Source: Bolinopsis microptera
Lineage: Eukaryota > Ctenophora > Tentaculata > Lobata > Bolinopsidae
Length of the DNA stretch: 64,000 bases
Assembly: GCF_026151205.1 (NCBI RefSeq)
Contig: NC_087072.1
Coordinates: 14,174,169-14,238,168, forward strand
Direction of reading: 5' to 3'
The notes below the pieces were generated by a model that saw only the letters and a list, made by a program, of their open reading frames with translations, was not told where the DNA came from and made no database searches. Of the stretch, positions 1 through 64,000 are shown in pieces; position 1 is the first letter of the stretch, and the number at the start of each line of letters is the position of its first letter. The position numbers and the translations under genes are program-made.

Positions 1-559
1 TCGCTGAAACTTGACCCGCATTTTAATTATATGTTTTGTCATTCAATCCGGATAAGATTTTGAACTTTTTAACATTTTGTATACGTTCAAGCTGAAAGTT
101 AAAACTCCGCTATAACTATTGAATTTTTATTGCCGCTGATTTTGCCGCACTTAAACGGTACCAGCTTTGTGTATGGGATTACAATATATGGTGTCTGTCG
201 AGTTGGCACGATTGAATGTCAACTCGGAAAGTTTAAAGAAGTTATATTATCCGACATTTTGTCAACAATTGGAACTATATTTAACAACCCCATTTCGATC
301 AAACTTCATTTGACGTGTGGTTATTTTTCCAGTTAGTAACGAATCATAGATGTTGGCTGCACTCCAAGATCATAACTTTCCATATCCGGATAATATCAAC
401 ACTCCCATTGGGTCAAGTCCCGCCCAATTATCTAATTGTCCAATGTTAATGGACTGACCCGGCACTTGATCTTCATAATAAGCCATTGCATGAATGGTGC
501 CAAAAATAGTTGTAAATGAGGCTTTTAGTTATAATGTTTGCCTAGGGGCCTTCGGAATT

Positions 560-1310
560 CGCACAAAATTACCCAGATTCATGGAATGAATGAAAATGAA
601 CATTTTCCTCAAAGGGCTCAGAATTGGTCGGAAAGAGTTTGTGTTGGTCCTAGGAACACTCCAGTTTGGGAATCATTGCATGTCTAAAAGCGATGTAAGG
701 GTGGTCCCAATAGACAATAATCCTCCTGAGTACCTAGATTTTAGGGGACATCAAAGCATTGGCTGTATTTGAGTGCTGGGAAGCCTCAATTTGATTTTTA
801 TGATAGATATAGTAATAGGCGATGCATGCCTTCGAAAGTCACACAAAATGACCCAGATTCATGGAATGAACGGAAATAAAAGAAAATTAACATTTTCTTC
901 AAAGTGCTCAGAATGGTTCAAATTTGGCCGGAAAGAGTTTGTGTCATGTATGATGTTGGTCCTAGGACCACTCCAGGGAATCAAGGCTGTCTAGAAGCAA
1001 TGCACTGTAAGAGTGGTTCCAATTTTGTTCAGGATGCTGAGCAGTCCGCAAGCAGGATTATTGGGACAAAATTGGAACCACCCTTACATCGATTCTAGAC
1101 ATGCAATGATTCCCAATACAAACTTGGCTGGAGTGGTCCTAGTTCCAACACAAACTCTTTCCGACCAAATGTATATTTTCACTCATTTCCGTTCATTCCA
1201 CGAACCTGCAACCTGGGTCATTTTGTTCGACTTTCGATGACTCCTGGGCCTAGTTTGTAACTATATCCATCATAGAATACCAAATTGAGGCTCCCCAGCC
1301 TTTTATAACT
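560..1310. repeat. Diverged direct and inverted repeat cluster
   Basis: A block around 565-800 (key words tggaatgaa, cggaaagagtttgtgt, ggtcctagga, gggaagcctcaatttg) recurs in direct orientation around 840-1030. It then recurs inverted around 1060-1310, where tcctagttccaacacaaact and caaattgaggctcccc are its reverse complement. The copies are similar but not identical, and the short open frames inside them show no protein similarity. This is best read as an old foldback-type mobile element or a duplicated fragment of one. Its exact ends and any target-site duplication could not be fixed by eye. Confidence 0.6.
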
Positions 1311-2124
1311 ACTATCAAGGAGTGGTCCTGCCGTATTTTGAGACCAAAAGCAAATAAAGCAAAAGGTAAAATCATGTTTTTAAATTTGTGCATAGTACCA
1401 AGCGCGCGCACCATTTGCGCGCTGACTATAAGATATTTTAAGGTAGCGCTTTCCGACATGTTTGCTAAGTAGACCTCTAAAGCACGTGACGGTGAGATTG
1501 GCGCTCGTAATCGAACAAAACAAGGGAAATGATGCATTGTCCTTCACTCCTTCTCCACAAAAGAGAACATATCAGGTATTTAGCGAAAGAAGTAGAGGAA
1601 GAAAAGTTTTTCAGGGTAAAAGGCACTTATGATTGGGAGCGAAGCTTCCAGTAGAAGAAGACTCGCTTAAGGAAAGCTAGCTTAAGGAAGCTAGCGGAAA
1701 GGAAGCTTTCAAGTGGAAAGGAACTTGGAGGTTACCAGCAAGTACAATTCTTCCCAGAGGGGCTTTGAGCATCTATTTTTATGTCAAAATTTAATCTAGC
1801 ATTGTTCAGCAGGAGGCTTTCGGCATTTTGTTATGATGAAGTTTAATTCTGCATGGTAAAAACATTACATTTTTTCGACAGTGTGGACTGTGGGCCCTGG
1901 AGAGAGGTAAGCGGACAGTAATTTCAAATTTGCAGCCATCAACCTACCTATTGAGAGGTTTAGAAGTAGGCATCTTCACGGTCATCACGCAATCTGCGGA
2001 CCACCTCCTTAACTGCACCAGTCGATTATCGAGTTAGAGTTTTCTGTACGTGTAAAATTTATCAAAATTGCTGTATAATCAAATTTTTTATCAAATTTTC
2101 TCTAGCACGATAAAAACTGCATTT
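1311..2124. other. Region without recognisable gene
   Basis: I see no gene here. There is a short purine-rich stretch near 1560-1740 with repeated gaaagctagcttaagg-like words and otherwise unique AT-rich sequence. An open frame on the minus strand at 1250-1537 has no recognisable domain and is not called. Confidence 0.4.
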
Positions 2125-2187
2125 GGGGTCGTTCACATATTACGTAATCAGCCGAGGGGAGGGGTTTCATATGCTTACGGTTGATAA

Positions 2188-2221
<34 letters not shown>

Positions 2222-2452
2222 TTGGTCGTTGATTACGTAATCAAAATTTTAATTTTTTACCGATTTTCGAAATACCAATTGGACAATTTTCGTTAATTAT
2301 GTAACCCCCCTCCTATATTACGTAATCTGCACAACCCCCCTTGATTACGTAATATAGGGGGGGGGGGTTCGGTCTTGATTACGGTAGATTACGGAGGGGG
2401 GGGGGGGGTAAAAATTGCCAAAATATTGATTACGTAATATGTGAACGACCCC
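2125..2452. repeat. Foldback MITE with poly-G tracts
   Basis: The element starts with ggggtcgttcacatattacg at 2125 and ends with the exact reverse complement, cgtaatatgtgaacgacccc, at 2452. This gives terminal inverted repeats of about 26 bp. The interior repeats the palindromic word ttacgtaa several times and carries long G runs, one of roughly 30 G near 2190-2219. A one-ended relative is at 7198-7305, and decayed end fragments lie near 29620 and 30430. It has no coding capacity. It is probably a non-autonomous DNA element, superfamily unknown. Confidence 0.8.
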
Positions 2453-2889
2453 GGCCCTTTCTATTAAATTATTAACCAGCATCGTCATTCATACAAGCGA
2501 CGTTTATTTTCTTGATACTGTAACTCTCTCTCTCTCTCTCTGTTCTGGTCAACGGTTTCTGGCCTCTTACTAAAAGATGGAGGCCTTCTCACCGTGCCCA
2601 CAGAATGCAACTCCTGCTAGCTGCACGCCAGGACTCCCAAAGTATATACGAAATCATAAAATAATAAATATCAATGCAACAGACCCCTGGAGTCTTGAAG
2701 CTGTCACTACCTGTCTCAGAGCAAACCCACTTCCGTTGTAGTACTTCTGCGGGCAGACAAGGGACTTCCGAGCAAGGTCAAAGCCTGGGAGATATGTCTC
2801 TATGCGGAGATGGGCCTAGGTTGAGTTCCTAGTATGGGATTTAGCGAAAGTTCCTGGTGAAGAATCCTAGGAGGTTACCCAAAAGGGTT

Positions 2890-3900
2890 TTCCCTATCCA
2901 GTCTTGTCGACTGTTCCACAAATTTGAAGATATGATTGTAGTTTACTGTTTTTAAGGTAGAGTTTACCAATTATCCTCATTCTGAACGTCATGATCTGGA
3001 TGCACTTGCAGAGGAGGTGCTGGGATGTTTCTGCTTCTCCTGAAAAGTGTTCACAATCTTGCGTCTCGAAGTTGACGTTGTTTGCCACGTTCTGAAAATA
3101 AACTAGTGGGCTGTGACCTATCCTGAAAGCGACCATGTAAGCCATCTGATGTGAGTTCCAGAAAAATTAAAGTTCCTGTATTTATATTTGTGGAGGAACA
3201 TCTCAAGTGGAATGTTCCTTTGTCACTGAGTGTGGCCTAATTGGGAGGAAGGGTTCTGGTCCTATGGGGATGTTGTTGGATTGATCGTCCCTTGCGAATT
3301 CGTCCGCTAGTTCTTTACCGTATACTCCTTCATGTCCTGGAGTTCTACTCGATGAGAATACCTAGTGAGTTGAGTTGGTCTGAGATGTTCAGAACAAACC
3401 TGGAGTTAAAACTGATGCTGTTAAGCGCTTTAAATGCAGCCTGGGAATCTGAGATCCTAAGTTATCATTAGTCCAGATACTTGCCATGTATAACGCAAAT
3501 AGCGGGTACAATTTCCTCAATGAACCTGAAGAAGGAATATCTGTCCTGAAATGATACCATGTATCGTCGAGCTAAAAAATGAATCAAAAGTTCGAGTAAA
3601 TCGTTAAACGTTGTATGTCCTATTTGCATCCCCTAAGCATTGCAATGATGTTTATTCCTGGTCCGGTTAGCTTTGCGTCACAGAACTAAAGAAGTCCACT
3701 ATGCTTTAGTGAGCTATGCTGTCCACCAGGGTACTGTAGATCTAAGGGTTCCCCGTGTAATGGGGCAGGCTGTGAAAAAGCATCTCTGCAGGATGTCCGA
3801 GATGAACTGTTTTCGAGTGTTGAGAACTTCCGCTGTAGAACTGAATAGAACCAGTTGCAGTAGGGGTGTCAGTCAAACACTGCTGGCTACTAGATGATTG
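2890..3900 (-). pseudogene. Relic of a non-LTR retrotransposon ORF2 (RNase H end)
   Basis: Reading the minus strand, three fragments in different frames match successive parts of an I/Jockey-type LINE ORF2. Near 3700-3800 is the linker between endonuclease and reverse transcriptase (CPITRG followed by VPWW). Near 3240-3400 is an RNase H C-terminus (GHEGVYGKELADEFARDD, then IGPEPFLPI). At 2894-3145 is the post-RNase-H tail with GHSPL and a zinc-knuckle-like ETSQHLLCKC. Most of the reverse transcriptase is missing and the frames are broken by stops and shifts, so this is a dead, internally deleted copy. Assignment rests on motif recognition; the clade is not certain. Confidence 0.6.
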
Positions 3901-3952
3901 TAGAGCGTCCAGTCACACTTCAATAAAGAGTGTGGCAAAGCTAACCCGGTCC

Positions 3953-4172
3953 CCTGAAAAGTGGTTACTGGAGGAAGAAGTGCCAGGAATTCTCGCTATC
4001 AGTGTGTCCTCGTAGTCAGAGTTGACATCCCTAACACTGTCTTATCACGAGCCTGTGTCTAGCGTGTGTCAGCCCTAACGCATTAGCTGTCTTAACTGAA
4101 AAGACCTGAAAAGTGGTTACTGGAGGGAGAAGTGCCAAGACTACTCATTATCAGTGTGTCCTTGTAGTCAGG
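3953..4172 (+). repeat. Spaced direct duplication (about 70 bp, twice)
   Basis: A segment of about 70 bp starting gacctgaaaagtggttactg-like and ending tcagtgtgtcc(t)cgtagtcag occurs at about 3953-4022 and again at 4103-4172, a spacing of about 150 bp. A second shorter repeat with the core gaaagagaaatttcctggtg occurs near 4228 and 4328. No gene is recognised in this part. Confidence 0.6.
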
Positions 4173-5192
4173 ATGAGCGAATTGGGATCCCTAGCTCTGT
4201 GGTGGGTGACTTCGATGGGACCTGAAAGCTGAAAGAGAATTTCCTGGTGATTTAATAGCTCTTAGAGCTATGTATCTGTGTCTAACGTATCGTCGTTTTT
4301 TTGTGTACTATCTTGTAACCTGATATCTGAAAGAGAAATTTCCTGGTGCTTGGTAGCTGTTAGTGTTGACTTCCTGGTTCCTATGGGAACTTTGAGTTGG
4401 CAAGTCCCAACCTTTGTACTCAACAAGAGAGCACACCACCCGTTAGTGCCAACCAGGCCACACCACGTGGAGGTTCGGAGAGGATTTCGTGACCCGATAC
4501 TGTAACTCAATTATGATTATATACAGATAAAATGCTAAAATTTTCATTGTTTTAATTAAAATTTCCCCGGATGCACAAAATACAAAAGCAAAATCTTTTT
4601 CATCGGTCAGAGCTAATAAATCTACAGAATCGTCGTCAATCTAGTAGAAAATGGTCAGAACAGTTTGCAAAAAGTAAATTAAAAATAAAAACGATTAAAT
4701 ACGAAAATTGGTATCAAAAATATCAAACCCCTACCCTTATTACATGTATTAATTAATTTTATCAATTCACTTAAAAATAATGAGGTCTGATCTTCATCTT
4801 CTTACAGCGTTCGATGTCTGTGTGAAGGTAAAATGGTGATATCCTCTGGATCAGGCAGAGGTTGAGTGTTATCGGGATTATTACTACATGATGTTGCTCT
4901 ACCAATTTGACTTATGTCCCTTAAGCGCTTTTAACTACCGTTCACCGAACCTTGACTGCGGCTTTGTTAACAAGGTTTGGCCGGTAGAGGGTCCGCAGTA
5001 CTAGTCCCATTACCTTAGTATTGCTGTTCCACTACTAAAAAAATTCACTTAAAAGTTCAAATAATATGTCAATCCATACTAATTGATTAATGGATCAATT
5101 AAACTAATAAATCAGAGGGGTCGATCATTTCCAAAATGCTTTTTAAATCATATCAATATCAATTAAATTCCCCAATCATACTTAAAATTCTT
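4173..5192. other. Region without recognisable gene
   Basis: Apart from the short repeat noted near 4228 and 4328, this stretch shows no domain, tRNA or exon that I can support. The open frames at 4268-4756 overlap each other on both strands and look random. It is the 3-prime flank of the DOMON/cytochrome b561 gene that ends at 5193. Confidence 0.4.
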
Positions 5193-7197
5193 TTAAGTGT
5201 TCACCAGAGCAGATATAATAGTTACACTAACAATAGAGTTTATAATAACAGCAGTACACAACCCAAACTGAACAAAAGTAGATCTACTGCCTGTGTTGTC
5301 TAGGTCCATGGTAACCATGGTAATGTCGTCACAGTCAGTTTCGTCACTGTCGTCCTTGTATTGGGTGTTGAGGGAATAGTAGAAATGGGGCGAGATACGC
5401 AAACAGATACACACTTTGCTCATGAACCTTCCAACCTGGGAAATATTACAGGATTAAAATGATAAATTTTCTGAAGAAAATCAGATATCCTCAGATTTGG
5501 GGCGTTCAAATATGAACAGATATAGACAATTCTTTATAATGTGCTGCCAATGAAAATATTATATACTGAAAAAATGTGTGTACTTTTTTAGGGAGATAAC
5601 AATTTGTATATAAAACTAAAATGTATAGAAACATAATATATGTGTCTATACAAAATTTAAAATGTATTTTATATAGCGAGCTGATATCAACAGCTCTATA
5701 GTCTATATAAAATACATTATCAGCTTTTTAGGATACAGTTTTGTGCAGAATACCTGTTGAGGATTCTCAAGAACGATGAAGAGAATACAGTAGACAGTGA
5801 TCTGTGTTGATATCACGTAGTAACATGACTCATGTGCATTTAACATGGACAGACCTGAGTAGAAACATGAAGTTAGTTTTCAAAAGACAATGAATTAGAG
5901 TCTACAAAAAGGTGTCAATAGTGAGCCCCACTTTAAAAAAATACAATATATTCGATCTTAATAGATTCTTTTGTAATCTAGAAGCTTAGATCAACGAACA
6001 GTTCACACTTTAAAAGGTAAAATTATCACAGATCATTATCACATCTTTCTCAAATTAGCACATGCTTATTTCTCACACAAGGAACTTACCGTTAACAATA
6101 TTTGTAATGCTCCCCATAAAAAGTAAACCAGCTGTAATCTTGTGCACCACTTCCCAAAGTCTTCTATACCTAGTTAAATATTTTACACGTTAAATGAATT
6201 AATATGCATTATGCATATATATAAATACCCATAACCCATACTCCACTAGGAGTGTATTTATTCTGGTTATCGTAATTCTATTATCATATTATATAATATA
6301 ATTATTACACACTATCACTGGTCCCCTGGTCGGCAATACTTCCTGTAACTTAACATCAATATTTACAAAAGTCACTTTATGATTTCTAGTAGTAGTAAGT
6401 TGAGCTGACAACCTATCAGGAAATTTACTCTTAAAAAGAATAATTGAGCCGAACATTAATTGAATATTTAATGCTTGAAATTTGTGGTAATCACGTTATT
6501 GCGACAAAGAGAACTGCTAATTTACAGTAATGTAGTGAACTGAACGACTCGTGAAACCAAACAAGGAATACTGATGAAACCTGGCTCGGAATGAGCTCTT
6601 ACAAATTACATGTAAATATAATGTGAATGCCCCAAATCCCCAATGTAGGGTTTTTTCCACAATTTTTCCTTTAAAAAACATTCATACATAAACAGACATA
6701 ATAAAACATAAACCAATTATGTATTCATATATAATGGAAATAATATTTACCTGGCTTCGAGAGGCGGTCTGAAGATTGCCATGATGATGTGAACAACAAG
6801 CACCACTAAAACTGATATCCCCAGAAGCTGATGCCGTTCTAACTCTATTGTTTCGAGAGCAATGTAAGCTACAATCACAGCTGCTACCACCAGAATACCT
6901 GATGATATTGTTATCTGCGTACTGTTAGGTTATCAGACCCATAATTAACATATGTATCCCAAATATTCGTATCAGTGCCTTTTGGAGAACGACTAAAATG
7001 TTAACATGACTGATGGAATATTCGAGAACCCCTTTCTATGACGTCATACTAGGTTTTGATTTCATTCTGTGAAACACAGTTGTAAGAAGGTTATCAGGTT
7101 CCTTGTGACCCCTGAAACCTAATAAACCTGAGTAATCTTCACATATAATTCATTTATCACGCTGCCAGCTTGAGTTTGTTAGTCTTTGTGGAAAGGA

Positions 7198-7305
7198 GTC
7201 GTTCACATATTACGTAATCAGCTGAGGGGGGGGGTTTCCGAATGATTACGCTAGTTGACATAGCTATGTGTAAAACTGATTACGGAGGGGGGGGGGTAAA
7301 AATTT
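7198..7305 (+). repeat. One-ended copy of the gtcgttcacatattacg element
   Basis: Begins gtcgttcacatattacgtaa like the foldback at 2125-2452, continues with a run of nine G and ends in a G-run followed by taaaaatttctcaaa. The inverted right end is absent. It sits 180 bp upstream of the first dehydrogenase start codon, inside intron 3 of gene A. Confidence 0.7.
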
Positions 7306-7480
7306 CTCAAAGCTGTAAACATTGTCCCTATCATATTTTAAGACACATTCGATGGCTTAAAAGTTAGTCGATCAAAAAAATGATTCGAACAGTTCTGAAT
7401 TTATGCGATTAGAATAGATAAGTTTCTGTTGTTATTTGAACTCTGATCAAAATTCATATAAATCTTCTTCACAGGACAGA

Positions 7481-8479
7481 ATGAACTACAAAATACCTCT
7501 CCTCATTGTTCTAATCTCCGCCTCCCTCTACTATTTCTTCTCACCTGCCTCCCCACTCTCAGACACACAACTCACAGAACATCTTAATGGTAAGGTAGTC
7601 CTCATCTGTGGAGCTAGCAGTGGTATAGGAGAGGAACTTGCTTACCAATTAGCTGCCCATGGAGCTAAACTCGTACTGGTGGCAAGAAGTCAGGATAAGT
7701 TAGACAAAGTTAGAGCAGAGTTGCTGAACAGAGGTACCCCAGATGAAAATGTCATGATAATATCCTTTGACTTCTCAGATGTGTCTAGAAGCAAAGAAGT
7801 CGTGGACCAAACATTGGAAAAGTTCGGAGGATTAGACTACTTGGTCTCCAATCATGCTGCAATGATTACAGGTCCCTTCTTGGCTCTGCCTTACCTTCAA
7901 GATCCCGACTATCTAGAGAGGATCTTCAGAGTAAACTTGTTCAGTCATATCCAACTTGCTGTTCACGCCCTCCCACATTTAGAGAAACGGAATGGTCACA
8001 TGTACTTTACTTCTTCCTTAGCTGGAGAACTACCTATGTATAGAAATAGCATTTATTGCTCAACAAAACATGCAATGAACGGGTTCTTTTACAGTCTCCA
8101 ACAGGAACTACTTGCTAGAGAGTCTTCTGTGTCTCTAACAATCGGCTCACTTGGTCTCATTTGGACGAAAGAGATGGCTCAGATGTATGCAAAGGGAAAC
8201 CTTTTTCCAGCCTGGGCCACAGGAAGTGCTGAAGAATGCTCTAGAGGAATGATGGAAGCGTATATAACGAGACCCCAAACCATGACATTTCCTAAACTTG
8301 CTGGCACTATCTATAGATCTTTTTGGTACTTTAAACCAAATTTCCATGAAGGTTTAATCAATACATTAAAACCCAAGGGTTCTGAGGGAACAGGATACAA
8401 AGAAGTGGTTGAAGCTACTGGTGCAAAAGATGATCTACGTAAAAAGATGGGATACCAACAAGGTTATGGAAGACAATGA
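7481..8479 (+). CDS. 11-beta-hydroxysteroid dehydrogenase 1-like SDR, copy 1
   Basis: A single-exon gene of 332 aa, close to the usual size of HSD11B1 relatives. An N-terminal hydrophobic anchor (residues 5-20) implies an ER-membrane enzyme. The cofactor-binding Rossmann motif is GASSGIG (44-50), and LVSNHAA (121-127) is the family counterpart of NNAG. The catalytic set is Asn152, Ser179, Tyr192 and Lys196 (YCSTK), and the SLAG and LGLI signatures follow. The family reduces or oxidises steroid or other small carbonyls with NADP(H); the substrate here is unknown. I chose ATG 7481 because it aligns with the other two copies; the longer frame begins at a TTG. A 3-prime splice-site-like ttcttcacag lies just before it, suggesting a 5-prime UTR intron or a trans-splice acceptor. 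First of three tandem copies nested in the long intron of gene A. Confidence 0.9.
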   Translation: MNYKIPLLIVLISASLYYFFSPASPLSDTQLTEHLNGKVVLICGASSGIGEELAYQLAAHGAKLVLVARSQDKLDKVRAELLNRGTPDENVMIISFDFSDVSRSKEVVDQTLEKFGGLDYLVSNHAAMITGPFLALPYLQDPDYLERIFRVNLFSHIQLAVHALPHLEKRNGHMYFTSSLAGELPMYRNSIYCSTKHAMNGFFYSLQQELLARESSVSLTIGSLGLIWTKEMAQMYAKGNLFPAWATGSAEECSRGMMEAYITRPQTMTFPKLAGTIYRSFWYFKPNFHEGLINTLKPKGSEGTGYKEVVEATGAKDDLRKKMGYQQGYGRQ

Positions 8480-10344
8480 TTGATTACCTGTACTAAATAT
8501 TTTTATTTTCAAATTTTAAGGTTCGTTTTTTTCGATGAATAGAATTGTTTTCGTTCAATTTGGTTTTATTTTTTGTTAAAACTGCGTTCGAATTGTCACC
8601 ATGAACTGAATTGTCCAGCAATAAAAGATCGTATAAAACGCCCTTTTTAACAAAGCATTTTTTTGAGAATAAATTAACGTTACTTAAGCTTTTACAGAAA
8701 CTACAATGCAAAAGCAGGTAAATTAACAGCATTTGATCCGGTTAAGGATTCAGCCTACTAATTAAAATAGCTATAGAGCTATACGAGTTTTGTCCTAAAA
8801 TCTGCCACTAATTTGTACTCGCAAATTATTTTGTACTCATGTTTCTGTTTTAGATTCAGATGTTTTCTTTTCCACTTGAATCATCAAACAAATTTAAAAC
8901 TATTTGAAGTTTGTAAAAGTATGTAGTGGTACATTGACATATTATCGTACTCGCATAAACCTATTAGAAATAAATATTCGTCGGACTATACGAAAGAGCC
9001 TATACTACACAAGCCTCTAAGAACTGATCAATCTGAAGCAGAGGATGGAAATACATATTGATAGTTTTCTCAAATATTTGCTGAATGAGAACATTTATAT
9101 TACATTTTATTTTATTTTATTTCATTCTACGTAAAAACAGCGATTTGTTTCAATGCGGTCAACTGCCTAGCAATAAATGTACAATATATGCCCTTGTGCA
9201 ATATATGCCCTTGAAAACTTTTTTACCAAATATTTCCTAGAAAAATAATTATAATTTCTGCCATTGATATCTACAGTCTAATGATCATCAGATTTAATGA
9301 TCATTTTGGAAACTTTAAAAGGCATACTTTAAATAGGTATGATCGAATGCTGTATTTCCATTTTTTAGACTTGATACAATTACAAAAGCATGAGTATGAC
9401 GTCGCTAGGTTTAAGATTCAATTGCATATTGGTAATCTTTCTTCGCTCTTATGAGTGGGTCGATCATATAGTTTGATAGTTGGGGACGAAGTGAGAAACG
9501 TCCTGTCTATGACAAAGGCGTGTGCAGAAACGTCGAGAACTATTTGTTTTGAAACACTGAGTGGAGACTCTCAATTGCATATTCTTGATAAAAATAATGA
9601 TTCATTATTAAAAATGCGTATTTATATGGTTTAATTAAGTTTAATAAAGTTTCATATATTCTACTTCCTACTGGGAACTACCTATACCGGCGATTTTAGT
9701 CTAATACTATCTAGATAGTTCGAGAAGTTAAACATGGTTTGAGACCTGCAAACCACCTGGTCAACCAGTTGTGGAAATATCCTTCTAGAATGGGGATCTC
9801 GAATTACAATCTGATAAAATTTCATACGATTTTCATGGAATTCCTCCCGTGAACTTTATACGTTTGGGTTAGAGTTTCTTTTTATCAGTTCAGTCGTTAT
9901 GGTACTCGAACTGCTAGTGTTTCAGCTTTTCCTGACAGTTGCATTCATCAGAACGTCATTGTACCGTTCAGATTCCAGTTTTTAATCAGTTTTTATCGCA
10001 CCTTTTAAATTTTCTTTATTGCACTTGCAGCAAGTGATGAAATCAAAATCTACTAGCATTGAGTCTTAACATCGATTTTCACCAGAATATGGTACTCCTA
10101 ACCTTGAGCAACAAATCTGGACATATGCCAATTTGAAATCTCGTAGCAACAAATATTTTTGAAACACACCCATTTGCAGGGTTTTGCTATCGGTCAATCG
10201 TCGCTATTTGAACTGATTTGGAACTAGTGCCGAACCCGATTTTCTTCTTGTTGATAGAAAGCATGCTAGATTTGAGTTTTAATTATTATTATTATTATTC
10301 ATTAAATAATATATGTATGCTCATTATAAAAACTGATTACAGGA
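8480..10344. other. Spacer between dehydrogenase copies 1 and 2
   Basis: AT-rich spacer with no exon. A block at about 9850-9960 (actttatacgtttgggtta, ctttttatcagtt, cgttatggtactcgaactgc) is shared with 11795-11900 in the next spacer, so it belongs to the duplicated unit that carries each dehydrogenase. The short open frame at 8493-8732 on the minus strand is not credible. Confidence 0.6.
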
Positions 10345-11349
10345 ATGAACTACAAAATACCTCTCCTCATTGTTCTAATCTCCGCCTCCCTCTACTATTT
10401 CTTCTCACCTGCCTCCCCACTCTCAGACACACAACTCACAGAACATCTTAATGGCAAGGTAGTCCTCATCTGTGGAGCTAGCAGTGGTATAGGAGAGGAA
10501 CTTGCTTACCAATTAGCTGCCCATGGAGCTAAACTCGTACTGGTGGCAAGAAGTCAGGATAAGTTAGACAAAGTTAGAACAGAAATAATAAAAAGAGGGG
10601 CCCCAGATGAAGATGTGATAACTATATCTCTTGACTTCTCAGATGTGTCTAAAAGCAAGGAGGTCGTGGACCAAACATTAGAAAAGTTCGGAGGACTTGA
10701 TTACCTGGTCTCTAACCACGCTGCAATATTTACTGGTCCCTTTCTGGGCCTGCCTCATCTTCAAGATCCTGAGTACATCGAGAAGATATTCAGAGTAAAC
10801 TTGTTCAGTCATATCCAACTTGCTGTTCATGCCCTGCCACATTTAGAGAAAAATAATGGTCACATCTACTTTACTTCTTCATTAGCTGGAGAGATACCAG
10901 TATATAGAAGCAGTTTATATTGCTCAACAAAACATGCAATGAACGGGTTCTTTTACAGTCTTCAACAAGAACTACTTGCTAGAGAGTCTTCTGTGTCTCT
11001 AACGATCGGCTCACTTGGTCTCATTTTAACAAAGGAAATATCTCAGTTGATGGCATTTGGACATCCTTACCCAGCGTGGGCCAGAGGAAGTTTGGAGGAG
11101 TGCTCAAGAGGAGTTATGGAAGCCTATATAACGAGACCCCAAACTATGACATATCCCAGAATCGCTGGTATGATTTATAGGGCCAACTGGTATTTTGACC
11201 CGCATTTTCATGAAGGCATAATTCAAAGATTCAAAGCTAAGGGGACTGAAGGAAAAGGTTACAAGGAAGTAGTAGAAAAGGTCAGTCAGACAGCTGATTT
11301 ACTCAAAAATATGGAGTACCAACTGGGGTATGGACCAGGAGATAAATAA
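10345..11349 (+). CDS. 11-beta-hydroxysteroid dehydrogenase 1-like SDR, copy 2
   Basis: Intronless, 334 aa, with the same anchor, GASSGIG cofactor motif, SNHAA, SSLAG and YCSTK catalytic motif as copy 1. Its first 78 codons differ from copy 1 at a single base, whereas downstream sequence (EIIKRGAPDEDVITIS) follows copy 3. That mosaic points to gene conversion or unequal crossing-over. The C-terminus ends MEYQLGYGPGDK. The start ATG is directly preceded by gattacagga, an acceptor-like site also present in copy 3 (tttacagga). It probably acts on the ER membrane as an NADP(H)-dependent carbonyl or hydroxysteroid oxidoreductase; the substrate is not predictable from sequence. Confidence 0.9.
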   Translation: MNYKIPLLIVLISASLYYFFSPASPLSDTQLTEHLNGKVVLICGASSGIGEELAYQLAAHGAKLVLVARSQDKLDKVRTEIIKRGAPDEDVITISLDFSDVSKSKEVVDQTLEKFGGLDYLVSNHAAIFTGPFLGLPHLQDPEYIEKIFRVNLFSHIQLAVHALPHLEKNNGHIYFTSSLAGEIPVYRSSLYCSTKHAMNGFFYSLQQELLARESSVSLTIGSLGLILTKEISQLMAFGHPYPAWARGSLEECSRGVMEAYITRPQTMTYPRIAGMIYRANWYFDPHFHEGIIQRFKAKGTEGKGYKEVVEKVSQTADLLKNMEYQLGYGPGDK

Positions 11350-12577
11350 GCATATTGATAACTAAAAAGTATATAAACTGTGGTGTGTATAAACTGTACT
11401 CAGATTCAATTATCTAAAGCCACAGGTTAACTGCAGCTTTAACAAATTGAATCTCTTTGATTTTTCCTTTTATATTTTAAAATAGAAATTTGCCTCCCAA
11501 AAATGTGTTTATTTAGCAGTATTCGGTTTCATAACCATAAATAGTTGAATAGTATGAATACCATTCATAATATACATTTGAGCTTCCTTGGATTGCTAGA
11601 GGACTAGGCTGACTTGTTAAGCGATATGCATTTAGCGCTTAGAATCAAGCTTACCTCTTTTCTGAAGAAAAGTAAAAAGTAATTTTAACAGCCATGTGCG
11701 TACCTGATAACGTTGCAGTGCACTAGTGAAGTGTATGCCTCAACGTCTGAATTGTCTCTTGTTCTTTATTATGTCGTAATATATTTATCGTCAATGAACC
11801 TTATACGTTTGAGTTGGGTTTCTTTTTATCAGTTGAATCGTTATGGTACTAGAACTGCTAATATTTTACCGGACAGTCATTGTTTTAATCAGACCATTTG
11901 CATTTTGTAACCATTTTTTATCGTTCCTTCAAAATGTTCACAATTTCTGCTGATTATGACACGCCTGAGTCATACTGATTATTAAATTATATAAACTTTA
12001 ATACCTCCTAGTATGCTGATAACATGATTTAAGTTGCGTTACAAACACTGCTTTCATTTTGATACTGATATTGATATCAAGCATTTTGTCCACAGTTTAA
12101 ATGTACTTTTGTGAACACATTGTAGTTTTATATTTCTTAATTGACATTAAAAGATTTGAGGAGACTGCGTTTAATTGCCATCCTGTAGCCTTAAGAATGG
12201 AACTGTAATAGATGCCCCTAAACACACAGGCACGCACTCCCCTTTGATACAGCAACCTAGAGGGTGTTCCAAAATAAATTATTAGTGTTAATAACTAAAG
12301 AGCAGTTTGAGAACGGCATTTAAAATTTACAGGGCTATCTAGGGAATGACCTCCGGATTTTTGGAAAAATGTCAGACCTCAAGTTCATTCGAGTGGCAGC
12401 CTCAAATTTTCTGATTGCTCGATCATTTTGTATGCTTATCGGCTTGTTTGTTTATCCTTATTTTCTATCTTAATAAGATCAATACAAGTAGAGCAATCTG
12501 TCCTGGTTCACGAAATATACAAAATACCGTACACTGAAATGGTACATATATTATGATAATCATTATCATTTACAGGA
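11350..12577. other. Spacer between dehydrogenase copies 2 and 3
   Basis: Contains the downstream flank shared with copy 3 (gagcttccttgg at about 11580 and 13759), an exon relic of gene A (separate entry) and the block shared with the previous spacer at 11795-11900. No complete gene is seen in the rest. Confidence 0.6.
11697..11790 (-). pseudogene. Relic of gene A exon 3, duplicated with the dehydrogenase
   Basis: The sequence from gcgtacctgata at about 11698 runs parallel to the donor side of gene A exon 3 at 13940 (gcgtacctgata, then cagtg.act, caacgtctg, tgtctcttg). In both places it follows a dehydrogenase by a similar distance and shares the flank word gagcttccttgg. Frame and later exon sequence have decayed and the exon acceptor is lost. 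It shows that the tandem duplication unit was larger than the dehydrogenase and once included this exon. Seen by eye at moderate identity. Confidence 0.55.
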
Positions 12578-13579
12578 ATGAACTACAAAGTTCCTCTCAT
12601 AATCATTCTAATCTCCGCCTCCCTCTACTATTTCTTCTCACCTGCCTCCCCACTCTCAGACAAACAACTCACAGAACATCTTAATGGTAAGGTAGTCCTC
12701 ATCTGTGGAGCTAGCAGTGGTATAGGAGAGGAACTTGCTTACCAATTAGCTGCCCATGGAGCTAAACTCGTCCTGGTGGCTAGGCATCAGGATAAGTTGG
12801 ACAAAGTTAGAACAGAAATAATAAAAAGAGGGGCCCCAGATGAAGATGTGATAACTATATCTCTTGACTTCTCAGATATGTCTAAAAGCAAGGAAGTCGT
12901 GGACCAAACATTGGAAAAGTTCGGAGGACTTGATTACCTGGTCTCTAACCACGCTGCAATATTTACTGGTCCCTTTCTGGCTCTGCCTCATCTTCAAGAT
13001 CCTGAGTACATCGAGAAGATATTCAGAGTAAACTTGTTTAGTCATATCCAACTTGCTGTTCATGCCCTCTCTCATCTAGAAAAACGGAATGGTCACATGT
13101 ACTTTACTTCTTCGTTAGCTGGAGAGATACCAGCATATACAAGTAGTTTATATTGCTCAACAAAACATGCAATGAACGGGTTCTTCTACAGTCTTCAACA
13201 AGAACTACTTGCTAGAGAGTCTTCTGTGTCTCTAACAATCGGCTCACTTGGTCTCATTTTGACAAAGGAAAGATCTGAGCTGTTACCATACGGACATCCC
13301 TATCCGGTATGGTCCAAAGGAAGTTTGGAGGAGTGCTCAAGAGGGATTATGGAGGCCTATATAACGAGACCCCAAACTCTGACATATCCCAGAATCGCTG
13401 GTATGATTTATAGGGCCAACTGGTATTTTGACCCGCATTTTCACGAGGGCATAATTCAAAGGTTCAAACCGAAGGGAACTAAGGGGAAAGGTTATAAAGA
13501 AGTTGTGGAAAAGGGTACGAGCGTTGATCAACGCATAAAGATGGGGTACCAACTGGGGTATGGACCAGGAGATAAATAA
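12578..13579 (+). CDS. 11-beta-hydroxysteroid dehydrogenase 1-like SDR, copy 3
   Basis: Intronless, 333 aa, with N-terminal membrane anchor, GASSGIG, SNHAA, SSLAG and YCSTK motifs intact. It differs from its neighbours in the substrate-side region after LGLI (LTKERSELLPYGHPYPVW) and near the C-terminus (VVEKGTSVDQRIKMGYQ), the positions where substrate or membrane contacts differ among HSD11B1 relatives. Start chosen by alignment with copies 1 and 2; an acceptor-like catttacag lies two bases before ATG. It lies 365 bp from exon 3 of gene A, which runs on the opposite strand. Confidence 0.9.
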   Translation: MNYKVPLIIILISASLYYFFSPASPLSDKQLTEHLNGKVVLICGASSGIGEELAYQLAAHGAKLVLVARHQDKLDKVRTEIIKRGAPDEDVITISLDFSDMSKSKEVVDQTLEKFGGLDYLVSNHAAIFTGPFLALPHLQDPEYIEKIFRVNLFSHIQLAVHALSHLEKRNGHMYFTSSLAGEIPAYTSSLYCSTKHAMNGFFYSLQQELLARESSVSLTIGSLGLILTKERSELLPYGHPYPVWSKGSLEECSRGIMEAYITRPQTLTYPRIAGMIYRANWYFDPHFHEGIIQRFKPKGTKGKGYKEVVEKGTSVDQRIKMGYQLGYGPGDK

Positions 13580-14073
13580 ATATTTTGCGATTATTAACTG
13601 TAACTACAATTTAAATCAAATCTTTCATTTTTTTACTTTTTATTCTATTGAAATTTTTCTTCAAAAATTGTGCATTTAATTAGATTTGTTTGTTTTTTTT
13701 AAAATGCTGTAAGTGGTCGTAATTATAAATCGTTGATCATTGTTCATTTTGAACCGTAGAGCTTCCTTGGGCCCTTTCAGGTCAAGGCTTAATTGTAAAG
13801 CGCTATTTTTAATAAAAAAGAATAAATTATTTTTTAAAGTTCACCTGGAGTATTTAAATTAACAATAATTGTGTTTTCGATCATAAAAGGTTTTCTAACT
13901 TGGAACTTTTTGATGCAATGTAAATATCCATGTAATGAGCGTACCTGATAAATACCCAGTGTACTTGCGAATAGAGAACCACAACGTCTGTCTCTTGAAG
14001 TAGTACTTAGCATACCGCGCAATAAACACGGCTAACGGTGTTAAGTTTAACCAAACGAGTACCATGAGAATAC

Positions 14074-15360
14074 CTGACGGAGGATTTATTGGTCTCTGGT
14101 TTGAGGAGAATCATAGCTCTCAATCAAACATCATCATCATTACCGTTAGAGATCATTATTTGTAGAGTTATCTGCATTCATTTTTATGGACCAAAAATAT
14201 TAAATGAGAAACCTTACTCAGTGCAGTGAGATCATTTTCAACTGTTTAGTACTTAAAAAGACATTTCATTACAACCTAGCCTTTGATTATGTTCCTAATT
14301 TTTGTCCATTAATACTGAACTAACATTCAACATACCATGAACTTTGATAAGGTTGTGGGTCTGAGTAGAGATGCATCTAGGAGTATTCCTATACAAGGGT
14401 ACAAGGTCCCGGCTAACAGTCGGGTTAACATGGTGCATGTATAACGGCTTTATATCGCCTCCCTCGTCTTCTGGTCTGATATTACCTGTAAATGCAGCTG
14501 TAAATGTTTTGCTATGAAGAGATGTGTATTACATTATATAATATACTTTTATTGCTTCTGAGCAACAGTTTCATGTTATAAAATATGTAATGCTATAAAT
14601 TATTTTATGTGAATGTTGATTTATAGTTATTATTATATATATTGTATGTTTATTCGTCTCCTTTTCTGTGGAGCTCTGCCGCTGATATCGACTCCTACAA
14701 ACACACATTTGAACTTTACCAACCTTGCAACGCTAAAGTTATGGAGTACATATGAATGCTAGGCTGAGTGCCCACTCAGTATTACTATTACACTGGTCCC
14801 CTTGTGTGAGCCAAGTAATTGTCGTGCTGAACTCACAACAACTTGCCAATATCAATAAGGGGTCACAATATTGTACCTGGGGGTCCATATTGCACCTGGA
14901 CTAAACTTTTAGTACTTGCTCCAAGTGTGATATTAACAGAAAAGTTCTTGAGTAAAACAGTAAAAAGCTCATAAGTCAGGGTGTGAGGTGGAAAGGAGCT
15001 AAACTTAACATAATCACGCTACAAAACTTACATTATATTATATAGGCCATGTAGTAAAAAAGTGAACATGCAGAAACAAGGCATGAGAAGTTATTTCCTG
15101 TTAGTATTAAGCAACCAGTAATGGCAATCCGCTTAAAACGGTACAAGGTATTATATATTAGTACTGATTACGTACGAACAATAATACAATATGGAACCCA
15201 CGATTTCAGTTTCTTGCTTAACATTGCAGTACAATAAGGACTTCGCCGTGCTGAAGTTCTCCATTACAATGTGTAATGATATCATAACTCATAACGGATA
15301 ACAATAAGAACGTTTTAATAAAATAAAAGGCAAAGTGCCATGTCATGGGATGACGGATAT
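14074..15360. other. Intron 2 of gene A, unique part
   Basis: AT-rich intronic sequence with no exon or recognisable element. A phrase around 14787-14800 (cactggtcccct) resembles one near 6317-6330, perhaps a shared old repeat. Confidence 0.4.
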
Positions 15361-15735
15361 ACTATACTGTGTGTACCTTACACAGTGTGCACTATACTAT
15401 ACTATGTGTACACTACACAGTGTGTACTATACTATACTATGTGTACACTACACAGTGTGCACTATACTATACTATGTGTACACTACACGTCTACACTGTG
15501 TGCACTATACTATGTGTACACTACACAGTGTGCACTATACTATACTATGTGTACACTACACAGTGTGCACTATACTATACTATGTGTACACTACACAGTG
15601 TGCAATATACTATACTGTGTGTACACTACACAGTGTGCACTGTGTGCACTATACTATGTGTACACTACACAGTGTGCAATATACTATACTGTGTGTACAC
15701 TACACTGTGTGCACTGTGTGCACTGTGTGCACTTC
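15361..15735. repeat. 35-bp tandem repeat rich in gtgtacac palindromes
   Basis: About ten copies of a 35-bp unit (cagtgtgcactatactatac plus tatgtgtacactaca), with exact 35-bp spacing between units at 15383, 15418 and 15453 and length variants towards the right end. Each unit contains the self-complementary words gtgtacac and gtgcac, so either strand can form hairpins. It lies in intron 2 of gene A, ending about 40 bp from the exon 2 splice donor at 15773. Open frames across it on the plus strand are periodic translations of the repeat. Confidence 0.92.
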
Positions 15736-16598
15736 TCACTAAGCTTGCGCCCAAACAAATGGAGAGAACCTACCTATTCCGAACATCAGATAGACTGGCG
15801 TTTTGTGTAAAGTATCAAAGGGATACGAGAGTTCGATAGATTTCGTGATGTTCGCTTGAACTATTCCATCTTTATAAGTTATGGAACTATCTGCAATAGT
15901 CTCCAACTCTTCTTGAAATATTGTTGAACTATAACCTGAAATGATAGGTTGGTTGAAAATTATCAAAAGATAAGACACACGTGTCAATGTACATATAATA
16001 TTGTATAATTTATGAAAACTCATAAAAATATTGTGCTACACTTGCATAGATTTAAACAAGATCAGTACCATGAGGGTCAAAAAGGGGAGCTGCGATGAAG
16101 GACTGAGCATAAGAGTCTTTATAGACTGCTACAATATCGTCATATCCCATAAGAGTGTCGTTACTGAAGCCTATAGCTACCCACTCAGTCTCCTTTATTG
16201 TAGCTGTTATGTTTAGGTACAAATCGTCTCCTGGTATTTTAATTAGTGTACACATAGTTACACACAAATCTCGCGAAAGAAAATATAAATTTCATCAAAG
16301 TAAACCGTTCAAAGGAAATGATTTTGGTGTAGAAAGCCATCTAACGTGCGAACGACTAAAACTTAAAAGTAATTGTATGTATGAATTATGATACACAAAT
16401 ACACGTAAAAAATCTCAAATAAATACCAGGTAACAATTCCAAATATAAATCCCCGTTTTTACCTGAAATGGCCCAAAAGAAAGTTCCTTCATCTCCGTGA
16501 TAACACCCATTAGCAGATTTGGGTTTCAATATAGTGCCATGTTGCTGTGTTGCTGCAAACAATATCACCAGTATAACACTCCGAAGATAAGATCCCAT

Positions 16599-17579
16599 AT
16601 CGGATAGTTCAGGTTGCTCATAAATCTATTATTTCTAATATCGAGTTTCAGTTAGAATCTATCACAATTTTAAACAGTCGAAAAAATAGAATTCTTCGTA
16701 ATATAGAACATTAGTTAAGAAAACATTTAGCGTTAACAAAATACAACAGTGGAAAAGTAGAGTCATGCCGGTATTCATTGTTTGGAATATTATTTAAAAG
16801 GTGCTCAATTTTCAGGTTCAGCAAATATGTATAACCCTCCTGAAATTTGAACCTGTAGTAAAAAGTGCCAGATTCAGCGTCCTGAAAACCTATACAAAGT
16901 ACACCAGGAAGTGCAACAACCAAGACGCAGGTAAATTACAGCAGATAAATCTAGGCTGTGTTTTCTTAGAACACCTGAGACGAGGAGCAGCCGTTTAAAA
17001 TCAGTAAATTTCAGACCAGTAATGATTTACTAATCTAATTTATAACATTATAATCAGTTATTTTTATCAGGTGCCCGGTAATTAAATATAGACTGTCTAG
17101 TGCATACAAAGCCTGCTCTTATCGTCCGAATATAACATGATGACCGTTTTTATCAGTGCACTGTTACATATAACAATCTAAGAAGTCTAAATTTTGTTAG
17201 GACAATTTCTTGCTTTTTATCTCTTTTAATTTCCGGTACGTTAATGAACTGAAGACGAAAGCAAAAGATGTCGAATGTTTCAGAAGGAATGGATCCAATA
17301 TAATCAGCTATACTCAATCAGAGACTAAATTGTAAAATTTTAATAAGCATGCTTAAAATATGTTAATTAAAATATTTTATAAAAATAAGGTGCAAATTAA
17401 AAAATCACAGTACGGTAATAGTGATCGTAATACTAATTTTTGGATGCCAAAAAATAACAGTATTCTTTTTTTCTTCAGAAAATAAGTCCTGGTTACTTTA
17501 TATGAACCTCTGATCACTGATGAACACGTTGGTTAGCGTACAATTTTCCGAACTATTCACTTAACCACACTTTCCTGGA
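16599..17579. other. Intergenic space between the two DOMON/b561 genes
   Basis: Contains the 5-prime flank of gene A and the 3-prime flank of gene B. A 70-codon open frame on the minus strand at 16711-16923 has no recognisable domain. No promoter element stands out by eye. Confidence 0.4.
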
Positions 17580-20500
17580 TCATTCAGTGTAAACAATAGC
17601 AACAACAATAACCACTCCAGCGGCAGTGTTAATAAACACAATATTCCAAAAACCCAACTTTATCAAGCTACGTTTGGAAGTTCCTCCTAGATTCAGGACG
17701 TAGTAGAGAGTAGGGCACGATTTGAGACACACGCAGGCTCTACTGGTACAATTCACCACCTGTATGATAAATTAAATTGAGTATGTATACATGTATACTT
17801 GTATACTCATGTATACTCATGTATACTCATGTATACTTTATCATACATGTATGATAAACTACAGAAACTTTACACTCATCATCACAGCTATTATATTTAA
17901 ACTGTGATGAGGTGATGAGTTTACGGACAGTAACTAAGATACGGCAAAAAATTTAAAGCAACAGAACATGACGTATTGCTGTTATGTGTGGTACAAATAG
18001 GAATAAATTATAATATTCAGTATTCAGCAATACTCATAAAGTCAGTGTTTACAAATGCAGAACTGCTACGTACTAGTTCAGGATTTTCCAGGGTAATGGA
18101 GATTATGCCGAATACCAAGAGTTGCAGAGATATTACAACATAGCTAGCACTATGGGCGTCTAACATGTATAAACCTGAAGTTGCACATAATAATTTCGAT
18201 TGAATACGGTTCATTGAGACGTATTATTTTTTAAATGATCATATGGTTCTCAAAATCAAATAGAAAGTAATGTATAAAGAGAGCTCAATGTAAAGAAAAG
18301 AGTCAAATAATCACCATCTACGATATTTGTGAGACTCCCCAGAAAGAGGAGAAAAGCTGTGATTCTGTGTATGATTTCCCAGGCTCTTCTATAGCTGACC
18401 AATTAAGTAATTAAGTAATCTTTCACTAATCGTGGCCGGAAATTGATCGGTTTTTAATGATTTGGGTAAATGTTATAGCAGAGCAGAGTAGGATATAAAG
18501 AGATCTTGGTAATAAGATTATTGGATTGGGAGTTTAGTTTGTAAACTCAAGATAAAAAGGATCTGAGTCTTGAACTGTACCTTGTATCGGGAGCAGGTCG
18601 GAAGAAAGCAAGAACCACGTGAAATAGCAGCAGTAATAACACTACAATTCCAATAATCTGGTGAAGCTCAAACTCGAATGTTTGTAGTGCAACAAAAGCC
18701 AAAACAACTGACACTATAACTACCACACCTGGGTAGATTTCCTTATTTATATCTTTAAAAGTTTTAGAATTGAAAATCAGGACTCAGTCAAATGAATAAC
18801 TTTTATAAACAAGTGTTGTAAACAGAATCAAACAGTAGATTTTACAAATTGGTTCGTAATACTATTCAATAACTTCGACCTTAATCATACCTGACAAGAT
18901 ACTGCCCCATTTGTGCATCAAAAACCAGAATGAGGGTCTTTCAAAGAAGTCCTTGCCATATCGGGCAATGTAAACTGCTAGGGGTGTCAAGTATAACCAC
19001 GCCACGACCATCAGAATACCTGACAATTTTATTTGGTACCATTAATATTTCCTCGCAAATTACAGGCAAAGAAAGTTACCTCTTTCCACAGAAACAAAGA
19101 AATGTTGTCTCAAAAAGCAGCATGTTAAAATTTCAAATCCCAACATATTCCAGTGCAATTACCATGAAGTTTGAGGAGTTTGTGAGTTTCAGTGATGCAA
19201 TATCGTTTGTCTTTGAAGAGAGAGACAGGTTTATCACTGCAGAATGGATTGTGTCTATGTTCATGCAGAGGGTACCCAGGTTTGTTGTGCCTTATCTTTC
19301 CTGAACAGTAAACATAAGTAAAATACAATTTTAAGTAAAATACAATTTTTATTTTCCACAGAAGAATCAATACATATTGAATTATAAATATCCGATAATT
19401 CCATTAATAACCATTAAAAGTTGCTTTGTCATTTGTAAAATCAAAAACGAAAAGCCCCACGCTGAACGCGCGCGGCATTTTTTCTGCAGCTGCCTAGCTT
19501 CAAGCTTGTAGCCGCTAACATCAAAGCCGCCGCGCGCGCCCAGTGCTGGGGTGCATTCTCATTAACAATTAAACTTGGTCAAAGATATTTATATACAATT
19601 CCTAAATTAAATCAATAATCATGTTAATATGAGTATTCAACACTACTCGACAACAAATATTTGCCGGCCCATCAACGATTCAGTCGCCGAAACAAAAATC
19701 ATGATCAAATGTTTGCTTTTTCGTTTCGGGGACTGTTTGAACTCAGTACTATATCCGACTAATCACACTTTATAATGGTTAAAATACAAAGCAAAAAGAT
19801 TTTCCTCGATGGGCCGGCATTCGCAACCGCGAAACGTTTTGAGTACGACAAACGATGACACCACCACCAGCTGTTAATTGATAAGTCCATGGGTGACGGG
19901 ATAAAGTTAAAGTAAGATGTGTAATTTCATATTGCCTATCACCTATCACCTAAGTTACTTTGCATATACTGCTTCTAGTTACACGATAGCGATCTCAGTT
20001 CCCAATATCGTGTGACCCAACAGAGGGGATTGTGGAAGGACATGATATTACATTCTAGAGGTCTGCCTAGTTGAATACAATTTTTCTAATAGTTTTAAAA
20101 CTGTCATAGTCGAAATGAATAATGAAAACTTACCACGGCCAAAAAACAGGTAAATTGGAGTGCTGTTCAATGTCCTAAAGGGATAGGAGAGTGCAATGGA
20201 TTTTGTTATATTCGCTGTAACTACACCTTCTTTATAAGAGGCTGAACTACTCAGTATACTGTCTACCTTTTGAAACACAGTTGAACTATAATCTGAAAAG
20301 TTTGGATCATTATTGAAAAGAATTGCGGGATGTCCTCCTGCATTTTTATAATTTTGCCGGTCATTAAAAGTAATTAAAATATAGTGAAGTCTGGACGTCA
20401 TTATCAATACAGTAAGACCACTTAAATCGTTTAAAAACTGAGACATACGTTGAGGATCAAGGAGAGAAGCTGCGGAGAATAACTGAGTAGACATGTTTTT

Positions 20501-21015
20501 ATAGACCGCAACAACATCATCATTTCCCATTCTAGTATCATCGCTCAACCCCAGAGCTATCCACTCATCTTCAGTAACTTTGGCTGTTATGTTGATGTAC
20601 AGATTGTCACCTGGAAAGATGATTATGATGGTGACAGTATTTATCATTGTCTATGCTACTGAAATATACATGTTTGTCTAACTCGATCTTGATTATATCA
20701 GTTTGTTTTCTTAACTTGAAAAAGGAATGTGAATTTCATTCTCTGTGCCTTTGAAATATACATGTTTATCTAACTCGATCTTTAGCTTCTCCCATTTATG
20801 TCACAGATGCATGAAATATTGATATGAGATTTTGGTCCTACTATCTCCTTTATACCTGCTATCTCCTTATTACCTGAAATGCTCCAAAAGAAAGTGTCAT
20901 GATTGGAACTTTGATAACATCCATTAACAGAAGAGGGTTTCTTCAGTTTGCTGAACTGTAACGTCTTAGTACACAGTATTGACAAAACAAAAATTGCTCT
21001 CCAGATAGATCCCAT
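17580..21015 (-). CDS. DOMON + cytochrome b561 reductase-like protein (gene B)
   Basis: Seven exons: 20874-21015, 20134-20610, 18891-19019, 18581-18728, 18315-18394, 18074-18174, 17580-17759. Lengths sum to 1,257 nt, a 418-aa protein, with GT-AG borders. Residues 1-18 form a signal peptide. A conserved GCYQSS...TFFWSISG leads into a DOMON domain (about 48-205) with MGNDDVVAVY, whose Met can ligate haem. The b561 part (about 207-418) has several membrane helices with histidines in MHKWG, ELHQIIG, LFHVVLAFFRP and EIIHRIT, then a final helix ending VYTE. Family knowledge: such proteins carry electrons across membranes, as in ferric-chelate reductase 1 (FRRS1), but no Reeler domain is seen. Start at 21015 is chosen because it aligns with MGSYL of gene A; an in-frame ATG lies four codons upstream. 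Donor of intron 5 is gtgatt, less typical. Confidence 0.88.
17801..17836. repeat. gtatactcat 10-bp tandem repeat
   Basis: Three and a half copies of gtatactcat within a longer tatac/gtata-rich palindromic tract (17780-17860). It is intronic, about 40 bp from the acceptor of gene B exon 7. Confidence 0.85.
19655..19825. repeat. Small nested foldback with tgccggcccat ends
   Basis: ttgccggcccatcaacga at 19661 is matched in reverse by tcgatgggccggca at 19806-19819. Inside it cagtcgccgaaac is matched by gtttcggggactg. This arrangement suits a short non-autonomous inverted-repeat element inserted in intron 2 of gene B, next to a CpG-rich patch at 19440-19560. No target duplication was identified. 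Confidence 0.55.
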
Positions 21016-21260
21016 CTCAAACAGCATTGTTTTGTCATACAGCCTGTTTTCCTAAAATATCATGAACCTTTGTTCAGTAAGATTGTAACAGGGTTTAAGC
21101 TTTGAAAAACTGTCATATTTAAATCATAAATAAATAGCATAGTATAGTATAGGTGGTAGGTTATATTATAGATCTACTGACACAAAAAGTGCCGAAAGCA
21201 CAAGTTCTATAATTTCTGATCATTCGGCTGGATCAAACAAGGGGACGTTAAACAAATACT
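21016..21260. other. 5-prime flank of gene B
   Basis: No coding sequence. AT-rich, containing a short atagtatagtatagg repeat at about 21138. Any promoter of gene B should lie here. Confidence 0.35.
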
Positions 21261-21269
21261 TCATATGAA

Positions 21270-21977
21270 TCCAACGTTGCTCTAACCAGAGCCCTCTAGC
21301 TTGCAGTAGCGCTTGTGAAACAAGCGCGTCACACAGTACGCGTAGACACATGGCTATGTTAAAATCCAACGAATCCTTAGCTATCTCCCTCTACCAGACT
21401 AGGTGACACTTCGTCCAACTCTGTACTGGACCTTCTCCATGGATAGGAGGGTGGAAGCTCTAACCACTATTACCTAGCCCTATGGAGCGTGTACATTGTA
21501 CATACCAACAACAGCAAGGTATGTTTCATATTTTTAAACTGTCAACATGTAAGTGGAACTTCTGAATTTTATAATAATTGATTGTAAATAGCTATGAGCT
21601 ATGTAACTTTGAATTGTTTAAAGATTACACGATTAATGAGGCATAAGGGGTAGGGAGGGGTTTTAAATGATTACTCAATTAAAATTGCAATTTTTACACA
21701 ATAGCTATGGGTGACATTGCTTAGTGACCATTTGTCATACGTTGTATGACCCGCCGCGCATGAGTGCGCGGCTCCCCCTGTATCATCAGGACGATACAGT
21801 GAAACGACTATTATATAGTGAAACGACTATAGTGAAACGACTATAGTGAAACGATTGCTCTAACCAGAGCCCTCTCGCTTGCAGTACACAGTAGCGCGCG
21901 AGCGCCGGAGGCGGCAAAGATCTATCTACTTGTGAAACAAGCGCGTCACGCAGTACGCGTAGACACATGGCTATGTG
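21270..21977. repeat. Duplicated ctctaaccagagccctct segment
   Basis: A block of about 90 bp (gctctaaccagagccctct, cttgtgaaacaagcgcgtca, agtacgcgtagacacatggc) occurs at 21272-21357 and again at 21854-21975. The second copy has an inserted CG-rich stretch. Between them, tatagtgaaacgac recurs four times at 21810-21855. Confidence 0.75.
21733..21793 (+). repeat. Twin-hairpin motif, copy 1
   Basis: gtcatacgttgtatgac forms a 7-bp stem with a 3-nt loop. It is followed after two bases by gccgcgcatgagtgcgcggc, an 8-bp stem with a 4-nt loop. The same pair with one loop change recurs at 22765-22823, and both are followed by ccccctgtatc and tatagtgaa(a/g)cgac. Function unknown; it may be the end of a mobile element. 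Confidence 0.7.
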
Positions 21978-22764
21978 AATATGTCATGAGAGGAGTTATT
22001 CGGAATTACAAATTAGCGTCCAAAAATACATTGATTCAAGTTGGTCTCAACCTACCTGGGGACCTCAGGCTATCGTGTTCATAAACATAGAGATTAGGCG
22101 GAATGACAGGCTGAGCGCGCGGCCCAGTAAGTCTCAACGGGGGGGGGGGTCCCTTTTAAAAAATCTCGAATATCAACTGTAAAGTGATTTAGTACGCTCG
22201 CAAACTTTTAGTTGAATCAGCAATGTACTTGCACCACTGGGCCTCGCCGAGAAGGATTGACATCGTCAATTAAAATTTGATAGGTATGAAATGGTTCTAT
22301 AACATGCTTGATTTTAACCGGTAATAATATGTTCATATTATTATATATATTTAGTCTTAGACACATTAAACATTAGGCGCAGTTTATATCTCTGCCAAAA
22401 TGCAAAAGCACACTCCTCAAATTGCACGCATTGCTGTAACTTCTTTCAAACTTCATGAATGATCGAGATAATTTATTTTGCAATGTATTCAGAGTTAATA
22501 TATGCACTTATGCAAATCACTTGGAATACTCTTGAAAGAGAACAACAAGCTCAAAAACGCTACTGACGTATTTCTCCATAACAAGCACAATAGCGTGAAA
22601 AGCCTTTGTCAATGTGCCTCGAAAGTGATCTTAAACGATTCCTCGTTCAATTTTGGTCGCCAACTTAGTGCATAATCAAGGAAATTATTGATTATTGACA
22701 TATTTCATACGTATCAAATTAGATGTGCTTTTGGCGGAGATATAACGTGCGCATTAAAGAATCT

Positions 22765-22823
22765 TGTCATACGTTGTATGACCCGCCGCGCACGAGTGCG
22801 CGGCTCCCCCTGTATCGTAGAAA
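22765..22823 (+). repeat. Twin-hairpin motif, copy 2
   Basis: Second copy of the paired hairpins described at 21733. The stem bases of both hairpins are identical; the only difference in the second hairpin is in the loop (cgag instead of tgag). Confidence 0.7.
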
Positions 22824-23810
22824 CTTTATAGTGAAGCGACAGCTAGTGGGGGTCACCACGTGATACAAAAAGAATCGGCAGAATGATGCACGTGACATGA
22901 CCATATATAGTAGGAGCTGTTACGGGGATTTTCGGCTCGATACACCAGGGTCATCAGACATGTCTTAAAAGACGTATTTTTGGCCCCTGAATCGATTGGT
23001 GATAGTGGGAAGTGTTGAAAATGGGGTTAACCTGGTTTTATTTGAAAAAACCGATTTTTGGCCCTAAAAATGGTCATTTTTTGAGGTTTTTCAGGATTAT
23101 CGATAGGTTAATTTCAAGGAAAAGCTTAGATATTTCGGTTTCTGATACATTTTAATATGCCGCATTAGTTAATATTAAGTTCATAAGCGCACATAAGAGT
23201 TAACCTGGTCAAAATAAAAAACCTTCAAAAAAAAATGTTTTTTTGCGCGCTAAATTTTATCGGCTTTTTATACATCCAAAATGAAATATTTTTGCCCACA
23301 AAGTGTTTTAATACTGTTCAATAATACTATTTGATAGTTTTTCAGCGTCAAAACAAGTTTTGAAAGCGGAAGAAAAAAATTATATTTTTCGTGGTGCTGA
23401 GCACTTTGAAAATTTTTGAATAAAATCGAGCGCTACCGTAAAATTTTAGTAACCCTTCCCTGAAACTCATTTAAGTTTTTGTACCGTAAGTGTATTGTCC
23501 TTTTCTGAAGTTCATGCCTTCTCTGGCTTAATTTCATTTAATATTGTTTAATACAGTACAGTAAAGTGTTTTATAATAGTAGAGTGCCATTTTATTTCTA
23601 ATACTTCAATGTTATATTGTTGAGATACCTTTATTTGGCTGTATACCTTTTGTTAATACAATTTCACCAATTTAGTATTGCATTGCTTATATGACTATTT
23701 GGATTTATAATTTATCGATTGTGGGTATGAATAAACTTTTGGTTCACAATCAACAATATAATGTCTACTGTGTGGTACCCTTACAAGATTAATTATAGAT
23801 CTTTTGACAG
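22824..23810. other. Non-coding repeat-like stretch
   Basis: No gene. The phrase ttaacctggt recurs (about 23030 and 23200) with A/T-rich surroundings, in the style of old interspersed repeats, but I cannot assign a family. Confidence 0.35.
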
Positions 23811-24170
23811 GAATGCCTTACTTAAACCCCCTCATCCATCACTCATTCCGTGTTACCTGTTGGATGTGGAGGAACCCTACCACAAACTGAAATATTGTAA
23901 AGGTACCCTTCAGTACATAAATAAAGCACTGTAAATAATATAGATTAGTTACTGCTATCTTCTCAATGCAATTTTGAATACATGTCAGGAACACCTATCT
24001 TAAACCCCCTCATCCATCACTCATTCAGTGTTGCCTGTTGGATATGGAGGAAATGTACACCACAAAGTGGAATATTGTAAAGGCACTCTTCAGTACACAT
24101 AAAATAGAGCACTGTAAATAATATGGATTAGTTGCTGCTATCTTCTTAACATGATTTTGAATTTATAAAT
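23811..24170 (+). repeat. Tandem pair of a 177-bp repeat
   Basis: Unit 1 (about 23811-23987) and unit 2 (about 23988-24170) share ccccctcatccatcactcat, cctgttggat.tggaggaa, cttcagtaca and agcactgtaaataatat. A fragment of the same unit (caggaatgcctgacttaaac) appears at 27143-27185 immediately after the perfect palindrome, so the family is dispersed. Confidence 0.85.
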
Positions 24171-25780
24171 AGTGAAACAAATTTTTTTTTGTGAAACAAA
24201 TTTAAACTTTTTATCCTTTATTTTACAATCATTATATAATAATATTTATAAGCCTCCGTTTTGAAAGTTTTAATTTAATTTTAATACATTCACATTTCTA
24301 TTTACAATTCAATTATATGTACAAGTCAATAACTGGCCGCCAAAGCCGCGCATTCTTGAAAACAGGATTAACTTGATTATAGTTATACGACTATGTAAAT
24401 TTAAAACTATCCGTGGTTTTTTCTTTTAAATAAATAAATTATAATTTTACCTAAGTCCAAAGCCAGCTTTGAAAAATTTACTATTAAATCATAATATATC
24501 GTCAACTTTAAATATTTACAATGCAACAATTCATTAATCTGTAAACACGCGTACTCCAGCCCCTAAACGCATAAATTGTTATGCGGCGCGGCTCAAGCCG
24601 CGCACGCACGTATTATTTTATACTGTTTGCTTTCTAATAAATATCGTGCCAATGTGTACGTCTAAATTGTAAACGTTCATGTTTTGTGTAAAGTGAATCC
24701 AATTGAGACTAGTGACAAGGATAAGGACCCAAGTGCCTGTACGGCTTTTTCGGACCCCTGTGGACCACTATTCTTGAAATCACTCTACAACATTGAACAT
24801 CTATATCTACTACGTCATTTGGCAATTATTGTCATTAATCTAACTTTCTTATTAATTGCCGAGGGGGAAGAGTAAACGCTTCACATTAAAATTCAATTAA
24901 CAAAATTCAAAACCATCAATACGGTATTAAATATTATGGACAAATCTATAGATCTATTTCGTAGTCATATATTCACATGATTTGCTTTATATTATTTTAA
25001 TACTGTAATGAAGTACAGTAGGATTTGTGTTTCGAGAAAGAAAGGTTGCGGTCAAATTATTAACAAAAGTCCATCAGGGACTCCGTGGAGTCGAAAAAGG
25101 TACACGGCTGCTGTCTGGTGCTGCTAGGCATTTATTGATCAAGATGTTTTATTGTATTGATTTATAATGATTCTATTGTTCGTGACTAATCAAGTTCTAA
25201 GTGGAGGTATAAAGTGCTGCTCAAGATACTTCGTCATCTCATGTCCAGTATAATGATTAAGATAGTATACAATGCAGTTTTAGTAGTTGACCCATACAGT
25301 TAAGTCCGTCATAACTCACAATCGTTAAGTCGTCGGTCAATTGTCAAAGTCGTTGTGTGTTTATTCGTTGAGATAGCAGTAAGATAAGATGTTACGCGCG
25401 CGCGCGTTTAATCCCGTCGACGTGAGATGTGACAATGAAAACGCCATAGAATTATTATTTTCGCGCGTTACGTAGAGTTTACCAGTGTGTAATACTAGTT
25501 AACACTGGGTGTACACTGAGTGTAAGTGTAAGTTTCATATACAAGCCGTTGAATATTTCCAATTTTGAGTGTATCGTGAGCATGTTTTACAGTGCGATTG
25601 CTCGGTATAAGGTTTTTTTTTTACAAATGTCTTAGACCCATAGCTAGATCTGTGAATTTTAGGCAGACCCACTCGACAGCGGCCAAATTTTGCGCATTAT
25701 GAGCCCCAAGCCCGATACCCACTTTGCCTCCCAATTATATTATCATCTCGTAACTTCATAATGAAGGTTCCGTTATTCAT
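24171..25780. other. AT-rich intergenic region
   Basis: No supported gene. There is a GC-rich hairpin at 24588-24605 (gcgcggctcaagccgcgc), a gcgcgcgcgcg run near 25396, and otherwise unique AT-rich DNA. The 63-codon frame at 24684-24875 has no recognisable domain. Confidence 0.4.
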
Positions 25781-25839
25781 TTAAAGATTAAGTTTTTTCG
25801 ATTCTGGGCACGTAGCCCGACACAACACGTAGCCGGGGC

Positions 25840-26516
25840 GAAGCTCCTTTGGTTGGCTAGGGAGGGGGGAAGGCGCAGCCCCCCACAAAATTTTTGAGAA
25901 ATTATGTGTTTTAGACGACATTTGGCATTAAAGAAATTTGTAGGACAGTAATAATCAGACATCACAATAATACAAAGTTGGGGGGCTAAGGGGGCGCAGC
26001 CCTGGCCTTCGGAAAATTTTTGAGAAATAGGGTGTTCCAGACGACATTTGTAGGACAGCAATAATCAGACATTACAATAATACAAGGTTGGTGGGCTGGG
26101 GGGCGCAACCCCCGGAAAATTGTTGAGAAATAGGGTGATTCAGACGACATTTGGCATTAAAGAAATTTGTAGGACAAAATTCAGCCCTGGCCTTCGGAAA
26201 CTTTTTGAGAAATAGGGTGTTCCAGACGACATTTGTGGGACAGCAATAATCAGACATTACAATAATACAAGGTTGGTGGGCTGGGGGGGCGCAGTAATAA
26301 TCAGACATCACAATAATATAAAGTTGGGGGACTGGGGGGGGGGGACGCAGCCCCCAAGAAAAGTTTTAGAAATTATTTGTTTTAGACGACATTAGGCATT
26401 AAAGAAATTTGTAGGACGGCGATAATACAAAGTTGGGGGTGCAGCCCCCGGAAAATTTTTGAGAAATAGGGTGTAATTTCAGACATCACAATAATACAAA
26501 GTTGGGGGCTAGGGGG
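25840..26516. repeat. Degenerate tandem repeat with ggggg(c)gcagccccc cores
   Basis: About six units of 80-160 bp, each with aaaatttttgagaaatagggt, cagacgacatttg, gtaggaca, aataatcagacat.acaataa and a G-rich palindromic core. Unit lengths differ because blocks inside the unit are missing or doubled. On the minus strand the periodic translations give spurious repetitive frames. Confidence 0.8.
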
Positions 26517-26811
26517 GAACTCAGTACTTGTCACATTGAATGGAATAAGTACATATTGTATAGTGGGATTTGGGAATAATTTACGAAATGCTAAAGTCGA
26601 TTGCCTGTCGTGTCGTTTAATCAAACAGTCATAAACACAGCCCACTTACCAGGCGACCATGGGGACTAGGGGGCTTATTTTTTTTGGGGTTCAATTTTTT
26701 TCCGGGGGTCTTCCCCTTGGCTACGTGTCTGCATTCTAGTTGCCAGACCCACTCTATTAGAGGCAGACTCAACATTTTGGTTGCCAGACCCACTATTCTA
26801 AATAGTAGTAG
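26517..26811. other. Flank between tandem repeat and palindrome
   Basis: No gene recognised. The phrase gccagacccac.ct recurs three times (about 26741, 26783 and an earlier relative near 25665), a short direct repeat. Confidence 0.4.
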
Positions 26812-27130
26812 TGTCAGGGGCCTTTTATATATTATATTTGAGTATAATACATTTTACCTTATAATTAACCATCACTCCCGTCTAGGAAGTACTATGTATT
26901 TGTGTATGTAATTGAGATCGTATCAGCGCCTTTCATTCTACTCAACGCGTTTCATTCTACTCTAAACAAGCTTGACATATATGATAATGAAACGCGTTGA
27001 GTAGAATGAAAGGCGCTGATACGATCTCAATTACATACACAAATACATAGTACTTCCTAGACGGGAGTGATGGTTAATTATAAGGTAAAATGTATTATAC
27101 TCAAATATAATATATAAAAGGCCCCTGACA
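26812..27130. repeat. Perfect 144-bp inverted repeat with 31-nt loop
   Basis: The left arm (26812-26955, starting tgtcaggggccttttatata) is matched base for base by the reverse complement at 26987-27130. The loop is 26956-26986. Perfect arms imply a very recent origin, active conversion between arms, or an assembly or library artefact. The right flank continues with a fragment of the 177-bp repeat found at 23811. Confidence 0.95.
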
Positions 27131-27185
27131 TCAGAGTAAATGTCAGGAATGCCTGACTTAAACCCCCTCATCCATCACTTATTTC

Positions 27186-27899
27186 GAATAAATGTATAGA
27201 TGCTGCATTGAATTCATGAAGATATCATTCGTTTTGAGCAATCATTCCCTTAGCTCCCCCGTTCTTTGATTGTTTCAAAGAAGTAGTCAAACTACAATAT
27301 GTATTTAATTGTTTAGTTACATCTATTGCTTGTTATTTAAGCCATTTCATCTCTAGTAGATTCAAATAATTTCTGTAATTCTGAATTATGTTGCTGAACA
27401 AACTTGACAATCACCATTAGAAAGAAGGTGACATGTTTATGGACCCAGAACTAGCTAAGACAGTTCTCTGTGTACATTCGGATCACTTCAAGAATCTTGT
27501 GGTTTGTTAAAAGACTTCGATCCGCTCACAGCCATGCAGATTAAGACGAATTTAGATCGAAATTATTTTGATAACAATGAAAACTCAAATGGTTTGATTT
27601 TTAGCTAAATTACCATAATTATTATAATTAATTAAATACAGGCTGACAATGTTTCATTTCACAAACTGTATCTGAATAATGTAATTTTAACTGAATCTTA
27701 AGCTGTTCAAACAGCTTTGTTAGATGATGTTATCGATGCTGTATAAGTTGAAACCTTTTGATGATGAGAGGTACATGAACAAACCTACACTAAACAATAC
27801 TACATTCCAGCTTGGAACGAAATGAGTGGAGTTGAACGACGCCCTGTTTATCGAAACTACATCAATCAACTTTTCAACTATGCAGGTTATTAATGAAAT
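27186..27899. other. Possible decayed coding sequence, unassigned
   Basis: Mostly AT-rich. A short frame at about 27790-27890 reads YYIPAWNEMSGVERRPVYRN, coding-like in composition but without any recognised family. No intact gene is supported. Confidence 0.3.
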
Positions 27900-29400
27900 A
27901 GGTACTACTATTTTTTCGGAACTAAGTCCGATCTACGCCAGATAACCCCCTCCATATATCCCTGTCCCGCATCAGGGTTCACAGTTCCTCTTTTGAGTTT
28001 GTCCCAATTTCCTTCAGTAACATAGACAAGTAGCTTTGTCTTGGTCGGCCTTGCTGTGCTCTACCATGCATAGGTTTCCATAAGACTAAATCACTGGCAA
28101 GTAGCTCAGGATGTCTGATGCAGTGTCCCGCCATTTTTAGTCTCCTGCTTCGTAACTTGTTTGACAGCCTTGGTAGACTACCATACAAAGTTATATTGCT
28201 GACCTTGTCCTTCCATGAGATACCCAGCACCATACGTAGCATCTTTGTGTATGTCCCGTCCAATACAAATGAAATAAATTATTTTTATCCTGCTTATATC
28301 AACAATCAAAATTAAAAACTTATGGATGTATATCACTCATTATTATGTATCACTCTTTAACATCTTGTCCTCACTACAAATATTACCACTTCTGATATAA
28401 TAATGTTTTTTTGTGTCTTCTTTGGCTCAGGCATGGCTCCAGCTCAAAAACTTTGGGTGGGTGCAGCTTAGCGCACGGCGGGGGGGGGGGGGGGGGGGGG
28501 GGCGGGGTGAAGCCCCCTGGAAAATTTTGGAATTTTACTCTCCTAAACGTATTTTAATATCTCCAAAACAGTCTCAATTGATAACAGAAGTCAATTGACC
28601 CTTAGTTTATACAAAATTTGACAATTTTTGTGTGAACATTTTCGAATCGTTTGGGTGGGTGCAACATCCTTTGGTGGGTGCGCACCCACCCGAACCTACA
28701 CGGTGGAGCCATGCCTGCTTTGGCTATCTGTTTCATTTCCAAGACCAACCGCTGATGGATAGCTCGATCTTCAGGTGATCGATCTGGAGAGATGAAAACA
28801 GTCTTATGATCTTCACACAGTCTCAGCTTTTTGGCATTTACTAATATCTCATGAACGGTAAGTTAGAATTACTTAGCGAAACTTTGACTGGTCTCGTCTT
28901 GTTGGCTGATTTTCTCCCAACCCAGATAACTTCAAAACGTGGTTTTTCTTCAATCTGCTGAAAAATCACGGTAACTTTATTGCACAGTTCCTCTTCATCA
29001 GTCTCCTTCAAACCAAAGATGAGCACATTCCTACTGCGATCCTCTTCCGATACAGCATTCTGTACAACCTTTTTTAAACTCTCTTCTGCAAGCACAGGTG
29101 CATTTTAAGTCACAGCTTGACTGTATGAGTTCATCTCAGCTTGGACAGTGTCTTGAACGGCGGTCTTGACGTTGAAGTGCACGGATTCCAACTGCTTCGA
29201 TTTAGTTTCCAGAAGTTCAGCCTGCAGCTTGATAACAGTACTTTGCGATCGGATAAGATCGCTCTTCAACTCCTCCATATCTTTCTTGTTATCCAGAAAC
29301 GTACTTACACGATTATCGGTAGTCTGATACGCAGAATACAAATTACAAATGTTTTACTGAAACTGACTTCACCGGCTTTTTGAACGTTTCAACTGAAAAC
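27900..29400 (-). pseudogene. Internally deleted LINE: ORF1 plus tail of ORF2
   Basis: On the minus strand 29341-28726 encodes an ORF1-like protein. It has a coiled-coil (MEELKSDLIRSQSTVIKLQ and on), then an RRM-like part (RSRNVLIFGLKETDEEE) and a basic tail (SPEDRAIHQRLVLEMKQ). The tail resumes after an inserted MITE as AKEDTKKHYYIRSGNICS and stops near 28347. Directly after it, 28264-27900 encodes the end of an ORF2 (LDGTYTKMLR, RRLKMAGHCIRHPELLASDL, GRPRQSYLSMLL, then an in-frame TGA before TLMRDRDIW). Order and strand fit one element that lost almost all of its endonuclease and reverse transcriptase. Alternatively two LINE fragments lie side by side. Confidence 0.75.
28428..28717. mobile_element. 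hAT-like MITE inserted in LINE ORF1
   Basis: A 290-bp element with terminal inverted repeats caggcatggctcca / tggagccatgcctg, flanked by identical 8-bp direct repeats ctttggct at 28420-28427 and 28718-28725. It has no coding capacity and holds a G-run of about 20 and a ggtgggtgc(g)caccc palindrome near 28672. Removing it and one 8-bp copy restores the reading of the ORF1 tail, so the boundaries are firm. An 8-bp target duplication and CAG-type ends are typical of hAT transposons. Confidence 0.9.
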
Positions 29401-29689
29401 TCAGATTTATTGTCACGGTTCGTAGCTTCCGCGAGTTCAGTGATCCAACCGGCAGTTGTAATGTAGCGATAAAATAGAGATAAGAGCTAGATTATCAACA
29501 CGTAACAAAAACTGTAAAACTGTATCATAATATTATTATGCTTTTAACATCATCTGTTGTGATATACATGACAAAGGGTTGGAAATATACAGTAACCTTA
29601 CTATATTGCAATCACACAATATTATGTGAACGACCCCTAACCCCTTATCTAAGGCTCTATAAGTATTGAATAATGATAACTGCAGGGTT

Positions 29690-32090
29690 TCAAAATGTAC
29701 AAGGCATCATATCAAAGACTGCATATAATGCCCGAAAGAAGGACGAATCCAATTTGGCTCTCTGGATGTATTGAAAGCTCTCAACCTTCCAGAAAAGGAC
29801 TGTTCAAAGGAACACTTAAATCCCTCCGACAGGTAATTATTATAAATAATAATTTAGTTTACACTTCACTATGTCAAATCACCTACTATAATGAAGAAAA
29901 TTGTTGTGTTAACCAAGTTTAATGTGACTCAATTTTGGTGGAACTTTAGAATTTGGACATTATATCTATCATGTTCATCTTAAATCTCATATTATATACT
30001 CAATATTCAATTAAACAGACAAAGATAACCTCTCTAGGCCCTCTGGTGGTGACGTATAAGTGCTTTCTCAGTACTTTCTCTCGCTTTTGGACAAATCCAG
30101 TGAGTTAACTTTTTATCAGTGGTCGACCGGGGGCAGGATTTTGACCGGGGCCGGGGAGCCCCAATATAGCCGGGGCTGGGGCTGACCACTGGGGCTGACC
30201 ACTGAGAATTGGCCGGGGTTAAATTTATTGGCCGGGGCCGGTGTTTACCCCCGGCGAATTGCCAATTTTTGGCCGGGGCCGGGAAGGGCTGGGGGTTGTG
30301 ATTTTGGCCGGGGCACCGGGCGACCACTGCTTTTTATGTCACGATTTTAAAAACTTTATTCATAAGTTTATGAAACATCAAAACTTTGCATGCTCTGCAT
30401 TATGTAAACTCAGTCATGCACTAGAGCACAGTTCACATATAACCTAATCCAGCCTAGGGGAGGGGGTTTGAAGTCGCTTGTGCTAGAGTGATTTATACTC
30501 AATAGCTATGTGAAAAGTGGCTCAAGGAGGGGAGACCGACGTAAACAATTTTGAATTGGTAGAAGTTATGTTTAGGCTTTAATAAAATACTATTGAAAGA
30601 ATATCATTCTTTTACCACAGACATAAGACTTTGCCGTAAGGTATACAAAAATGTGATCATTCATCAATTTTCAGAGTGCTGTATCTGTACCCGAATAGAA
30701 ATAAAGGATTTTAATGAAATAGTTTTCTTCCGCTCTGAAAGTGAACGAATGACAAAACAGTCTAGAGAATTCCTCGCCCTGCTGCAGAAGATCAATCCTG
30801 GGTTGTGCTCACCAAAGCAAACCTCTTTTTTGTGTATTCAGTGTCTTAACTATGTAAAAGGGTGAGTGGTTTCCTCCTGTTTTACTAACATTTAAAAACA
30901 TTATTATTCAAAGTTAAATAGACAGCGAGTAGTAATTTTTAATCCATTTCTATCGGATTTGCAAACTTTTAAAATGATATAACACTTGTACGATCTCAAA
31001 CTTATGTGATATGATACTGTTGATATAAATGTGGGAAGTAATAAAGTATTTGCAGGTGTACAGTGCTGTTTCTGAAATTGACGAATCTTCTTGTGATGAA
31101 GATTGAAGAAGCTATTGCCATCCAAGTGGAAAAAGTCCCGCCTTTGTCACCCTCGGCCTCCTCGAATAGAACTAAGAAAATGTGGAGACTTTCTTCATTT
31201 AGTTCCCAATCAAGTGGACCAGATGTTGATTTGTTTGAAATGGACTGAGACTTGTGTTTCATATGCCAGGTTGAACAGGTTTGTGTGAAACTTTTGCTCG
31301 CAAATATAATTATTATACATATTATCTCGATTTAATTTTAAGAGTATGAGAGGATATTCTTCTTTAACAATACGAATTTCCCTAGACGTTAGAAACGAAA
31401 AAGGATAGTCTGATTCAAGGAAAAGATAAAAGTTTCTTCGTCGATTTCGCAACATACTATCTGTGGACATCTACAGAAATCGTCAGGATCTGTGCAACAT
31501 CGATGTTAATCCTGATTCGCACATGAACAAGTGCCCTGTTCTTAACCCTGAGAGTCTCGGAAAATATCTCTATAGCAAGCTAGGTAGATATCACAAAACG
31601 TGTCGTTTGAGGTACAGCAACTCGAGGGTGAAACAATTGAAGGGTAAATTATCTGAAGCTGTAAGTTTAAAACCTGTCTCTAAAAACCTGTTTTAAAATG
31701 GAAAGACACGTGTCCACGCACGACATCACCAATGCTGCATTAATGAGTGCAGGTATTGACGCTGTACGGACCTTTTAACTGGAGCAGGAGAATGTTTTAC
31801 CAGAACTGTACCTCGTGTCTGACCTGAAGCTTAAGTACAATGACTATGTGACCTCTAATTTATCTGAGAACGCTGCAAACTCCAGCAATGTTTAATCTGA
31901 TCACATCAGTTTTCAGAAAGACAATGTCGGTAAGACGAGTTTGTATCTAATCTTGCCGCAACAATAGATTAGGATAGAGATGATAACACTTTAACAAAGA
32001 CAGAACTCATAACGGAGATTAGAAAAGAAATCTTTCAATGTAGAAACGAATTCTATCAGCTATCGTTCCGTAAGACGATTTATCTTCAAA
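29690..32090 (+). pseudogene. Decayed multi-exon gene or mobile-element gene, unknown family
   Basis: Several exon-like frames lie in order on the plus strand. 29695-29832 is preceded by an acceptor-like ctgcag and followed by a gtaatt donor. About 30600-30862 has a cysteine pair CCICTR, further CxxC spacing (FLCIQCLNYVKG) and a gtgagt donor. 31463-31660 has LGRYHKTCRLRYSNSR. About 31700-32090 reads open for stretches (DITNAALMSAGIDAVR, LPELYLVSDLKLKYNDYV, LTKTELITEIRKEIFQCRNE) but is interrupted by several stops. The Cys/His pattern suggests an N-terminal zinc-binding module. I do not recognise the family. It is probably dead. Confidence 0.4.
30117..30329. mobile_element. GC-rich hAT-like MITE (213 bp)
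   Basis: Ends cagtggtcgaccggg and ccgggcgaccactg form imperfect terminal inverted repeats. The element is bounded by identical 8-bp direct repeats ctttttat at 30109-30116 and 30330-30337. The interior is built from ggccggggc-type words, far richer in GC than the surroundings. Target duplication length and CAGTGGTC-like ends fit the hAT superfamily. The open frames across it are chance products of its composition. Confidence 0.9.
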
Positions 32091-32269
32091 AACATGTTCG
32101 ATTTACCGATCGGTGGCATCTGTAGAAATACAGTGTTTATGTGGATTAATCTGTTAAAGCAGGGCTATTGTATCATTTTAACATTAACTTTGCATAGTGA
32201 TGATACGTTTATTGTGTCTCTTGTGATTATCTATTTTCTACAGTGTTACGGTACCACGAGGTTTCTGGC

Positions 32270-32352
32270 GCAGTGACGCGCTTTTGAGCAAATATCGTGC
32301 TAGATACGTCACGCGCCGCGAGGGCTACTTGAGAGCGTTTTGCCGGATTTTT
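32270..32352 (+). repeat. Left outer inverted block of the satellite palindrome
   Basis: cgcgccgcgagggctacttg followed by agagcgttttgccggatttttgccgg is matched, inverted and with about one mismatch in four, by 38645-38700 on the other side (reading ggcgcgcagaagtacttgag on the minus strand). The two blocks bracket the direct and inverted 171-bp arrays and so may be the ends of one large element. Confidence 0.6.
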
Positions 32353-35300
32353 GCCGGATTCTTGAATAACGGAAAATTGTATTGATAAATGTTCTTTAAA
32401 CTCTTCAAATAGTTAGAGCACTATAATACGGTCAATTTCAGGGAGTATAAAAAAATTTCTTCATCTGTGAGTGGAGATACAAGGTCAAACACAAGAAAAT
32501 ATCTTCATTTGGCCAGAATTTTTGCCGGATTCTTGAATAACGGAAAATCGTATTGATAAATGTTCTTTAAACTCTTCAAATAGTTAGAACACTATAATAC
32601 GGTCAATTTCAGGGAGTATAAAAAAATTTCTTCATCTGTGAGTGGAGATACAAGGTCAAACACAAGAGAATATCTTCATTTGGCCAGGATTTTTGCCGGA
32701 TTCTTGAATAACGGAAAATCGTATTAATAAATGTTCTTTAAACTCTTCAAATAGTTAGAGCACTATAATACGGTCAATTTCAGGGAGTATAAAAAAATTT
32801 CTTCGTCTGTGAGTGGAGATACAAGGTCAAACACAAGAAAATATCTTCATTTGGCCAGGATTTTTGCCGGATTCTTGAATAACGGAAAATCGTATTGATA
32901 AATGTTCTTTAAACTCTTCAAATAGTTAGAGCACTATAATACGGTAAATTTCAGGGAGTATAAAAAAATTTCTTCGTCTGTGAGTGGAGATACAAGGTCA
33001 AACACAAGAAAATATCTTCATTTGGCCAGGATTTTTGCCGGATTCTTGAATAACGGAAAATCGTATTGATAAATGTTCTTTAAACTCTTCAAATAGTTAG
33101 AGCACTATAATACGGTCAATTTCAAGGAGTATAAAAAAATTTCTTCGTCTGTGAGTGGAGATACAAGGTCAAACACAAGAAAATATCTTCATTTGGCCAG
33201 AATTTTTGCCGGATTCTTGAATAACGGAAAATCGTATTGATAAATGTTCTTTAAACTCTTCAAATAGTTATAGCACTATAATACGGTCAATTTCAGGGAG
33301 TATAAAAAAATTTCTTCGTCTTTGAGTGGAGATACAAGGTCAAACACAAGAGAATATCTTCATTTAACCAGGATTTTTGCCGGATTCTTGAATAACGGAA
33401 AATCGTATTGATAAATGTTCTTTAAACTCTTCAAATAGTTAGAGCACTATAATACGGTCAATTTCAGGGAGTATAAAAAAATTTCTTCGTCTGTGAGTGG
33501 AGATACAAGGTCAAACACAAGAAAATATCTTCATTTGGCCAGGATTTTTTGCCGGATTCTTGAATAACGGAAAATCGTATTTTAAATGTTCTTTAAACTC
33601 TTCAAATAGTTAGAGCACTATAATACGGTCAATTTCAGGGAGTATAAAAAAATTTCTTCGTCTGTGAGTGGAGATACAAGGTCAAACACAAGAGAATATC
33701 TTCATTTGGCCAGGATTTTTGCCGGATTCTTGAATAACGGAAAATCGTATTGATAAATGTTCTTTAAACTCTTCAAATAGTTAGAGCACTATAATACGGT
33801 CAATTTCAGGGAGTATAAAAAAATTTCTTCGTCTGTGAGTGGAGATACAAGGTCAAACACAAGAAAATATCTTCATTTGGCCAGAATTTTTGCCGGATTC
33901 TTGAATAACGGAAAATCGTATTGATAAATGTTCTTTAAACTCTTCAAATAGTTAGAGCACTATAATACGGTCAATTTCAGGGAGTATAAAAAAATTTCTT
34001 CGTCTGTGAGTGGAGATACAAGGTCAAACACAAGAAAATATCTTCATTTGGCCAGGATTTTTGCCGGATTCTTGAATAACGGAAAATCGTATTGATAAAT
34101 GTTCTTTAAACTCTTCAAATAGTTAGAGCACTATAATACGGTCAATTTCAGGGAGTATAAAAAAATTTCTTCGTCTGTGAGTGGAGATACAAGGTCAAAC
34201 ACAAGAAAATAACTTCATTTGGCCAGAATTTTTGCCGGATTCTTGAATAACGGAAAATCGTATTGATAAATGTTCTTTAAACTCTTCAAATAGTTAGAGC
34301 ACTATAATACGGTCAATTTCAGGGAGTATAAAAAAATTTCTTCGTCTGTGAGTGGAGATACAAGGTCAAACACAAGAAAATATCTTCATTTGGCCAGAAT
34401 TTTTGCCGGATTCTTGAATAACGGAAAATCGTATTGATAAATGTTCTTTAAACTCTTCAAATAGTTAGAGCACTATAATACGGTCAATTTCAGGGAGTAT
34501 AAAAATATTTCTTCGTCTGTGAGTGGAGATACAAGGTCAAACACAAGAAAATATCTTCATTTGGCCAGAATTTTTGCCGGATTCTTGAATAACGGAAAAT
34601 CGTATTGATAAATGTTCTTTAAACTCTTCAAATAGTTAGAGCACTATAATACGGTCAATTTCAGGGAGTATAAAAAATTTCTTCATCTGTGAGTGGAGAT
34701 ACAAGGTCAAACACAAGAAAATATCTTCATTTGGCCAGAATTTTTGCCGGATTCTTGAATAACGGAAAATCGTATTGATAAATGTTCTTTAAACTCTTCA
34801 AATAGTTAGAGCACTATAATACGGTCAATTTCAGGGAGTATAAAAAAATTTCTTCGTCTGTGAGTGGAGATACAAGGTCAAACACAAGAAAATATCTTCA
34901 TTTGGCCAGGATTTTTGCCGGATTCTTGAATAACGGAAAATCGTATTGATAAATGTTCTTTAAACTCTTCAAATAGTTAGAGCACTATAATACGGTCAAT
35001 TTCAGGGAGTATAAAAAAATTTCTTCGTCTGTGAGTGGAGATACAAGGTCAAACACAAGAAAATATCTTCATTTGGCCAGGATTTTTGCCGGATTCTTGA
35101 ATAACGGAAAATCGTATTGATAAATGTTCTTTAAACTCTTCAAATAGTTAGAGCACTATAATACGGTCAATTTCAGGGAGTATAAAAAAATTTCTTCGTC
35201 TGTGAGTGGAGATACAAGGTCAAACACAAGAAAATATCTTCATTTGGCCAGAATTTTTGCCGGATTCTTGAATAACGGAAAATCGTATTGATAAATGTTC

Positions 35301-36060
35301 TTTAAACTCTTCAAATAGTTAGAGCACTATAATACGGTCAATTTCAGGGAGTATAAAAAAATTTCTTCGTCTTTGAGTGGAGATACAAGGTCAAACACAA
35401 GAGAATATCTTCATTTGGCCAGGATTTTTGCCGGATTCTTGAATAACGGAAAATCGTATTGATAAATGTTCTTTAAACTCTTCAAATAGTTAGAGCACTA
35501 TAATACGGTCAATTTCAGGGAGTATAAAAAAATTTCTTCGTCTGTGAGTGGAGATACAAGGTCAAACACAAGAAAATATCTTCATTTGGCCAGGATTTTT
35601 GCCGGATTCTTGAATAACGGAAAATCGTATTGATAAATGTTCTTTAAACTCTTCAAATAGTTAGAGCACTATAATACGGTCAATTTCAGGGAGTATAAAA
35701 AAATTTCTTCGTCTGTGAGTGGAGATACAAGGTCAAACACAAGAAAATATCTTCATTTGGCCAGGATTTTTGCCGGATTCTTGAATAACGGAAAATCGTA
35801 TTGATAAATGTTCTTTAAACTCTTCAAATAGTTAGAGCACTATAATACGGTCAATTTCAGGGAGTATAAAAAAATTTCTTCGTCTGTGAGTGGAGATACA
35901 AGGTCAAACACAAGAAAATATCTTCATTTGGCCAGGATTTTTGCCGGATTCTTGAATAACGGAAAATCGTATTGATAAATGTTCTTTAAACTCTTCAAAT
36001 AGTTAGAGCACTATAATACGGTCAATTTCAGGGAGTATAAAAAAATTTCTTCGTCTGTGA
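32353..36060 (+). repeat. 171-bp satellite array, about 22 direct copies
   Basis: The word gccggattcttgaataacgg recurs every 171 bp from 32353 to 35943, giving 21 full units and a last partial one ending at 36060. Units are nearly identical. Differences are mainly gaga/gaaa before tatcttcattt, aggattttt/agaattttt before gccgg, atctgtgag/gtctgtgag, and one unit with a rearranged gtattttaaatg near 33574. Every unit has stops in all frames, so it is non-coding. The array stops abruptly inside a unit at the spacer. Confidence 0.97.
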
Positions 36061-36924
36061 CCTAGCGGAATCCATAAACTAGTCAGTGGCAACATTTTAC
36101 ATACCATCTTGCACAAAATAAAGGAGGAATCTCTAATGCATCGCAGTGTTATAATAGTGACCACTATTAAAGTCTAAATGCTGTCAATTTTGAATCATAA
36201 CAATCAGCAACACAAATTGGCCAGCTTCATAGATTTCCAGTCCATGGTTTGCTTTCGAGGCAGGGATTTACATAATGTGATATGTGAAATGTTTGTGATT
36301 TCCTGTGTCAGTGCACTAACACTATGCGAGTTGAGTGTGAACATGTTGCCACTGTCCAAAAAATCAACCATAGTATTCATCAAACCTGCTGATTAGAAGT
36401 TTTAATAAGGGGACCTGAAAACCTCATTATATTATACTGTATATATTATTAATTTATTTTAAAATATCAAGAAAAAAATGAATAATTACTGTATTAAGTT
36501 ATTTTAGAACACAGTATCAATCTAAACAATTGTATACAATGATTGTTAATCATTATTTAATTTAAAAGTTCGTTTAAGTTTATGTAAACGTATGGTTATG
36601 GTTGCCATTATATGAATTGAACATGAAATTGAAAAAATGTTATTTTTCTTTAACTTCTGTAATACTAGAATGATAATGTGGAAGATCTCATGGGGTATTA
36701 CATGTAAATTTTTATAATTTAATATTATATATTATATTTTTAATATCATGTTCAAAGTTTGTACCAGCAAAATAAGGTGTTTCAATTAATTAGACTAGAT
36801 TTTGTACTATATATGGAAGTATGAAATAAATACAACTATAAAACCATCGTGGAGTCATCAGTCAATGGGGAATGTTTCGTGATTTGCAGCACATCCTCGA
36901 TCACAGACATGGAAATTTGTTAAA
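36061..36924 (+). other. Spacer between the two satellite arrays
   Basis: Unique sequence with a coding-like frame: from 36062 it reads PSGIHKLVSGNILHTIL, meets a stop at 36175, and continues as a 72-codon frame 36178-36396 (MLSILNHNNQQHKLASFIDF and on). No domain is recognised. The remainder to 36924 is AT-rich with poly-A-signal-like aataaa near 36825. It may be the remains of the coding part of the element whose subterminal repeats are the two arrays. Confidence 0.4.
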
Positions 36925-38452
36925 TGCATAAAGATATTCTCTTGTGTTTGACCTTTTATCTCCACTCACAGACGAAGAAATTTTTTTATACTCCCTGAAA
37001 TTGACCGTAGTATAGTGCTCTAACTATTTGAAGAGTTTAAAGAAAATTTTTCAATACGATTTTCCGTTATTCAAGAATCCGGCAAAAATCCTGGCCAAAT
37101 GAAGATATTTTCTTGTGTTTGACCTTGTATCTCCACTCACAGATGAAGAAATTTTTTTATACTCCCTGAAATTGACCGTATTATAGTGCTCTAACTATTT
37201 GAAGAGTTTAAAGAACATTTATCAATACGATTTTCCGTTATTCAAGAATCCGGCAAAAATTCTGGCCAAATGAAGATATTTTCTTGTGTTTGACCTTGTA
37301 TCTCCACTCACAGACGAAGAAATTTTTTTATACTCCCTGAAATTGACCGTATTATAGTGCTCTAACTATTTGAAGAGTTTAAAGAACATTTATCAATACG
37401 ATTTTCCGTTATTCAAGAATCCGGCAAAAATTCTGGCCAAACGAAGATATTTTCTTGTGTTTGACCTTGTATCTCCACTCACAGACGAAGAAATTTTTTT
37501 ATACTCCCTGAAATTGACCGTATTATAGTGCTCTAACTATTTGAAGAGTTTAAAGAACATTTATCAATACGATTTTCCGTTATTCAAGAATCCGGCAAAA
37601 ATTCTGGCCAAATGAAGATATTTTCTTGTGTTTGACCTTGTATCTCCACTCACAGACGAAGAAATATTTTTATACTCCCTGAAATTGACCGTATTATAGT
37701 GCTCTAACTATTTGAAGAGTTTAAAGAACATTTATCAATACGATTTTCCGTTATTCAAGAATCCGGCAAAAATTCTGGCCAAATGAAGATATTTTCTTGT
37801 GTTTGACCTTGTATCTCCACTCACAGACGAAGAAATTTTTTTATACTCCCTGAAATTGACCGTATTATAGTGCTCTAACTATTTGAAGAGTTTAAAGAAC
37901 ATTTATCAATACGATTTTCCGTTATTCAAGAATCCGGCAAAAATTCTGGCCAAATGAAGATATTTTCTTGTGTTTGACCTTGCATCTCCACTCACAGACG
38001 AAGAAATTTGTTTATACTCCCTGAAATTGACCGTATTATAGTGCTCTAACTATTTTAAGAGTTTAAAGAAAATTTTTCAATACGATTTTCCGTTATTCAA
38101 GAATCCGGCAAAAATTCTGGCCAAATGAAGATATTTACTTGTGTTTGACCTTGTATCTCCACTCACAGACGAAGAAATTTTTTTATACTCCCTGAAATTG
38201 ACCGTATTATAGTGCTCTAACTATTTGAAGAGTTTAAAGAAAATTTATCAATACGATTTTCCGTTATTCAAGAATCCGGCAAAAGTTCTGGCCAAATGAA
38301 GATATTTTCTTGTGTTTGACCTTGTATCTCCACTCACAGACGAAGAAATTTGTTTATACTCCCTGAAATTGACCGTATTATAATGCTCTAACTATTTGAA
38401 GAGTTTAAAGAAAATCTATCAATACGATTTTCCGTTATTCAAGAATCCGGCC
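36925..38452 (-). repeat. 171-bp satellite array, about 9 inverted copies
   Basis: The same 171-bp unit in the opposite orientation; gaatccggc recurs at 37075, 37246 and on to 38443 with 171-bp spacing. Outer units carry more changes (for example aaagaaaatttttcaatacg, gaaatttgtttatac) than the central ones, as expected if homogenisation is strongest in the middle. Confidence 0.97.
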
Positions 38453-39621
38453 AAAAAATCAGCGCCAAATAACAAAACTTATCCTTGTGTTTCAGGTATT
38501 ACCTAGTGATCGCTATGTCTATATTACTTCACAGTGGTATATGTGGAAGTTGGTATTGTCCTGTTAATATTTGCCGAGTTTTGTGGGCAGTTGGCCATGA
38601 TTTCAAGTGATATTTTGGAAAAGTTTGGGAAATTTGCAGCGCGATTATCCGGCAAAAATCCGGCAATTCTGGTCTCAAGTACTTCTGCGCGCCGCAACCG
38701 AATCAGATTTAAGTGCACTTTTTTCATTGTAAACACTACATACGACGCGCAACACGTTCTACGTGGTCGAAATTTTCGAGGTCTCTAACACCGGAATGGA
38801 GCAATATTTAGACGATCTGACACTTTCTGGGGCTTAAGCAACCTAAGAGAAATTAGGGGAACAACTCAGAAAAAATTTTTAGTCGATATTCCGGTGTCTG
38901 TAGATGTCCGAAGTTTTGGCAGTAAAGTGCTCACAACACAGCTTCTGAAGGCTCTAGAAGGTTCCCGATACCGTCAGAGTGTTCAGTACACTCCATTCTA
39001 TCATATAAGAAACCCTAAAAGAAGTCCCAGGGCTCGAGCAAAAAAGCGTGATATTTGCCCGTAACAGCCTCTACTAATAAGGAAATCAGGGTTTTGCATA
39101 TGCTTCAGTAAGGGAATTGTGTTAGTAAGTCGCGTGATCGTCGAGTGTAGTGATTCATACATCATAGTTCGATAGGTTAAAAAGCAGAATTTCATTCACA
39201 CTCAGTTTTTAACCAATCATTTTGCCGCACACTTAGACAACATGGACACATCATTATAACTTAGAAGTTAAATCAATATTGATTTACGTTAGAAATGTTA
39301 TTAATATCAGGGACAATATTAACTATTTACACTCCCATTAATCTGAGAAGTTCAGTCGGAAGTTAAGCAAAAAACAAGGAAGCATTAAAATTGAAAATTG
39401 TAGAAAAGGTGAGTCATACAATGAATTAAGAAACTTCCGCGTGATGTCAGACTTGTCAAATTATCACAAAAATGTTTTATTCATCGTCACAACCTATGTT
39501 GTCAACAGCAACATTGCAATTCGGAGTCATTTGAGCCAGCTCAGTTTTCTTTGTCTGCTGTCAAGTGGACTCAGTAACGTTTACACTGCATCAAGAAGAT
39601 TTTATGTTCTTATTCGTTCCT
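38453..39621. other. Right flank of satellite palindrome and intergenic DNA
   Basis: 38645-38700 carries the inverted outer block noted at 32270. The rest has no recognised gene; the open frames at 38524-38788 overlap on both strands and are not credible. The 3-prime end of the kinase gene lies at 39622. Confidence 0.45.
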
Positions 39622-42600
39622 TCAGTTTGGACTGTTCCGTCTCTTGAGAATGTATTGGTCGAAGAAGGGGTGTCTGAGAGCTTGGGAGCACGTTAGACGT
39701 TCCTTCGGATCGTACTGGAGCAGCCCTTCCATCAGGTTGAATATTTGCTGCAGCTCTGTGGAGTACTCCCGCTGGTAGTACTGAAAGAAGAAATGGATTT
39801 AGAATTATAAGAGTGGAGTTTCAGATCGAATCGATTGAAATTCAAGAGAATAAGCATGAAATACGGTAACGATTCGAGGACCTTCGATAGTGAGTTCCGA
39901 GATAAGATTTCAAGAAAGTAACTCACTCTGAGAGGTTTGCAATTGCTGATAATGTACTGTCCTTCTCCTGAACTCCAATCCAAATTAACGAGGGAAGAAT
40001 CGTTGAAGTATTTGAGTTTCTTGCTTCCTTCAAGAAGGCACTTAGGGATCGGTCCCAGAATGTGCTGCATCATACAGAGGTGCTCAAAGTTGCTGTGAGT
40101 CTGGAACATTGTTACTCCTGTCAGCAATTCGAACATAATGCACCCAATGCTCCAGAGGTCACATGCGTGCGACCATTGGTGTTCTAAGATTACTTCAGGA
40201 GCTCGGTAGTGTCTTGTCGATACTGTACCAGAGTGATGCTGAAAAAAAAGTCAGTAAGCATGACTATAACTGTACATACCAACATTTTATTCTAGATATA
40301 AGGGGAATTCCTAATGTTCCGTTTTAACTCGAAAAGTTTGTTGATCACTCTTTTACAGTCCGATTGGATCTTACCTCATGTTCGAAAGTTGCAGATCCGA
40401 AGTCGATAAGAGAAATGTCTGCCTCCTGACCGTCATTAGGTTCAATGCTCGGTAGAAGTTTGTATTTGAACAACATATTCTCTGGTTTCAAGTCAGTGTG
40501 TGTCAGCTTCATGTCGTGCATAACTGAGGTTAGATAGTTTAATTAAGGCTAATTTAACTGGTTAAAGCTAAATATTTCAATTAAAAGCTCCTATCACAGC
40601 AGGAATAATATGGCAAATTAATATGCTTCCTGTCTGCAAAACAGCTCATCCGAGTGGGGGAGGAGGTGACTGATTACTCCGAATTACTCCGAATTACTCC
40701 AAAAGACTTACAGCGGGTGGATCTGAGGAGTTGGTAAGACATTGCTCTGACAGCATCTACATTGAAAGGTTTGTATCCACTCTGTTTCTGAAAAGAAGAT
40801 AAACTTAGTTGTTAAAACACACTCCTGGTGTTGAACACAAACAGTAGCTTACAGTTAACTGAAAACAAATAAACCTTTCCCTTCCTTTAAACCTTAAAAA
40901 CATGCAATCAATCAACCTGCAAACATATAAATAAAGCTCAGAGCCTTTCTAATTTATTTTCTCAAATTATAACAACACAGTATTGATGTGCTGGATACAA
41001 GACATATTAATTTAATAATGGTTAGTATATTTAGCAAACTATGGCACGGCACGGCAAATATAAATGTTGGTACAGCGTACCAGGGTTCCTCTCACCATAT
41101 GGTCATAAACTGATAGTCCCATGAGTTGGAACACGATACAAATGTGTCGATGATGTTCGAACCAATCAAGCATGTGTATACACCCACTGGAGACAGAATT
41201 ATTATTCTGTGTGCCCAATCAACACAGCAAGTGTCCAGTGTCAAAATTTGGTTTGAATTTTGAGCTTTTGAAAAGTTCAGATCAATCCGATTTTCGAGAG
41301 TTTTCTTATTTTCAGGAAGTAATTTGCGTTGACACTGAACACTTTACAAATTCTTCGTAAGATAAAATAATTCCATGGATAGTAGAGTAGTTAATATTAA
41401 AGGATGGTCTTTAACATGAATCTTTGTCAAATAAATAACATTTAAAAAAGGGATTGAAATTATTGATGTCATTACTGACTGTTATAAATATAATAGTTAA
41501 GAAAGTGACAAGTTTGGTAAAGATATAGTCGGTATGAGTTTGCTAGTTAGAGTAAGGCTCCCCTATCTCGGGGCCTTTACCTCTCATCATAAGGATCGTG
41601 ATCCCGTAATTTCTGCAAGATCTTAACTTCAATTTTAGCAGCATCGGTATATCTATCGATACCTTTCACGATCTTAACCGCGACAGCCGTTTTGTGACCT
41701 CTGCAAGTGAAAGTCATACAACACCGGGTATTAACAAAGAGTTAAAATAGGCTCAAATGAAGCAGCATTCTTTGTATTTGGAGGTATGATCATTTTGGGG
41801 CGAGGACAATTGTTCACCCAGGAAATAACTATCCCGCTTCCGATTTCAGAACAAAAAGAACATGATAAAATGGGATATCGTATCAGAGGCGGGATGGCTG
41901 AATCCTTTAGTTACAAAGTTAGTAGTTCAAGAAGAACTGCACAGTACTGGTTACCGTAATTACCTCTTAACACACTTGACTACTTTGCCGAAAGTCCCCT
42001 CGCCTAAGTTTTCAACAATTTCGTCTGAAGTAGATGTAAAAATAACCAAATTGTTTGAGGTCAGTGAATGTCTAAGGAGTGAGTGACCCACAATTTGTTT
42101 GATGGGTAGTATATCCTACAGTAAAATTGTAAAATTCGAAGTCTACTTACATTTGCCTCCAATGCAGTCACCATTCCTGAATTTCAAATGTCCCTCTGAA
42201 TCAACCTCTCTTGGCGATTTACTTCTTCTCTTCTGAAATTGAAAGATAGTTAAGTTTCAGGAGCCATGAGAATTGTGAAGGAATGCAGCTTCTACCCTTC
42301 ATCTAAAAACACTTTACCCCAGTTCACAGTATTGATACGTCTTGAGGAGGGTTAAAAAGTCTACCAAAAAGGAGCAAACTTTTGAAAACAAGTGCAATTG
42401 ATAGATAGATGATATCTTTTTATTAGAGCACAGATACGAGAAGTTGAAAATTCCCTGTTTGCTATTACCCAACGTACATTTCGGTGTTTGTCATGATCAC
42501 GAGATGTCCTCTTTGAAGATCTCCGCGGAGATGTGGACCTCCGTCTCTTTCTGCTGGAGGATGAATTCTTCTCCTGCTTCCTGTGCTTCCTCTTGTATCT

Positions 42601-42648
42601 ATCAGAATCGTATTCATGCAAGTATTGGCTGTTCATAGCGCTTATCAT
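39622..42648 (-). CDS. CLK/LAMMER dual-specificity kinase
   Basis: Nine exons: 42478-42648, 42151-42232, 41964-42024, 41581-41700, 41096-41186, 40712-40787, 40375-40523, 39927-40238, 39622-39780. They sum to 1,221 nt, a 406-aa protein, with all junctions in phase. A short RS/KR-rich N-terminus (residues 18-65) precedes the kinase domain: glycine loop [13 protein letters not shown] lysine Lys114 (AVAVKIVK), catalytic Asp211 in HTDLKPEN (the CLK form of HRD), DFG at 241-243, activation loop [11 protein letters not shown]. The LAMMER signature reads [11 protein letters not shown] (302-312), altered from EHLAMMERILG. CLK kinases phosphorylate SR splicing factors in the nucleus and shape alternative splicing. 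The RS region is shorter than in vertebrate CLKs. ATG 42648 is the first in frame after an acceptor-like ttttag; ATG 42636 is an alternative. Confidence 0.95.
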
Positions 42649-43060
42649 TACTAAAAGAAATACCGGTTAGTCAAGGTAGCTTTTGGGATTTAATTTTAAG
42701 TTTTGAAGTATCGAAAATTTATTATTCGACTATCCATGAGAGACAGATCAGTATTAACCGCATGAAAAAGTGAAAACAATCCGTATGCCCGGGTTTAAGA
42801 ACACGAAAAGTAAAGATTAAAGCCACCGAGAGCACATCTACAAAACGACTCGCCAGTACTACAAGGACAACGGCACACAGAGAGCAATGGACGCGACAAG
42901 TCACGTGTAGCGCGCATGGGCAGATTATTCCCTATTTGGAAACTAAAATGCGTCCACGTGACAACGCGGGTAGTCATGCGGAGGCCACCTGACCGAGTCA
43001 CATGGCGAGCTTACGTAGCGCGCGCTCTACTTTACAACAGCTTATAAATGGGTGAGTTAT
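42649..43060. promoter_or_regulatory. CpG-rich probable promoter of the kinase gene
   Basis: Compared with the AT-rich surroundings, 42790-43025 is rich in CpG and contains cacgtg and cacgtga E-box-like words (about 42902 and 42956) and gtagcgcgcg twice (42907 and 43015). Its position upstream of the kinase start suggests a promoter. No transcription start site can be fixed. A weak possibility is that it also serves the plus strand, where a 31-codon frame begins at 43048. Confidence 0.4.
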
Positions 43061-46000
43061 CATGGACTAGACTGTACATTCGATCTGAAGGTGACTTTAC
43101 TGCTGTGAGAGAGAGTTATCTCACAAAATTTTGTGACGAGTAGGTTAGCTAAAGCTAATTCTATTTATTACTGCCTCGTGATTTGACCGTCCATAAAAGG
43201 CCAAAGTAGAGTTGACTTTCGACAAACATGGATATTCTAATTTAATGCGACTTTCGTCAGGTCACAGATATTAACATACATTTTCAGTGTAATTTGACCA
43301 CGTATGAGCCAGGAAGGTGAACTTCTACCTTTATTATTATGGATTCATGGTACAAAAAGCAGACGTATAATATGGTCAAGTGTGGCTTCCCTTAACCAAT
43401 TCGTCAAAATGCTGCCATCCGGTTCTTGTCTTAGAGAATTCGGTAGCAGAAACTGGGCATCAAGCAACTCAAAGCGAGATAGTTCAGGAAGGCAAGCGTT
43501 TTTAACTTCTCGCTCCGTCATCAAAACTTCTTAAAGCTAAAAACTTTGACTGTGCCACTATATTTCCAGAATCCAGATGACAACCAGTCGAAACTTAGGT
43601 TTTTGGAGTGACAGCCCACGTAGCATAAAAATAATGATGTCACATTTCTCTTGTCGTGATCGAGAATGTTCCATCTTATCTTCAAATCAGAACCGAAGAC
43701 AGAACTACAACCCATAGTACACACTACACATTGATGATAAAGGATGTGTAAAGCAGAGATTATGACACCAGGACAGTAAGTGTGAATAAATTATTATCAG
43801 TTATTATTTACAAAAGGCGTGTCAAGTATCGGTCACTATAATTTTATCATCTCCGAGGGCAGACCATTAGTCCGACTTTACGACGCTAAGATATGACGAC
43901 GTGCGTAATTCTACGGTTCAGTTCAAGACTTTTCCGCATCAGAAACTCACCGAAATTTAATCGATAGATGGTAAAAACAACGTCAAAACTACAGAAAGTT
44001 GACGTTGATATTATCATGCTCTGCAGAGTTAAACACAACATACAAATACACAATCTATTAAACTTTGATAAAAAGCATTATATTATATCAAAAACTGGTA
44101 GTGTAGACAATTCTGAAAATCAAGTTCGCTAACAACGTCCACAGATGCAAAGGGGTCGAATCTTAATAGAAAATGTCTTTATGGTGATAGTTGATACTTT
44201 AAATAACAAGTTAATGCTACTCAAATAGTTGGGGTGCGATTAACACGACGATAAACTTGGCACAATTTATCTTTCAAGTGGCAGCTAACCAGTTTAAAAT
44301 TTCGTAAAACCTAACTTCGAGGAAACTCGATACAAACAAATCATTCTTATCTGTTTAGGAGATATCTTTTGTATCATGTATCTAAGTGGTTCTTGATAGT
44401 GCAGCTAAATGGAGGCTAGCCTAAATATTAAGAATTACAATCAAAATAAAAACTTGGCGAAATTAGTAACCACTTCATACAGGATGGCCCAAAGTTGTGA
44501 CCGCAACGACTGGGTTAATTGCTCGACTACGATTCGTGTGCCAGCGACGTTTACAAAACCAGGTAAAAGCACGCTTTGCTTTCTTATGATCAAATTCCCA
44601 AGCAGATCAAAAAATAAATTGTTAAAAGAATGGTTGAAGTTGTGTAGAGTTAACATTCCAGCGTTGCAATCACGTGATATTTGGCTCACCCTGTACTATA
44701 ACACAAACCTGTATACAACGGTCTGACTGTATAAAATAGCTTTCGTTGGAGTGACGTAGCGTTTACAACATCTTGATATCTCTAGATTCTAGAGATTAGA
44801 AGGCAGGAAAAGAAGTGAGGGATAGAAATTAAGAAGCTGAGTAAGGGCCACTGAATCAGCAACTTAAACGCCTCCACAGTATACTTGGAAATCCAATGGG
44901 AAATGTAAGGGATGTAGGGAACACTACGCCACTTAGCCGCTGACAAAGTTCACTTTTCCGATAAAAAGTGTAATAAGTTAAATAGTTAAATCTAATGTAA
45001 AAACTATAAAAACTAAAATCACCATTGCATCTTCGTTCACAGTTACATATCCCTCTCAATACAACATAAAGAGATAAGGAACATTTTAACAGAGCTGTGA
45101 ACGACAACCCACTCTCTAAGATTAACCTCAATTAACCTCAATTAACCTCAATTAACCTTCTGAGAACCAGAACCCGGCTCGGTGTGTGTGTTTATGGCTC
45201 GAGCTGAGCATGTTTCATCAAACTCAGTGTTCAGCGTCGAAACTTGTTTAATTTCTTGATACATATCTTAACAGCCACACATTAAGATCTTTAAATACCA
45301 TCCTCTAGTAGTCAACTATTTGAGATAGCCAAAAGTGTCACATTTGTAAAATATTTCAAGGTAAGGTAACTAGTGGCTCCTATAATTACAGTACTGTATG
45401 GCCTGGATATGGTTGAGTAAATGAGTAGTTACTCTTTCTAATGGCATGATGCTCAAACAGTTCATGTTATGAACTGAGGAATGAGCCATTTTCTGGCCCA
45501 GATTTAAGTGCTGCCCAGGCAAATTTGCCTGGAGAAATATACTCATAAGGCAAGGGTGCAAAAGACATTTTTACTACCAAAGAAATACAGACAAGAAATG
45601 GGAGAGAATAAAATAAAATGTGACTGCCCGCTTAATAAGACCAATTACTGACAGTGAAAGGAGGTGCACCGTCCAATTAACTCAATTACTCTCAGTCATT
45701 TCGACATGTAATAATTATTTAGAGCACTGATAAGGCTTAGCTGTAATTGATAACATGACAATTAACGTTACCTAAATTTTGTAATTGGCAGTGAATGTGA
45801 ACAGGCGTTTTATTGAAACTAGTCGACAAGGAATTAGGAAAATTCCTAAATTCACAGCAGGAGAGCACAAAAGTTTTATAACTTGAAATATAAACAAGTT
45901 TCGGCACTGAATAAGAGTTAAATGATACATCCTAAGGTGAGAGTCATAAGCACACAGTAGAGTTTTGCACTTGACAACTGACAAGTCCGTTATTGAGGTG

Positions 46001-46738
46001 TCGTCATGACAACATCATGTTATTTTCAGTTGTCTCGTGATCTGCACGTGGTAGGTGAAGTTGAACGCACACGTCACGTCTGAATATGGCCACGTGTTGA
46101 GTAAACCTGAGGGAGAGAGGAAATGTTATTGGAAACACGGTCTGACCATTAATCAGGGCGGCAAATCATTGACTTTCTTCCTCGAATCACATGGACCTGA
46201 AACTCTAGGTCTATTAAATACACGAGGTGCTCAAACAACAGCTGATAATAAAATCACACAGCAAATCAAATGTTAGAGCTGGTGCAGAGTGAAACAGAAA
46301 TCCTGGCTAATCACTGTGAGACTCGTTTCATGGTAACTGGCGCTGGTTACTTGGTAACTAGCGCTGGTTACTTCAACTACTCGGATCAAATTGTGTGACT
46401 GCAGGGCTGACACATTCATCAGGTCATGGAATCACTTAGAGAAGGGTTAACGGAGGGAGGAAGAAAACCGGATTTCTGTTGCACGATGTTGCCACAATAC
46501 CACTGATCTAGGTATAAAACACCATCATTATGTCGTTCGTCTGGGAGACTTTGGCCGGCTGCAATTGGTTGTTTATGTCACGTCTGAATAAGGCCATGTT
46601 CTGTGTTAATCTGGTGGGAGGAGCAAGTTAGGTGCAGCTGGAATCAGCCATACACGGTAAGATCAAAGCTCACTTTTTTTCTGAAAAGAAGTCACGAAAA
46701 CGGAAATTTTGTTTGGCATTTTAATTTTTGGATTTTTG
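43061..46738. other. Intergenic region, no gene recognised
   Basis: No exon or domain supported. It holds attaacctca repeated four times at 45121-45158. A near-palindromic 21-bp pair ggtaact(g/a)gcgctggttactt lies at 46332-46373. A diverged direct repeat (tcacgtctgaata.ggccat/c) lies near 46074 and 46577. Frames at 43304-43534, 44409-44726 and 46055-46276 have no recognisable features. Confidence 0.4.
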
Positions 46739-49700
46739 TTAAGTTTGAAGATTGAGCAAGGTTTGAGATGGTGAGCAAGGTTTCTGGTTGAATGTAGTGT
46801 TGAACTTAAATAGTGGTGTGACAGCCTCTCTTGGACTCACGATTCTGCGAAAATTGCAGCAAACGATGATGTTAGGAGAAGTACAGAGCCCTAAAATTGC
46901 CAACACAAGACAAAAAGCAACACAAATAGTTCAGAATGTGATATACTGAGAACGGGCAGGCTGTGGACACATATATTAGTGTATAGCATAGTACATTGTA
47001 CATTGTAAAGCAACTCTAAAATAAATCTACAAACACAATGACACACGTTGCACGCAAATACCTTCACGACATACTTGCAAATACCTTGATCTCACACACT
47101 TGCAAATACCTTCACACACACAGTCTAATTCTACATGTACGTGTGAGAGTGAGAGAAGTAAAATCTCAACATTTCTTACCTGTCCCTGTTCTTTCCGAGC
47201 AGGTTAGGTTCCACGTCCGTCATGAGGTTCTCAAAACATTTGGCCAGCAATCCTTGTTTGTCAGGAGGCTGCATTGATACAAAGTTCTGCTGCATCTCCT
47301 TGAAATACTGAAAAAACCAGGAGTAGTTGGTGGTGGGTTATAATTTCTACCTATCTTCTTAAATATAATGTAAGTTGTATGCATGTCATCTATGACATAA
47401 AACCAGGAGTGATCGGTCACTTCGTATGGAATAAGACGAAGAAGCTTTATGACGTTTACATTTTATATGACCATGTAAATGTACAATGTGACGTGTAAAA
47501 GTGGAAACACAGTCCACAAATCATACCTATCACTATAAGAGTAAACTTAAATGAAGATCTGTTATTGTGTTATTGTGTGAAGTTAAACATAGATATCGAT
47601 ATACTTTAACAAGATACATATAACAGAGATATACTCACATCCTGATTAAGGAGAATAAGGCCAAGGAGCGGTCTACTCATGCTCCACTGGTTCTTACATT
47701 CCTCGTACATCACTATGTGAACTATCGAGTTCATTATCTGAAATACGCAGAATTTCGAGATACAAATTTCCGTATTACATTAGTCAGTCAGTCCTTAGAC
47801 ATCATAAAACAAATATCACAATATGATTACCTCTTTAATTTACAGACTCTTGCAAAAGCAATAATCTGTAAGAATATGAATTTAAAAATAATTAATAAAC
47901 CTGCTGGAAGACGTTATTCTGCATCTTAACGATGTCTCTGAGTTTCTCCACGACCATGGTTTCCCCATTCCGCTTTGTCTTCTTGAAGATAAAAGTGATA
48001 ACGTTGTCCAGTGAGCTGCAACACGCTGTACTTACTGTCACATCTGCGATAAGGTCAATTAATATTCACTTACAACCTATACACTAATACTCTTTTTCAG
48101 ACTTCCTGTATAAATTTCCTCAGTCCTTGCAGTTTCAAATTTCTCATTTAATCATCATTCTCGAAACTTAATTATTAAAGCACAAAGTTCTACCAAATCA
48201 ACTTACTCACAAAATTAATTGTGTAAAAGCTTACCGACGGATGCGATTCCTTCAGCCAGGGTGGATAAAATGTATACTATCACATTAGGATCCACGTTCC
48301 CTAGTAAAGTCATATGATCTTGAGTAACTATGTCCATGAGGGAATAGTACGCGCTGCTCAACTTGGGATATTCCTGACGAAGAGAAAATTGTGAAAATGG
48401 GACTAAATAACGTGTATTAGTGTGTTCAATAAGTTGTTGTACATTCCGCACATTTCTCGGCACATTCAGAGCCTTTAGCCCCGACCGAAAAGCAAACATT
48501 AAAAAATAGCACACATTCTTTTGCTCAGTACATACCATAAGAGCTCGGTCAGGTAGAGCACCCAATAACTTTATAAACATATTTATAGCGTTCATATGAC
48601 ACTCGTCCCCGTAGAGCTGAAACACTCCAAAGTTGACGTATCCGCCGGCGAGGGCGGATCTGAGAATTTGGAAACACAAACTGATCTGTTTGAGTTTTGT
48701 GCGGTACATTGCATCGTCCGGCACGTCCGTGATAGCTAACACTCGCTCTCCTGGTGAGAGAGGGGTGGTGAGCTGATAAGTGAGGTCTGAACACTAGACA
48801 CAATTTACAGGGTGGTACCTATTCCAATCGCTAATTTATTCATGATCATCAATTAAACCATCTTGAAGTAAGTTATAATACAATAATTGTGAATATTACC
48901 GTATTGAGAGAGGAGTTTGGAGACTTCTCTAAAGAGAAGTATGCCATTAGGAGAGCTAACATCAAACATCAACCTCTGAGACTTGTTCTGCACAATCTCT
49001 GCTACACACCTCAACACGGCGGTTGTCAAGAGAGGGCAGTCAGCCCAGCGAACCAGCGCCTGGGTCAACAGCGGCAGATACTTGGGGTACAGCCAGTCGA
49101 AGAACATGATAAAACAGGATTTGTTGGTGAAGGAGAGGACAAGACCCCTCAGATCACAACATAATCCAACTGTTTTTAGTTTCAGTTGCTCGTCGTATTG
49201 GACTTGGTTTGTAGCGATCTGCTCGAACATACTCTCTATCGTAGCTGAGGGTGAAAATGCTGTATTTAAGGGATTACGAAATAGTCAGCTTGAAAGCACC
49301 CGTAAATAATAACACATCTAATATCTAAATATAAACTAACTTGTTAAAGGATGCATGAACTCAGTGAACTTCTCCTCGTCCTCTCCCAGATCCACTAACA
49401 GTATTCTACCTAGGGACTGGTAGAATAACTGTCTCGTTTTCAGACATTCTGACGAAAAGTCGCCCAAGAAGGGGAAATTATCTGCCTGCGATTTTATATT
49501 TGTTAGAAACGAAGTAGGCTATTGCATGTATAGTCAGACTGTTTTAACTGAGAATTGGCAGTGTAAGAAACAGATAAACATTACTAATTAACTGTCAACT
49601 CGTTACAATAGTAACTGAAAGTGGAAATGCCTGGACTTACGTTATGATTAGCAAGCATAAACTTGACGGCATCTAACTTGCTCATTTTTCTAACACAGGT

Positions 49701-52700
49701 ATAACCAATGCTGAGGTTGTTAAATAGCTGCATAGTTTCATCAACTATGTCTCTGTTCTTAGACCAATACCGGAGGTTTGTCAATCTGGATGGCAATAGA
49801 GTTACAATATTTTTTTTAACGAAAAGTGGTACAAATTTGTTTGTATTTTCAGTATCCAAAATCGTGAGAAAACCGGTAAAATTTCAAAGAAGTGGTTGCA
49901 AGAGTTTTACAAATTTCTTACATTTTCTTAATCAGAACATCGAGCAGCATACTCTCTTCAGTTAAACCAAGAGTCTCTGCAAGGATCTTGTAAACCTGGG
50001 GGGTAGGCTATCAGGAAATAAAGGATAGTATCTTGATAGCGTCATCTTCATCACGTGATATATTCAGCTGAGTCGGGGTGAAAGTCAGCTCAATGGGATG
50101 CTGCCAGGAGAGAAATAATTATCAAGTTATCAAGAACCGGCAATTTTATCCTATCAAAATTACTAACTACATAATAAGTAGGAGTGAAGTGATGGGGGTG
50201 GGAAGGTTGGTTTGCTGGGGTGAAAGTTGGAATCATCGACACTTTTCACATTGAATTTTGAACGATGAAAATCATTCACATGTTTTACGATGGGACGAAA
50301 ATTCTTCTAGATTGATACCAAGTGTCGATGATCCCCAGCTTTTCTACATGCATATCTGAGAAAAAAGAACAGCAGATATACAAAATTTTAGTATGATAAT
50401 GGCGGCAGCGCATCTGGCAAAAGTTTATATGAAGAAAATTGTGCCAGAATACCTTAAACCATCACAAAAAGTAGTTTGCAGCTTCAAAAACAGATATATG
50501 ACATTTGATGCACAGAGGTAGCACCAGAATTTAATAGAAATACTGATTTACACCACATCACTGGGTATGATTCTTACTCTACAGGTAACAGTGCTCATCA
50601 TTTCAGTGGAATTCTGTAAAAATATATGCATAATTTTGTCTTGAAATGAAGGGATCGGGGTCATTGAATTTCGATATTTTGAATTCAGCTTAAACATATG
50701 AAAATAGTTTTAGTTACACGTGACAAATGAAATATTTGAGTGACTTCCACCCAAACCCAGTTCCAGGTTCTTACCTCTTTGAAGCGCATTCTAGTGTTAC
50801 TGATAACTGGTATCTTCGACTGCAATGGGTTAGTCCAAATAATACGACACAGGCACAAAAGTACAAAAGATTTTTCCCGCAGTCAGGCGAAAGGAAGATT
50901 CATGCAAAAGTTGATTTAAATCTTTACTTAAGCCAAAGTTTCACCCATTGCATTAGCAAACTCGAATTTCATTCAAAATCAGAAATAATCGATATTTGAG
51001 TTAAAAGTATAATTGATCACGCTCATTAATCAATCACAATCAGGAGAATACAGAAATCACAATACAATATTTATGTAGATTTCATTGAATGCTCTAAAAA
51101 ATTTGGTTTCTTTGCTTACATTAGACGGTCGGTTAACTTGTTCTCCGATGTAAATCCTTCTGAACTGATCGAAAAAGAAGACAAATCCAACTTCCAAGTT
51201 TTTACTTCCGTGTTGTTCAAGCCTCGCATCGGAGATCTGCATTAACCTCAACACACTGAAAAGTTTAACATTATTTAAGAGTATAACACTAAGGGGATTG
51301 AATTGAATAAACTATCACGATAAATTCGAAAGGGTTTGTGAAAAATTGCCAACACCCGGCCATGTCGAGATATATCTGAGCGCGTAAAATACAGAAGAAA
51401 ATACCAGAAGAAATTCACGTTATGCGCGAAAATAAGGACTATTTGCACACGCAAAAGTGACCGCCGCCCACGAGAACAGACAAATATTTTCCAATTTTGC
51501 CATTTTCCGCGCCCAAAAACCATTTTTGATCGTCTATTTGGCAAGTGAAATTTTCAGCCAAGTTTCACGGTTATCAGCTGCAGTCAGAAACAGAACAAAC
51601 TGTCACTAAGGATACCCAAAATTTTCCATATCATCTCCAATAGGTACAGAATCTACACGGAATATTCCGGATGTCGAAAAAACTTCTAGAACACAAATAT
51701 GGTTGTCGTACAGGCTAATTTTAACAGTAATGCTTCTTGAAGGCGAACAGATGCGACGTACCTGCATATCAATCTGCCGTCTAAAGTATCATTATCGTCA
51801 TTAACTTGGAAGCTCACTCTTCCTCCGATCATTGACCCAATGAATAAAACGATCCAAGTTAGTCTATCTGCGGGATTGAAACCTTATTTGCATTCTTAGC
51901 GTTTCTTTTCAGTGAGGATATAGAATAAAGTACAAAATATTTTTAAGCTCTTCTTTGGAAAGCCAGTAGAGGGTGTGGTTTCACTCAAGAAATTTGATTT
52001 CTGACAAAAAATATCAAAATTACTCAGAAATAAAACCGAAGAAAAAGATATTATCCTACTTTCGAGAATAGTGAGGTTTTGAAGTGACAAGGAACTGGCG
52101 CTCTGGAATGCGGACACTGCTTCCTCAAGCAGGGCTATCACTGTGTTACAATTAGTGGGATATTCGATACGAACAACCGTTGATAAAAGGTCTAATTGTT
52201 GGTGTAATGTGGCCACGTCGTCCAAAGGGTCTTCTAATCCGTCCCTGTGATAAAAGTGATATGGTTTATAGAATATACCTTTTCCATTAGGTCATACATG
52301 ATTATATTATATCATTCAGTAAAAATATTACCTATAATAACAAGGTAATCATAAAGATAATGATCATTAAGAATGATGATGATAATTATAATACAATTTA
52401 ATTACAGACAATGCAGACTATAAATTATATAATTTTAGCAATTATGTACATAGATCATTAGCAAACAACGGTAGTCAATGAATAATGTTATTCCACCTAA
52501 ACCAACCTTAAAACTCCAAGAACCAATTCCAGTCTGGATTTGAGGAATGTTTTGCTGATTTGTGGTGCGTAGACAGGGAGATAATGATTTTTATCACTTT
52601 TAACATAGGGCACAGCTGTACAAAGGCGCTGCCAAAGTGACAAAAGATAGTGTATACTGTTGGAGGAGAAGTGCCAATTCTGAAATATTTACACACTGTC

Positions 52701-55700
52701 AAAGCTTATCTTTCCAGTCAGCCAACCGAGGAGGACACACTACGGATACCAATACATTTTGAAGGAATTATCATTGCTGTCTACTGTACATATTAGTATC
52801 ATATGTCAAGGAATTTTTCTGAGTAAGTAAATATTGTAAAAATAATCTCATCAGTTACCTCTAAACTAGATATAGTGAACTTGGCGATGGTATCAATGAT
52901 ACCTTCGTATCCCTCGATATCCACGATTTCATTAAGCTGATAGTTACATTTGAGTTTAGCCAGCAGTCTGCAGAACTGATGGTAACAGGCTGGCTCACTC
53001 AGTATTGAACCGTTGTCTAATACCTGAAAAAAGGGGTATGTCACCTAAACACCACGATGTGGGTACAAAAATGGGTAAATAAAACTCGTAAATCTTTTCA
53101 GCACAGCTATTAGCTAAGCTGTCTGTTTCTGTATTATTAATTATAAATTAAACGTTTTGTAATTGTTCCAGTGGAAGTCTAGATCAAGCTCTGGAATGTG
53201 AATATTAGTCATCAGCTTGAAACGGAATGTCGACCACATTATACACATTATACACATTGTGAAAGTTTACAGGATAAATGGCAAATTTTACCTTTTTAAT
53301 GCCATCCATTATACTCTGCAGGTAACTTTTTCGTTCAGTTGTTGAAAATAGAGATCTTCTCACCGATACTAATTGTACCAATATTTGCAATGCCTGCAAA
53401 CAATTTATTTAGCCATGAAATCAGGCTCTGTCATTCAAGAAACTTGTTTAATTCGTAATCAATTTTCCTGCCACAATTAGATTTCAGTCATTTTATATTT
53501 TCTTGCTAACAATGATTTCACAGTAACTCACTGACATTATGCCTTCTCATTAAAAAGCAATTAATTTAAAGAAATGACATTACCGACGACTGCTTACCCA
53601 GCATATAATGTATATACCTACCATCATATTTCCTGATTGGTTATCAGATATATTGCCGACTGATGCGCTAAAAATAAATATCATCTGTGAGGATTTCACA
53701 ATATCTACCTTTTCTGAGAGGGTGGGAGGGAGGCTTATAGCCAGATCGTAAAACATGGGGAGCAGATCATTGCTGATAAACGCTGAAATATTAAATTAGT
53801 TAATTAGATAATTTGTTCAATTAGCCTCCATTATTGAAGCGACATAATGTAACAAATCTAATTACCGGTGCTATTGATCAGAGAGATCCGTACATTACTT
53901 ATCAGGCAAGGCAATTAGCTGACATTATTTTCACAGATAAAGATGAGTGTGTAGCATATTAGTTGTACACCGTCTATTAATAGAAACACAGCGACTGTAC
54001 ATTGACAAGCACACAAGACACACAATATGTGTGTAATTACACACTTTTGTAACCATAATAGGTTCAGAATTGTGTGACGTGTGTGTTGATGCAACCAATT
54101 TAACTATTTGACAAAAATTGGTGTCTTGTTTGCTTAGACCTTCCGTTATTTTATATTTTGACATAATTAGGACTTAATTAAGAAAAGCTTACATTGCACT
54201 GGAGTGAAGATCTATGCTATAATCTATATATAGCTCAGTGTATATATTTGTGTAGCATTTGAAAGGTGAAAGTTGAAGCTCTCAATTACGTGATATCCCA
54301 CCACAAAGTAGACATAGTAGGCCGGCTAACCACATTAGATATACAATAGTACACTGTAATATGTTACACAACGTGCAGTATTTCAATGTTACAACTTCAC
54401 CACTTTGACTCGTGCATTTTAACAACTCTGTATAAAAATAGTATAAAGTGCACATACGTATAATATCATAGCGAATCTGGAAAGATGATATGATATGTTG
54501 TCATAAATATTAGATACCTAGTTAGTATGGTTTTTACGTTTACTCCGGTCGTGTTTCAATTAGTTTAGAGAGTGCTTTGGAATTTTCAGAGTAGCACATC
54601 TTTTAGCTGCACTAGTATAAGTGGGTACATTCTAGTGGCGTTTAGTTTCAAACCTTAAACATTTGGTGCAGCCACTATATATTCGGTGATTTCTTTTATA
54701 CCCACGTATGATTTCTCGAAAACGAACCATACCTAAAATCGCGTACATTTAAAGTTCGTTCAACTTCAAGTGCTTAGATCATGGCCGATCTGGCGACACG
54801 ATTTATCGACTATAGTATTTATATCATTTACGTAATTCGTAAAAATAACTGTGACTATTTTAGCTGGACATTTATATGTAGTAGGCTGTTGCATACCTCT
54901 TGACAGAAGTTACGAAAGAACGATAATTATACAGCTTTAGGTAATACTGTAACAGTAAAATGAAGCTAAGAATGTATGAACTCCAATAATAATGTGGGTA
55001 AACAGTTCACATTCCATGAGGGAAGTTTAGTGTTCAGACAGCAGATATGATTCTTTATATCAGTTTGTTCACATAAAATGTGGATGAGCAGGCAACATGG
55101 TTATCAGGTTAAGGTGTTTCTACCTCTACCAGCAGGTAAACAAAACATACCGGGTCTCCAAGCGGTGGGTATCTGAAGAGTCCCTGTGTCATCTGTACTT
55201 TCTTCTGGCGCAGTGCCAATAAAATCAAAAGTTAAACAAGCCAACAGGAGCTGCAGCACATTCTCCATCAGCTTGCTGCTCTCTGAAATAACGCATTAAT
55301 TACTATAACATTCTCCGGTTAGTTGTCGTCCACGATTTTTCTAAAACTATCTCACTTTATGAACAACCTTAGCTTGGTGAGATGTTGTTTTGAACCATCT
55401 AGTCAATGCTCTGTATCTTGGTTTCAAAGGGATGTTACCCTTCAAGATGAGAGTTAGGCAAAACTTGATAAAACTAACCTTGGTTGGAGTTAACCGCAGA
55501 TACAGATAGTTGCTTTACGGAAGTGAGACCCAGGGTGAAGAGAGACTTGAGACTTTCGTCTCGGAATGAAGACACGATCTTCCGTTGTCTGACCAGTGAT
55601 CTTATTGTTGAGGACTGCATAATGTTGGTTGTTAGGAGTTACCCATTAATTTAACTGACTGAACGTGAATGTTCGCAATTTGTTTATTAAATATGTAATT

Positions 55701-57242
55701 AAAGCAAGAAACCTATAATTTGTAATTGAGACTTTGGGCGGACATAAAACTCCTGTTTTGAAAATTGTCCTCGGTACTTTTTATCACTGACTCACGCTTT
55801 TTTCACACACATTTCGGCCCATTTTATCTTTTTATTGTATGTTTGTTCGAATTGCTGTACATTTGTATATGTGCTATCTTGTAAAAGTTTCAAATCAAAT
55901 CAAATCATATGATACAGGTAAATGTATATAACTCACCTCGTTTATTTCGTCGATCAGACAGCTGAGAATGTACACACCAACAGAACAACTTGGCACGTCC
56001 CTCTAAAAATCAAATTAATTAGTTAATATTCATTCCTGAGGTCATTTCAAGGATTTACAGATTCTAGGCTTTATGCACTTGTAAATTTTACGACGTTCCA
56101 TCAAAATAATGAACTGAAGCTGAAAAGCTACGTAAAAAATAAATAAGTCGTATTTTAGACCTTCAAGAAAAGTTGGACGTCATCAATAGTTTTCCTGAAG
56201 ACATGTTCCTCGTTGACACTCTCAAACCAACCTAGTTTCACCACTTTAACCAGAAGCCTGGTCAGACTTTGTGTAACATACAACTCGTTCGGCTGGTTCG
56301 CTAAGTAGTTCAGACATAGGTTCCCTGTGTGATTTAAATGTTAAGTGTAAATTTCAAGCCACAATGTCGGAGTGTATCTTGATGTACAACACGCGTTTGG
56401 TTTACTTGTTTCATAATACCGTCACGTGAAAATAATGATCATCAAAGGCGCCTTATTAGACATGATAACATGTAAAATTATGTAAAATATTTAATAATGG
56501 CACAATTTAAAGTTGCTCAGTAGCCAGATAATACGGGAGAAGGTAACTTACTTATTTCAAGTTTTGTCTCTGTCTGCACAAATAGTCGCTCTCTTTGTAG
56601 TAACCTCATTAGACAAGATGATATCCACAATAATGTGAAGGTGCTTGGGGCCCTGTTAGTGTTGTAGTAGTAAGTTTATTAAGTTTTAATAATTAAATAG
56701 ATATTTACACAGTTGCACTATATTAATTGTAAGCTTTCGTTTGTATCTGTGTCAGGTATCGATAAAAGCTCAAGTATTTACCCAAATTAACAAATTTGTA
56801 ATTAATACCAACCTTTTGAGTACATGTATGCATTTCTCGAGGGCATCGGATGAATTCATGAACTCATTCAACACATTTTCAGCCTGCCTTCTGTCATTTG
56901 GGCTGCTACTCTGGTAGACTTGTTCACAAAATGCTGCCAACTGTCCAATGTACTGTAAAGAGAGATTTGGTTAAAATTTCGAAAGAATAAGCAGCTTGTA
57001 GAATTAATTTAAATAAATAAATAAATTCTAGCATTTATAATTATGCGCTTCGACATTTAAATATACATTTAAACGAGGATGTACATCTTAGTCATTTAAG
57101 CAAGACTTATCTAACAACCCAGAAAATTGTATGAATGTTGAATAGTTAACCCCTTAGAACCATCAATATAACTTGAGGTAAATATATTTAAATATGTAAA
57201 TGTTATCATTTACCGTACCTGATCATCCATGACACCATTCAT
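46739..57242 (-). CDS. Exportin-7 / RanBP17, importin-beta superfamily
   Basis: 23 coding exons recognised: 57219-57242, 56813-56952, 56552-56652, 56161-56324, 55937-56002, 55479-55614, 55151-55282, 53709-53782, 53292-53393, 52859-53023, 52507-52679, 52060-52244, 51762-51867, 51120-51255, 49922-49995, 49641-49785, 49341-49485, 48900-49244, 48536-48750, 48235-48373, 47901-48043, 47639-47737, 47180-47307. All junctions stay in phase for 3,137 nt (1,045 codons). Family-specific stretches include [78 protein letters not shown] and [16 protein letters not shown]. The protein is a HEAT-repeat RanGTP-dependent carrier moving proteins through nuclear pores. The human protein is about 1,087 aa. The final exon is tentative: 46739-46844 has an acceptor, correct phase and gives 1,080 aa, but its 34 residues do not resemble the vertebrate C-terminus. 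ATG 57240-57242 is the only start fitting exon 1. Confidence 0.95.
49996..51119. other. Exportin-7 intron with small inverted repeat
   Basis: The 1.1-kb intron between exons 14 and 15 has atcatcgacactt at about 50232 and its reverse complement aagtgtcgatgat at about 50321. They may be the ends of a roughly 100-bp element. No exon was found; a 29-codon frame near 50015-50100 lacks a donor and has no counterpart in the family. Confidence 0.5.
53783..55150. other. Longest exportin-7 intron
   Basis: 1.37 kb between exons 7 and 8, AT-rich, with no recognised element. The minus-strand frame at 53931-54164 is not supported as an exon. Confidence 0.5.
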
Positions 57243-57633
57243 AATGCTTTACATCCACTTTTAGCTATTATATGTTCTGAATGATGGATGTTTACGAATC
57301 TAATAAACACTGAAATACGATATGTTCTTGAAAGATTCTCTTTATGAAGTTGATTCTCTAACAAGCATCAAAGGCTGGGCTGGTTATTAGAATGAAAAAT
57401 AAATTAAATTTTAAATCACAAATAAACTTAAGTTTTAAGTTCCATTAAGAAATATTGTACATATTTATACATTTTTCCGAGTGTAGTTAGTTCACACCCT
57501 AGCTCCATAATATGAAGAATTTGTTTCACTTCTGGATGAAAACTGAAAAGCTCTAATTACCAAATTCCTAACAGACACAACACATTATTTATCTTTAAAA
57601 GTTTCAATAAAATATAACGTTTTAAGAGCTGCT
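57243..57633. other. 5-prime flank of exportin-7
   Basis: Only 391 bp separate the exportin start codon from a large foldback element. The sequence is AT-rich with no visible CpG-rich promoter, so either the promoter lies inside or beyond the foldback or a 5-prime UTR intron is present. Confidence 0.4.
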
Positions 57634-58991
57634 TTAAGGGGGCATACCCCAAAACAGTGGTTTGTGCCGTCCAGACCAAATGACCTCATAGGCAGTTCGG
57701 TAACCTTCTAGCGCACCGTTTCCACACCAAAAAAAATTATTTTGAGAATTCCCATTTTTGTAATCGAGCATTTCCTGGTTAAGAGTGCAATTTTCGGAAA
57801 AAATTATTTTGTGGTTGAGACGCTATAAGTTAATTATTTCTTGCGGTATCAGGTTGAAATTTTGCTCGCCGTTTATTCACATCTATGTCAAGGTGTGTGT
57901 AAAATCTTGATATCGTATCTAAAAAGGCTGGTGTGTTATGAATTTTTAAAGTCAAAAAGCTAAAATTGTCCTTTTCAGGCTTATTTTAACAAAAAGTCAG
58001 TCAGGGAAGATCGGATTATTTGATGCTTGACATCAAATTGTTCTCTGAATTCTGGCGCAGTTTTTGATGCCCTCAAAAATGTTTTTACTCATTCACCTTC
58101 TGATCTATTGGACCTCAAAGCCAAACAACAAATTTAGGCACATTTTTCGTTTTTAATATTTACTGATTTTTCTAAAATTTTGATAGGAATGTGCTAGTGA
58201 CTTTTTGAAGGGTGCAAAATAACTGCAACTAGCACATTTATATATGAGTTATGAACAACAAAACACCCTAAAATGCTTCCCTTTGAAGTTATGGGAGAAA
58301 ATGTGATTTTTTATCTGCAAATCCAAAAAATCACATTTTCTCCCATAACTTCAAAGGGAAGCATTTTAGGGTGTTTTGTTGTTCATAACTCATATATAAA
58401 TGTGCTAGTTGCAGTTATTTTGCACCCTTCAAAAAGTCACTAGCACATTCCTATCAAAATTTTAGAAAAATCAGTAAATATTAAAAACGAAAAATGTGCC
58501 TAAATTTGTTGTTTGGCTTTGAGGTCCAATAGATCAGAAGGTGAATGAGTAAAAACATTTTTGAGGGCATCAAAAACTGCGCCAGAATTCAGAGAACAAT
58601 TTGATGTCAAGCATCAAATAATCCGATCTTCCCTGACTGACTTTTTGTTAAAATAAGCCTGAAAAGGACAATTTTAGCTTTTTGACTTTAAAAATTCATA
58701 ACACACCAGCCTTTTTAGATACGATATCAAGATTTTACACACACCTTGACATAGATGTGAATAAACGGCGAGCAAAATTTCAACCCGATACCGCAAGAAA
58801 TAATTAACTTATAGCGTCTCAACCACAAAATAATTTTTTCCGAAAATTGCACTCTTAACCAGGAAATGCTCGATTACAAAAATGGGAATTCTCAAAATAA
58901 TTTTTTTTGGTGTGGAAACGGTGCGCTAGAAGGTCACTAAACTGCCTATGAGGTCATTAGGTCTTGACAGATTTGGGGTATGCCCCCTTAA
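57634..58991. mobile_element. 1.36-kb foldback element bounded by TTAA
   Basis: Arms 57634-58312 and 58325-58991 are reverse complements over about 670 bp with only a 12-nt loop (atctgcaaatcc). They are nearly identical except for a diverged patch at 57655-57705. The outer ends read TTAAgggggcatacccc and ggggtatgcccccTTAA, so the tetranucleotide TTAA flanks both termini, as a TTAA-targeting (piggyBac-like) element would leave. No coding sequence. The superfamily remains uncertain because the TTAA could also be part of the inverted ends. Confidence 0.88.
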
Positions 58992-59980
58992 GATATTCAA
59001 CGATAACGATTACACACAATATAATAGATCACAAACACATAGATCACAGCAATGACAAAATGATAGATACGTATTTTATAAGCTCTTGAGAAATACAAAT
59101 TTTTGATCACAAAGATATTATTAGACCTTATGTCTGCTAATGGTATGATTGATATAATCAAAAATTTGAAATACAAATAGAGCAGAGAAAGAGTTGAATG
59201 ATGTTATTGTATTCGATGTTCATGGGTCTGTGATAATGCTGACAAGACTAAAAGAGTTAGTGGAACAAGTTTTAGTGAAACAAGTTTTAAATTCTATCCT
59301 TTATTTACAATAAAATAATATAATTGAAATCATAAGCCCCCGTCTTGATCCTCTGCAGTTTTGGTTTGGTGGCGCAGCTTCACTCACACGCACACTTTCC
59401 TGTTTGTTAATTATTTTTGCATTTCCCCATTATTCTATAAGTTTCAAAGTATTCTTAACCCTACGTTTGATTTTCAGTGTATTAGTTGATCCCATTTATA
59501 GTACAGACAGATCCGTCTAAAAAAATCGATCTGCTGACACTCAAAGCTTTCAGAGGTTTTTTGACGTTTTTGAGTCCCATTAGGTGCCCTTTATGGCTGA
59601 CCAACTTTTCCAAACTTTTCCACTTGTCTTAAGGCCACTTTTTGCCACTTTACCACTTTTTACCACCTTTTTTGTTTGTCGAATATCTTTAGTTGTGAAC
59701 ATCGTAAAAGGTTGCGGATCAATCGAGTGTGTTCATATTATCAGGAAGAAAAACTTTTGTTCAAACAATTTTTACGTCAGATAATAAGTTAATTGGATAA
59801 TTATCAATTAACTAATTAGCAAAATTCTAAAAAATTTTTATTGGCTAAAAATGATCGGAATAGCTTAAAACACGGAGAAAAGTAGTTTTTAGAAAAAATT
59901 TTAAAATTGTTCACTTACATTTTTTTTTCGAGACTTAGAAAAAATTTCGAAAATTTAAAAAAATTTTCCGCCAAAAGTGA
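58992..59980. other. AT-rich flank of the right-end palindrome
   Basis: No gene supported. 59610-59670 repeats ccact(t)ttt words, and 59840-59930 resembles 59940-60020 (tgatc..aa.cgcatgaaacac), a diverged tandem pair. The left arm of the palindrome may extend into this stretch, but its partner is outside the window. Confidence 0.35.
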
Positions 59981-60101
59981 TCAAATCGCATGAAACACGG
60001 ATAAAAATGCCTTTCTAAAAAACGTAGTGAATTTTTCGTTTCAAGAATACTTAAATCGCCAATATTTGTAGTTGGAGTTCAGTAAATCTCGGCAGATTTT
60101 A

Positions 60102-62120
60102 GGGGGGGGGTGTCATGTCCGTCTATGTCCGCCTATGTCCTGTCCTTTTTGGATTCTATGAGACAACGGACGTGTTTTTTGGGACATTGGCGGACACGGA
60201 CGGACATTGGCGGACTCGGACGGACATTGGCGGACTCGGACGGACATTGGCGGACTCGGACGGACATTGGCGGACCCGGACGGACATGGATGGACATTGG
60301 TGGACATTAGCGGACATTGGTGGACATTAGCGGACAAACATTTTGAGGACTGAAGAGTACTGAAGAGTACTGAGGAGGATGGCTGAGAAGGATGGCTGAG
60401 GAGGATGGCTGAGGAGGATGACTGAGGAGGATGACTGAGGAGGATGACTGAGAGGGAGGAGAAGGATCAGGAAGACCCAGGAGGAGGAGGAGGAGGAGGA
60501 CCCAGAAGGAGGACCTAGGAGGAGGAGGAGAACTGAGGAGGATGACTCAGGAGGAGGAGGACTCAGGGGGAGGACTGAGGAGGACTGAGAAGGAGGAGGA
60601 CTGAGGAGGATGGCTGAGGAGGATGGCTGAGGAGGATGACTGAGAGGGAGGAGGAGGAGGAAGAGGAGGAAGAGGAGGAAGAGGACTGAGGAGGAGGAGG
60701 AGAAGGACTGAGGAGGAGAAGGAGGACCCAGGAGGAGGAGGACCCAGGAGGAGGAGGACCCAGTAGGAGGACCCAGGAAAAGGCCCCAGGAGGAGGAGGA
60801 GGACCGGGGAGGAGGAGAACTGTTGAGGACTGATGAGGAGGACTGAGGACGAGGAGGAAGAGTAGGAGGAGGACTGAGGAGGGGAGGAGGAAGAGGACTG
60901 GGGAGGATCAGGAAGACCCAGGAGGACCCAGGAGGAGGAGGACCCAGGAGGACCCAGGAGGAGGAGGAGGACTGAGGAGGACTGAGGAGGAGGACTGACG
61001 ATGACTGAGAAGGATGAGGACTGAGGAGTACTGAGAAGGATGGCTGAGGAGGATGGCTGGGGAGGATGGCTGAGGAGGATGACTGAGGAGGATGACTGAG
61101 AGGGAGGAGGACTCAGGAGGAGGACTCAGAAGGAAGAGGAGGAGGACTCAGGAGGAGGAATTAGGAGAAATGAGAAGGAGGACTGAGGAGAACTGAGGAG
61201 GAGGAGGAGGAGGAGGAGGACTGAATAGGAGGAGGAGAAGGAGGGGGACTGGGAGAGGACTGGGGAGGAGGAGGACTGATGAGAAGGATGAGGAGGAGGA
61301 CCCAGGAGGAGGAGGACTGAGGACCGAGGAGGAAGAGGAGGAGGATGAAGAGGAGGAGGAGGACCCAGGAGGAGGAGGACTGAGGAGGAGGACTGAGGAG
61401 GACTGAGGAGGATGGCTGAGGAGGATGACTGAGAGGGAAGAGGAGGAGGAGGAGGAGGACTGAGGAGGACTGAGAAGGAGGAGGAGGACTGAATAGGAGG
61501 AGGAGGAGGGGGACTGGGGGAGGACTGAGGAGGAGGATGGAGGACTGAGGAGAAGGATGAGGAGGAGGACTAAGGAGGACTGAGGACTGAGGAGGAAGAG
61601 GAGGAGGATGAAGAGGAGGAGGAGGACCCAGGAGGAGAACCCAGGAGGAGGACTCAGGAGGAGGAGGAGGACTGGGGAGGAGGAGGACTGATGAGGAGGA
61701 CTGAGGACGAGGAGGAGGAGTAGGAGGAGGACTGAGGAGGGGAGGAGGAAGAGGACTGAGGAAGATCAGGAAGACCCAGGGGGAGGAGGAGGAAAAGTAG
61801 GAGGAGGAAGCATCTAAATGTTATTTCCATTTTTGTCCGTTTTTGTCCATTTTTGTCCGTTTTTGTCCGCTCTATTTTTTGTCCGTTTTGAAAATATAGG
61901 GTACCGAACGGACAAAAAACATGATCCCCCTATAACAGCAAAAATTGAACATTTTATTAAGCAATTTAGGTGTCCATTAATGTCCGCCTATGTCTGCCTA
62001 TGTCCGCCTATGTCCGTCTATGTCCGCCTATGTCCGCCTATGTCCGCCTATGTCCTGTCCTTTTTGGATTCTATGAGACAAGCGGACATAGACGGACGTG
62101 ACACCCCCCCCCCCCCCCCC
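60102..62120. mobile_element. 2,019-bp element inserted in the left palindrome arm
   Basis: Ends are ggggggggtgtcatgtccg and its near reverse complement cggacgtgacacccccccc (about 30-bp terminal inverted repeats). The insertion is flanked by tttta at 60097-60101 and 62121-62125. The uninterrupted right arm shows the empty site (tactaaaatctgccgag, 63878-63894), so the boundaries are certain to within the short duplication. Inside are a direct repeat of about 42 bp (gcctatgtcctgtccttttt and on) at both ends, a 20-bp tandem repeat (ggacattggcggactcggac) at 60183-60340, the purine tract, and gtccgccta/tgtccgtttt repeats at 61825-62060. No credible protein: frames here are periodic. Confidence 0.92.
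60341..61812 (+). repeat. 1.5-kb purine-rich (GGA/GAGGA) tract
   Basis: The plus strand is almost entirely A and G, built of gaggagga, gactgagga, gatggctgagga and gacccagga words in a loose higher-order pattern. Such mirror-like purine tracts can form triplex or G-rich structures. It is the core of the inserted element and is absent from the opposite arm of the palindrome. Confidence 0.95.
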
Positions 62121-62479
62121 TTTTAGTAATCAGGAATTAGTATTACTAAGTGAAGAGGTCTGAAACTGAAAAACGTTAACCATACGATCGCGCGGCGATA
62201 TAAGAGTTTCATAAACTAATTTTCACAGAAACTGCACCAATGGCACAGTCAAGATCGAAACGATAGCCTGCTGTACTGTCATTTTATTGATTTCAATGAT
62301 GAATCAGTGGGGTTAAGATAATCACATTTGTAATAAAATAGAAATAAAACATCTCTGTACCGTCAATTGTGCTAGTCTAAACCAGCCTACCTGTATTACC
62401 AGACCTCTTCTTTTCCTCGACAATCAAACCAAGTTGCTCATATCGCATTTGGTGGGTGATGTAAGTAGTAATACATATC

Positions 62480-63310
62480 GAGCTGTATTCAATCACAAAA
62501 CGACACAATGCAATACGTGTATATTATATTATGGCCCTTAATGAGGTATATGAAACGTTCTATATCGTACACTTCTCGTTTCTCCCGTGAGAGGCCCAGT
62601 ATGGAGAGGTTTTACAGTTTATCACGAAAACGTCTACTTGGCCTCATGGCTCAAAGAAGGCAAGAAAAGACCAGAAAGCTTTCAACTCGCTCTTTTCAAT
62701 GCCCGTCCATCTGTCCCACATTAATCCTGAGCTGATCATCATAGCCCCGAATATCCTACGGGAAGAACCTGTATTTTTACCTCACGACGTCCGGATTTCA
62801 AATCAACACCCTCAATAACATTAACAATCCTTCCTGATCAGAATCTGTCTCTATTAGCAATTTCCAAAATATCCTGACTCTCGTGGAATATTTCACTGAA
62901 TTAATTATTACCGGTTCTTTTCTACCCCTTGCCCGTCACTCGTATCTACATCTTACCCTTGCCAGTATGTTACCCTTGCTGATTTTACGTTTAGCCGACC
63001 CTGACATATGGGGGTGATTTGAGGTATCCAGCATAGCAAATGAAGCGGTATGCAGAACAATACAAAACAAGTCACAGTTGATGTTGGAAGTTGTATTTAC
63101 ACTTACTTTCTGGACCTGGCTGTTCCTTAGTTTCCTTGATCTGTTCTTGCCTTCTTCGAACTGTAAATGAGCCATGTAATGAGGCCAAGTATACTTTTTC
63201 GTGATAAACTTTAAAACGTCTCTATACCGGGTTTCTCATTAAGAGCCATATAATATACACGTATTGTGTCGTATTCTGATTGAATACAGCTCGTTATGTA
63301 TAAGTTTCAA
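62480..63310. pseudogene. Coding-like remnant at the palindrome centre
   Basis: The left arm has a frame at 62508-62735 containing ERPSMERFYSLSRKRLLGLM and QRRQEKTRK. The right arm encodes a diverged counterpart on the minus strand (PGIETF, stop, SLSRKSILGL) and a further frame 63175-62936 (MAHLQFEEGKNRSRK). Similarity between arms at peptide level suggests a duplicated and decayed gene, possibly of the mobile element itself. No family is recognised. Confidence 0.4.
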
Positions 63311-63340
63311 TACCTACAACACTACTATATAACAAATAAT

Positions 63341-63428
63341 TTGAATGACAGGATGGATTACTGAGGGCACTGTGTTAAGGTGATTTGAATGACAGGATGG
63401 ATTACCGAGGGCACTGTGTTAAGGTGAT
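63341..63428. repeat. 44-bp tandem duplication
   Basis: ttgaatgacaggatggatta and the rest of a 44-bp unit occur twice in a row with one difference (actgagg against accgagg). It lies in the right arm only. Confidence 0.9.
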
Positions 63429-64000
63429 TTAAGTGGGTCCCAATCCCCACCGACCATTCTTCTTTGTGTCATGAATACTTGCTTCATCATCTCCTTTTAA
63501 TAAAAATCACGGTGTCTTTATTGACTAAGCGCATTACTACTTACATCACCTACCAAATGCGATATGAGCAACTTGGTTTGATTGTCGAGGAAAAGAAGAG
63601 GTCTGGTAATACAGGTAGGCTGGTTTAGACTAGCACAATTGACGGTACAGAGATGTTTTATTTATATTTTATTACAAATGTGATTATCTTAACCCCACTG
63701 ATTCATCATTGAAATCAATAAAATGACAGTACAGCAGGCTATCGTTTCGATCTTGACTGTGCCATTGGTGCAGTTTCTGTGAAAATTAGTTTATGAAACT
63801 CTTATATCGCCGCGCGATCGTATGGTTAACGTTTTTCAGTTTCAGACCTCTTCACTTAGTAATACTAATTCCTGATTACTAAAATCTGCCGAGATTTACT
63901 GAACTCCAACTACAAATATTGGCGATTTAAGTATTCTTGAAACGAAAAATTCACTACGTTTTTTAGAAAGGCATTTTTATCCGTGTTTCATGCGATTTGA

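What the first reader, a model, noticed from the sequence alone, without database searches (positions are those of the whole stretch)
6899..13944. Array of three intronless dehydrogenase genes nested antisense in a single intron
Gene A exon 3 ends at 13945 and exon 4 begins at 6898 (minus strand). Exons on both sides match the paralogue exactly in length. In the paralogue (gene B) the same intron is 162 bp. In gene A it is about 7 kb and carries three complete 11-beta-HSD1-like genes on the other strand. HSD11B1 genes of vertebrates have introns; these have none, so a retrocopy that landed in the intron and was then amplified is a reasonable reading (inference).
Basis: partly seen in the sequence, partly recalled or inferred. 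Interest (0 to 1): 0.8.

Follow-up and report, generated by a model that had tools for sequence, protein, structure and literature searches.

The report
Dehydrogenase gene trio inside an intron
In what is almost certainly a comb-jelly genome, three working-looking enzyme genes lie backwards inside one enlarged intron of a membrane-protein gene; the layout is real, but genes nested in introns are common in comb jellies, and relatives of these genes sit in introns of other genes too.

Summary
Gene A (minus strand, 9 predicted exons, 436 aa, DOMON plus b561-like part) has a 7,046-bp intron 5 (6899-13944). Its tandem paralogue B has 162 bp there, with identical flanking exon lengths and phases. 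The intron holds three complete 11-beta-HSD1-like SDR genes with single-exon coding frames on the other strand; copies 1 and 3 are 81% and 90% identical to copy 2, dN/dS about 0.23.

The retrocopy reading is not specifically supported. Of the 13 other family genes found, 11 also have intron-free coding frames, one has a coding intron and one carries a stop, so the gene that entered was probably already intronless. Copies 2 and 3 share an upstream 73-bp element that the genome search found only there, pointing to DNA-level duplication.

Two relatives are nested antisense in unrelated genes (a kinesin, ATR), and a pair probably in a TAF6-like gene. The genome fits the ctenophore Bolinopsis microptera; nested genes are common in the ctenophore Hormiphora (2,357 reported). 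I file this as a new member of a known kind. Less ordinary: synonymous divergence is strongly reduced over the first ~110 codons in three clusters, suggesting 5'-polar gene conversion. No RNA was available.

The parts
16463..16598 (-). gene A exon 1 (start codon, signal-peptide-like start by eye)
   Evidence: hand-built model
16069..16230 (-). gene A exon 2 (DOMON)
15774..15935 (-). gene A exon 3 (DOMON)
14336..14485 (-). gene A exon 4
   Evidence: 129 nt as in gene B
6899..13944 (-). gene A intron 5, 7,046 nt, holding the array
   Evidence: 162 nt in gene B
   Evidence: 148 nt as in gene B
6090..6169 (-). gene A exon 7
   Evidence: 80 nt as in gene B
5754..5854 (-). gene A exon 8
   Evidence: 101 nt as in gene B
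5193..5435 (-). gene A exon 9 with stop
7481..8479 (+). SDR copy 1, 332 aa, 11-beta-HSD1-like, single coding exon
10345..11349 (+). SDR copy 2, 334 aa, 11-beta-HSD1-like, single coding exon
12578..13579 (+). SDR copy 3, 333 aa, 11-beta-HSD1-like, single coding exon
7473..7474 (+). acceptor-like AG 6 nt before the start codon of copy 1 (TTCTTCACAG)
   Evidence: score 8.3; 1 of 32 control windows as high; candidate trans-splice or 5'-UTR-intron acceptor, not proven
10341..10342 (+). acceptor-like AG 2 nt before the start codon of copy 2
   Evidence: (score 3.0; 10 of 32 control windows as high): weak
12574..12575 (+). acceptor-like AG 2 nt before the start codon of copy 3
   Evidence: (score 6.9; 4 of 32 control windows as high): moderate
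9850..9922 (+). 73-bp element upstream of copy 2, repeated upstream of copy 3; the genome search found no other copy
11795..11866 (+). second copy of that element (88%), upstream of copy 3
9425..9576 (.). dispersed short repeat with inverted parts (MITE-like) between copies 1 and 2
   Evidence: 73 matches listed, 40 of 398 candidates scored
17580..21015 (-). gene B, tandem paralogue of gene A, 9 exons, 412 aa, no array

Best explanation
This is a nested-gene arrangement in a ctenophore, most likely Bolinopsis microptera. A gene of an already intron-poor 11-beta-HSD1-like SDR family (hydrophobic N-terminal anchor by eye, intact Ser-Tyr-Lys active site) entered intron 5 of a DOMON/cytochrome-b561-like gene in antisense orientation, most likely after that host gene had split from its tandem paralogue. 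The SDR gene then multiplied to three copies by DNA-level tandem duplication inside the intron, and repeated gene conversion has kept the 5' coding third alike. The host still works by splicing out the 7-kb intron. The SDR copies are made from their own promoters on the other strand; since ctenophores use spliced leaders, their mRNAs may get their 5' ends by trans-splicing at the AG just before the start codon. Shown here: anatomy, intactness, selection, paralogue pattern, nesting elsewhere. Inferred: splicing across the array, independent promoters, trans-splicing, gene conversion as the cause of the 5' likeness, and the DNA-level route of insertion.
For: Exon lengths and phases on both sides equal those of gene B. 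A-versus-B divergence shows constraint on both sides of the array (exons 1-5 pS 0.70, pN 0.28; exons 6-9 pS 0.68, pN 0.32). Array copies: dS 0.47, 0.56, 0.25 with dN/dS 0.24, 0.23, 0.22, far below the near-saturated A-B synonymous divergence, so the array copies diverged after A and B. Family in genome: of 16 genes at 40% identity or more, the array's three included, 14 have a single open coding frame. Copies 2 and 3 share a 73-bp upstream element that the genome search finds only in this intron. Other antisense nests: the C13 copy between kinesin exons matching PF00225 positions 175-204 and 206-243; L016 between an exon matching ATR (2.8e-11) and the ATR kinase frame (1.7e-122). Species: 264.65 Mb and C1 of 26,206,493 bases, the longest of the nine large contigs whose length I saw, against 265 Mb, 13 chromosomes, largest 26.2 Mb for B. 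microptera (PMC11797021 Table 1, passage). Ctenophore-type spliced-leader donors: 111 matches, 0 in the reversed-pattern control.
Against: No RNA evidence of any kind. Gene A itself is not reported for the Pfam b561 model, only gene B is (25.4 bits, cut-off 23), and gene B has no PDB sequence match at E 1. Apart from the 73-bp element, homology among the array copies stops within a few bases of the coding ends, which retroposed units would also show. In the tree of codons 111-300 the order of copy 1, C13 and copies 2+3 is unresolved, so the C13 gene could even derive from the array. The start-codon acceptor signal is only modestly enriched across 22 SDR genes (8 of 22 at score 5 or more, against 15.5% of 704 control windows), and copy 2 scores below that. 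The species name rests on assembly statistics and leader sequences, not on a named record; the same table gives 346 scaffolds where this assembly has 232 contigs, and a gapped leader pattern found nothing.
Confidence: 0.75

Rival explanations
1. Retrocopy: a spliced SDR mRNA was reverse-transcribed into intron 5 and then amplified. The family's dispersal into introns on several chromosomes would reflect repeated retroposition of short, leader-spliced mRNAs.
For: Single-exon coding frames; relatives scattered on C1, C5, C6, C10, C13; homology between the array and the C13 copy begins exactly at the start codon; one relative (L011) has a coding intron at the anchor/Rossmann junction.
Against: No multi-exon parent closer than L011 (51% identity) was listed; the intron-free coding frame is shared by nearly the whole family found. 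Acceptor-like AGs stand right before the array start codons, where a copied trans-spliced mRNA should carry the leader end; an ATTTGAG string occurs upstream of copy 2 but some 70 nt away (by eye). Copies 2 and 3 share an upstream element outside the coding part. No poly(A) tract or target-site duplication was seen by eye in the printed flanks; no systematic search was made.
Confidence: 0.2
2. Split host: exons 1-5 and 6-9 of gene A are no longer joined; the array broke the gene into a secreted DOMON half and a dead b561 half.
For: The intron is about 43 times longer than in gene B; no transcript data.
Against: Open frame, GT-AG ends, phases and exon lengths preserved; pN and pS similar on both sides.
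Confidence: 0.07
3. The 5' likeness of the copies is due to constraint (codon use, RNA structure or regulatory sites at the gene start) and not to gene conversion.
For: It affects the same first ~110 codons in three clusters; one of five distant pairs tested also shows a dip (arr2-C6d, p 0.014).
Against: Distant pairs (array against C6 or C1x) have high synonymous divergence there (pS 0.51-0.96 in the first two 40-codon windows), and four of the five distant pairs tested show no significant dip.
Confidence: 0.2

Closest known systems
Nested intronic genes of the ctenophore Hormiphora californensis (PMC8527503; abstract, passages and sections 31, 37, 38 read)
   Same: Complete genes inside single introns of other genes, several per host in the example figure's legend; 2,357 such genes in 1,654 hosts reported with 14,265 annotated protein-coding genes.
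   Different: Here the three nested genes are tandem paralogues with intron-free coding frames, and the same family is nested in at least two other unrelated hosts.
11-beta-hydroxysteroid dehydrogenase type 1 (SDR26C; family name recalled)
   Same: N-terminal anchor (by eye), Rossmann core, S-Y-K active site; best PDB matches by sequence, 1.7e-34 against 9.9e-24 for the first non-HSD11B1 row.
   Different: Single coding exon; cofactor-loop Lys of GASKGIG is Ser (GASSGIG); the listed alignments to HSD11B1 stop at residue 234-270 of 334; substrate unknown.
Henikoff 1986 Drosophila gene within a gene (title seen in the reference list of PMC8527503; paper itself not seen)
   Same: Unrelated gene on the opposite strand nested in another gene.
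   Different: One nested gene there (recalled); three paralogues here.

Membership tests
Nested intronic gene | gene lies wholly within one intron of another gene | tested here: met
   CDS 7481-13579 inside intron 6899-13944; transcript ends unknown
Nested intronic gene | host and nested gene both functional | tested here: inconclusive
   both constrained; no RNA
Retrocopy | parent gene with introns lost in the copy | tested here: not met
   11 of the 13 other family genes found have intron-free coding frames; only L011 (51%) has a coding intron; the search may miss short, diverged exons
Retrocopy | poly(A) tract and target-site duplication | tested here: inconclusive
   not seen by eye in the printed flanks; no systematic search; such marks could have decayed at dS 0.25-0.56
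11-beta-HSD1-like SDR | best match among solved proteins | tested here: met
   first 23 PDB rows are 11-beta-HSD1
11-beta-HSD1-like SDR | SDR glycine motif and S-Y-K catalytic residues | tested here: met
   CGASSGIG, S178/S179, Y192 and K196 invariant in all 10 aligned members
11-beta-HSD1-like SDR | corticosteroid or other steroid substrate | not testable with these tools
   needs an assay
Spliced-leader trans-spliced gene | leader on the mRNA 5' end | not testable with these tools
   leader-like loci exist in the genome; acceptor-like AG before the start codons; no RNA
DOMON-cytochrome b561 protein | both domains over Pfam cut-offs | tested here: inconclusive
   gene B both; gene A DOMON only

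The most novel reading that the evidence does not exclude
A membrane-anchored SDR family in ctenophores repeatedly colonises introns of unrelated genes in antisense orientation, multiplies there, and its scattered copies exchange sequence by a gene conversion that always starts at the 5' end of the coding sequence, even between chromosomes (array and C13). If so, start sites would be the preferred places of recombination in ctenophores, readable from paralogues alone.
Probability: 0.25. Interest if true: 0.6.

Novelty: new member of a known kind. Interest (0 to 1): 0.38.

Why it matters
It is a clean example of how intron growth, nested genes and tandem duplication combine: an intron that is 162 bp in the paralogue is 7 kb here without visible damage to the host's coding sequence. 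The paralogue pair A/B and the two or three other antisense nests of the same family make it a test bed for how nested genes arise (DNA-level or via RNA) in an early-branching animal phylum with spliced leaders. The 5'-polar likeness of paralogues is a testable lead on where recombination starts in ctenophores.

Tried and rejected
Recent retrocopy at this site: rejected as the leading reading, because most relatives found have intron-free coding frames and one is nested elsewhere. Assembly artefact or collapsed haplotypes: rejected, since copies 1 and 3 differ from copy 2 by 19% and 10% in protein, flanks differ and the window has no N. An A-like gene as the common host of all SDR clusters: rejected; of 16 rows matching gene A, 15 lie in the A/B region of C1 and one is a single-frame relative on C2. 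C6 copies a and b as nested in an acyl-CoA dehydrogenase gene: rejected; they lie about 0.5 kb beyond what looks like its last exon, on the same strand (last exon by eye); a wider host is not excluded. A GFP search for placing the organism gave no match and the control rang nowhere, so it says nothing. An iGluR protein against the PDB did not name a species. In NCBIfam none of the 25 rows shown per copy passes its curated cut-off. TAF6 as host of the C5 pair: the downstream exon matches TAF6_C in Pfam (2.3e-7) but nothing in the PDB at E 0.1; upstream exons match nothing in Pfam, singly at E 0.05 or joined at E 1, and the first has no PDB match at E 0.1; so it is only probable. An RGS-domain exon lies upstream of L010 but no downstream host exon was identified. 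AlphaFold on the three copies gave mean pLDDT 53.9, so no fold search was made.

Counts: flanks were looked at for 15 of the 16 family genes (L013 not), by eye on open frames plus Pfam for chosen exons; the output was cut and partly re-shown. Antisense nesting well supported for 5 genes at 3 loci (array x3, L005, L016), probable for 2 (L014, L015), apparently not nested for 2 (L007, L008), undetermined for 6 (L004, L006, L009, L010, L011, L012). Against 16.5% nested genes in Hormiphora (2357 of 14265, my division) this is not a clear excess. The split at alignment column 110 was chosen; 16 of the 45 pairs were tested, and pairs are not independent. The acceptor model was trained on only 16 introns of genes A and B.
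Full report
What is there. Gene A on the minus strand has nine predicted exons and encodes 436 aa; gene B, about 1 kb upstream of it on the same strand, has nine exons and 412 aa. Gene B matches DOMON and cytochrome b561 in Pfam; gene A matches DOMON and is not reported for b561 at E 0.001, although the two align along their length. Exons 2, 5, 6, 7 and 8 have equal lengths in both genes (162, 129, 148, 80, 101 nt); exons 1, 3, 4 and 9 differ.

The array. Three SDR genes lie on the opposite strand at 7481-8479, 10345-11349 and 12578-13579. Copies 3 and 1 are 90% and 81% identical to copy 2. All match PF00106. Copy 2's best solved relatives are 11-beta-HSD1 (1.7e-34), the first other protein coming at 9.9e-24. 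dN/dS between copies is 0.22-0.24. Serine, tyrosine and lysine of the active site are invariant in ten aligned family members.

Is the host still a gene? Both halves of gene A show constraint against gene B: pS 0.70 and pN 0.28 for exons 1-5, pS 0.68 and pN 0.32 for exons 6-9. Frames, phases and splice ends are kept. This supports splicing across the array but does not prove it. A-B synonymous divergence is near saturation, that within the array is 0.25-0.56, so the array copies diverged from each other after A and B did.

Which organism. The genome has 264.65 Mb in 232 contigs; C1 has 26,206,493 bases, the longest of the nine large contigs whose length I saw. Table 1 of PMC11797021 gives 265 Mb, 13 chromosomes, a largest chromosome of 26.2 Mb and 346 scaffolds for Bolinopsis microptera (passages seen); the scaffold number does not agree. 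The 3' part of the Hormiphora leader with its donor GT (leader from PMC8527503) has two 3-mismatch matches and none in the reversed control; a gapped exact version has none. A pattern taken from one of these loci gives 111 matches with at most 2 mismatches and none in the control, in regular arrays on C3 and C5 and clusters on C13. A ctenophore is therefore nearly certain and the species very likely.

The family. A search with copy 2 at E 1e-5 gives 33 matches (48 candidates scored). They include 16 genes at 40% identity or more, the array's three among them; three further rows (L018, L026, L030) are second pieces of L016, L014 and L015. Fourteen of the 16 read as one open frame with a start codon (L005 is shorter at its end, 306 aa), L011 has one coding intron of GT-AG type at the junction of anchor and Rossmann domain, and L013 carries a stop. 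The search can see genes exon by exon: with the gene A protein, 6 of gene B's 9 exons were listed at E 0.001, 4 of them at 1e-5, at 43-61% identity. An intron-bearing parent much closer than L011 would probably have been seen. In the tree of 17 proteins the array forms a group (81/91), with copies 2 and 3 together (97/99); its relation to the C13 copy and the four C6 copies is unresolved. A tree of codons 111-300 groups the array with C13 (94/94) but leaves the order of copy 1, C13 and copies 2+3 open; a tree of codons 1-110 groups the three array copies (89/95).

Nesting is not unique to this site. The C13 relative L005 lies antisense between kinesin exons that match PF00225 positions 175-204 and 206-243, with a GTAAGT donor and an ACAG acceptor (the upstream exon scores 26.4, under the cut-off of 29.3). 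L016 lies antisense between an exon that matches ATR at 2.8e-11 and the kinase frame that matches ATR at 1.7e-122; two nearer flanking exons were recognised by eye against recalled ATR sequence. The pair L014/L015 lies upstream of a TAF6_C exon (2.3e-7; no PDB match), but the 5' half of that host has no database match. In Hormiphora 2,357 nested genes are reported with 14,265 protein-coding genes, so nesting as such is ordinary for the phylum.

How it arose. Copies 2 and 3 share a 73-bp element 0.4-0.7 kb upstream of the start codon which the genome search finds only in these two places; this favours DNA-level tandem duplication. Otherwise homology between copies ends within a few bases of the coding sequence, while C6 copies a and b share about 280 bp upstream and stretches downstream. 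Because conversion keeps the coding part young, old flanks beyond recognition are expected; retroposed units would look similar, so this point is open.

5'-polar likeness. In 40-codon windows pS between copies 1 and 2 runs 0.00, 0.04, 0.35, 0.56, 0.33, 0.26, 0.42, 0.77, 0.66. The same trend is found in the C6 cluster, in the C1x pair (L009/L012: 0.30, 0.00, 0.22, then 0.56-0.79) and between the array and C13 (0.26-0.39 in the first two windows, 0.38-0.91 later). In a permutation test all 11 recent pairs tested have fewer synonymous changes before column 110, 9 of them at p about 0.001 or less; copies 2/3 (0.071) and C6a/C6b (0.055) do not reach 0.05. Of five distant pairs one reaches p 0.014 and four do not reach 0.05. 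The cut was chosen after seeing the data and pairs are not independent. Gene conversion that starts near the gene's 5' end is the best reading; constraint is the rival.

5' ends of the SDR genes. Acceptor-like AGs lie 6, 2 and 2 nt before the start codons of copies 1, 2 and 3. A small acceptor model gives scores 8.3, 3.0 and 6.9; over 22 SDR genes 8 score 5 or more against 15.5% of 704 control windows. Trans-splicing is known to be common in ctenophores (leader on 56% of Hormiphora Iso-Seq reads), so it is a fair guess here, not a result.

In print. I searched the held library for ctenophore nested genes and spliced leaders, Bolinopsis genomes (10 of 119 listed), ctenophore or retrogene SDRs (12 of 666 listed), nested genes with tandem duplication (12 of 43 listed, none, five), gene-conversion polarity and Bolinopsis nested genes (none). 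No title or start of abstract listed there describes this array. Three papers were opened: PMC8527503 (abstract, passages, sections 31, 37, 38), PMC11797021 and PMC9859523 (passages only). PMC9859523 proposes active retrogenes in two other human SDR families and has no hit for HSD11B1.

Noticed in passing
G000:C13:6732395-6734245 (L039): A single-coding-exon SDR of the same family (L005) lies antisense in a kinesin motor-domain intron.
   Followed up: yes
G000:C6, about 12373690-12378300 (L042): Another single-coding-exon member (L016) lies antisense in an intron of the ATR kinase gene.
   Followed up: yes
G000:C5, about 13058050-13062250 (L045): Two tandem members (L014, L015) lie antisense upstream of a TAF6_C exon, probably inside a TAF6-like gene.
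   Followed up: partly
G000:C3:13511044-13533399, C5:21341864-21352033, C13:12783472-12952513: Arrays or clusters of spliced-leader-like donor sequences, with steps of mostly 591 bp on C3 and about 858 bp on C5.
   Followed up: partly
window 9425-9576: Short dispersed repeat with inverted parts, 73 matches listed genome-wide, between SDR copies 1 and 2.
   Followed up: partly
window, about 15361-15730: Long simple tandem repeat (by eye) inside intron 3 of gene A.
   Followed up: no
L011 (G000:C1, about 12353620-12354931): The only one of the 16 family genes in which I found a coding intron, phase 0, between membrane anchor and Rossmann domain.
   Followed up: yes
G000:C2:10014597-10015412: A single-frame (437 aa) relative of the multi-exon DOMON/b561 gene A; likewise 10 of 32 iGluR matches lie in open frames of over 900 aa.
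   Followed up: no
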